Shown piece after piece: positions 1 to 44,125 of a DNA stretch of 44,125 nucleotides. The stretch lies in NCBI GenBank assembly GCA_021851525.1, contig JAJZDA010000007.1:1-44125 (forward strand). The letters run 5' to 3'. Origin of the DNA: Actinomycetes bacterium. GTDB taxonomy: Bacteria; Actinomycetota; Thermoleophilia; Solirubrobacterales; Solirubrobacteraceae. Positions within the stretch are counted from its first letter, which is position 1. Each line of letters starts with the position of its first letter. Position numbers and translations under genes: made by a program. The notes beneath the pieces are model-generated. The model was not told the origin of the DNA, made no database searches, and saw only the letters and a program-made list of their open reading frames with translations.

Positions 1-3000
1 CGGCAACGGTGCCGCCACGCCGGTGGCGCAGCGGGTCGCCGCGGGCCTCGGCGTGAACCTCGCGACGGTCGCCGGCAGCGCCCGCGGCGGGCGCATCACC
101 AAGGATGACGTGCTGGCCGCGGCCGCCAACGTGGTGGAGCTGCCGGAGGGGGCCCAGAAGCTCAAGGGCGGCGCCGCCGCGCTGGCGCGTTACATGGATG
201 AGAGCCGTTCGATCCCGACCGCCACCTCGCTGCGCACCTTCACCGTGACGACGCTCGACGCGCGTCGCAAGCAGCTCAAGGATGCCGGGCACCGCGTCTC
301 CTTCACGCACCTGATCGCGTACGCGATCGCGCGCGCCGCGGCCGATGAGATGCCGGTCATGGCCCACCACTACGTCGAGTCCCAGGGAACCGGGTACCGC
401 GTGGACGACGGCGCCGTCAACCTCGGCCTGGCGGTCGACGTCGAGAAGAAGGACGGCAGCCGCACGCTGATGGTGCCGGTGATCCGTGACGCGGGCCGCG
501 CCGGCTTCCGGGAGTTCCTGGAGGCCTACAACCAGCTGGTGGAGAAGGCCCGCACCAACACGCTGAGCGCTGACGACCTCACCGGCGCCAACGTCTCGCT
601 GACCAACCCGGGCGGCATCGGCACGGTCGCCTCGGTGCCGCGGCTGATGGTCGGCCAGGGCACGATCCTCGCCACCGGTTCCATCTCCTATCCCGTCGGG
701 CTGGAGGCGATCGGCGCGCAGATCGGCGCGGAGAAGGTCATGACCATGACCTCCACCTATGACCATCGCATCATCCAGGGCGCGGAGTCGGGCCGCTTCC
801 TGAAGGTGATCGAGGAGTACCTCCAGGGCGAGCACCAGTTCTATGAGGGTGTCTTCATCTCGCTGGGCGCGCCGCTGCCGGCGCTCCCGCCACGCGCCGC
901 GGCGGCGCCCGTGGCCAGCGGAGCCGCTGCCGCGGTGGCGGCCGTTCCGGGTGTCGGCGGGGCGCCCAGTGAGGAGCTGCTGCAGGCCGTGCAGGCCGCC
1001 ACCTCGCTGGTCAAGGCGCACCGCATGCACGGGCACCTCGCGGCGCGGCTGGATCCGCTCGGGCGCGCGCCCGGCGGCGACCCGGCACTTGAGCCGGAAC
1101 CGCTCGGCCTCACGCCGCAGCTGATGGCTCAGATCCCGTCGCGGATCCTGCGGATGTACGTGGGCGGCGAGACGCTTGCGCAGGCGCTGCCGCGCCTGCG
1201 CGAGGTTTACTGCGGGCCGATCGCCTACGAGATCGAGCACATCGCCTCACACGGGCAGCGCCTGTGGTTGCGGGAGGCCATCGAGTCCGGCCGCTACCGC
1301 ACGCAGCTGAGCGGCGAGGAGCGCAGGCAGCTGCTGCGGCGCCTGACCGAGGTCGACTCGTTTGAGCGCTTCATGCACAAGACGTTCATCGGGGCCAAGC
1401 GCTTCTCGGTCGAGGGCGTCGACATGACGGTCCCGATGATCGATGAGATCGTGCGCCTGGCGGCGCTCAGCGGCGCCCGTGAGGTCGTGCTCGGGATGGC
1501 CCATCGCGGTCGCGTCAACGTGCTGGCCCACAACCTCGGCCGCTCCTACAGCTCGCTGTTCGCCGAGTTCTCGGGCGGGGAGACGCTCGCCGCGATCACC
1601 ACGATCCCCGACGGCGGCACCGGCGACGTCAAGTACCACCACGGCGCAGTCGGCAGCTTCCAGGTGCCCGGCGGTGAGTCCGTGGTGGTGCGCCTGGAAT
1701 CCAATCCCAGCCACCTGGAGTTCGTCGCCCCGGTGGGCGCCGGCGCGACGCGCGCCGCCCAGACCAACCGTCAGGGGCCGCACGCCAGCCAGGACACCAA
1801 CGCCGCGGTGCCGATCGTGCTGCACGGCGACGCGGCATTCCCCGGCCAGGGCGTGGTGGCGGAGACGCTCAACCTCCAGGCGCTCGACGGCTACACCGTC
1901 GGCGGCACGATCCACATCATCCAGAACAACCAGGTGGGCTTCACCACCGACCCGGACGACTCGCGCTCCACCACCTACGCGTCGGACATGGCCAAGGGCT
2001 TTGACGTGCCGATCATCCACGTCAACGCGGATGACGTGGAGGCGTGCATCAGCGCCGTGCGCCTCAGCCTCGCGTTCCGCCAGGAGTTCGGTCACGACGT
2101 GCTGATCGACCTGATCGGGTACCGCCGCCACGGTCACAACGAGGGCGACGAGCCGGCGTACACGCAGCCGGAGATGTACGAGGTGATCAAGAAGCACCAG
2201 CCGGTGCGTGAGATCTTCGCCCAGCAGCTGATCGCCGCCGGTGTGGTCACGGAGGCGGAGTCCAAGGCCATCACGGACGAGGTCTGGGCTGCGCTCGCCG
2301 CCCAGCACGAGAAGGTCAAGGCGCAGATCGCCCACGCCAAGGAGGCCGGTGAGCACGCCACCGGTGAGTACCACCTCGATCGCACCCCGTCGCCGGAGGT
2401 CGCCACCGCCGTTGACGCCGACAAGCTGCGGCTGCTCAACGAGCAGCTCCTCGCGGTGCCGGACGGCTTCAACGTGCACCCCAAGCTCGTGCGCCAGTTC
2501 GAGGAGCGGCGGCGGGCGCTGGAGGCCCAGGACGGCCCGATCTTCTGGGCTCAGGCGGAGGCTTTGGCGTTCGCCTCGCTGCTGACAGAGGGCATTCCGC
2601 TGCGGCTCACCGGTCAGGATGCTGAGCGCGGCACCTTCAGCCACAGGCACCTGGTGCTGCACGATCCCCGCACCGGCCAGGAGTACTGCGCGGTCCAGCA
2701 CCTCCCCGGCGCACTGGCCACGATGGAGCTGCACAACAGCCCGCTCTCGGAGATGGCCTGCGTCGGCTTCGAGTATGGCTACTCGGTCGAGGCTCCCGAG
2801 ACGCTCGTGCTCTGGGAGGCCCAGTTTGGCGACTTCGCCAACGGCGCGCAGGTGATGATCGACCAGTTCATCGCCGGTGGCCTGGCCAAGTGGGGCCAGA
2901 CCTCACGGCTCACGCTGCTGCTGCCGCACGGCTACGAGGGTGCGGGTCCCGAGCATTCCTCCGCACGGCTCGAGCGCTACCTGCAGCTGGCCGCGGAGGG

Positions 3001-3610
3001 CAACCTGCGGATCGCCAACTGCACCACGCCGGCGCAGTACTTCCACCTGCTGCGTCGCCAGGCGCGGATCGCCAAGCAGCGGCCGCTGGTCCTGATGACC
3101 CCCAAGAGCCTGCTGCGCCAGCCGGCGGCCGCGTCGCGGCTGGCCGACCTCGCCGAGGGTCGCTTCCAGTCGGTGCTGGCTGAGCCTGGGGTCGATGCCG
3201 AGCAGGTGACCAGGCTGCTGCTGTGCAGCGGCAAGATCTACTACGACATCGTCGGCCATGAGGCGCGCGCGCAGAGCCCCGAGGTGGCGGTCGGGCGGGT
3301 TGAGCTGCTCTACCCGTTCCCGCAGGGTGAGATCCTCAAGCTGATCGACCGCTACCCGAAGCTCCGTGAGGTGGTCTGGGTGCAGGAGGAGCCGCGCAAC
3401 ATGGGCGCCCGCGCTCACATGTCGCCCCGGCTGCTGCAGATTCTCCCGGAGCACCTGCAGTTCGGTTACGTCGGTCGCCCTGAGCGCGCCGCCTCCGGTG
3501 AGGGCTACCCGGTCGCGCACAACCGCGAGCAGGATCGGATCGTGCGCACCGCGCTGGACGTCAAGCAGACGATCTCTCAGTACCCGCTGCGCACACCCGG
3601 AGACCGTTAG
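1..3610 (+). CDS. kgd: multifunctional 2-oxoglutarate dehydrogenase/decarboxylase (E2 catalytic + E1 domains), 5' truncated by window edge
   Basis: ORF 23..3610; E2 acyltransferase motif region (TYDHRIIQGAESGRFL) followed by E1 core (GMAHRGRVNVLAHNLGR, GDAAFPGQGVVAETLNL, GYRRHGHNEGDEPAYTQP). Confidence 0.95.
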   Translation, partial: GNGAATPVAQRVAAGLGVNLATVAGSARGGRITKDDVLAAAANVVELPEGAQKLKGGAAALARYMDESRSIPTATSLRTFTVTTLDARRKQLKDAGHRVSFTHLIAYAIARAAADEMPVMAHHYVESQGTGYRVDDGAVNLGLAVDVEKKDGSRTLMVPVIRDAGRAGFREFLEAYNQLVEKARTNTLSADDLTGANVSLTNPGGIGTVASVPRLMVGQGTILATGSISYPVGLEAIGAQIGAEKVMTMTSTYDHRIIQGAESGRFLKVIEEYLQGEHQFYEGVFISLGAPLPALPPRAAAAPVASGAAAAVAAVPGVGGAPSEELLQAVQAATSLVKAHRMHGHLAARLDPLGRAPGGDPALEPEPLGLTPQLMAQIPSRILRMYVGGETLAQALPRLREVYCGPIAYEIEHIASHGQRLWLREAIESGRYRTQLSGEERRQLLRRLTEVDSFERFMHKTFIGAKRFSVEGVDMTVPMIDEIVRLAALSGAREVVLGMAHRGRVNVLAHNLGRSYSSLFAEFSGGETLAAITTIPDGGTGDVKYHHGAVGSFQVPGGESVVVRLESNPSHLEFVAPVGAGATRAAQTNRQGPHASQDTNAAVPIVLHGDAAFPGQGVVAETLNLQALDGYTVGGTIHIIQNNQVGFTTDPDDSRSTTYASDMAKGFDVPIIHVNADDVEACISAVRLSLAFRQEFGHDVLIDLIGYRRHGHNEGDEPAYTQPEMYEVIKKHQPVREIFAQQLIAAGVVTEAESKAITDEVWAALAAQHEKVKAQIAHAKEAGEHATGEYHLDRTPSPEVATAVDADKLRLLNEQLLAVPDGFNVHPKLVRQFEERRRALEAQDGPIFWAQAEALAFASLLTEGIPLRLTGQDAERGTFSHRHLVLHDPRTGQEYCAVQHLPGALATMELHNSPLSEMACVGFEYGYSVEAPETLVLWEAQFGDFANGAQVMIDQFIAGGLAKWGQTSRLTLLLPHGYEGAGPEHSSARLERYLQLAAEGNLRIANCTTPAQYFHLLRRQARIAKQRPLVLMTPKSLLRQPAAASRLADLAEGRFQSVLAEPGVDAEQVTRLLLCSGKIYYDIVGHEARAQSPEVAVGRVELLYPFPQGEILKLIDRYPKLREVVWVQEEPRNMGARAHMSPRLLQILPEHLQFGYVGRPERAASGEGYPVAHNREQDRIVRTALDVKQTISQYPLRTPGDR

Positions 3611-4980
3611 TCGCCGGCTGGCTTGAGGCCCGCGGCCGCGCTGGCCGCGGGCACCACCAGGCGTCGCCCCAGCTCGTTCAGGGCACAGGCGGCGAGCAGT
3701 ATCAGGAACGGGTCGATCGGCTCACGGAAGCGGGGCGTCTCGGCGTTGACCAGGACTACCGAGAGCCACATCGCCAGCGGGACCCCCCAGACCCAGCGTG
3801 GCGTGTCGCGCGCAGCCCGAGTGAGCGCACCGGCCAGCGCCAGCAGGGCGACGATCCAGAAGCTCACGACGCCGATCTGGGCCAGCCCCAGGTCGATCCC
3901 AATCGACGCCGCGGAGTCGCGCCAGGCCGCCGATCCCTCTAGCTCCAGCAGCCTCAGGGTGTTGTGCAGGCCCACGCTCAGAGGTGCCAGCGGGTGGCGT
4001 CGGACGTAGCCCAGCGCTGCGGACTCGAGCCTGCTGCTGAGCTGCAGCTCGGTCAGCTGCGGCGCCAGCCTGACGTAGCGCGACAGCGACGGCACATCCG
4101 CGAAATACACCCAGCGGTAGGGTGGATCGCTGCGTGCGGAGGTGCTGTTGTAGGTGCCCGCGAGTGTGATCCCGGCCTCGGAGGAGATCGGCACGAACCC
4201 GCCCATCACCACCAGGTTGCGGACCATCCAGGGGGTCACCGTGAGCGCCGCACAGACCAGCAGCGTGACCCACGGCGCGCGCGCAGGCAGCGCCCGGTGA
4301 ACGGCTCCTGGGCGGCGCCCCAGCCGCTGTGCGCCGAAGCCCAGCGGCACCAGCAGCACCAGCGCATTGCTGTGGGTCAGTGCCGCCAGGCCGATCAGCA
4401 CGCCGGCGCTCACCAGCCAGCGCGACGGCGCCGCCGAGCGCCCTGCGCGCAGCACCGCGTAGAGCGCTGCCAACTCCAGCAGCGTCAGCAGGTTCTCGGC
4501 GGCCAGCACCGCGGAGAGCTCCAGCGCCACCGGGTAGATCGCGCCCAGCGCGAGCGTCGTCAGCGCCGTGCCGGACCCGAACAGCTCAAATGCGCTCAGC
4601 CCGAGCAGCGCCACGCTGCCGGTGCCGAGCGCCACCTGGATCAGCCGCGCGAGCGTGACCGTCGCGGAGCTCAGCGCCGGCCCGCCGGTGATCAGGTCCG
4701 CCAACGCCAGCAGGTAGGAGTAGGCGGGCGGGAAGTACGCGGAGGGACCGTGTGTGCCGCCCGCGGCATGGTTGGCGTCCTGATAGGTGCCGGTGTGCGC
4801 GATCGCCGACGCACTGCGCAGATAGGTGCGGGCGTCGTTGATCGGCGCGTACGGGTAGTGCGCGAAGATCAGCAGGCGCAGCGCCAGCGCGGCGACCATC
4901 AGTGCTCCGGCCAGTGTGAGGCGCTGTCGCGCGGTGAGCGCGCTCAGGCGCCGGTCCGCCGTCAGCAGGCTCGTGCGCAT
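3607..4980 (-). CDS. ArnT/PMT-like (GT39-type) membrane glycosyltransferase
   Basis: Multi-TM ORF with N-terminal NDARTYLRSA and FPPAYSYLLAL motifs typical of GT-C enzymes. Confidence 0.7.
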   Translation of the reverse strand: MRTSLLTADRRLSALTARQRLTLAGALMVAALALRLLIFAHYPYAPINDARTYLRSASAIAHTGTYQDANHAAGGTHGPSAYFPPAYSYLLALADLITGGPALSSATVTLARLIQVALGTGSVALLGLSAFELFGSGTALTTLALGAIYPVALELSAVLAAENLLTLLELAALYAVLRAGRSAAPSRWLVSAGVLIGLAALTHSNALVLLVPLGFGAQRLGRRPGAVHRALPARAPWVTLLVCAALTVTPWMVRNLVVMGGFVPISSEAGITLAGTYNSTSARSDPPYRWVYFADVPSLSRYVRLAPQLTELQLSSRLESAALGYVRRHPLAPLSVGLHNTLRLLELEGSAAWRDSAASIGIDLGLAQIGVVSFWIVALLALAGALTRAARDTPRWVWGVPLAMWLSVVLVNAETPRFREPIDPFLILLAACALNELGRRLVVPAASAAAGLKPAGD

Positions 4981-4995
4981 CGGCGGGGGCGTGGC

Positions 4996-6129
4996 TCAGC
5001 TGATCCCGACGATCCGCGAGCAGGTCCAGTTGGAAGCGCCGGCGCCGCCGTTCCAGATGCGGGCTGCGACCGCGTCCTGCTCGGACTTCGGGGCCAGGTA
5101 CGCAGCCGGGCCGCTGCCGCCGAACTGGCTCCAGGTGCTGGGAATGATCTGGTAGTAGCCCGACGCGCCGGCGGAGTTCGGCGGGAGGTCCTGGCCGCCT
5201 GACTCGCACAGCACGATCGGGTACGGGATCGCCCAGCCGGCGGAGGAGCCGAGGCTGGCGCCGCCGCTGCCGCTGGCGCCGCCTCCGCTTCCGCTCCCAC
5301 CGCTGCCGTTGCCGCTGCTGCTCACGCTGATCGTCTTTGCCGCCTGGATCGCGGCCTGCTGCTGTTGCTGGATCTGCTTGATCGCCTGCTGCAGAGCGGC
5401 ACCCTTGGACTGGCTGGCGGCCAGCGCCGTCGCCTGGGCGGCGCGCGCGTCGTTGAGCGCCGCCTGCCGGGAGGCCAGCAGCGCGTTCATGCCCGAGAGC
5501 GCGTCGGCCTGGGTGGTCGCGTCCTGCGCGGCGACCATGTCCGCTGCCTCGAGCTTGCGGATCCTGGCCTCCGCGGTGCGGGCCTTGAGGCTTGCGGTCA
5601 GCGTGAGCCGGATGATCTGCTTCTCAGACTGCTTGGCGTTGTCCATGTACTGGATCTGGGAGAGCAGCTGGTTGAACCCGTTGGCGTCGATCACCAGCGA
5701 GACGAACGTCTGGGCCGGCTGCTCGTACTGGCTGACGAGCTCAGCCGAGAGCGCCCTGCGCGCGCGGCGCAGCTCGCGCTTGAGCAGCCGCATCCGGACC
5801 TGCTCGAGCGTGAGTGCGGCTCGGTCCTCCGAGAGCGCCGTGTCGTACTGGCCGAGCTGCGCCTGCGCGGCCGCCTCACGGCTGCTGACGAGCGTGATCT
5901 GGCCGGTCAGCGAGCTCACCTGGCTGTTGATCGCGGCAATGCTGCCGCTCAGCGTCTTCTGCTGGCCCTGATTCGAGTTCAGCTGGGATTTGGTGGCGTT
6001 CAGCTGGTTCTGCAGCTGGCTGACGCTGGCCGCGACAGCGCTTCCAGCTGCGAGCAGGCCTCCGCTCACAGCGATCCCGAGGGCGGCTGCGGGACGCAGC
6101 CGAGGGTTTCGTCGGACCTTGTCAGACAT
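4996..6129 (-). CDS. secreted coiled-coil protein with C-terminal transglycosylase-like domain
   Basis: Signal-like N-terminus, Q/A-rich coiled coil, C-terminal CESGGQDLPPNSAGASGYYQIIPSTWSQFGG...AARIWNGGAGASNWTC. Confidence 0.8.
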   Translation of the reverse strand: MSDKVRRNPRLRPAAALGIAVSGGLLAAGSAVAASVSQLQNQLNATKSQLNSNQGQQKTLSGSIAAINSQVSSLTGQITLVSSREAAAQAQLGQYDTALSEDRAALTLEQVRMRLLKRELRRARRALSAELVSQYEQPAQTFVSLVIDANGFNQLLSQIQYMDNAKQSEKQIIRLTLTASLKARTAEARIRKLEAADMVAAQDATTQADALSGMNALLASRQAALNDARAAQATALAASQSKGAALQQAIKQIQQQQQAAIQAAKTISVSSSGNGSGGSGSGGGASGSGGASLGSSAGWAIPYPIVLCESGGQDLPPNSAGASGYYQIIPSTWSQFGGSGPAAYLAPKSEQDAVAARIWNGGAGASNWTCSRIVGIS

Positions 6130-6217
6130 GACCAGACCGCTCCCCCGGTGGTCCGCGGGACGACGGTTGCGGCAGCTTAGCAGCGGTACATAAGCCCTGC
6201 GGGCCTATCCTTGGCGG

Positions 6218-6490
6218 GTGCCCACCGCGCGGCAGGCCAAGATCATCGAACGGGTCCGCTCGATCCCCGAAGGCTTCGTGCGCAGCTACGGCGATGTCTC
6301 GCCGGGAGCTCCGAGGCTCGCTGGAGCCGTGCTGCACGCTTGCGCTGACCCGAAGCTGCCCTGGCATCGGGTCGTGCGCGCCGACGGCTCGCTGGCCAAG
6401 GGTGAGCGCCAGCGCCGTCTGCTGGAGGCCGAGGGCGTGCCGTTCGTCGGTGAGCGCGTGGATCTGCGGCGCGTGAGGCTGCCGGAGTGA
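6218..6490 (+). CDS. alkyltransferase-like (ATL/MGMT DNA-binding domain) protein
   Basis: IPEGFVRSYGDVS...PWHRVVRADGSLAKG; lacks the PCHR cysteine (PWHR) as in ATL proteins. Confidence 0.85.
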   Translation: MPTARQAKIIERVRSIPEGFVRSYGDVSPGAPRLAGAVLHACADPKLPWHRVVRADGSLAKGERQRRLLEAEGVPFVGERVDLRRVRLPE

Positions 6491-6530
6491 GCGCCGGGGT
6501 CGCGCGGTCCCCGGGACGGCGGTTGCGCTG

Positions 6531-6956
6531 ATGATCTGGCACCAGCAGCGGATCACGCTGGCCGCCCGGCCGCGTGGCTTTCATCTGATCACGCGGGAGC
6601 TGCTCGGTGAGCTGCGGGGTGTCGAGCGCATCCAGGTGGGGATGCTGCACATCCTGATCCAGCACACGTCCGCGTCGCTGACGCTCAACGAGAATGCGTC
6701 CCCCGACGTGCGCGGCGACTTTGAAGCGTGGTTTGACGCAGTGGTGCCGGAATCAGCGCCGTTCTGGACGCACACGCTCGAGGGTCCCGATGACATGCCC
6801 GCGCACATCAAGGCCTCGGTGCTGGGCCCGACGCTCACGCTGCCGCTCTCCGCGGGCCGGCCGCTGCTCGGCACCTGGCAGGGGATCTACCTCTGTGAGC
6901 ACCGCGACCACGGCGGCCCGCGGTCGCTCATCTGCACGGCCTTCGGGGAGGAGTGA
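6531..6956 (+). CDS. YjbQ family (UPF0047) protein
   Basis: LIQHTSASLTLNENASPDV and GTWQGIYLCEHRDHGGPR motifs. Confidence 0.92.
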   Translation: MIWHQQRITLAARPRGFHLITRELLGELRGVERIQVGMLHILIQHTSASLTLNENASPDVRGDFEAWFDAVVPESAPFWTHTLEGPDDMPAHIKASVLGPTLTLPLSAGRPLLGTWQGIYLCEHRDHGGPRSLICTAFGEE

Positions 6957-6983
6957 GTCGGGTTGCGCGTCGCTCCGGGCGGC

Positions 6984-7026
6984 GCGCTGACCGGCTGGAG
7001 CGCTGACCGGCTGGAGCGCTGACCGG
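6984..7026. repeat. 16-bp tandem repeat GCGCTGACCGGCTGGA, ~2.7 copies
   Basis: Direct reading: gcgctgaccggctgga gcgctgaccggctgga gcgctgaccgg. Confidence 0.9.
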
Positions 7027-7164
7027 GTCGCGCCGCGCCGCGAGCGGCCGCTCACGCCGGCGCGCGAACCTGGTCCGGACTCAGCCCGCCTGGCGCGCCC
7101 GAACTGACCCCGCCCCGCATCGCCTGGTGCCGCGGGCGGACCCGGGTGCGGCGGCGCCTCGTGT

Positions 7165-7935
7165 TCAGACGCCGCGCCAGACGGGCGCGCGCCGTTCCGC
7201 AAACGCGGTTGCGCCTTCCCTTGCGTCCTCCGAGCCAAACACCGGCCCGGAGATCGCCTCCTGGCGCTCGAAGAACTCCGCGTCGGGCCAGTCGCTTGAC
7301 TCGCGCAGGATCCGCTTGCTCGCCTTCAGCGCGAGCGGCCCGTTGGCGGCCACCGCCGCCGCCAGCTCGCGCGCCTGGGCGAGCGCTTCGCCCGGCTCGG
7401 CCAGGCGGTTGACCAGGCCCAGCTCGTAGCCACGCTGGGCGGAGATCGGGTCGCCGGTGAGCGCCAGCTCGTTGGCGATGTTGCGTGGGAGCATGCGCGG
7501 CAGGCGCAGCAGCCCGCCGCCGGCCGCCACCAGGGAGCGTTTGACCTCCGGGATCCCGAGCTTGGCGCCGGCGGCGGCGACGATCAGGTCGCAGGCCAGC
7601 GCGATCTCCAACCCGCCGGCCACCGCGAACCCTTCGATCGCGGCGATCAGCGGCTTCTCGGCCGACCGCTGGGCGATCCCCGCGAAGCCGCGCCCCTCGA
7701 CCCACGGTCGCTCGCCGGCGACGAACGCCTTGAGATCCATCCCGGCGCAGAAGTAGCCGCCGGCGCCGGTGACGATCCCGGCCGACAGCTCGGGGTCGCG
7801 ATCAAGCTCGTCCAGCGCCTGTCCGATCCCCGTCGCCACCGCGGCGTTGACCGCGTTGCGCTGCTCCGGCCGGTTGATCGTGATGATCAGGACGCGCTCT
7901 GCGCGCTCGGTGAGGACGGCGGTTTGATCGGTCAT
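7165..7935 (-). CDS. enoyl-CoA hydratase/isomerase (crotonase) family
   Basis: INRPEQRNAVNAAV, FCAGMDLKAF, AIEGFAVAGGLEIALACDLIVA. Confidence 0.93.
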   Translation of the reverse strand: MTDQTAVLTERAERVLIITINRPEQRNAVNAAVATGIGQALDELDRDPELSAGIVTGAGGYFCAGMDLKAFVAGERPWVEGRGFAGIAQRSAEKPLIAAIEGFAVAGGLEIALACDLIVAAAGAKLGIPEVKRSLVAAGGGLLRLPRMLPRNIANELALTGDPISAQRGYELGLVNRLAEPGEALAQARELAAAVAANGPLALKASKRILRESSDWPDAEFFERQEAISGPVFGSEDAREGATAFAERRAPVWRGV

Positions 7936-7998
7936 CTGCTGGCTCCTTGATTGCTGCGACGACGAGCTGCGCAGGTGCGCGGCGAGTGCAGCTGCAGC

Positions 7999-8706
7999 CT
8001 ACGCCACGAACAGTCGCAGCTCCGGTTCGCGCTCGCCCCTCAGCACCGCCAGATCAACCTCCACACAGGCGATCCCGCGGGACTCCGCGAGCACCCGCGC
8101 CTGCGGCTTGATCTGCTGGGCGGCCAGCACGCCGCGGCAGTCGCTGAACTGGGGCTCCGTGCGCAGGCGCTCGAGGTAACGGGTGATCTGCTCAACAGCC
8201 TCGATCGTCGCCACGCGTTTGATCTCCACGGCAACCCAGCCGTCGTCTCCGTCGCGGCACATGAGGTCGACGGGGCCGATGTCCGTCGGCCACTCCCGGC
8301 GGACCAGGCGCAGACCCTCGCCACACCAGTGCGGCTGCTGGGCCAGCAGTTCCTGCAGGTGCGCCTCTACCCCGTCCTTGCTCAGCGCGGCCTCATCGTC
8401 GGGCGGTCCCATGTCATGGATCACGTCGGAGAAGACCTCAACCAGCGAGATCTCCAGCCGGTCCTCAGACTTGCCGGCAAACTTGCGCACGAGCATGCTC
8501 GCCAGCCGGCCATCGTCTCCCTCGCGCTCCTCGATCACCGTCGGTGGCGTCATCCAGTTCAGGGGCTTGACACTGGACCCCCCGCCGTCGGCCCAGAGCA
8601 TGACGGTGCCGTCGGCCTTAATCATCAGCAGCCGGACAGCCTCGGGCAGATAGGTGTCGAGCCGCCCCGAGTACTGAGCGGAACACCGCGCGACTATTAA
8701 ACGCAT
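7999..8706 (-). CDS. nucS: mismatch-specific endonuclease NucS/EndoMS; N-terminal ~46 codons appear element-supplied
   Basis: KPLNWMTPPTVIEE, VSKDGVEAHLQELL, RREWPTDIGPVDLMCRD, VAVEIKRVATIEAVEQITRYLERL, AAQQIKPQARVLAESRGIACVEVD. Confidence 0.93.
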   Translation of the reverse strand: MRLIVARCSAQYSGRLDTYLPEAVRLLMIKADGTVMLWADGGGSSVKPLNWMTPPTVIEEREGDDGRLASMLVRKFAGKSEDRLEISLVEVFSDVIHDMGPPDDEAALSKDGVEAHLQELLAQQPHWCGEGLRLVRREWPTDIGPVDLMCRDGDDGWVAVEIKRVATIEAVEQITRYLERLRTEPQFSDCRGVLAAQQIKPQARVLAESRGIACVEVDLAVLRGEREPELRLFVA

Positions 8707-8768
8707 GGGGGCGTCAGGCTACGTGCGCCCGCGGACGAAGGAGGGGAGATGCATCTGCGCCGAAACGA

Positions 8769-8798
8769 CGCGAGCCCCGGACTGCGCCGGGGCTCGCG
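8769..8798 (-). terminator. 12-bp perfect hairpin downstream of the dndB-like gene
   Basis: CGCGAGCCCCGG-ACTGCG-CCGGGGCTCGCG. Confidence 0.7.
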
Positions 8799-8820
8799 GG
8801 TCACTCGTGTCGGTCCGGAG

Positions 8821-9945
8821 TCAGGCGAGCTGCTCCGTGGTCAGCTCGGAACCGTCATCGTCCGGGGACGGTGCGGCCAGTACCTTCGCCGGCCGCTCGT
8901 TGATGAGCCCCAGCTTCCACTGGATGTACTTCGTCGTCGCTTCGCGCGTCTGCCGGCGGGTGATGATGTCGGTACCCAGCATGCAGATGCCCTGCCAGTC
9001 CGGGTTGGTCTTCCGCCAGTCGATGTCCGACAGATGCGCCAGCCGAGCCTTCCAGTTGACCTCGTCCGGGTACTTAGCCAGCAGGACCCGGCCAGCCGTT
9101 CCGAGTGCCCAGAACGCGACCGCGTGAGCGTTCACGTACTCCCCCCGAACTTCTGCCGGCCGCAGCTCAGCGGTGCGAACCTGCTTCCACTGAGGGATTA
9201 CCTTCCCGACCTCGGTCCAGAAGTCGATGGCCGTGACCTCTGCGCGAGCGAGCTCCTCCTCTGAATTGGCCTCACCGAGGTTCCCGACGAGCGCCCTGTT
9301 GGCGTCATACAGTGCCGAGAGCGCCACGAACTTCGCCGACTTCTGGGCGACGGAGACCCGGTCCTTCTCGACCCTGTCCTTGAACACCGGCACTGCATCC
9401 GAAACCGCGATGGTGAGAGCGTTCAGCGGGTCCCGATGGTCGTAGAGGATGTCCAGCGACCGGGACGTCTTGTGGACCGTGCGGTTCAGGTCGGAGAACA
9501 CCTGCTGACTACGCTGGAGGTCCTCGAACGGGAACAGGACGACGCTGATGCTCTGACTTTCGAGCATGCGGTTCTCGGTGAGCGCCTGCTGGATAGCCGC
9601 CTTGCGGTGCTGCCCGTCGTTGAGCAGAAACTCCGCCGTCAACGGCAGCCGCAGGATGCCCAGGTCAGCAGAGAGGTCGGAGGAGATGAACTCCACCTCC
9701 GCATCCACGGATGCGGTGAGGCTGCTGAAGACCCAGTCACTCTCGTGGTCGAGGATGTACCGGGCAATCTCCGGCACTCGCTTCTCAGCGAGCTGGCGCT
9801 GCGCGCGCAGCTCGGGGGGCATCTCCGACCAGTCCTGGAACTTGAAGTACCTGGGAACCAGCCCGAGGGGGAACATCACGACGTAGTAGTCGCGGTCGCC
9901 CATGCGGCCGCGAACGGCCGCGAGGTCCATCGTATTTGCTACCAT
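8821..9945 (-). CDS. dndB: DndB-like / DGQHR-domain protein
   Basis: LLNDGQHRKAAIQQAL motif, VFSDLNRTVHKTSRSL, and perfect SD AAGGAGG upstream of ATG at 9945. Confidence 0.85.
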   Translation of the reverse strand: MVANTMDLAAVRGRMGDRDYYVVMFPLGLVPRYFKFQDWSEMPPELRAQRQLAEKRVPEIARYILDHESDWVFSSLTASVDAEVEFISSDLSADLGILRLPLTAEFLLNDGQHRKAAIQQALTENRMLESQSISVVLFPFEDLQRSQQVFSDLNRTVHKTSRSLDILYDHRDPLNALTIAVSDAVPVFKDRVEKDRVSVAQKSAKFVALSALYDANRALVGNLGEANSEEELARAEVTAIDFWTEVGKVIPQWKQVRTAELRPAEVRGEYVNAHAVAFWALGTAGRVLLAKYPDEVNWKARLAHLSDIDWRKTNPDWQGICMLGTDIITRRQTREATTKYIQWKLGLINERPAKVLAAPSPDDDGSELTTEQLA

Positions 9946-9971
9946 TTTGGTTTGTCCTCCTTAGGACACAT

Positions 9972-10164
9972 GGCCTGGTTTCGCGTCTTGGTTTGCCGCC
10001 CGGAACACGAAACCAGGCCGTTTCTTGTTTGCGTTGCAAGTTGTACCAAGTTCGCGGCGAACCCGTCAAGGGTTCGTGCGAAATTTTCTCGAAATGCCGC
10101 GAACTGTGGCTATATCCGGCCCGCCGGTCCGGTGTTACGCGTGTCAACCGTTACGCGTAACACC
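9972..10164. promoter_or_regulatory. inverted-repeat-rich intergenic region upstream of dndB-like gene
   Basis: IRs read directly: GGCCTGGTTTCG/CGAAACCAGGCC (9972-9983/10008-10019), AGTTCGCGGC/GCCGCGAACT (10049-10058/10096-10105), CGAACCC/GGGTTCG (10058-10064/10070-10076), GGTGTTACGCG/CGCGTAACACC (10131-10141/10154-10164). Confidence 0.75.
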
Positions 10165-10189
10165 CCAACGTCCCGCGGGCGCGACAGCC

Positions 10190-10513
10190 TCACGACCCAC
10201 GGATGGCGAGAGCCTGAAGGAACCGGTTGAGGTTTCCCGAGTCGAGAGTCGCAAATACATGGCGCAGATTGACCAACGTGCCGTCGTTCCAGAGGCTGTG
10301 CGCGGCATCCACGAGGAGCCGTTCCCCTGACGACCACGAACGGGCCTCGCTCTGCAAGCCGTCCCAGTTGATGCTGCGGCGGACGTCATCGATGTACATG
10401 TCGGTGCGGGCGACCAGCAATGGGGAGCGAAGGAGAAACAAAGTCGCGTCCCACTCCGGCGAACCGGTCGAGTTGTGACTGCCGGGTCGGGTCGTGTTGG
10501 TGTAGGTGGTCAT
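10190..10513 (-). CDS. small conserved-looking hypothetical protein (107 aa)
   Basis: ATG at 10513: MTTYTNTTRPGSHNS...ERLLVDAAHSLWNDGTLVNLRHVFATLDSGNLNRFLQALAIRGS; GC-appropriate frame, no overlap with neighbours. Confidence 0.6.
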   Translation of the reverse strand: MTTYTNTTRPGSHNSTGSPEWDATLFLLRSPLLVARTDMYIDDVRRSINWDGLQSEARSWSSGERLLVDAAHSLWNDGTLVNLRHVFATLDSGNLNRFLQALAIRGS

Positions 10514-10642
10514 GTGTGGGTCCTTTTGTCGCGTCCGGCTCCTGGCGCCGGGCTGCTCGCAACATACCCCCAGATTTCGACGCAACCGGACACGATGCGA
10601 GAGCCGCACGCATGCACCCGCGTGGCGTACGTTGGTGGGACG

Positions 10643-11059
10643 ATGCCCGACCCGCTGAACGCAGAGCAACGAAGCCGTCTCATGAGCCGCGTTCGCACGC
10701 GCGACACGGCGCCCGAGCTGGCGCTCCGCCGTGCCCTCTGGGCGGCGGACATTCGCGGTTGGCGCGTTGACGTTCGGGACGTACCGGGCCGGCCGGACTT
10801 AGTGTTTCGCCGCCGCCGTGTCGCGGTGTTCGTGGATGGCGCCTTCTGGCACGGGCACCCTGAGTACTACTGGGGACAGTCTGGGCCGTTCTGGGACGCG
10901 AAGATAACTCGCAACCGCGAGCGCGACGCGCGGGTTAACGATGAACTGGCCGCGGCAGGCTGGTGTGTGGTGCGCATATGGGACTTCGAGGTCGAGCGAG
11001 ACACCGAGGCCGCCGTCGCGCGTGTGAGGGCGGAGCTGCGAGAGGACGGCACGGCATGA
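10643..11059 (+). CDS. vsr: very short patch repair (Vsr) T:G mismatch endonuclease
   Basis: LMSRVRTRDTAPELALRRALW, GRPDLVFRRRRVAVFVDGAFWHGHP, WDAKITRNRERDARVNDELAAAGW. Confidence 0.95.
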   Translation: MPDPLNAEQRSRLMSRVRTRDTAPELALRRALWAADIRGWRVDVRDVPGRPDLVFRRRRVAVFVDGAFWHGHPEYYWGQSGPFWDAKITRNRERDARVNDELAAAGWCVVRIWDFEVERDTEAAVARVRAELREDGTA

Positions 11060-12165
11060 GAACGTCTGTTCGTATTCCGTCCGATGAGCACCCTACTGTC
11101 CCGGCAGCGATGGAGGCGTACACACTTACCGACTTGTTCGCCGGATGTGGCGGCATGACGCTCGGTTTCGAGGCTACGGGCCGTTTCCGGTCGGTGTTCG
11201 CCGTCGAGTGGGAAGCGGCAGCCGTCGAGACCTACCGCCGCAACTTCGGAGACCACATCGTTGGCTCTGCCATCGAGGACGTTCTGCGGTTTCCCGCATC
11301 CGACGTGGTCATCGGTGGGCCGCCGTGCCAGGGTTTCTCGCCGCTGAACATGCTCGGCGTCGGCTTGGAACGGCGCTCGCTCTGGCGTGAGTATTTGCGG
11401 GCGCTGCAAGACTCTGGTGCGCGCATCTTCGTAATGGAGAACGTTCCCGAGCTGCTCCGCGCACCCGAGTTCCAGGAGTTCGCAGAGGCGGCGCGCCGGC
11501 TCGGTTTCATCGTGGAGGGTCGTATCCTCAACGCCGCCGACTACGGCGTGCCGCAGCGACGCCGGCGCGCCATTGTTGTCGGCTCGCGCATCGGACCGCC
11601 GAACTGGCCCGAGCCTGACCACTTCCCGCCCAACGCGGTTCCGCTCGGCGGGAAACCGTGGCGCACGTTCCGCGATGCGGTCGCAGGCCTTTCGCTGGTG
11701 CCCGACGAGAAGAACTGGCACCGTTCGCGCAACCCCAGACCGATGAGCTTGGAGCGATACCGCACCATCCCGGGCGAGGGCGAGGGACGCTTCGACCTCG
11801 CCGCCCGCCGGCCTGACATCACGCCGGCTTGCTGGCTGCGGAAGAAGTCAGGCTCTACCGACGTGTTCGGTCGCTTGTGGTGGGACCGACCGGCCTTCAC
11901 CATCCGCACCGAGTTCTATAAGCCCGAGAAGGGGCGTTACCTGCACCCGTGCGAGCACCGACCGATAACCGTGCGGGAGGCCGCGCGCTGTATGTCGTTC
12001 CCGGACAGCTTCGAGCTGCCGGAGGACCAGCCGATGACTGCCGTGGCGAAGCAGGTAGGGAACGCGGTGCCGCCGCTACTGGCGCAGCGCATCGCCGCTC
12101 ACATCGCGGCGCTGCTCGATGCCTCAGGCGACGCAGCGGAACTCGCCCCGGCGGTCGCCGCCTAG
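11056..12165 (+). CDS. DNA (cytosine-5) methyltransferase
   Basis: DLFAGCGGMTLGFEATG, GGPPCQGFSPLN, VMENVPELL, NAADYGVPQRRRR, KQVGNAVPPLLA; start codon overlaps vsr stop (ATGA). Confidence 0.96.
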   Translation: MRTSVRIPSDEHPTVPAAMEAYTLTDLFAGCGGMTLGFEATGRFRSVFAVEWEAAAVETYRRNFGDHIVGSAIEDVLRFPASDVVIGGPPCQGFSPLNMLGVGLERRSLWREYLRALQDSGARIFVMENVPELLRAPEFQEFAEAARRLGFIVEGRILNAADYGVPQRRRRAIVVGSRIGPPNWPEPDHFPPNAVPLGGKPWRTFRDAVAGLSLVPDEKNWHRSRNPRPMSLERYRTIPGEGEGRFDLAARRPDITPACWLRKKSGSTDVFGRLWWDRPAFTIRTEFYKPEKGRYLHPCEHRPITVREAARCMSFPDSFELPEDQPMTAVAKQVGNAVPPLLAQRIAAHIAALLDASGDAAELAPAVAA

Positions 12166-13088
12166 GCGCCGCGACGGCTCCGTCGTCGTTGCTCCTGCAG
12201 CTTCGCCGTCTCTTCAAAATGGTCGCGGTGGCACAGCGTGACGAGGTTCTTTATGTCGTGGCGCGCGGAGACCGGCAGGTCGGCCAGCTCGTCGGCCATC
12301 GCAACTTTGTGATGAACCTCCAAGTAGAACCGGGTGTCGCCAGCGGCGAGAGCCTTTGCCCGGTTCCGCTTGCAGACCTGACAGGTGTAATCATCGCGCT
12401 CGAAGACCCGCTGCCGTAGGTCCTCGGGGTAGAGCCGCTGCGATGCGTCGCGGAAATCAGCCGGGTCGGTAGATAAGAGCCGATACTCCCCAGGTTCCAG
12501 GTCGGGTTCGTCAATGTGCGAGTTGACGGGCCAGCCGAGCTCGTCGCGCAGTTCCCGCACGCGCCTGCTGCCTTCCGCGATGTTCGCGACGTAGTCAATC
12601 TGCTGGCGGGTGACGACTTGGCCGACGTTTGCGGCGAGGAACGCTTCAATTCGGCTTCGCGCCGAACCGGCGCGGTTCCGTATCTCATTCGCTTGCTGCC
12701 ACTGTTTCGAGCGTTCGTGGTTGGGAGTGGCACTTTCGAGCCGATACGTGCTACTCCCGAGCTCGACAATCTCGTAGCCGTCCTCGACACGCAGCTCTCG
12801 GACGCGGCGCGCCCACTCCTGTATGCCGCTCACGGCGCCGAGCTCGTCCCCGCTCACATCCTGGCCGACGTGCGCCTGTAAGTACATGAGGATTTGCGAT
12901 TTGGCGCCCTCGCCCCGGCGCGCGCGGGGGCGCAGTCCGAACGCCTGTCGCTGAACGCCCAGCACCTCGGCTACGGCGCGGTCGAACTCGCTCCGCTCGG
13001 CCTCTCCACGTTCGAGCCTGTCGGCCAGGCGGCGGAGGTACCCCGCCGCTTGTCGCAGGCGCTCTGCCCCGTCGCGTAGCGAACTCAT
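12162..13088 (-). CDS. HNH endonuclease with tandem N-terminal winged-helix-like repeats (candidate cognate restriction enzyme)
   Basis: YTCQVCKRN...LEVHHKVAM...KNLVTLCHRDHFE; two repeats ending VRELRxE-(D/L)GY and VRELRDELGW. Confidence 0.85.
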   Translation of the reverse strand: MSSLRDGAERLRQAAGYLRRLADRLERGEAERSEFDRAVAEVLGVQRQAFGLRPRARRGEGAKSQILMYLQAHVGQDVSGDELGAVSGIQEWARRVRELRVEDGYEIVELGSSTYRLESATPNHERSKQWQQANEIRNRAGSARSRIEAFLAANVGQVVTRQQIDYVANIAEGSRRVRELRDELGWPVNSHIDEPDLEPGEYRLLSTDPADFRDASQRLYPEDLRQRVFERDDYTCQVCKRNRAKALAAGDTRFYLEVHHKVAMADELADLPVSARHDIKNLVTLCHRDHFEETAKLQEQRRRSRRGA

Positions 13089-13196
13089 CCGCCCGAGCTT
13101 CGCCGGCCCGCGCGCAAGACCTTCCGAGAAACCTGGCCGGAACGCCGTGCGTGTCGGACGCTCGCCGCTCAACCGACCGTCTGAAAGGACACAACC

Positions 13197-13484
13197 ATGC
13201 TGGTACTTACTGGAAGGCTCCTCGACGTTGCACCACTCGAAGCGCGTGGCAACTTCCCGCCGTCGTCCATCGTCTCGCTGTTCGACCGGGAAGCTCGCTC
13301 GACGCTGAGTCTCGTAGCGGACACCGAGACTGCTGAAGCGTTGGCATCGCTGGGCGAAAACGCCGACGTGGCGCTGCGTCTTCGGTGGCGACTGCTCGAC
13401 CTCGCGAGCCTGGGGGGTAGCGGGCGGGGCAAGGCATACAGGCTCTCGGTCGTCGGCCTTGCTGACGGAGATGCGGAGCGATGA
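13197..13484 (+). CDS. hypothetical protein (95 aa), element-encoded
   Basis: ORF with ATGA overlap to the next ORF; compact beta-rich sequence MLVLTGRLLDVAPLEARGNFPPSSIVSLFDREARSTLSLVAD. Confidence 0.6.
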   Translation: MLVLTGRLLDVAPLEARGNFPPSSIVSLFDREARSTLSLVADTETAEALASLGENADVALRLRWRLLDLASLGGSGRGKAYRLSVVGLADGDAER

Positions 13485-13915
13485 CAGGAGGGCTCGCGCC
13501 GGGAGAGCCGGCGCGCCCACCGCTCACGGCAACGCCACCCCGACCAGCGGGCACGGGCCAGCCGCCCCGGTTGCCTCCGCGTGTCCGGCAAGGCTTCCGC
13601 GACCTGACGGGCTATCTCGCCAAGGCGTACGTCTCGCCGTTGGTGGTTGGGTACGACTACAACCGGGTCCTAGGTCCGCTCTGGCTGTCAATCATGCCCG
13701 GCGGGAGGCTGCCGACTGGGGAGGAGTTCGAGGCCACGGTCGCCAAGCTCTGCGACATGCTCAGAGAGGCGGCTCTGCCTGGCGGCAGGTTCGTCGGCCG
13801 AGAGGACGGGGAGAAGCTCCGCGCCGCTCACCACCTGCTCTGCCTAGCACTCGATGAAGCCTGTCGAATCGGCTTGCTCTCGGGCACGCGGGCAGACGCC
13901 AGCGCCTGGGACTGA
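13481..13915 (+). CDS. hypothetical protein, element-encoded
   Basis: Translationally coupled ORF (ATGA) downstream of 13197-13484. Confidence 0.55.
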   Translation: MTGGLAPGEPARPPLTATPPRPAGTGQPPRLPPRVRQGFRDLTGYLAKAYVSPLVVGYDYNRVLGPLWLSIMPGGRLPTGEEFEATVAKLCDMLREAALPGGRFVGREDGEKLRAAHHLLCLALDEACRIGLLSGTRADASAWD

Positions 13916-14223
13916 CCAGACTTGGACGTCCGCGGGTGAGCTGCGCTGCCAACGAACGCCGCTAGCACCCGCGCGCAGCCGCTGGCAAGCGCGGGCGCAG
14001 CGGCGGAGGCAGGCGGAAGCAGCTCGCCTGCCGGGCGAATCCGGTCGCGCACTGCGTGAGGCGCGACGCAGGCCCTAACGTTCTTCATGCACACATCAAA
14101 CGCTGTTCCAAATCCCCTCGGCGACCGTGACCCCTTCAGTGCCGTCACGGGCACGATGCGGGGTAGCGGAGACACTTTCCGCGAGCTGCTGCCGCCTCGC
14201 ACCCCGATGGACGCTTTCCTGCG

Positions 14224-14502
14224 GTGGCTATACGCAGCCACGGTCGCTGGGACCCCCCCGATGCCGAGGTCATCGCGGCAGCAGAAAAAGAAAGCATCGA
14301 GGCGGAGCCGTTCCGGTTCCCGTCCCGGCACGCCGTAGGCGCCTATTACCTCGTGTCCTATGAGCAGACGTCGGGCGGCGGGAAACGCAGCACCGATGGG
14401 GTGCTGGTCGTCCGCATGAAGTTAGGTACGGCTCGGGCGCTATGGCCCCTACTGTGGCGGGGCGCTCGTCCTCCGGTCGGTGTAGAGCTGGTCCCCGCGT
14501 GA
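14224..14502 (+). CDS. hypothetical protein, element-encoded
   Basis: GTG-start ORF MAIRSHGRWDPPDAEVIAAAEKES...; same strand and spacing as Rep operon. Confidence 0.4.
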   Translation: MAIRSHGRWDPPDAEVIAAAEKESIEAEPFRFPSRHAVGAYYLVSYEQTSGGGKRSTDGVLVVRMKLGTARALWPLLWRGARPPVGVELVPA

Positions 14503-14596
14503 GCGCACCCGATGCGTCACTCAGACCAGCACCCGTTCTGCCTGACCCATCGGGAGACTCGGTTCTTTGACTCCACGGAGGATTACGACTAATCAC

Positions 14597-14725
14597 CGTG
14601 CGCGGCCCATGTTGGCTCGATGGGCCGCGCACGTTTCATAGAGGTTTCCCCCGAAGAAGGTGCAGAGGGGCTGGCCCGTCTTACAGGCCAGCCCAAAGAA
14701 CGCGGTATTACGTCTGCCGCGTTCT
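14597..14725. repeat. three consecutive perfect hairpins overlapping the Rep start (candidate dso/oriT)
   Basis: CGTGCGCGGCCCAT-N9-ATGGGCCGCGCACG (14597-14633); GGGCTGGCC-N9-GGCCAGCCC (14668-14694); AGAACGCGG-N11-CCGCGTTCT (14697-14725). Confidence 0.85.
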
Positions 14726-15813
14726 CAGTCGGTGGCGTCGGCGCCGACACGGTCAGCCTCGCATGGAAGCCGCGCGCCGACGATAAGGACTGGTGGGACA
14801 TGGTCGCCGGTCGCCTCCGCGCCGGGTGGATAGGCGACGCCGACGTCATGCCAGGCGTTGAAGACACCGAGCCTTCGTGTGAGATGCGTCCCTCCGGCCA
14901 GGCGGGCTACGTCTCGCGTGGCTTGTTGAGCGGCGCGAAGTTGCTGATTTGGCCGCGCGCCCGTCTAGTCGCTGTGGAAGGCCGGCTCGCTGTGCTCTTA
15001 GCATCCGACGCACATGCTGCCGGCCTACGCCCGCCGGCACGCTTGCCGGAGGCTGCGGAGCTGTGCGCCTCGGGGCTGCGCCGTCTGCAGCTCGTCGCGG
15101 ACGACAACGAGGCGTGTACGGTGCGCCGGCTCGACCTTGCTACGGATGTGGTGTGGGAGCACGGTCAGGCAGGGTCAGCGCTTCTCGCCGCGCTGGCGCT
15201 CGCGCGCCCGCCGGGCGGCCACAAGCTCAACGCGTGGAACGGCTCGCGTGGCGCGGAGACGGTGAGCCTGTTCCGCATGGCCGGGGCGCGCCGTGAGCTG
15301 GTCGGTCGCATATATGACCGGGGCCTGTGGACTGGTATCGGTCGCGGCAGGGTCGTCAGGTTTGAGCGGCAGCTCCGCTGGTCGGGGCCTGACAGGCGCC
15401 CGGTCGAGGAAGCGGCGGCGGCAGACTGGACAGCGGACGCGCTCGACTGGGTCGAGACCCTGACGGCGCCACAGGCCGGCGATGCGGCCCTCGACGACGA
15501 AGAAGAGCTCCTGCGCGTCATAGAGGATGGTTGGCTCCCAGTACAGACCGGGCTGCGGCTGCTGGGGTCGCTCGTCCTGACTTCTCGCCGCGACGCCGCA
15601 GAGTTCTGGAAAGGTCGGGGCCGCAACGGGCCTGCCACGGGTCGCAAGCATCGGCGTGAGCTGGCGGCCCTCGGGCTGCCGTCGAACGCCACGCTGGTCA
15701 TCACCCCGGAGCTTCCCGCCGTGCTCGACGTCACCCGCGCGGACTGGCGCCGTGCTGCCGCCGGTCCGCCAATTCCGTTCGCAACCAATACAGGTCCTAG
15801 CGTTCTCTCATGA
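14620..15813 (+). CDS. rolling-circle-type replication initiator/relaxase (Rep_trans- or G2P-like)
   Basis: VRRLDLATDVVWEHG ... RIYDRGLWTGIGRGRVVRFERQLRWSG pattern of phage/plasmid Rep families. Confidence 0.65.
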   Translation: MGRARFIEVSPEEGAEGLARLTGQPKERGITSAAFSVGGVGADTVSLAWKPRADDKDWWDMVAGRLRAGWIGDADVMPGVEDTEPSCEMRPSGQAGYVSRGLLSGAKLLIWPRARLVAVEGRLAVLLASDAHAAGLRPPARLPEAAELCASGLRRLQLVADDNEACTVRRLDLATDVVWEHGQAGSALLAALALARPPGGHKLNAWNGSRGAETVSLFRMAGARRELVGRIYDRGLWTGIGRGRVVRFERQLRWSGPDRRPVEEAAAADWTADALDWVETLTAPQAGDAALDDEEELLRVIEDGWLPVQTGLRLLGSLVLTSRRDAAEFWKGRGRNGPATGRKHRRELAALGLPSNATLVITPELPAVLDVTRADWRRAAAGPPIPFATNTGPSVLS

Positions 15814-15842
15814 GCCAACCGACCGAGAGCAGAAGGACCGAG

Positions 15843-17432
15843 CTAGGGGCCATCGCGCCGCTGGCGGCTGTTCGGTCGGGGCTTGCTGCGCCGATGACGG
15901 ACGCCTCGTTCGATGCTCTCGCTGCTGCGTTCGTGCGGGTCCTGGAGCGTAAGCAGCCGGGCGTCGTCTGGGAGGTCGAGCGGGTGGAACTCGGCGCGCG
16001 TTCTGAACCCGCGACGGCTGAGGCCGTAGGGCGCCGTGCCAATGGGCCACGCCGCGAAACGCACCTCGTTCCCGTCGCGGCGTAGAGCGACCAAGTCGAA
16101 GGTCGCGGCGATTAACTCCCGCCGTTCGACCGGCGTGAGGTCGTCCCACACATCCCGCAGCTCGACCACCTGGGCGCTGGTCATGCGACGCATCCCCGCT
16201 GCCGTCGCGCGGTCTAGTTCCTCCTCCGCAGCCTGAACAGCGAGCCGTCGCTCTTTGACGACAGTGAGGTAATCGGCGCCGAACGCCTCTTGTGCTTCGG
16301 GTGTCTTCACCTGCTCGAACTGAGCCTGTGCGTGGGCGAGTGCTTCGTGCAGCGGCGCGTCGGTCGGTGCCTCCGGCTCTCGCCCGACCGCTGTGAGGGT
16401 TCCGACCTGCTCCCAGAACAGCTCCTCGATGGCCGGTTCGAGCACCTCGGCTTGCACGCTCCAACCATCGTGCGTGCCCCCACTGTGGCGTCCCTGGCAG
16501 CGGTAGATGCGCCGGCCTCGGCTGGTCGTGGTCGCCGCGAGCGAGTACCCGCAGACCGCGCAGCGCAGGACGCCCGTCAGTGAGAACTCACCGCCGATGC
16601 TCCGGGCTGGCGCGGGCCGTGGTGCTGCTGGTTGCTGTGCCCGTCGCCACAGGTCGGGCGACACGATGGCGGGATGGGCGGCTGTCTTGACGTAGCGCGG
16701 GCCGCCCTCGTCGTTCCTGCCGTAGCTCAGCTCGCCGGTGTAGGTGCGGTTCTGGATGAGCGCGCGTACCGCTTGTTTAGTCCAGGTCTTTGACCCTTGG
16801 GAGGTGGCGACTCCGTGCGCTTCGAGCAGCTTTGCGAGCTCGGTGGGTCCCGCCCCAGCCGCGCGGCTCTCGAAGACCTGACGGACGACCGGAGCGGAGA
16901 CCGGGTCGATTATCAGGCGCCGGCTCTTCTTGTCCTTCCGGTAGCCGGTCGGCGCTCTGTTGCTCACCGGTATGCCCGCCTCAATGGCGTGCGCCTTCGC
17001 CGTCTCCAGCTCTTCGCGCTTGCGTTCCCGGTACCCCGCGTCCACCGCGAGCTGAATAGTCGTCAGCATCTTGCCGTCGGCCGTTGTGTAGTCGGGCAGG
17101 TTCGGGGCGAACACCGTCCCACCTGCCGCCTGCACCCGGTTGAGCAGGTCGAGACCCTGCGTCGTGTCGCGGCTCAGCCGCGAGAGGTAGGCGACGACCA
17201 CTCCGCTCGTGATGCCGGCCTCGACACGTTCGAGCACGGCTTGTAGGCCAGGTCGGTCGAGCGTGCCGCCGCTACGGTCAATGTCGCGGAAGACCTCGGC
17301 CACGGTGAGTCCGTGGCCGTCTGCGAACCGCCTCGCGTCTCGCTCTTGCTCTTCCTCGGTAATGGTGTGCTCGCGCGAGCCGATGCGTGAGACACGGATA
17401 TAGACATCTACAACCCTCGGGGCCCGAGCCAT
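15843..17432 (-). CDS. large serine recombinase (integrase)
   Basis: VYIRVSRIGSREHTITEEEQERDA, VVVAYLSRLSRDTTQG, GYRKDKKSRRLIID, zinc-ribbon CAVCGYSLAATTTSRGRRIYRCQGR. Confidence 0.95.
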   Translation of the reverse strand: MARAPRVVDVYIRVSRIGSREHTITEEEQERDARRFADGHGLTVAEVFRDIDRSGGTLDRPGLQAVLERVEAGITSGVVVAYLSRLSRDTTQGLDLLNRVQAAGGTVFAPNLPDYTTADGKMLTTIQLAVDAGYRERKREELETAKAHAIEAGIPVSNRAPTGYRKDKKSRRLIIDPVSAPVVRQVFESRAAGAGPTELAKLLEAHGVATSQGSKTWTKQAVRALIQNRTYTGELSYGRNDEGGPRYVKTAAHPAIVSPDLWRRAQQPAAPRPAPARSIGGEFSLTGVLRCAVCGYSLAATTTSRGRRIYRCQGRHSGGTHDGWSVQAEVLEPAIEELFWEQVGTLTAVGREPEAPTDAPLHEALAHAQAQFEQVKTPEAQEAFGADYLTVVKERRLAVQAAEEELDRATAAGMRRMTSAQVVELRDVWDDLTPVERRELIAATFDLVALRRDGNEVRFAAWPIGTAPYGLSRRGFRTRAEFHPLDLPDDARLLTLQDPHERSSESIERGVRHRRSKPRPNSRQRRDGP

Positions 17433-17464
17433 GGCCGGACGTTAAATCATCGGGGGCGTAGTGT

Positions 17465-17617
17465 CTAGTTGCAGTTGAGCGGCTTGTAGCCGCCGGCATC
17501 GGCATGCAGCAGCACGCTGCCGTCGGCCTTGACCATGATCAGCCGCAGGGCCTCGGGCAGCACGGTGTCCAGGCGGCCGGAGTAGACGGCTGAGCAGCGA
17601 GCCACGATCAGGCGCAT
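17465..17617 (-). pseudogene. nucS: displaced nucS 5' fragment (copy 2), truncated after KPLN
   Basis: [50 protein letters not shown]. Confidence 0.9.
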
Positions 17618-17682
17618 AGGGTTGCTCAGGCTAGTGACGGAGCTGGACGGCAGGTGGCTGCGCTCTCGCAATGTGCGGCTGA

Positions 17683-18346
17683 TTGCCTGGCACGGTGCCG
17701 CGGATGCGAGAGCTTGCGCCTGGTCTCTGGCATTGGCAGTCAGTTCACCCTGAGACGGATGGAACCGAGTGGTGGCCGACCGTGGTGTCGTCGTTCGCGG
17801 TCGACGGCGGCGAGCGACTGTTCGTGATCGACCCCGTCGGTCCGCCGGGTGAGCTCGGCGAGCTGGCGACCGGCCGCGACGCGGCTGTCGTGCTGACTAA
17901 TCCTTGGCATGATCGTGACGCCCGCTTCCTGGTCGAGCGGCTCGGCATGGAGGTGTGGCTACCCGCGCCGGATGACGGAACCGGCGACTCGGACTGGCTG
18001 CTCAGGGAGCGTGCGGGCAGCGCTCACGTGTACTCAGCGGACGCGGGGCTGCCGGACGGCGTCAGGGCGTTCCCTGGTCACACGTTCCCTGGTCACAACG
18101 TGGAGTGGCATGGTGATCTGGTTCGAAAGCCATCGAGTGGCCGTTTTCGGAGACACCCTGGTGGATTTTGGGGACGGCTTGCAGATCCATCCAATCTGGC
18201 TTCCGGCCGGCGTGACCCACGAGCAGGTGGAGTCCCCGTTGCGTGAACTGCTGCAGCTCGAGCCCCAGCATGTCCTCGCCACGCACGGCGGGCCGCACAC
18301 GCGCACCGATCTCCGACGCGCGCTGGCTCACGATCCGTCGGCCTAG
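17683..18346 (+). pseudogene. metallo-beta-lactamase-fold-like hydrolase, frameshifted
   Basis: Frame 1 [18 protein letters not shown]...[17 protein letters not shown]...FPGHNVEWHGD continues in another frame as GMVIWFESHRVAVFGDTLVDFGDGLQIHPIWLPAG...LATHGGPHTRTDLRRAL. Confidence 0.7.
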
Positions 18347-18358
18347 CGCCGAGCTCTG

Positions 18359-18498
18359 GTTCAGCGGCTTGTAGCCGCCGGCGACGTGCGGCAGGACGGG
18401 GCCGTCGGCTTTGGCCAGGATCAGTCGCAGCGCCTCGGGCACACGGTTTCCAGGCACCCCGATCACTGGGCGGAGCATCTGGCGACGATGAGCCGCTT
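18359..18498 (-). pseudogene. nucS: second displaced, decayed nucS 5' fragment (copy 3)
   Basis: Minus strand: (A)[11 protein letters not shown] ... [27 protein letters not shown]; stop and frame disruption between the two parts; start ATG replaced by AAG. Confidence 0.8.
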
Positions 18499-19104
18499 GG
18501 CTCTGCGGCTGGGCATGCAGGCAAACGGGCCGGCCGTGTCGCCACGGACCCGGCCTCAATTGGAAGGCAGTGCGTGGGGGTCGCGCCGCCCGCGTGCTGT
18601 CGTCTGCACGCCCCGGTCCGCCGGACGGCGCTCGGTGGCCCAGTCGCTGCATCCAGGCGTTCACGGCGACGCGCATTGGCGTTGCTCTGGGTAGACGGTC
18701 TTCCGCGACTCTGCGGCAGGGACCCGTCCCCAGGACGCCTCTTCACCCTCAGGCTGATCGCTCCCGCTTCTGGCGAGGAGCAGGGCCGGGTCCCGTCGGC
18801 GCCGCTCTGCCCCGCTTTGATGTCGTGAGGTGTATGTCGGTGCTACCGCTCGCACGGCGAGCAGCACCCAAGCCGTTTGGTGCGCCGCGCAGCTGCTGGT
18901 GTCCTTCTCGACGGCGCGGTGGTGGTTGGCGCCGGCTTTGGGTTTTCAGGGGGTTGGCGTCTGTCCCTGCGCCCGATGCGTGGATTGTGCAGGTGGTATG
19001 GCTAGCCGTACCTCGTGAGATTCCGGTTGTCCGGCTGGTCACGTGGTTGGTCGGCGTTCATTATCCGGTTCGTGTTCAAGCGCGTTTCATCGGGCGGTAC
19101 TTCG

Positions 19105-19872
19105 ATGGTTGACGCTTCTGCCGTGGGTCATGCTGTTACGGCACGAGTCCCGTGGGCTGCGCGTGCAGTGGAGCTGACCAAGGTGTACGGCACGGGCGAT
19201 GCTGCGGTGCGCGCCGTGAACGGGGTCAGCGTCGAGTTCAAGCGAGGTCGCTTTACGGCTGTGATGGGACCGTCGGGTTCGGGGAAGTCGACGTTGATGC
19301 ACTGCATGGCGGGGCTGGATACGCCCAGCTCGGGACGGGTCTTCGTGGGCGACAGCGAGCTGGGGCGGCTCGACGACGCGGCCCTGACCCAGCTGCGGCG
19401 TGACCGGATCGGCTTCGTGTTCCAGTCTTTCAATCTGGTGCCGACGCTGACTGCCGCGGAGAACATCACGCTGGGCCTCGACTTGGCGGGGGGCGAGGTG
19501 GACCGGGTGTGGTTCGATCAGCTGGTCGGGCAGTTGCGGATCGCCGACCGGCTCTCGCACCGGCCCAGCGAGCTGTCCGGCGGTCAGCAGCAGCGGATCG
19601 CGTGCGCCCGGGCGCTGATCGGCCGGCCGGAGCTGATCTTCGCCGATGAGCCGACGGGCAACCTGGACTCCAACGCCTCCGCCGAGGTGATGGAGTTCCT
19701 GCGCCGGGCGGTCCGCGAACACGACCAGTCGATCGTGATGGTCACTCACGACCCGCGGGCGGCCGCCTACGCCGATCGAGTCGTGTTCCTAGCCGACGGC
19801 CGCTTGGTCGCGGAGTTGCAGGCGCCCACGGCCGATGCCGTGTTTGAGCAGATGAAGCTGCTGGACGGCTGA
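19105..19872 (+). CDS. ABC transporter ATP-binding protein (MacB/LolD-like)
   Basis: Walker A GPSGSGKST, LSGGQQQRIACARALIG, DEPTGNLDS. Confidence 0.96.
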   Translation: MVDASAVGHAVTARVPWAARAVELTKVYGTGDAAVRAVNGVSVEFKRGRFTAVMGPSGSGKSTLMHCMAGLDTPSSGRVFVGDSELGRLDDAALTQLRRDRIGFVFQSFNLVPTLTAAENITLGLDLAGGEVDRVWFDQLVGQLRIADRLSHRPSELSGGQQQRIACARALIGRPELIFADEPTGNLDSNASAEVMEFLRRAVREHDQSIVMVTHDPRAAAYADRVVFLADGRLVAELQAPTADAVFEQMKLLDG

Positions 19873-19873
19873 G

Positions 19874-22402
19874 GTGAGCCGGGTCACGATCAGGGGGCTC
19901 TTGAGCCGCAAGCTGCGCCTAGCGCTGACCGCGCTGGCAATCGTGCTCGGCGTAACGTTCATCACCGGCACGTTGGTGCTGGGCGACACACTCGACCGGA
20001 CGTTCAACAACCTGGTAGGCACCGCCTATCAGCACGTCAGCTTCGTCGTGCGAGGCCGGGCGGAGCTGTCGGGCACGAGCGCGGCCGAGACGTCTGATCG
20101 CCGGCCCGTGCCGGCGTCACTGGCGGCGGCCATCCGCCGGGTGCCGGGGGTTGCATACGTGTATGGGGCGGTCGGGGGTTACGCCCAGTTCATGGACCGC
20201 GACGGGAATGCGATCGGCAGCGGCGGCACCTCGACGCTCGGCTTCTCGTTCGATTCAAACACCCAGCTGTCCCCATACCGGCTGGTGCAGGGGCGCGCGC
20301 CCACCGGCCCCGACCAGGTGGTGATGGACAAGGCGACCGCGACTAAACATCATTTCGCGGTCGGCGACCGGGTGCTGATCAACCTGCCGGGCGGGGCGCG
20401 GTACTTCAGGATCTCCGGGATCGTGAAGTACGGCTCGAGCGACAGCCTCGCGGGCCTGACGCTCGCGGGCTTCGACCTTCGGACCGCGCAGGCGCTGTTT
20501 GACCTGCGCGGCCGCTACGACTCGATCGACGTGCTCGCCGCGCCGAGTGCGAATACCGTCCGGCTGCAGTCGGCGATCGCCCGGACCCTGCCGTCCGGGG
20601 TGCAGGTGGTCAGCGGCCAGACCGCCGCCGGCCAGCTCTCGACCGAGGTCGACAACGAGCTCTCGTTCATCTCCACCGCGCTCCTCATCTTCGGAGCGGT
20701 GGCCCTGTTCGTGGGCGCTTTCACGATCGTCAACACGTTCTCGATCACCGTCGAGCAGCGCACGCGCGAGCTGGCCCTGTTGCGCCTTGTCGGGGCCAGC
20801 CGTGGGCAGGTGTTCCGCTCGGTGCTGAGCGAGGCTGCGTTGACCGGGGTGGCGGCGTCGCTGATCGGGCTTGGGCTCGGCGTGCTGGCCGCGCTCGGTC
20901 TGAAGGCGTTGCTGAAGGCGTTCGGGATTGCGCTGCCGTCGGCGCCGCTGGTGTTCGAAGCGCGGACACCGATCGTGGCCATCGCGGTCGGCGTTGGGGT
21001 GACGATGCTGTCCGCGCTGATCCCGGCGCAGCGGGCGGTGCGGATCGCACCGGTGGCGGCGCTGAGCTCGCGCGGCGAGCATCACGCGGCTACAGTGCGG
21101 CGCCGTCGGCTAATCGCCGGGGTGGCGCTCGCCGCCTTGGCGGTACTTGGGCTCGCGTTCGGCGTCAGCGAGCCCTCGGCCGGGCTGGCGGGGCTCGGGG
21201 CGTTCGTCGCGCTGCTCGCCACGATCACGCTCGTTCCCGCGATCGCCGGGCCGCTGGCCGGCGGGCTCGGCCGCCCAGCGGCCCGCGTACTCGGTGCCCC
21301 CGGCCGGCTGGGTCGTGAGAACGCGAGCCGCAACCCGGGACGCACAGCGCAGACGTCGGCGGCGCTGATGATCGGGATCGCGCTGGTCTCGACGATCGCG
21401 GTGATCGGCGCCTCGCTGAGCACGTCCACCAAGGACCAGATCGACAGCGCGGTGACCGCCGACTACCTGGTCACCGGCAATGGCGGCTTCAGCACGTCGG
21501 TCGTCCCGGCCGTTTCACACCTCCCGGGGGTCACGACCGCGACGACCGTCTACCAGGGGCAGTTCGAGTTCCGCGGCTCGCTCTTCACGCTCGTCGCCGC
21601 AACCCCAACACGCCTGGGACAGACAGTGCAACTGCAGATCGAGAAGGGCAGCGGCGCGGCGGCGATGGCCGCCGGCGACCTGCTCGTCGACTCGATGACA
21701 GCACAGACCGACAACTTGCACGTCGGCTCGCTCGTCCCGGTCAAGTTCGCCCGGACGGGCTCGACGACGATGCGGATTGGCGGCATCTACGCGACCAACC
21801 CGTTGCTCGGCAGCTACCTGACCGGCGCGAGCTACTTCCTGGCGCACTTTGAGAACCCACTGCCGATCGGCGTGCTGCTGCGCACCGCCCCCGGCACGCC
21901 CGACCTCAACCCAGCACTCAACAACCGGATCCTGGTCCCCTACGCGAACGTCAGCTCAAAGACCCGTGCGCAGTTTGAGCACGACCAGCTGGACAGCATC
22001 AACACGCTGCTGAACCTGATCTACGTGCTGCTCGCGCTGGCCGTGCTCGTCGCGCTGATCGGGATCGTCAACACCCTGATGCTGTCCGTGTTCGAACGCA
22101 CGCGCGAGATCGGCCTGCTCCGCGCCGTGGGGATGAGGCGCCGCCAGGTGCGGGCGATGATCCGCTCGGAGTCCGTGATCATCGCTCTGCTCGGCGCGGT
22201 CGTCGGCATCGTGATCGGCACCGGGGCCGGGGTGGCGCTGGCGTCCTCGCTGCGCAACAGCGGTATCACCGCAATCTCCGTGCCGCTGCCCCGGCTGATC
22301 GCCTTCCTGATCGTGTCCGCGGTGCTTGGCCTCTCGGCTGCCGCCTGGCCGGCACGCCGGGCGGCGAACCTGGACGTCCTGAGCGCGATCGCCGCCGAGT
22401 AG
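19874..22402 (+). CDS. ABC transporter permease (FtsX/MacB domains)
   Basis: 842-aa ORF with two FtsX-like TM blocks (ERTREIGLLRAVGMRRRQVRAM; EQRTRELALLRLVGASRGQV). Confidence 0.95.
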   Translation: MSRVTIRGLLSRKLRLALTALAIVLGVTFITGTLVLGDTLDRTFNNLVGTAYQHVSFVVRGRAELSGTSAAETSDRRPVPASLAAAIRRVPGVAYVYGAVGGYAQFMDRDGNAIGSGGTSTLGFSFDSNTQLSPYRLVQGRAPTGPDQVVMDKATATKHHFAVGDRVLINLPGGARYFRISGIVKYGSSDSLAGLTLAGFDLRTAQALFDLRGRYDSIDVLAAPSANTVRLQSAIARTLPSGVQVVSGQTAAGQLSTEVDNELSFISTALLIFGAVALFVGAFTIVNTFSITVEQRTRELALLRLVGASRGQVFRSVLSEAALTGVAASLIGLGLGVLAALGLKALLKAFGIALPSAPLVFEARTPIVAIAVGVGVTMLSALIPAQRAVRIAPVAALSSRGEHHAATVRRRRLIAGVALAALAVLGLAFGVSEPSAGLAGLGAFVALLATITLVPAIAGPLAGGLGRPAARVLGAPGRLGRENASRNPGRTAQTSAALMIGIALVSTIAVIGASLSTSTKDQIDSAVTADYLVTGNGGFSTSVVPAVSHLPGVTTATTVYQGQFEFRGSLFTLVAATPTRLGQTVQLQIEKGSGAAAMAAGDLLVDSMTAQTDNLHVGSLVPVKFARTGSTTMRIGGIYATNPLLGSYLTGASYFLAHFENPLPIGVLLRTAPGTPDLNPALNNRILVPYANVSSKTRAQFEHDQLDSINTLLNLIYVLLALAVLVALIGIVNTLMLSVFERTREIGLLRAVGMRRRQVRAMIRSESVIIALLGAVVGIVIGTGAGVALASSLRNSGITAISVPLPRLIAFLIVSAVLGLSAAAWPARRAANLDVLSAIAAE

Positions 22403-22443
22403 AACTTGTGTCCAACGGTCGCAGGTCGGAACAATCCAGTGCC

Positions 22444-24177
22444 ATGAGAGCCAGGCTTTGGCTGCTCGGCACTGCCGGGGTGGTGGCCGGCGCCGGTGCG
22501 GTGTGGCTGGCGGCGCACCAGCCGCCGGGCCGCCCGACCGAGCCCGGCGCGGCGCTTGAGCTGCTCGTCGGCGCCTCGCTGCTGGGCTGCGGGATCGCGT
22601 CCTGGCGGGCGCGACCGGAGAACCGGCTTGGGGCGGTGATGGTCGCGACCGGCTTCGCGTGGTTCGCCGCGGAGCTGGTTGAGGTGCGGCCGGCCTGGCT
22701 GAACACGATCGGGCTCGCCGTCCAGTCGGTGTGGATCGTCGGACTGGTGTGGCTGCTGCTGGCGTTCCCGTCCGGCCGGCTGCACCGGCGGCTCGACCGC
22801 TGGCTTGTGACCGGCGGGTTGGTCGCCGGACTCGGCCTGCAGCTGATCGCGATGCTCTATGGCAACCGGGCGGGTCTGCACTGTCCCGGCTGCGCGCGAA
22901 ACGTGCTGCAGGTCATTCACGACAACCGTAAGGCCGAGGGCTGGATCGCGCTGCAGAACATCGTCGGCGGAGTGGTGATCGTGACGATCATCGCGCTGCT
23001 CGTCCGGCGCTGGTGGCAGGCAAGCGCGGCACAGCGGAGAGCGGTAGCGCTCGTGCTCGTCGCCGGCTGCGCGACGCTCGCGGCGCTGACCTGGACGATC
23101 GTGATGGACCTGCTCGGCTCGCCGCTCGGCTCGTTTCCGGCCGACGTGTACTTCACGCTGATGGCGACCGTCCCGCTTGCGGTGCTGCTGGTGTTCCTCC
23201 AGCGGCGGCTGGCGCGTGGGATGGTCGCGGGGCTGGTCGTCGAGCTCGGTGCTCCCGGCGCCTCGCTTGACCTCCGCGTTGCGCTCGCCCGGGCGCTTGG
23301 GGATCCGTCGCTGCAGCTCGCCTTCTGGCTGCCGGGGGAGCGGCGCTACGTCGACGGCGACGGGTCCCCGCTGGCGCTCCCGGCAGCCGGCGACGCGCGC
23401 GCCTCGACGCTGCTCGAGCGCGACGGCCAGCCGATCGCCGCGCTGCTGCACGACCCTGTGCTGGAGCACAACGTCGAGCTCGTCCGCTCGGTATGCGCCG
23501 CTGCGAGCCTGGCACTGGAGAACGAGCGCCTGCAAGCCGAACTGCGTGCGCAGTTGCTCGAGCTGCAGGCATCGCGTGCCCGGCTGGTCGAGGCAACCGA
23601 CGCGGAGCGGCGCCGGATCGAGCGCGACCTACACGACGGAACCCAGCAGCGACTCGTGCAGATCGCGATGTCACTCGGCCTGCTGGAGACCAAGCTGCCG
23701 GCCGAGGCGACAGCCGCCAAGCCGCTCATGCGCGAAACTCGTGAGGCACTGGCAAGCGCCCTCGACGAGCTCCGCGAACTGACCCACGGCATCAACCCAC
23801 CGCTGCTCGTGGAGCGCGGGCTCGCGGTCGCTCTGGATGAGCTGTGCCGCCGCGCCGCGATCCCGACGCGACTGCAGCTGGAACTCGACAAGCGCCTCCC
23901 CGACCAGGTCGAGAGCGCCGCCTATTTCGTGGCCAGCGAGGCGCTGGCGAACGCCGCCAAGCATTCCCATGCCACCGAGGTCATAGTCGCCGGGTCGTGC
24001 GACGGTCGTCGGCTCGTGGTGGAGGTCGCCGACGACGGCATCGGCGGCGCCGGCACCGGCGGCGGCTCCGGCCTACGAGGGCTTGCCGACCGCGTCGAGG
24101 CGCTCGGCGGCCGCTTCACGATCTCAAGTCCCCCCGGCCGCGGCACGACCCTGCGCGCAGAGATCCCATGCGCGTAG
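22444..24177 (+). CDS. sensor histidine kinase (NarL/DegS-type, HisKA_3)
   Basis: ERRRIERDLHDGTQQRLVQIAMSLGLLE; DDGIGGAGTGGGSGLRGLADRVEALGG. Confidence 0.94.
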   Translation: MRARLWLLGTAGVVAGAGAVWLAAHQPPGRPTEPGAALELLVGASLLGCGIASWRARPENRLGAVMVATGFAWFAAELVEVRPAWLNTIGLAVQSVWIVGLVWLLLAFPSGRLHRRLDRWLVTGGLVAGLGLQLIAMLYGNRAGLHCPGCARNVLQVIHDNRKAEGWIALQNIVGGVVIVTIIALLVRRWWQASAAQRRAVALVLVAGCATLAALTWTIVMDLLGSPLGSFPADVYFTLMATVPLAVLLVFLQRRLARGMVAGLVVELGAPGASLDLRVALARALGDPSLQLAFWLPGERRYVDGDGSPLALPAAGDARASTLLERDGQPIAALLHDPVLEHNVELVRSVCAAASLALENERLQAELRAQLLELQASRARLVEATDAERRRIERDLHDGTQQRLVQIAMSLGLLETKLPAEATAAKPLMRETREALASALDELRELTHGINPPLLVERGLAVALDELCRRAAIPTRLQLELDKRLPDQVESAAYFVASEALANAAKHSHATEVIVAGSCDGRRLVVEVADDGIGGAGTGGGSGLRGLADRVEALGGRFTISSPPGRGTTLRAEIPCA

Positions 24178-24818
24178 CGCTTGCCGACGACGCTGTGATC
24201 CTCCGCGAAGGCCTCGCCCGTCTCCTCCAGGAAGCCGGCTTCGACGTCGTCGGGCTCGCCGCCGACGGCGACGAACTACTCCGACTTGTCGAGCGCACCC
24301 AACCCGATGTGGCGATCATCGACATCCGGATGCCGCCCACACACACCGATGAGGGTCTGCGCGCGGCAAAGCAGATCCGAACCCGATGGCCGACAGTCGG
24401 ACTGCTCGTCCTCTCCCAGCACGTCAATCCACGCTACGCACTTGAACTCCTCTCCGCCGGGACCGACGGGGTCGGCTACCTACTCAAGGAGCGCGTCTCC
24501 GACCTCGACGAGCTAACCGCCAGCGTGAACCGCGTCGGGCACGGCGGCTCTGTCCTGGACCCGGCCGTCGTCGGTGAACTCGTGGGCCGGCGCCGTCACG
24601 CCGGCGACCCGCTACAACGCCTGACCGACCGCGAACGCGAGGTGCTCGCGCTAATGGCCGAAGGACGCTCGAACCGGGCTATCGCCGAGCGCCTCATCGT
24701 CACCGAACACACCGTCGAGAAGCACGTCAAGAACATCTTCGGATCGCTGGCGCTGCCGCCATCCGCAGACGACCACCGCCGCGTGCTCGCCGTCATCACC
24801 TACCTCAACGCTCAATAG
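24168..24818 (+). CDS. LuxR/NarL-family response regulator
   Basis: MRVALADDAVILREGLARLL, LTDREREVLALMAEGRSNRAIAERLIVTEHTVEKHVKNIF; overlaps kinase stop. Confidence 0.95.
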   Translation: MRVALADDAVILREGLARLLQEAGFDVVGLAADGDELLRLVERTQPDVAIIDIRMPPTHTDEGLRAAKQIRTRWPTVGLLVLSQHVNPRYALELLSAGTDGVGYLLKERVSDLDELTASVNRVGHGGSVLDPAVVGELVGRRRHAGDPLQRLTDREREVLALMAEGRSNRAIAERLIVTEHTVEKHVKNIFGSLALPPSADDHRRVLAVITYLNAQ

Positions 24819-24955
24819 CTGTCGGGGACCGATGTGAGCACTCCGTTGTCTCTCAACCACCTTGGCGAGCTGGCCCTTCGCACTGGGAGCGATGATGCCC
24901 AACGTCGGGATCGGCTGATAACGCGGTCGCCCAAACCGGACCTCGGCGGAACTGA

Positions 24956-25576
24956 ATGAACGCGCCTCTAGCTACGGTCGCTCCATACCGGCACAGCGGA
25001 GCCAACGTCGCCTTCTGGGTCATGCTCGGGCTGTTCGCGCTCGGCGAGTACACGATGCAGTTCCGCAGCATCCGCGACCTGATCCGCCGACGCAGCGGCA
25101 GGCTCGCCGAGCGCTGGAGCCTCACGGTCGTGCTCGTGACCGTGATCGGCGGGTTCGTCGCCGGCATCAAGCTCGCGCAAGGCTCCACCGGGGAGATCCG
25201 CACGGCAGCATGGCCGCTGTTCGGAGTCGGCTTGACGTTGATGGCCGCGGGCATCGCCATCCGCTGGTGGGCGATCATCGAACTCGGTCGCTTCTTCACC
25301 CCCGACGTGCGCGTCCAACAAGACCAGACGGTTGTCACCAGCGGGCCCTACAAATGGGTCCGCCACCCCGCCTACACAGGCATGATCGTCTACTTCACCG
25401 GCCTCGGACTGGCGCTGAGCAACTGGCTCTCGCTGGCCGCGTTGCTCCTCATCCCAACGGTAGGTCTCACAGTGCGGATACACGCAGAGGAAACGGCACT
25501 CCTGATCTCACTTGGTGAGCCCTATCGAAAGTTCTGCGCATCACGGCCACGGTTGTTCCCTCGAGTCAGGCGGTAG
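24956..25576 (+). CDS. isoprenylcysteine carboxyl methyltransferase (ICMT/PEMT-like) family protein
   Basis: VTSGPYKWVRHPAYTGMIVYFTGLGLALSNW, HAEETALLISLGEPYRKF. Confidence 0.9.
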   Translation: MNAPLATVAPYRHSGANVAFWVMLGLFALGEYTMQFRSIRDLIRRRSGRLAERWSLTVVLVTVIGGFVAGIKLAQGSTGEIRTAAWPLFGVGLTLMAAGIAIRWWAIIELGRFFTPDVRVQQDQTVVTSGPYKWVRHPAYTGMIVYFTGLGLALSNWLSLAALLLIPTVGLTVRIHAEETALLISLGEPYRKFCASRPRLFPRVRR

Positions 25577-25756
25577 CCCGCGACGGCTTCCGTGGAGACG
25601 CCCAATCACCGGCAACTTGCGGCCCTGCTTCTGCGTGATCGGGGGGATCTCGCCGTCATCGATCGTCTGCCCCGCAAAGCGCGGAACTCGCGGGGCTCAA
25701 GCCATCGGTAGCAGCGACTCCGCACGCGAGCTGGGTGGACCAACAGACAAGAGATG

Positions 25757-25794
25757 TTGACAAGTCTTGTTAGACAAGCTACCTTGTCTAGGTG
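25757..25794 (+). promoter_or_regulatory. promoter with overlapping operator, leaderless GTG start
   Basis: TTGACA (25757) -17 nt- TACCTT (25780); palindrome TAGACAAG-CTAC-CTTGTCTA 25771-25790; GTG at 25792. Confidence 0.65.
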
Positions 25795-26010
25795 AGGATT
25801 GGTGAGCCGGCACGCAGACACGGAGTGTCCGACGATGACATCGAGCACGCGATCGGAAACGCGATCCGCCAACACGTCGGCGACGAGTTCGTGATGCTGA
25901 TCGGCCCTGCAACCGACGGCTCACTGCTTGAGATCGGGGTCCTCGACCTGGAAGGCTAGGACTCAGTCGTCATCCATGCCATGCCAGCTAGACCGAGGTT
26001 CCTGCCGTAG
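25792..26010 (+). pseudogene. small toxin-like protein interrupted by an in-frame TAG (25957-25959)
   Basis: VRIGEPARRHGVSDDDIEHAIGNAIRQHVGDEFVMLIGPATDGSLLEIGVLDLEG*DSVVIHAMPARPRFLP*; not in the supplied ORF list. Confidence 0.6.
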
Positions 26011-26016
26011 AGGACG

Positions 26017-26295
26017 GTGACCATCATGACTAAGCACACCGACCAGGAGATCAACGAGGCCGCCGCCCGGTTTGAGCAGTGGGCGGACGCACTTGACCCC
26101 GCCAAGCTCGAGGACGTCAATGACCTCCGCGAGATCGCTACCGCCGCCAGCGCAATGCGGGCAGACGAGGCGAGGCTGCGCGAGGCCGTGCAGATCGCCC
26201 GCGGGCACGGCCATTCCTGGAACCGGATCGCCGTAGCGCTCGGGGTGTCCCGGCAGGCCGCGCGGCAACGCTACGCCGAGAAGACGACTGCCTGA
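26017..26295 (+). CDS. HTH protein, likely partner (antitoxin-like) of the preceding ORF
   Basis: HSWNRIAVALGVSRQAARQRYAEK HTH; follows the toxin-like ORF by 6 nt. Confidence 0.7.
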   Translation: MTIMTKHTDQEINEAAARFEQWADALDPAKLEDVNDLREIATAASAMRADEARLREAVQIARGHGHSWNRIAVALGVSRQAARQRYAEKTTA

Positions 26296-26508
26296 CCAGC
26301 GGTCAGCAGCAAAGGGCCGCAATCACCTCGCGACCCGCATTCGCCCCCGCTGGGGTATCTCGACCCATGCGCCGAGATGCACGCTTTGCGCGGTCTGCAG
26401 GAGAGCTGCCGACGTGCCCGGCCGCTGGACGGGATCGCTATGCGGATCGACGTGACCTTCGGCGGGCTGTCGCCAGCTCGGGTTGAAGATCACGCGACAC
26501 AGCCCTGA

Positions 26509-26928
26509 CTACGTGGCCACTCTCGGCCAGAGAGCGCGGACGCCGTCGGCATATACGCCGTAGATGTAGGGTCCCGCCTGCTCCGCGGCGATCCGGTTGA
26601 TCGTTTCGAGTTGCTCGACGAGCCGCTTGGCCATTTCCTGTCCACGCAGGTTCGCGTTGATCAGACAGAAGGCACGGACTCCGGCCAGCGTCAGGGCTTC
26701 GAGTTCAGCCGGGCGGAAGCGGATCTTGTCGTCCTTCATCAGAACGACCCAGCCGCTGCGCCCAGCATCGGCGAGCCAACTCGTGTCCGGTAGCCCTTGG
26801 CCAACCCTCTCGCCATACACGTCAGCCATCACGTGAACAGTGGCGCCAGCATCGCGGAGCGCGTCGGCGACGACGTGCCTGCCGAGGCTCCGATCGATGA
26901 AGAATTCAGGCGGGGAGCTTGAGGGCAA
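26509..26928 (-). CDS. PIN-like (VapC45/DUF5615-type) toxin candidate
   Basis: EFFIDRSLGRHVVADALRDAGATVHVMADVYGE, DTSWLADAGRSGWVVLMKDDKIRFRPAE. Confidence 0.7.
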   Translation of the reverse strand: MPSSSPPEFFIDRSLGRHVVADALRDAGATVHVMADVYGERVGQGLPDTSWLADAGRSGWVVLMKDDKIRFRPAELEALTLAGVRAFCLINANLRGQEMAKRLVEQLETINRIAAEQAGPYIYGVYADGVRALWPRVAT

Positions 26929-27553
26929 CGCGGATCACGTCCTCGACCTCGACGCCGGGCACGTCGAAGTCGGCCGCGATCTCCGCGAAGCTATCCCCGG
27001 CCTTGAAACGATCGACCAGATCTTCGACGCGAGCGCCGCCGTTGACCACCAGCGGTTGGCCGAACGCTTCGCTCGGGTCGACAGTCACGTCGGCGTTGCG
27101 GTAGGCCGGGAGATGAAGCCGCGTGGCCCAACCATCGTCGCCATAGGTGATGCGCTGCAGGTACTCGCGGATCACCTCCGCGAGATGCTCCTGGCCGGTG
27201 CGCACGACGGTCAGCAGCGCGTCATCATCGCTGCTGGCGGCATAGTCGAAGATCAACTCCGCGCCGTCGGTGTATACCCGCCGCGAGGCAAGTGCATGAT
27301 CGAGGCCGATCTCGTCGCTGAGCCTCTTGACGGCGGGCCGGATTCGCTGCATGGGCACGCCCGCTCGGCGGAGGGCACCAAGAACGAACGCCTCGGCAAA
27401 CCCAACGAAGGGGACAGTCGCTTGCCGACCCGCCGAGGGCAGCATGGTCACCAGCGGCGCGCCGTCCTTGGGGCGGGCCCACGCATGAAGGGTCGAGATC
27501 GGCGTCTGCAGGTACGTCGCGCACTCGTGCAGCGTGAACAGCGGGACTGTCAT
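26906..27553 (-). CDS. MerR-like/DUF433-domain antitoxin candidate
   Basis: MTVPLFTLHECATYLQTPISTLHAWAR...; C-terminal GQPLVVNGGARVEDLVDRFKAGDSFAEIAADFDVPGVEVEDVIRVAL; overlaps toxin start. Confidence 0.75.
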   Translation of the reverse strand: MTVPLFTLHECATYLQTPISTLHAWARPKDGAPLVTMLPSAGRQATVPFVGFAEAFVLGALRRAGVPMQRIRPAVKRLSDEIGLDHALASRRVYTDGAELIFDYAASSDDDALLTVVRTGQEHLAEVIREYLQRITYGDDGWATRLHLPAYRNADVTVDPSEAFGQPLVVNGGARVEDLVDRFKAGDSFAEIAADFDVPGVEVEDVIRVALKLPA

Positions 27554-27783
27554 GCGACGGTCGCCGTCGGAAAGCGGGGCGTTTGTGACGAGCGTGCTCA
27601 CAACGATGATCGTATTCCCTGTCGAAGTCGTCTCGGCCGCTACGCGCGGACTTGGGGCGGGCGCTGGATGGCCTTCTTCGAGTTCGGGCAGGATGAATCG
27701 CCAGGTAGGCCCGAACTGGCGGCCGCGGAGGATGCCTCGGCCGGAGCCTGTCAAGCTCGGTGAGACGCTTCCTGTCGTGAATT

Positions 27784-28153
27784 AGTGAGTGGCGGCGGCC
27801 TCCTTCGGCTTGTTGATCCAGGCCGCGGTCGGCAGCGGGGGCGGCGTCGGCGGTTTGCGAACGAATCGCTCGGGGTGGGCGGCGTAGGCAGCGTCGAGAA
27901 CGCCGGCGCGCTGCCCGTGGAGTTGGTCGGCGTGGCCGTGGTGAACGGCCGCTGGGGTCATCAGCCCGATCCCGGAGTGCCTGTGCGCGTGGTTGTACCA
28001 GTCGAAGAACGTGCGGCAGTGACCGCGGGCGTGCTCGATATTGATGAACCTCGTGGGGAACCCGGGCCGGTACTTCAGCGTCTTGAAGTTCGCCTCGGAG
28101 TACGGGTTATCGGTCGACGTGTAGGGCCTGGAATGTGTTTTGGTGATCCCGAG
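27784..28153 (-). pseudogene. IS3-family transposase OrfB, C-terminal part (separated by insertion)
   Basis: Minus strand: ITKTHSRPYTSTDNPYSEANFKTLKYRPGFPTRF...FFDWYNHAHRHSGIGLMTPAAVHHGHAD... Confidence 0.9.
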
Positions 28154-28158
28154 CGGCG

Positions 28159-28626
28159 TTGTGTCGCACTACTCATGTTGTCGATGTTCTGCCGGAGCGG
28201 GTTCGATTGGTCGCCGCTCCGGGCGATTTGCGTGATGTCGAGCTCGAGGTGTTGGGGTGGCGCACTGAGGCCGGCGAGACCGCGCTGATCTGCCGGCTGA
28301 TCGACGGGAGTTCGGGGACGATTCCGGCGCGGTGGACTGATCTGCCAGCGCGGCGGTCGGCGGAGCGTCCGCTGCGGGTGATCGGAACGCCGGCGGCGTG
28401 GCGGCTGCTGGGCGAGCGGCTGGACGGCCTGCGGGCGCGCTGTCCGGGGCGAGGTCGAGCCTCCAGCGGAAACGGAGGTGTCGATGTCCGGACAGTTGGC
28501 GTTGATGACGGGCGGGACGGTCGTGGCGGCGGCGGTGTGGGAGACGCTGCCAGCCGAGGCGCAGCGGGAGGTCGCGGTTCGGCTGGCGCGGCTGGTCGCG
28601 CGGCTGGTGGAGGCTCAGCGCGATGA
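28159..28626 (+). CDS. small accessory protein of recombinase element (N-terminal part convincing; 3' part uncertain)
   Basis: TTHVVDVLPERVRLVAAPGDLRDVELEVLGWRTEAGETALICRLIDGSSGTIPARWTDLPARR; resembles small DUF5372-like partners of recombinases. Confidence 0.5.
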   Translation: MCRTTHVVDVLPERVRLVAAPGDLRDVELEVLGWRTEAGETALICRLIDGSSGTIPARWTDLPARRSAERPLRVIGTPAAWRLLGERLDGLRARCPGRGRASSGNGGVDVRTVGVDDGRDGRGGGGVGDAASRGAAGGRGSAGAAGRAAGGGSAR

Positions 28627-28630
28627 GTGA
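28484..28630 (+). CDS. 48-aa accessory protein preceding recombinase
   Basis: MSGQLALMTGGTVVAAAVWETLPAEAQREVAVRLARLVARLVEAQRDE*, stop overlaps recombinase start. Confidence 0.6.
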   Translation: MSGQLALMTGGTVVAAAVWETLPAEAQREVAVRLARLVARLVEAQRDE

Positions 28631-30824
28631 GCTTCAGAAGGTCACCGAGGAGCACCGGCGCCGACGCGCGGTGGTGTATGTCCGTCAGTCGTCGGTCGGG
28701 CAGGTCGAGCGAAACACCGAGTCCGCGGCCAGGCAGTACGCGCTTCGCGAGCGAGCGGTCGAGCTCGGCTGGCCGGCGGGCTCGGTCGCGGTCGTCGACG
28801 AGGACACCGGCCGCTCCGGCGCGAGCAGCGACGGGCGGCTCGGGTTCAAGGAACTCGTCGCCGAAGTCGGCCTCGGCCATGTCGGGCTGATCCTGGCGCT
28901 GGAGACCTCGCGCTTGGCGCGCTGCTCGGCGGACTGGCACCGCCTGCTTGATCTGTGCGCCCTGACCGGCACGCTGATCGCCGACGCCGACGGTGTGTAC
29001 TCGCCTCAGGACTTCAACGACCGGCTGCTGCTCGGGTTGAAGGGCACGATGAGCGAGGCCGAGCTGCACTTCATCCGCGCCCGGCTCGTCGGCGGACTGC
29101 GCAACAAGGCCGCACGCGGAGAGCTGCGACTGCCGCTACCGGTCGGACTTGACCGCGATGACGACGATCAGATCGTGCTGTGCCCCGACGAGCAGGTCCG
29201 GCACGCGATCGACCGTGTGTTCGCGCTCTGGCGAGCGCTCGGCTCCGCGCGCCAGGTCGCACTGGAGCTGATCGCCGAGGGCCAGCAGCTGCCCGCGCGG
29301 ACGATCGGGCAGCGCCGGATCCGATGGCGGCCCGCGAGCTATACGGCCGTGCACCACTTCCTGACCAACCCGGCGTATGCCGGTGCGTTCGTGTTCGGCC
29401 GCCAGCGCGTCGTCAAGCGCGTCGACGAGCACGGCGAGGTGCGTGTCGGCCGGGTCGACGTGCCGCTGGAGGAGTGGTCTGTCTGCCTACCCGATCACCA
29501 TCCCGGCTATGTCAGCTGGGATGAGTACCTCGCCACCCGAGAGCGGCTGCGAGCGAACGTGAGACCACGCGGCGAAGGTGGCGGCGCTGCGCGCGAGGGC
29601 GGCGCGCTGCTGCAGGGGCTGGTGCGTTGCGGACGATGCGGGCGCAAGATGCAGGTCGCGTACTCAGGCACCAGCGGCAAGGTCGGCCGCTACGCGTGCG
29701 TTCGCGGGCGCGACTTCCACGCGACCGGGCAGGCATGTCAGTCACTGGGCGCGGCACGACTGGACCGGGCGATCGCCGACGCGTTCCTCGAGGCGGCCGC
29801 GCCGGCTGCGATCACGGCGACCGCCGGCGCGATCGGTGAGCTCGAGGCCCAGCACGAGCAACGTCTGGCCGGTCAGCGGCTCGCGGTCGAACGCGCGCAA
29901 TACGAGGCGGACCGCGCGCGGCGGAAGTTCGACGCGTGCGAACCGGAGAACCGGCTCGTCGGCCGCACCCTCGAGCACGCCCTCGAGCAAGCGTTATCCG
30001 ATCTCGAACGCGAGCACGGCAGACTCGCTCAGGTCGAACGCGCCCGCCCGGTCGCGCTGAGCGATCAGGAGCGGGACGCGCTCGCCCGGCTCGCGTGCGA
30101 CCTGCCCCGACTGTGGGCCGCTCCAGCGACCACCGACCGGGATCGCAAAGAGCTGCTGCGCACGCTGATCAGCGAGGTGATCATCACCGCGCATCGCGAC
30201 GAGCGCCGCGCTGACGTCGAGGTGCAGTGGGAAGGCGGCGCGCGGACCGAACTGCGCGTCCCGCTCCGAGTGCCCGGCAAGCTCCAGCAGGACCGCACCG
30301 CCGAGGACACGGTGGAGCTGATCCGCCGTCTCGCCGAGCACCAGTCCGACCGGCAGATCGCCGGGATCCTCGGCCGCCAGGGACGGAAGACCGGTACCGG
30401 CCTGCCGTTCACCGAGGCGCGCGTCCGCGGCGTGCGCAGACGAGCCGGCATCCCGACCGGCCCAGCACCGGACCCCGCCGGCGAGCTGCTGACCATCGAG
30501 CAGGCGATGAGCGAGCTCGGTGTCTCCACGCACACGATCCGCCGCTGGATCAACACCGGGCTGCTGCCCGCCGAGCAGACCACTCCTGGGGCGCCGTGGC
30601 GGATCCGGCTCACGGACGAGATCCGCGCCCGGTTCGTCCCGGATATCCCCGACGGCTACGTACCGCTCGCCGAGGCCGCCAAGCGCCTCGGGTGCGCCAG
30701 GCAGACCGTGTTGCACAAGGTCCAACGCGGGGAGCTGGAGGCGATCCACGTCACCAACGGTCAGCGAAAAGGCCTCAGAATCAAGGTTTCAGACGCGCCG
30801 TTGGACCTACTTGTCAACCAGTGA
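28623..30824 (+). CDS. large serine recombinase with C-terminal MerR-like HTH tail
   Basis: AVVYVRQSSVGQVERNTESAARQYALRERA, LILALETSRLARCSADWHRLLDLCAL, zinc-ribbon CGRCGRKM; tail SELGVSTHTIRRWINTGLLPAEQ. Confidence 0.95.
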   Translation: MSELQKVTEEHRRRRAVVYVRQSSVGQVERNTESAARQYALRERAVELGWPAGSVAVVDEDTGRSGASSDGRLGFKELVAEVGLGHVGLILALETSRLARCSADWHRLLDLCALTGTLIADADGVYSPQDFNDRLLLGLKGTMSEAELHFIRARLVGGLRNKAARGELRLPLPVGLDRDDDDQIVLCPDEQVRHAIDRVFALWRALGSARQVALELIAEGQQLPARTIGQRRIRWRPASYTAVHHFLTNPAYAGAFVFGRQRVVKRVDEHGEVRVGRVDVPLEEWSVCLPDHHPGYVSWDEYLATRERLRANVRPRGEGGGAAREGGALLQGLVRCGRCGRKMQVAYSGTSGKVGRYACVRGRDFHATGQACQSLGAARLDRAIADAFLEAAAPAAITATAGAIGELEAQHEQRLAGQRLAVERAQYEADRARRKFDACEPENRLVGRTLEHALEQALSDLEREHGRLAQVERARPVALSDQERDALARLACDLPRLWAAPATTDRDRKELLRTLISEVIITAHRDERRADVEVQWEGGARTELRVPLRVPGKLQQDRTAEDTVELIRRLAEHQSDRQIAGILGRQGRKTGTGLPFTEARVRGVRRRAGIPTGPAPDPAGELLTIEQAMSELGVSTHTIRRWINTGLLPAEQTTPGAPWRIRLTDEIRARFVPDIPDGYVPLAEAAKRLGCARQTVLHKVQRGELEAIHVTNGQRKGLRIKVSDAPLDLLVNQ

Positions 30825-30855
30825 CCCCGGAGGTGCACTGTGAACCAGCCCCGAG

Positions 30856-31494
30856 GTCAGCCAGCAGGAACGCGAGCGGTTTGGAGCGCATCGGCCCGCC
30901 ACGGTCGGCGTGCTACGTCAGGATCCTGGGCTTGATCTGCTGCTGACCAGCAGCCTGCTCGATCAGCTCGCTGGCGATCGGGCCGGTCTCGCGGTACTGC
31001 ACCGTCCACGCCACGACGTAACGGGAGAACACGTCCAGCATCACATACAGGTAGTAGTAGGTCCACTTCGCCGGCCCCTTCAGCTTGCTCACGTCCCAGG
31101 ACCACAGCTCGTTCGGGCGCTCCGCGAGCAGCTCCGGTTTCGCGTAGGCCGGGTGGGTGAGCTGGTGGCGGCGGTCCCGGACACCGCCGTGCTGACCGCG
31201 GAGCAGCCGGTACATCGTGCTCGGCGAGCACAGGTACGTGCCCTCGTCCAGCAACGTCGCCCAGGTCTCCTCCGGCGAGGTGTCGACAAACCGGTCGGAG
31301 TGGAGCGTGTCGAGCACTCGCTGGCGCTCAGGCTCGGTGAGCGCCCTGTCCGGCGTCGCCCGCGGCCTGGGCGCCCGCGGTTCAGGCGGCCGGCGACGGC
31401 GGTAGATCGTCGCCGGGGAGACACCACCGACAGCCCGACATGCAGGACGGGTGCCGATGATCGGCGTCAACTTCTCAACTGTCTGCTCGATCAT
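30856..31494 (-). pseudogene. IS3-family OrfB, N-terminal/catalytic part, with in-frame TAG (30913-30915)
   Basis: ELWSWDVSKLKGPAKWTYYYLYVMLDVFSRYVVAW...QQQIKPRILT*HADRGGPMRSKPLAFLLADLG. Confidence 0.9.
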
Positions 31495-31997
31495 CGCTCG
31501 GTGCTCCCGTCCGCGCTGCCCGTACCGAGCTCCGAGAGCAGCGCTGAGAGATTTCCCTGGATCTCGACGACCCGCTTGAGCTTGGACACCTCCGCCTCGG
31601 CCCGCTCCGCGCGGCGCTTGAGCAGCGCGATCTCGGCGTCGCGTTTATCGACCGGTGGGCGACCACGCGGCTTGCCCAGCCCGGCCAGCGCGCCGGCGTC
31701 ACGCTGCTTGCGCCACTCCGTCAGATGCGACGAGTACAGGCCCTCACGGCGCAACAACTCGCCGACCGCGCCCGGCTTCCCGGCCATCGCGTCGGCCTGC
31801 GCCACGATCTTGGCCTTGTACTCCGCTGTGAACGAGCGGCGCTTCGCCCGCTCCACCAACTCAGGGTCCGGTGGGGTAGCAACAGCGCGCCCGCCAGCCC
31901 TGAAGACCAACTCGGCTACGCCTCCCTGGTCTTCAGGGCTGGCGGCAACCTCAACGCTCGGGTGAGTTCCATTCGTACCGACGTCCTGCATGTCCAA
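31491..31997 (-). CDS. IS3-family transposase OrfA
   Basis: RRSFTAEYKAKIVAQADAMAGKPGAVGELLRREGLYSSHLTEWRKQRDAGAL. Confidence 0.9.
   Translation of the reverse strand: MDMQDVGTNGTHPSVEVAASPEDQGGVAELVFRAGGRAVATPPDPELVERAKRRSFTAEYKAKIVAQADAMAGKPGAVGELLRREGLYSSHLTEWRKQRDAGALAGLGKPRGRPPVDKRDAEIALLKRRAERAEAEVSKLKRVVEIQGNLSALLSELGTGSADGSTER
31891..31945. repeat. 19-bp perfect inverted repeat, 17-nt spacer, at the 5' end of IS3 orfA
   Basis: CCGCCAGCCCTGAAGACCA / TGGTCTTCAGGGCTGGCGG. Confidence 0.9.
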
Positions 31998-32243
31998 CGT
32001 GCTCCGTTCTCGCCCTCAAGGTCAGTAATTCCCTGATGCTGAGCGTCTCACCAGACGTTGACAGAGAGGGGACCCGCATTGACCACTCGTGATGTCTCTG
32101 GAGCCGTGCACCGAGAGACGCGGATTGCGCGGCGAGCAGTGGATCCCTGCCCGCCGGATAGTCTTCGCGCGCGGGTCCCCTGAAATCTCCGTGCCCCTCC
32201 CGGACAGGTAGAGGGCAAGTCCCTTTCGCCGGAGAGGATCACG

Positions 32244-32786
32244 ATGGCACAAGACGTAGCGCGCGAGACGCGTTTTGGTCAGCTGTATGAGCAGCACTTT
32301 GAGGCCGTGCGTCGGTTCGTGTGGCGTCGCGGGCCGCTTAGTGCCGATGATGTGACTGCCGAGACGTTCTTAGTGGCTTGGCGGCGGCTTGACGATGTGC
32401 CTGCGAACGCGTTGCCGTGGCTGATCGCGGTTGCGCGGAACACACTGCTAAACGAGCGCAGGCGGGCGCGGCGCCAGGTTGCCGTGAGCGATCGGCTCGC
32501 TGCCGAACCGGTACACGTCGCTGACCCGTCCGATGCCAGTGGCTCAGATCTGGTCGAGATCGCGCTCGCGGCGTTGGCGGAGCGTGATCGGGAGGTGCTG
32601 CTGCTGTCGGTCTGGGAGGACCTTAACCGTGACGAGATCGCACAGGTCCTCAACTGCTCAAAGGCAAACGTGAGTGTGCGTCTGCACCGCGCTCGTCGTC
32701 GGTTCGCCGAGGAACTCGAGCGCCAGACCCCGCCCGCGAACGCGCAATTACGTCCTGCGACTTTCACTGGAGGTTTCGATGCCTGA
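32244..32786 (+). CDS. ECF-type RNA polymerase sigma factor
   Basis: FGQLYEQHFEAVRRFVWRRGPLSADDVTAETFLVAWRRLDDVP; RDREVLLLSVWEDLNRDEIAQVLNCSKANVSVRLHRARRRF. Confidence 0.94.
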   Translation: MAQDVARETRFGQLYEQHFEAVRRFVWRRGPLSADDVTAETFLVAWRRLDDVPANALPWLIAVARNTLLNERRRARRQVAVSDRLAAEPVHVADPSDASGSDLVEIALAALAERDREVLLLSVWEDLNRDEIAQVLNCSKANVSVRLHRARRRFAEELERQTPPANAQLRPATFTGGFDA

Positions 32787-33960
32787 CATCACGGGCGCTC
32801 TTGAGCGGCTCCATCAGGACGATCCGGCTACGGGTCTGTCCCCGCTCTCAGCCACCGAGCGTGACGCAATCCGCGATCGAATCGTCGCGGGCGACCCCAC
32901 GCACCAGGCAACGCAACCGCTGCGCCCTCGGCAGCGCCGGTGGGGCACCACTGTCCGTCATGGGCGCCTACTGGCTGTGGCGGCCGTACTAACGGTCGGC
33001 GGTGGTGTAGCAGCAGCGGCGATCCTCGATCAGGGCACCACCACGCTCGTCGCGCACGGCCTGTCGTGCATCTCCGGCACCAACAACAACGCCGCGGTCG
33101 ACGCCTACGACGTCCCGCAAAATGGCGACAGCCCGACGGCGGCGTGCGCTCCCGTGATCGGCGTGCCTGCAACCAGCTTGGTCGCATGCGCCAAGCCGGA
33201 CGCCGGAGTGATCGTTTATGAGGCCGACAGCGACTCTGCCAGTCAATGTAGATCCCTCGGATTGGCCTCACTGCCGACGGACTACACGGCGGCGATCACT
33301 CAGATCCACGCCCTCGAACAGGCCCTGACGGCCGATTACAACAAGTCCGATTGCACACCACCCAACCAACTTGCGCAGGACGCGAACGCAGACCTACAGC
33401 GACTCGGCTTCATCGGCTGGCGAGCCGCGATCGACACAAGCAGCGCAGTCGGCGCAGAGTTCGCCGGGCCCTGCGGCGAGTTCCCCGCCGCCGGGGCGTC
33501 GATCTCAACTGCGACTGCCGCACTCGAGGCCTCCAACCACACCGTGATGATCGAGATCGGTGCACCCCGATCGATCCTGCAACTTGCTGAGAGCACCACC
33601 GAGCCGATCATCAACGCCAGCGGTGACCAGTGCTACACGCTCGCAGGCGCACAACAGCTAGTACGGGACATGCTCAACAAGGCCGCCGGGCGTACCGTGC
33701 CTGTGAAGTTCGCAGTGACACGAGAAGCGGCGAACACCACCGCCATGGGTGGACTGGGAGGCGACGGACGGCAGACCTACTACGACCAGGGCTGCACGAT
33801 CGTCGCAAGCCTCGGTACCGCACCAGACGGCCAGACCTTCATGGTCCTCCTGCAGAACAGTGATGGCAGCCCGGCCGACAACACCGGAAGCTCAGCCCAT
33901 CCGCTCAGCCCGTGGGGCGCCCCAGCGAGCGCGTTCCAATCCGACCTGACCAACGGCTAA
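32779..33960 (+). CDS. single-TM protein coupled to ECF sigma factor (anti-sigma-like/secreted domain)
   Basis: ATG overlaps sigma stop; N-terminal cytosolic region, TM LLAVAAVLTVGGGVAAAAIL, Cys-containing extracytoplasmic domain. Confidence 0.7.
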   Translation: MPDITGALERLHQDDPATGLSPLSATERDAIRDRIVAGDPTHQATQPLRPRQRRWGTTVRHGRLLAVAAVLTVGGGVAAAAILDQGTTTLVAHGLSCISGTNNNAAVDAYDVPQNGDSPTAACAPVIGVPATSLVACAKPDAGVIVYEADSDSASQCRSLGLASLPTDYTAAITQIHALEQALTADYNKSDCTPPNQLAQDANADLQRLGFIGWRAAIDTSSAVGAEFAGPCGEFPAAGASISTATAALEASNHTVMIEIGAPRSILQLAESTTEPIINASGDQCYTLAGAQQLVRDMLNKAAGRTVPVKFAVTREAANTTAMGGLGGDGRQTYYDQGCTIVASLGTAPDGQTFMVLLQNSDGSPADNTGSSAHPLSPWGAPASAFQSDLTNG

Positions 33961-34197
33961 AGACTCAAACCGCGGTGCGTGAGGTGGCATGTACCCGCCC
34001 GTCACCACACGCGGTCGCGCTCCAAACAATTCCTGTCCTCGACGAGCCTAGTCGCCGCGGCACGTCCTCGACCCGACTGGTGGAGCCGCAATCACCTGCA
34101 TCGCTCGCTGGACAGGCATCTTGCCGACGGCGTCGAGCCACCTCCAATGCGCGGGATCCGGGCAGGATGCTCGAGAAGCTTGAGCTGTCCGGATACC

Positions 34198-34896
34198 GTG
34201 TCGGTCGTGTCTGTCAGTGAGAGCAACCCATCGGCTGTTCCGCGCGAGCTTCGGTGTGGGGTTGCTGCCGGGCCGGTGTTCGTGGGTGGCTTTGCCGTGA
34301 TCGGGGCCGGACGTACTGGCTACGACTGGCGTCGCCACGCTGTGAGCTCGCTGGCGGCAGGTCGTGGCGGCTGGCCGCAGCGCGGGAACTTCGTGCTCGT
34401 CGGCGCGCTCTACTGCATCGCGGCGGACGGGCTGGCGCGGACCATGATTCGGACGGGCCTGCCGCGCGTGGTTCCCGCGGTTGTGTTCGGGGTCGGGGCA
34501 GGACTTATCGGCTCGGGCGTGTTCGTAACCGACCCGGTCGCTGGATTCCCGCCGGATGAGCATCACGCCGACGAGGCTTGCTCGCCGCGAGCCGAACCGA
34601 CACTGCACGGCAAGTTGCACAATCTCTGTGCCATCCCGATCTTCGTCGGCACACCCGTCGCCGCGATGAGCTGCGCGGTGGTCGGGGCGCACAAGGCGGA
34701 CTATCGCTGGGCTTTGTACTCGGCAGGGTCAGCAGTGGCTATGTCCGGTGCGTTTGTTCTGTTCGCCCGGGCGTTTGGGACGGCGGGCCACGCCGGCATG
34801 GGAGGCTTCTGGCAGCGCGTGTCGATCGCGACCGGGTTCGGATGGCTCAGCGCGCTATCACTTCGAGCGTTGATCTCGTCCCGGGCCGCTTCCTAG
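34198..34896 (+). CDS. DUF998-like membrane protein
   Basis: DWRRHAVSSLAAGRGGWPQRGNFVLVGALY; GSGVFVTDPVAGFPP. Confidence 0.75.
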   Translation: MSVVSVSESNPSAVPRELRCGVAAGPVFVGGFAVIGAGRTGYDWRRHAVSSLAAGRGGWPQRGNFVLVGALYCIAADGLARTMIRTGLPRVVPAVVFGVGAGLIGSGVFVTDPVAGFPPDEHHADEACSPRAEPTLHGKLHNLCAIPIFVGTPVAAMSCAVVGAHKADYRWALYSAGSAVAMSGAFVLFARAFGTAGHAGMGGFWQRVSIATGFGWLSALSLRALISSRAAS

Positions 34897-35012
34897 GGCG
34901 GGCCGTCGGCCATGCCGGGGTAGCTCGCCGCGGGGAACTCATCAGACCCGCATCCGTCGCCGCACGTACATCCTCGGATCGCGGGCTCCGCTCTCGCTTT
35001 GCGCGGAAGGCG

Positions 35013-35420
35013 CTACCGGTGTCCGGGCGGGCAGCCGCGGTGTACTTGCCTGCTGATTCGCTTCAGCTTCTCGTCGAGGGTGAGAAGGTCCGCGTCGCTG
35101 ACGAGCGCAGTGGCGAGTGACATCGCGTCGGGGAGTCGCAGGGATGCATGCGCGGCACGGAGCTCCGCGGCTCGGCGAGCGATCGCCCGGTCCACGGTGA
35201 CGAACCGAACGCCAGCCGCATCAAGGAAGCCGTCTACCGTGGCCGCGGATCCATTTTGGAGCGGTCGAACGATCACCTCGGCGTAGACTGTCGCGCCCAC
35301 GAGCAACTCGTCACCGGCCGTCAGTCGCGGGCGAAGCTCTTCGATGGCCGGCTCGTGCTGTACGTCTCCGGGATCCAGAAACGCGATCAGCAGGTCAGCG
35401 TCGAGCGCTACGCGCGCCAC
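35013..35420 (-). CDS. vapC: PIN-domain VapC-like toxin
   Basis: MARVALDADLLIAFLDPGDVQHEPA...LRLPDAMSLATALVSDADLLTLDEKL. Confidence 0.88.
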   Translation of the reverse strand: MARVALDADLLIAFLDPGDVQHEPAIEELRPRLTAGDELLVGATVYAEVIVRPLQNGSAATVDGFLDAAGVRFVTVDRAIARRAAELRAAHASLRLPDAMSLATALVSDADLLTLDEKLKRISRQVHRGCPPGHR

Positions 35421-35629
35421 TCGTCCCGAAGCTGGTCAAGGTAACCGGGCGGGTAGGTCCCCGCCGGCAGGCTCCCGGCGTACCGGTCGATCACGTCTTC
35501 GGCGCGCTCGACCTCGATGCGGCCGCGACCGACGACACGGATCACGACCTCGTCCCCGGCCTCAAGGCCCGCATCCTCGAGCACTCGGACGGGCAACGTG
35601 ACCTGATGCTTGCTGGACACCTTGCTCAT
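35408..35629 (-). CDS. AbrB/MazE-type antitoxin
   Basis: MSKVSSKHQVTLPVRVLEDAGLEAGDEVVIRVVGRGRIEVER; overlaps vapC. Confidence 0.88.
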   Translation of the reverse strand: MSKVSSKHQVTLPVRVLEDAGLEAGDEVVIRVVGRGRIEVERAEDVIDRYAGSLPAGTYPPGYLDQLRDEWRA

Positions 35630-35787
35630 CCTTTACGAGGCTACCAATTCGTAAAGTGGCCGGGCGGTCCCTGCTTTGCTCCTCCCACACCTCCGAGTCT
35701 CGCGTTGCGCGGACATCAGGTGATCCCGTGGCGGCGCTCGCCGGAGGGTCTTGTCGTAGTTGGGAGATGCGCTCGAGGCTGGGCCGG

Positions 35788-36402
35788 TCACGGATTCGTG
35801 TGAGCGGCGAGGATCAGGTTCAGTGCGCCTGAGAGTGCGGCGCGGAGCTGGTTCGGGTCGCGCCGGACCTGCGTGAGCAGCAGGCCGCCTTGCACGGCCG
35901 CGAGCATGTTCTGCGCCAGCGCGCCGATCTCGGTGTCGGGGCGCAGCTCTCCACGGGCGGCCATGCGCTCGAGACCCACGCGGATCCCGGCCTCCCACCG
36001 GTCCAGGCCATCGGCGAGCTCGAGCCGTGCACGGTCGTTGTGCTCGGCGAGTTGGCCGGCGAGCGAGCCGATCGGGCAGCCGCCCTTCGCCTGCCGTGCC
36101 TCCTGTAAGGCCACCAGGGCATCGATCCAGGCACGGAGGCCCGCGATTGTGTCCAGCTGCTCGAACAGCTCGGCTTGGCCGCCGATGACATCGTCGCTGG
36201 CTGCCCTGGCGACCGCCCGCATGAGGTCGTCGCGGTCGGCGAAGTAGTGGTAGAGCTGGCTCTTGGAGACATGCGCGCGGACGCGGACCTCGTCCAGCGA
36301 AGCGCCGGCAACTCCGCGTGCGGCGACCAGTTCGGTTGCCGCGCGGACGATCCGTTCGCGCGTCTCGCGTCCCTTGGCAGTCACCGGTTGTCGCGCGCTC
36401 AC
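35788..36402 (-). CDS. TetR/AcrR family regulator
   Basis: RERIVRAATELVAARGVAGASLDEVRVRAHVSKSQLYHYFADRDDLMRAV. Confidence 0.94.
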   Translation of the reverse strand: MSARQPVTAKGRETRERIVRAATELVAARGVAGASLDEVRVRAHVSKSQLYHYFADRDDLMRAVARAASDDVIGGQAELFEQLDTIAGLRAWIDALVALQEARQAKGGCPIGSLAGQLAEHNDRARLELADGLDRWEAGIRVGLERMAARGELRPDTEIGALAQNMLAAVQGGLLLTQVRRDPNQLRAALSGALNLILAAHTNP

Positions 36403-36420
36403 GGCCTGATTCTACTGGGC

Positions 36421-36473
36421 TGGACTGATCGGTCCATTACGTGTACTCTGCGCAGAGTGGACTGATCGGTCCA
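36421..36473. promoter_or_regulatory. duplicated TetR-type operator flanking a 14-bp perfect palindrome
   Basis: TGGACTGATCGGTCCA at 36421-36436 and 36458-36473; ACTCTGCGCAGAGT at 36445-36458. Confidence 0.85.
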
Positions 36474-36498
36474 GTAACGAACAAAGGATGCCTCAGCA

Positions 36499-37152
36499 AT
36501 GACAACGATCGCCGAGCAGGTCAACGAGGTGAAGGCCGCCGCCGCGGCGCGGCTCCCGTCGGAAGTGGTGGCGGTGTTCGCCTCCGACCAGGCCGCGCTC
36601 GCGGAGCGCGGAGTCCCGGACGCGGCGGTCAGGGTCGGCGACACGATTGCTCCGTTCGCGCTCCCCGACGCGACCGGGCAGACCCGAACGCTCGACGAGC
36701 TGACCGCCGATGGGCCGGCCGTGATCGTCTTTTATCGCGGCGGCTGGTGCCCGTACTGCAACCTGACCCTCCGCACCTACCAGCGCGACCTCCTTCCGCA
36801 GCTCAAATCAGTCAGCCTGGTAGCGGTCTCGCCCGAGAGTCCTGACGCATCGCTGAGCACCCGAGAGAAGGCCGAACTCTCCTACACGGTCCTCAGTGAC
36901 ACTGGCGCAGCGCTGGCCTCCACCCTCGGGATCACGTTCGAGCCCTCCGAGCAGGGAGTCGCGGCCCAACAGGCGATCGGCGTCGACATCCGCACGACCC
37001 GCGCTGACAGCGGCACGGTCCTGCCGATGCCGACCGTCCTGATCGTCGACCGCGAGCGCGTCGTGCGCTTCGTCGACGTCCACCCGGACTACACCGGCCG
37101 AACCGAGGTCGCTGACATCCTCCACGCCCTCGCCACGCTTCCGAGTCACTGA
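36499..37152 (+). CDS. peroxiredoxin-like (AhpC/TSA) family protein
   Basis: VIVFYRGGWCPYCNLTLRTYQRDLLPQL. Confidence 0.93.
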   Translation: MTTIAEQVNEVKAAAAARLPSEVVAVFASDQAALAERGVPDAAVRVGDTIAPFALPDATGQTRTLDELTADGPAVIVFYRGGWCPYCNLTLRTYQRDLLPQLKSVSLVAVSPESPDASLSTREKAELSYTVLSDTGAALASTLGITFEPSEQGVAAQQAIGVDIRTTRADSGTVLPMPTVLIVDRERVVRFVDVHPDYTGRTEVADILHALATLPSH

Positions 37153-37252
37153 CGGCCGGTCCAGGCTTCGGTCACACGCCGCCGGGCGGGCAGCGCAACC
37201 GGCGGTCAGGCGCAAGCGTGTGAGATTGGTGTGAGGTGAACGTCACTCGAGC

Positions 37253-38893
37253 TCAGCGCACGGCATAGACCAGTGGCCTGCCGTTGCGATCGAGGAAGTA
37301 GAGCGTGCCGGTGAAGTCTGAGTATGCGGACCTGCCGACGGTGACCGCGATCGACTCATCCGTGAGCGCCTGACCGCATGCGGCGGAGAGCGCCGCCGCT
37401 GCGGGAGTTCGCGCGGCGGGCAGCTCTCCCAGGACGGTGTGGCGGCCGAGGAAGCTGCCCGTGGCGTAGTCACTGAAGTCGGCAGTCCACCACGACCGAT
37501 CCGTCACCGCCATGTCTGAGGCGAACTGCGTGCTCAGGTATGTGCGGGCGATCCGCTTCGCCAGCTCGATTGCGCTCGGCGTGAACCCGGTAAGCCCTTG
37601 ATCTGCGGGGCACGATGGCAGCTGTGCTCCGTGCGACGCTCGCGCCGGTGGGTAGAGCCGCGCCGGAAAGCCCGGGGCGCTTGGGCCGGGCAGCGTGTCC
37701 GCCAGCGGCGTGCGGATTGAGGCTAGCTCGGCCCGCCTGCCCGCGCCGATGCGCACGACGACGCTCGCTGCGCCATAGCCGTTGCCCTGGGCGTTGTCGA
37801 CGTAGACGGTGCCGCTGCCGCTGACCGCGATTCCGTTCTCCTGAAAGCCTGCGTCTGCTCCCCAGCTGATGCCCTCCACGCGCCGCGGGTTGACGCTGTA
37901 GAACCGCCTCAGGCCGTGGCCCGTGGACGCCTCGATGACGCCGGAGTGGGTTCCGATCAGCATGCCGCCGCTGGGCCGCGCGGCGAGCCCTGTCGCGTAG
38001 CTGCCACCGAGGTCCGTGAGCTTCCCGGCCGGTGTGAGGGTGTAGACGGCGCGCGGGAAGGCGCTTGCGATGTACAGCACGCCGGCGCGGTCGAAGGCGA
38101 GCTGCACGGGGGAGAAGCTGACGTTCGCGGGCGTCAGCTGCCCCGGCGGGTGGGCCACCGTATGCGCCACAGGCATGTGTCCGCCGGCCACCCAGGTCAG
38201 CCGTCCAGCTGGCGAGAGGCGCTCGATCGTGCCCGGGGTGGCAACGTAGACCGACCCGGCCGGCGAGACGGCCACCGCCGCGAGGCGGCAGCCCGTGCCG
38301 TGCGGGTACACGTTGACCAGCGGCAGGCGCAGGATCGTGTGGATGATCCCGCGGGGGCTGATCTGCCGGATCCGGCAGTTGCCATCGTCAATGACGTCGA
38401 CGGTTCCGTTCGGCGCGACCGCGATCCCGGCAGTGGAGAAGTACCCGAAGGCAAACGCGGCGTTGCGGGCCTGGCCGCCGTCGCCGGAGAACCCCAGGCG
38501 CCCGTCTCCGGCGTACACCGAGAGCCGGCCGTCTGAGCGAAGCTCGAGGATCTGGTCGCGCGAGCTGTCGAGGATCAGCAGGTTGCCGTTGGGGAGCGTG
38601 GCGAGCGTCGTCGGCTGGATCAGGTCTGCTGAACGTGTCGGCCCAGCTCCGCGCGTTGCGGGCTGTGCTCCGGGAGAGCCGCCGGCGTCACGCGACGGGT
38701 CTCGCCGCGACCGGGCTGGCGGCCCGGTCGCGGCGATCAGGCCCGCCACACACGCTCCGCCCGCAAGCGCAACCAGCGAGGTGCGCAGCAGCCAGCGCCT
38801 GCGGCGCAGGCGATGTGCCTCCTTGATCAGGGCCTGCTCGTCGGCGAGCGCGAGCTCTGCGGCGGGATCGCCGCGCTGCTCGAGCAGGGTCAC
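37253..38893 (-). CDS. membrane-anchored NHL/beta-propeller-like protein
   Basis: TM WLLRTSLVALAGGACVAGLIAA; repeated VYAGDGRLGFSGDGGQARNAAF, IAVAPNGTVDVIDDGNCRIRQI; GTG start overlapping GntR stop. Confidence 0.75.
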   Translation of the reverse strand: MTLLEQRGDPAAELALADEQALIKEAHRLRRRRWLLRTSLVALAGGACVAGLIAATGPPARSRRDPSRDAGGSPGAQPATRGAGPTRSADLIQPTTLATLPNGNLLILDSSRDQILELRSDGRLSVYAGDGRLGFSGDGGQARNAAFAFGYFSTAGIAVAPNGTVDVIDDGNCRIRQISPRGIIHTILRLPLVNVYPHGTGCRLAAVAVSPAGSVYVATPGTIERLSPAGRLTWVAGGHMPVAHTVAHPPGQLTPANVSFSPVQLAFDRAGVLYIASAFPRAVYTLTPAGKLTDLGGSYATGLAARPSGGMLIGTHSGVIEASTGHGLRRFYSVNPRRVEGISWGADAGFQENGIAVSGSGTVYVDNAQGNGYGAASVVVRIGAGRRAELASIRTPLADTLPGPSAPGFPARLYPPARASHGAQLPSCPADQGLTGFTPSAIELAKRIARTYLSTQFASDMAVTDRSWWTADFSDYATGSFLGRHTVLGELPAARTPAAAALSAACGQALTDESIAVTVGRSAYSDFTGTLYFLDRNGRPLVYAVR

Positions 38894-39228
38894 GACACCG
38901 CTTCGATCATCGCGATCAGCTCCTCCGGCCGGTAACCGTTCCTGCGGGCAAACGCAACCAGCTCCCGGGCGCGCGCCAGCACCGCGCCGCGCTGCGGTGT
39001 GCCGGCGACGGTGATCCCGCGTCCCTGGCGGATCTCCAAGAGGCCCTCGTCGCGCAGCTGGTGCAGCGCCCGCAGCACCGTGTTGCGATTCACGCCCAGC
39101 ACCGTCGCCAGGTCTTTGGCGAGCGGCATCCGCTCCCCGGGCTTTGCCTCGCCGTCCGCAATGGCGCGGCGGATCTCGGCTGCCGCCTGCTCCCACAGCG
39201 GCATCGAGTCGGTCGGTTCAAGCTGCAT
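38890..39228 (-). CDS. GntR family (YtrA-like) regulator
   Basis: PLWEQAAAEIRRAIADGEAKPGERMPLAKDLATVLGVNRNTVLRALHQLRDEGLLEIRQGRG. Confidence 0.93.
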   Translation of the reverse strand: MQLEPTDSMPLWEQAAAEIRRAIADGEAKPGERMPLAKDLATVLGVNRNTVLRALHQLRDEGLLEIRQGRGITVAGTPQRGAVLARARELVAFARRNGYRPEELIAMIEAVS

Positions 39229-39325
39229 TGATCTATTTAAAGCAGATCAATTGGCTGACTTCAAGGGTCCGCCGCAGCCCTCGCGGACCTGGTCAACCGA
39301 CCTCTCGCGCCCGTCAGGGGGGCGG

Positions 39326-39868
39326 TCAGGTTGCGGGAGCGTGCCTGCCGTCCCGGCTCGCCTGCAGGAACCGGCCGACCTCAACGCGATCGGTCAGCCG
39401 AATCCAGCGCGCGTCGGACTGCGCCGCGTACTCGGCGCGAGTCCGTGCGTACCGGGTCCAGGACCACGCGATCACCGAGCGTTCGGGATCGCGGGACAGG
39501 GCATCGCGCAATGACTCGCGGTTGCCGTTCCACAGCGACTCTCGTAACACGACGCGGCGCGCGGTCCGCAGCACCAACTGGCGCATCACCACGCGCCGTT
39601 TGAGGTCGAGCCAGATGACGGTGTCGGCGCGTGCGCGCACCAGCTCGCCGCCCTTGGAGCCGTAGTTGCCGTCCGCGACCCACGCCCCGTCGACGGGGCA
39701 AAGCGTGTTGAGCGCGGCCCGCATCTGCTGCGCGGAGGCGGGTGTCCACCCGGGACCGTGGTGGATCGCGTCCAGCTCCACGTGGCTGACGCCCAATGTG
39801 GCGGCGAGCCGGACCGCGAGCCAGGTCTTGCCCGCTCCGCTGCTGCCGACGATCGCCACACGCTGCAT
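39326..39868 (-). CDS. P-loop kinase-like (FlaR/topology-modulation-like) protein
   Basis: VAIVGSSGAGKTWLAVRLAATLGVSHVELDAIHH...WVADGNYG...VIWLDLKR. Confidence 0.85.
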   Translation of the reverse strand: MQRVAIVGSSGAGKTWLAVRLAATLGVSHVELDAIHHGPGWTPASAQQMRAALNTLCPVDGAWVADGNYGSKGGELVRARADTVIWLDLKRRVVMRQLVLRTARRVVLRESLWNGNRESLRDALSRDPERSVIAWSWTRYARTRAEYAAQSDARWIRLTDRVEVGRFLQASRDGRHAPAT

Positions 39869-40036
39869 CGCGCCATGATCGCGCCAGTGATCTCGCGGCA
39901 TGCTCCTGCGGCGTGTCATCCGGCGTCCCAGGCGGGTGTGCGGCGCGGGTGGGTGTGCGCGCCCCAGGCGTGCGGCCCCGCGGGCGTTCGGCGGCGCGGG
40001 CCCGGCCCGACCACGATCAGCTTCGGAGACTGGCCA

Positions 40037-42406
40037 TCAGAGACTCGCTGCCAGTTCCTCGGTCTGCTGCAGCATCAGCTCCAGCAGGTTGAGACCTGCG
40101 TCCCAGAAATCTCGATCCGTGACGCGCAGGCCGATCATCACCGCGAGCTGCTCCGGGCTGCGTGATCCGCCGGCGGCGAGCATCGCCAGGTAATCCTCGG
40201 CGAAGGCGCCGCCGATCTTCTGATAGCGGTCGAACGCGGACCAGGCGGTGAGCAGGCCGTGGGAATAGCTGTAGAGATAGCCCGGCTCCTCAATCAGGTG
40301 GGGGATCAGCGACCAGACCAGGCGCGTGCCCTGGTCGATCTCGATCGTGTCGCCCCAGAGCTCGCGCAGCGACCCGGCCCAGATCTCGCAGAGCTCCTCA
40401 GCGCTCAGCTCCCCGTGGTCTCGCACATGACGGTGCATGGCGGCCTCGGCTGAGAGCAGCGCGCAGGCCTCGAACACGTTGAGCATCGCGTCATCCAGGC
40501 GGGCCGCCAGCAGCGCCAGGCGCTCATGGTCGTGCGCCGCCTGACGCATCAGGTGCTCGGCCACCAGCGCCTCCGAGAAGGTGGAAGCGACCTCCAGCAT
40601 CGGGCTTGAGCTGTCCCACTGGAGTGCCCGCTGACGGCGGGAGAGCTCGAAGTGCAGGGCGTGCCCGAGTTCGTGTGCCAGGGCCATCGTGTCCCTCGGG
40701 TGTGAGTCGTAGTTCACCAGCACGTAGGGGGGTGAGCTGGTTCCCGCCTGGGCGCAGAGCGCGCCGTCCTGCTTGTTGGCGCGGATCGGTGCGTCGATCA
40801 GCCCGTGTGTGAAGAAGCGGTCGATGACCTCGGCGGCGCGGGGTGAGAACTCCGACCAGGCCGCTGTGATCAGCTGCCGGGATTGCGCGAACGTGATCTG
40901 CCGCGTGACGCTCGGAAGCGCGGCCCGCAGGTCAGCTGTGGTCAGCCGCTCGACCCCCAGCAGGCGCGCCTTCAGTCGGTTCCAGCGTCGTGCGAGGTCA
41001 CGCCGCGCGCTGATCGCCTCGAGCTGGGCGGCAACCGCGCTGTCACTGGTCTCGTTGGCAAGATTGCGCGCTGACAGCCAGGTCGGATAGCCGCGCAGCC
41101 GGTCATCGACGGCCTTCTCGCCCAGCACCTGGTTGTAGGCGGCGACGCGCGTCGGCAGGCCTGCCAGAGCGCCGGTCGCGATCGCCGCGATCGCCGCCGC
41201 CCGCTGCTCACGTACGGGCGAGGAGAGGGTGCTCATGGCCTGCGCCATCGGCACCGAGTCTCCGTCGATCTCCGCAGTCAGGCTCGCGGCGTTCTCGGCA
41301 TAGAGCCGCTTCCAGGCCGCCAGCCGCTGCACGCTCGTCTCGGCCAGGACGCGTTCCTGCTCATGCGTCAGGAGATGGCGCCGGCGGGCGCGCAGGCGGC
41401 GCAGGTGGTGGGCGGCAAACGCGAGCCGCTGTCCCGCGCCCGTCAGCAGCGCCTCGGCGCTGGCGTCGTCCAGCGCTGCCCACTCCAGCTCAAAGAACGA
41501 GAGCTTCCCGTCGATCTCGGCCTGGGCCGCCTCGGCAGCCGCCTGCAGTGCGCCGGCGGCACTGTCGGAGCTGTCCGCAACGCCGCGCATCAGCGCATAG
41601 CCGCCCGCGCTGCGCAGTAGCTCGGAGACCTCGCAGAGCTCGGTGGCGAGGCGCACCAGCGCGTCCGCGTCGAACTGCGCCACCCTGCCGGTGAACTCGG
41701 CCGCCAGCGCCTCGGCCCGTGCGCGGGCCGAGGCCAGCAACCGCCTCGCGCCATCCTCGCCGTGGTGGTCGACGATCGGCGCCAGATCCCAGACGGCGGC
41801 CTCCAGATCGGGATCGCCGAGCTCGGCCGGCTCACTCACCGCACCACGACCTGAGCGCCATTCGGATTCGAGCATCGCAAAGTCGATCTCATCGCTCCAG
41901 CCGCCCTTGAACCATTCGTTCTCGATCAGCCGCGCCTCCCGGCGCATCCCGAGCCGCTGGGCCAGCCTCAGAGACGGGCCGTTGCGCGCGTCAATCCTGG
42001 CGACGATCCGGTGGAGCCCGAGCTCCTCAAAACCGAGGCGCAACAGCTCAGCGGCGGCCTCAGTCGCGTAACCGTGACCCGCATGGTCGGGATTGAGGAT
42101 CCAGCCGACCTCACCGCAACGGTGCAGCTCACTGTGGATGAACAGCGTGACGTCGCCGATCAGCCGTGCGGATTCGGCGAGCTCCACGCCGAGGGTCAGC
42201 GCCGAGTTCTCAGCGGTGATTGCGGTCTGCGACCAGCGGTCCGCAAGCCTCTCGGCGATCATCTGGCGGCTCATCGGCGCGAACGGCACGTAGCGGCACA
42301 CCTCTTCGAGCGACCGATAGGACAGCAGCGCAGCGATGTCCGCGTCCGACAGGGGGCGCAGCAGCAGCCGCGCGGTCCGCAGCGGGTACGTCGGCCGGAG
42401 CTCCAC
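40037..42406 (-). CDS. GNAT acetyltransferase - oligoendopeptidase F (M3) fusion
   Basis: N-term GNAT TARLLLRPLSDADIAAL...GEVGWILNPDHAGHGYATEAAAELLRLGF; C-term M3 AHELGHALHFELS. Confidence 0.9.
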   Translation of the reverse strand: MELRPTYPLRTARLLLRPLSDADIAALLSYRSLEEVCRYVPFAPMSRQMIAERLADRWSQTAITAENSALTLGVELAESARLIGDVTLFIHSELHRCGEVGWILNPDHAGHGYATEAAAELLRLGFEELGLHRIVARIDARNGPSLRLAQRLGMRREARLIENEWFKGGWSDEIDFAMLESEWRSGRGAVSEPAELGDPDLEAAVWDLAPIVDHHGEDGARRLLASARARAEALAAEFTGRVAQFDADALVRLATELCEVSELLRSAGGYALMRGVADSSDSAAGALQAAAEAAQAEIDGKLSFFELEWAALDDASAEALLTGAGQRLAFAAHHLRRLRARRRHLLTHEQERVLAETSVQRLAAWKRLYAENAASLTAEIDGDSVPMAQAMSTLSSPVREQRAAAIAAIATGALAGLPTRVAAYNQVLGEKAVDDRLRGYPTWLSARNLANETSDSAVAAQLEAISARRDLARRWNRLKARLLGVERLTTADLRAALPSVTRQITFAQSRQLITAAWSEFSPRAAEVIDRFFTHGLIDAPIRANKQDGALCAQAGTSSPPYVLVNYDSHPRDTMALAHELGHALHFELSRRQRALQWDSSSPMLEVASTFSEALVAEHLMRQAAHDHERLALLAARLDDAMLNVFEACALLSAEAAMHRHVRDHGELSAEELCEIWAGSLRELWGDTIEIDQGTRLVWSLIPHLIEEPGYLYSYSHGLLTAWSAFDRYQKIGGAFAEDYLAMLAAGGSRSPEQLAVMIGLRVTDRDFWDAGLNLLELMLQQTEELAASL

Positions 42407-42665
42407 GTGGTCATGCTAATCGCAGGCCGGCAGCGCGCGAGCTGGTCATCTCCCGGCGCCTGGCCGGCACGCTGGGACCGTGCCGCTGCAAATGCGGCCA
42501 GCGCGCGTGCAGACCCACGGACTCAGGGAACCGAGGCGTTTGGAGACGCCGTGCGTGCGGAGCGCCGCGGCGTTGGCGGGCCCATGCCGTTCGGAGGGCT
42601 CCCGCGTTCACCGAGTGTCGACGTCGGTTGGTGCCGGAGCCGAGATCACCGTATGCTCGAGGAGC

Positions 42666-42725
42666 ATGACGTCGTTGGTGCAGTGTTCCTGCTGGTGGCG
42701 GCCGCCGTACACGCGGTCCCGCTGA
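42666..42725 (+). promoter_or_regulatory. candidate trpS leader peptide with tandem Trp codons
   Basis: ATG ACG TCG TTG GTG CAG TGT TCC TGC TGG TGG CGG CCG CCG TAC ACG CGG TCC CGC TGA = MTSLVQCSCWWRPPYTRSR*. Confidence 0.75.
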
Positions 42726-42735
42726 TCTGTGTTCA

Positions 42736-42757
42736 CGGGCCGCTCTCGAGCGGCCCG
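42736..42757 (+). terminator. attenuator hairpin between leader peptide and trpS
   Basis: CGGGCCGCT-CTCG-AGCGGCCCG; alternative pairing of its 5' arm with GCGGTCCCG (42713-42721). Confidence 0.65.
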
Positions 42758-42813
42758 CTGTGAGTCTGACGACGTCACCGCTCGGGAGAGACCCTCTCTG
42801 GAAAGGGTGCTCT

Positions 42814-43833
42814 ATGACTCACCCCTCGGCGCCGGTCGATCCGGCCTTTGCACTGCGGGTGCTTACCGGTGACCGTCCAACAGGGCAGCTTCACATCGGC
42901 CATCTCTTGGGAACCCTGGAGAACCGCGTGCGCCTTCAGGAGGACGGCCTGGACGTGTTCGTGCTGATCGCCGACTATCAGACGATCACCGATCGCGACA
43001 GCCCGGCCTCGCTGGCCGCTGATGTGGAAGAGCTCGTCGCCGACTACCTCGCGGTGGGGATCGACCCCGGCCGCTCGACGATCTTCGCTCACTCACTGCT
43101 GCCGGAGCTCAACCAACTGATGCTGCCGTTCCTGAGCCTGGTGACGCTGCCTGAGCTGCTGCGAAACCCGACCGTCAAGGACGAGGCCGCTACCGCCGGG
43201 ATGGAGACCCTGAACGGGCTGATGCTGACCTATCCGGTGCACCAGGCGGCGGACATCCTGTTCTGCCGCGGAACGCTGGTGCCGGTCGGTGCCGATCAGC
43301 TTCCTCACATCGAGCAGACGCGCGTGATCGCGAGACGTTTCAACCGGCGTTACGCACCCGACCGGCCCGTGTTCCCAGAACCTGAGCCGCTGCTCAGTGG
43401 CGCGCCGATGCTGCTCGGCACAGATGGGCACAAGATGAGCAAGAGCCGTGGCAACTCGATAGCGATAGCCGCCAGTGCCGATCAGACGGCGCGCCTGCTG
43501 CGCTCTGCCAGGACTGACTCAGATCCGCATATCACCTACGACCCGGTGAACCGTCCCGAGGTGTCCAACCTGGTGCTGCTCGCCGCTCTGTGTGAAGGCG
43601 TCGCCCCGCTGCTCGTGGCCGAGCAGATCGGTGGAGGTGGCGCGGTTGCCCTCAAGCGCCGCGTCACGGAGGCCGTGAATGAGCGCCTGCGCCCGATCCG
43701 TGAGCGCCGTGTTGAGCTCGCGGGCGACCGTGCATACCTGCGGTCGGTGGTGCGCGAGGGCAGCAACCGCGCCCGTGCCATCGCGCAACAGACCCTCGCG
43801 GACGTCGCGCACGCGATGCACTGCGGCTACTGA
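42814..43833 (+). CDS. trpS: tryptophan--tRNA ligase
   Basis: GDRPTGQLHIGHLLGTLENR, PVHQAADILFCRGTLVPVGADQLPHIEQTR, GTDGHKMSKSRGNSI. Confidence 0.97.
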   Translation: MTHPSAPVDPAFALRVLTGDRPTGQLHIGHLLGTLENRVRLQEDGLDVFVLIADYQTITDRDSPASLAADVEELVADYLAVGIDPGRSTIFAHSLLPELNQLMLPFLSLVTLPELLRNPTVKDEAATAGMETLNGLMLTYPVHQAADILFCRGTLVPVGADQLPHIEQTRVIARRFNRRYAPDRPVFPEPEPLLSGAPMLLGTDGHKMSKSRGNSIAIAASADQTARLLRSARTDSDPHITYDPVNRPEVSNLVLLAALCEGVAPLLVAEQIGGGGAVALKRRVTEAVNERLRPIRERRVELAGDRAYLRSVVREGSNRARAIAQQTLADVAHAMHCGY

Positions 43834-43946
43834 CACCCAGCCCGGAGTCCCGCGCAGCGTCCCGAGTCCCGCGCGGAGCTCCCGCACGGACCCGCAAACC
43901 CTGGACCGGGCGCGGCCGGCGACGGGCGCAGGCGCGCGGCACGGCG

Positions 43947-43972
43947 CGGTCAGCGCCTGCTGGCGCTGACCG
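43947..43972 (+). terminator. intrinsic-type hairpin downstream of trpS
   Basis: CGGTCAGCGCC-TGCT-GGCGCTGACCG then TTTGCGG. Confidence 0.7.
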
Positions 43973-43998
43973 TTTGCGGGAGGGGAGTGGAACGCGCA

Positions 43999-44049
43999 CG
44001 ACCCTGGGGGAGAAACCCGGCGTGGGGCCTGGTTTCTCCCCCAGGGTCG
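43999..44049. repeat. 19-bp perfect inverted repeat
   Basis: CGACCCTGGGGGAGAAACC-N13-GGTTTCTCCCCCAGGGTCG. Confidence 0.92.
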
Positions 44050-44053
44050 CGAT

Positions 44054-44125
44054 GTGGCCCCCCGGGTCGCGGGGTGGCCCCCCGGGTCGCGGGGTGGCCC
44101 CCCGGGTCGCGGGGTGGCCCCCCGG
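44054..44125. repeat. 20-bp tandem repeat GTGGCCCCCCGGGTCGCGGG, ~3.6 copies, runs off the window
   Basis: Direct reading of consecutive units to the window edge. Confidence 0.92.

Follow-up and report, generated by a model that had tools for sequence, protein, structure and literature searches.

The closest described system to the locus reported here is that of trpRS1 (SCO3334) of Streptomyces coelicolor, which encodes an auxiliary indolmycin-resistant tryptophanyl-tRNA synthetase (TrpRS) and is subject to ribosome-mediated transcriptional attenuation (Vecchione and Sello, 2010, J Bacteriol 192:3565, cited in PMC4787780). An attenuator was also predicted for trpS2 of S. avermitilis, and the same source describes attenuators of trp operons in Streptomyces and Corynebacterium (PMC1262725). 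In S. lividans, the trpS leader is itself reported to be leaderless and to have no U-rich stretch after its two hairpins (PMC8079986). The window (the whole stretch of 44,125 nucleotides analysed here) contains a region that very probably acts as a ribosome-mediated attenuator like that of the E. coli trp operon, with charged tRNA(Trp) as its signal and the gene of an auxiliary TrpRS as its target. It is a known type of switch, found here in a class of the phylum other than that of Streptomyces; its leader is longer and includes segment 2, the second of its four pairing segments. No earlier report of such an attenuator in the window's class was found in the literature, and the locus extends the range of the trpRS1-type attenuator far beyond the Streptomyces relatives in which it was studied.

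The window shares with the S. coelicolor trpRS1 attenuator the clade of the target gene, Trp codons in a short leader and competing hairpins, the last of which is a GC terminator before the gene, and differs from it in having no U-tract. The window leader has 19 aa versus about 13 aa in Streptomyces, its segment 2 lies within the ORF, eight codons downstream of the two Trp codons, whereas in Streptomyces it starts at the stop codon, and the leader stop is separated from the gene by 88 nt versus about 150-310 nt. The attenuators of PMC1262725 show, like the window, tandem UGG codons and gGCC-rGCy-GGCC complementary triples, but they are reported with poly-U tracts and from other orders, the window's class being outside that coverage. 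E. coli trpL shows the same four-segment logic (1:2, 2:3 and 3:4) and tandem Trp codons; however, it controls biosynthesis, has a 14-aa leader and is followed by a clear U-tract, and sequence homology with it is not claimed.

The regulated gene is a trpRS1-like trpS (42814-43833, + strand) encoding an auxiliary TrpRS (TIGR00233, 221 bits; PF00579). The earlier note had named trpS as the target, which holds for the enzyme family, but the gene is a second, auxiliary copy and not the housekeeping one: the other TrpRS of the genome (G000:C68) is 34% identical to the window TrpRS, within the 30-40% or so taken to mark a second TrpRS. The window TrpRS shows 79% identity to the copy on a MAG contig (L003) and 63-68% identity to the auxiliary copies of Actinomadura, of two genomes of the same class belonging to another family (f79), and of Streptomyces. 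The trpS of the genus taken here as Streptomyces (g85) shows 76-81% DNA identity to two named Streptomyces records. Within the window's family, only one of 146 genomes, that of the window, contains an intact auxiliary trpS. In the tree, the window and L003, the f79 pair, Actinomadura with Streptomyces, and a large sister clade fall into a single group, which a 100/100 split separates from the ordinary TrpRS sequences, so that the window enzyme groups with the Streptomyces auxiliary ones. At the site of His43 (B. stearothermophilus numbering), a position assigned by motif and not by structure, the window TrpRS shows Gln in place of His (DYQTIT versus DLHAxT in the housekeeping copies). Gln occupies this site in all 37 TrpRS of the attenuator clade, and His is found in the ordinary TrpRS that are readable by motif. 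Gln is found in the sister clade as well and is therefore a mark of the enzyme clade, not of the attenuator. A change of His43 to Asn confers indolmycin resistance (PMC4899734). Having no indolmycin-contacting His, the window TrpRS can probably charge tRNA when the housekeeping TrpRS cannot, and would be insensitive to the drug.

Upstream of trpS, a leader ORF (42666-42725, + strand), with ATG at 42666 and TGA at 42723-42725 read directly, encodes the 19-aa peptide MTSLVQCSCWWRPPYTRSR and contains tandem Trp codons (TGG TGG) at 42693-42698; leader, sequence and coordinates are as the earlier note gave them. The Trp codons are kept in the relatives, where WW, WRW or WSW stands in the same place. 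A predicted promoter (42628-42657, + strand), read from the sequence, consists of TTGGTG (42628-42633), an 18-nt spacer and TATGCT (42652-42657). This -10-like box predicts an RNA start at about 42664-42666, and not downstream of 42666, so that the leader ORF would be leaderless or nearly so. A -10-like box is also present 6-8 nt 5' of the leaders of relatives: TATCCT in L003, TACACT in Streptomyces and TACCAT in Actinomadura. Scans of the region for consensus promoters and terminators gave no match; such scans are ill-suited to high-GC promoters and to hairpins without a tail, and the -10-like box of the window is too weak for them. An Rfam search upstream of trpS gave no match to the T-box or to any other riboswitch family, in the window or in its relatives. 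A match to an Rfam microRNA model at 44004-44044 (E 0.2), 3' of the gene, was considered to be due to chance.

Folding gives four segments: segment 1 (42694-42705, + strand), which overlaps the Trp codons; segment 2 (42713-42723, + strand), which pairs either with segment 1 as protector or with segment 3 as antiterminator; segment 3 (42736-42744, + strand), the 5' arm of the terminator; and segment 4 (42749-42757, + strand), its 3' arm. The hairpin CGGGCCGCT-CTCG-AGCGGCCCG (42736-42757), on which the earlier note relied, is a 9-bp stem of -19.3 kcal/mol (z -3.9), and none of 200 shuffles is equally stable. The pairing said to compete with it, between 42713-42721 and 42736-42743, is likewise present (8 bp with a bulged U42717) and lengthens to 11 bp through pairing of the stop UGA (42723-42725) with UCA (42733-42735), reaching about -17 kcal/mol (-17.2). 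The protector hairpin 1:2 (42694-42705 with 42713-42723; 11 bp, -17.3 kcal/mol), absent from that note and found by folding, completes the classic four-segment attenuator. The three helices are mutually exclusive. A ribosome of usual footprint stalled at the Trp codons should cover the RNA to about 42708-42710, which would leave segment 2 free. When the RNA is free from 42709-42713 on, 2:3 is the minimum free energy fold as long as the transcript ends before about 42752, and 3:4 replaces it only when complete; this order of folding along the growing transcript is the kinetic logic of trp attenuation.

In the proposed mechanism, transcription would start at or just 5' of the leader ATG. With Trp-tRNA(Trp) charged, the ribosome would reach the stop codon and cover segment 2, 3:4 would pair and transcription would stop before trpS. 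With charged Trp-tRNA scarce, either by Trp starvation or because the housekeeping TrpRS is blocked, for example by indolmycin, the ribosome would stall and cover segment 1, segment 2 would pair with segment 3 ahead of the synthesis of segment 4, allowing transcription of trpS. With no ribosome, 1:2 would form and leave 3:4 free. The trp-attenuation logic put forward in the earlier note is supported, since all its parts are in the sequence and are conserved beside the same enzyme in distant genomes; of the findings that the note named as refuting, none is seen at the level of sequence.

The nearest leader to that of the window is found in L003 (MSSPTVRCCWRWPLLLRPR), which has 19 aa, the Trp codons in the same position and the same set of hairpins; the leader of the relic L170, in a genome of the window's genus, also keeps the length of 19 aa and the Trp position. 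A covariance model (R1) was built from the window, L003 (a MAG) and L170 (a gene relic) and searched in 399 genomes of the window's class. It matched the window, two relics, L179, L180 and two further loci at E of about 6e-4, the latter treated as chance; weak RNA-model matches at L177, L178, L181 and L182 were rejected, none of them adjoining a TrpRS gene. L179 and L180 lie directly upstream of auxiliary trpS genes and show Trp-x-Trp leaders, MTSAHRTRWSWPH and MTCATRTRWSWPH, respectively. An independent protein search (E <= 1e-75) in a class sample of equal size yielded intact copies in three genomes only, those of the window, L179 and L180. In five class-level loci, namely the window, L003, L170, L179 and L180, the helices 1:2, 2:3 and 3:4 are all present and mutually exclusive. 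As to covariation among the leaders of relatives, which the earlier note had proposed as a check, helix 1:2 has one base pair in which both partners differ and two in which a single partner does, but with three sequences this is not significant alone.

Of the 30 Streptomyces copies, 24 have a tandem-Trp leader, for instance MTSVPCRNWWRSS, that precedes GGGCCG...CGGCCC hairpins; the leaders of two others contain a single Trp codon, and four copies have no recognisable leader. In the Streptomyces-like L157 and L160, the first Trp codon of the leader has changed to CGG, so that one is left, and the hairpins are intact. The copies of Embleya, Nonomuraea and Rhodococcus show tandem-Trp leaders and hairpins, and a leader is present in Actinomadura. 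No recognisable leader was found upstream of the Ornithinicoccus copy, nor upstream of trpS in L143 (genome G554). The attenuator is therefore not universal among these trpS copies, given the Streptomyces and Ornithinicoccus copies without a leader and the two Streptomyces leaders with a single Trp codon.

The sister clade contains TrpRS that are 54-58% identical to that of the window. None of its 27 upstream regions shows a leader plus hairpin, and two of them contain a stray WW ORF without a hairpin. When the genomes of this clade were rechecked, a single TrpRS was found in 21 of 21, none with leader plus hairpin, whereas the attenuator-clade genomes that were checked contain two to three TrpRS in seven of seven cases (G554, itself without a recognisable leader, being among them). 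The attenuator thus tracks the role of spare enzyme: it is present where TrpRS is a second copy and absent where the clade provides the sole TrpRS.

The tail of the hairpin (CTGTGAGT) contains no U-tract, as the earlier note had stated; such a tract is usual in attenuators without strictly defining them. Since it is missing in the window, L003, L170, L179 and L180, intrinsic termination is not assured, and 3:4 is to be taken as a putative terminator. It is conceivable, though rather unlikely, that in the window's class the same leader and stalling logic has a translational or Rho-linked output, the hairpin alone not releasing RNA polymerase: release would follow a Rho- or Nus-dependent route, or translation would be gated by a small hairpin at the trpS start, the switch exposing a Rho site or altering access to the trpS ribosome-binding site. 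The likelihoods given to this reading and to attenuation overlap, because leader and stalling logic are common to both. A Rho-linked or translational output would fit the lack of a U-tract in all class-level copies and in Nonomuraea and Rhodococcus, the position of the predicted terminator, which ends 56 nt before the trpS ATG, and a small hairpin that abuts the trpS start codon in the window (42786-42813), L003, L170, L171 and L179. Against it, many Streptomyces orthologues have U-rich tails 3' of the same hairpin, and the S. lividans trpS leader of PMC8079986 is, like the window, reported to have none, so that the lack in the window has a precedent and is not unusual. Compared with shuffled sequences, the small hairpin has no extra stability in the window, L003 or L170; it is stabler only in L171, where it has 9 bp, and in L179. 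A translational layer acting through this hairpin is not claimed, the hairpin being convincing only in the relic L171. If the output were Rho- or Nus-dependent or translational, the locus would represent trp attenuation with an altered mechanism, carried along with an accessory resistance gene. In itself, the locus offers a clean case for examining how transcription terminates in high-GC bacteria at hairpins that have no U-tract.

The locus could also be a chance ORF next to an unrelated GC-rich hairpin, for example the terminator of something upstream, as hairpins are cheap in high-GC DNA and the fold of the whole 95-nt leader has a z of only -0.57. However, the upstream gene is divergent and needs no terminator here. 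The arrangement was defined as TGGTGG in the frame of a short ORF, with a perfect stem of 9 bp no more than 60 nt further on. When the 407-nt intergenic region was shuffled 5000 times with its dinucleotides preserved, this combination never arose, and in the whole window, both strands included, it occurs at this one site only. The same arrangement stands 5' of orthologues in several families, and with this conservation, which refutes it, a chance origin has a negligible probability. Slightly less remote, yet highly improbable, is that the leader senses another signal, such as Cys (its peptide contains CSC) or drugs that target the ribosome, the Trp codons being a coincidence. In the leaders of the window, L003 and Streptomyces, Cys codons adjoin those for Trp, and S. 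coelicolor trpS SCO3334 belongs to the WblC antibiotic-stress regulon (PMC7157823); but the L179, L113 and Nonomuraea leaders contain no Cys, what stays constant is the presence of Trp codons (WW, WRW, WSW, WWW), and the target gene encodes a TrpRS, all of which favours attenuation by charged tRNA(Trp).

Two genomes of the window's genus keep the attenuator, or remains of it, and have trpS deleted. In G026 (L170, 1780-2100), the promoter, the Trp codons and all the hairpins are kept and the leader start reads ATA; the match to trpS ends after about codon 46 and is followed by a palindromic repeat resembling one located 3' of the window trpS. In G015 (L171, 1715-2013), the leader is frameshifted, most of the 5' arm of the terminator is lost, and an in-frame deletion leaves a small ORF made of the trpS start and its last 35 codons. 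These relics suggest that the accessory trpS was once more widespread in the genus and was lost repeatedly. The window repeat is a near-perfect 23-nt inverted repeat, GGGGGAGAAACC...GGTTTCTCCCCC, at 43999-44049, and the likeness of the palindrome at the L170 cut-off to it may point to a link with the deletion. A tandem 20-nt repeat, CCCCCCGGGTCGCGGGGTGG, extends over 44038-44117, up to the contig end. The L003 contig is titled Acidobacteriaceae, and its TrpRS and leader are the closest to those of the window, whose genome groups in another phylum with Streptomyces-like genomes; the contig is possibly misnamed or misbinned. On the other side of the intergenic region, 40037-42406 (- strand) contains a single ORF of 789 aa, divergent from trpS, in which a GNAT acetyltransferase is fused to an M3 peptidase of the oligopeptidase F type.
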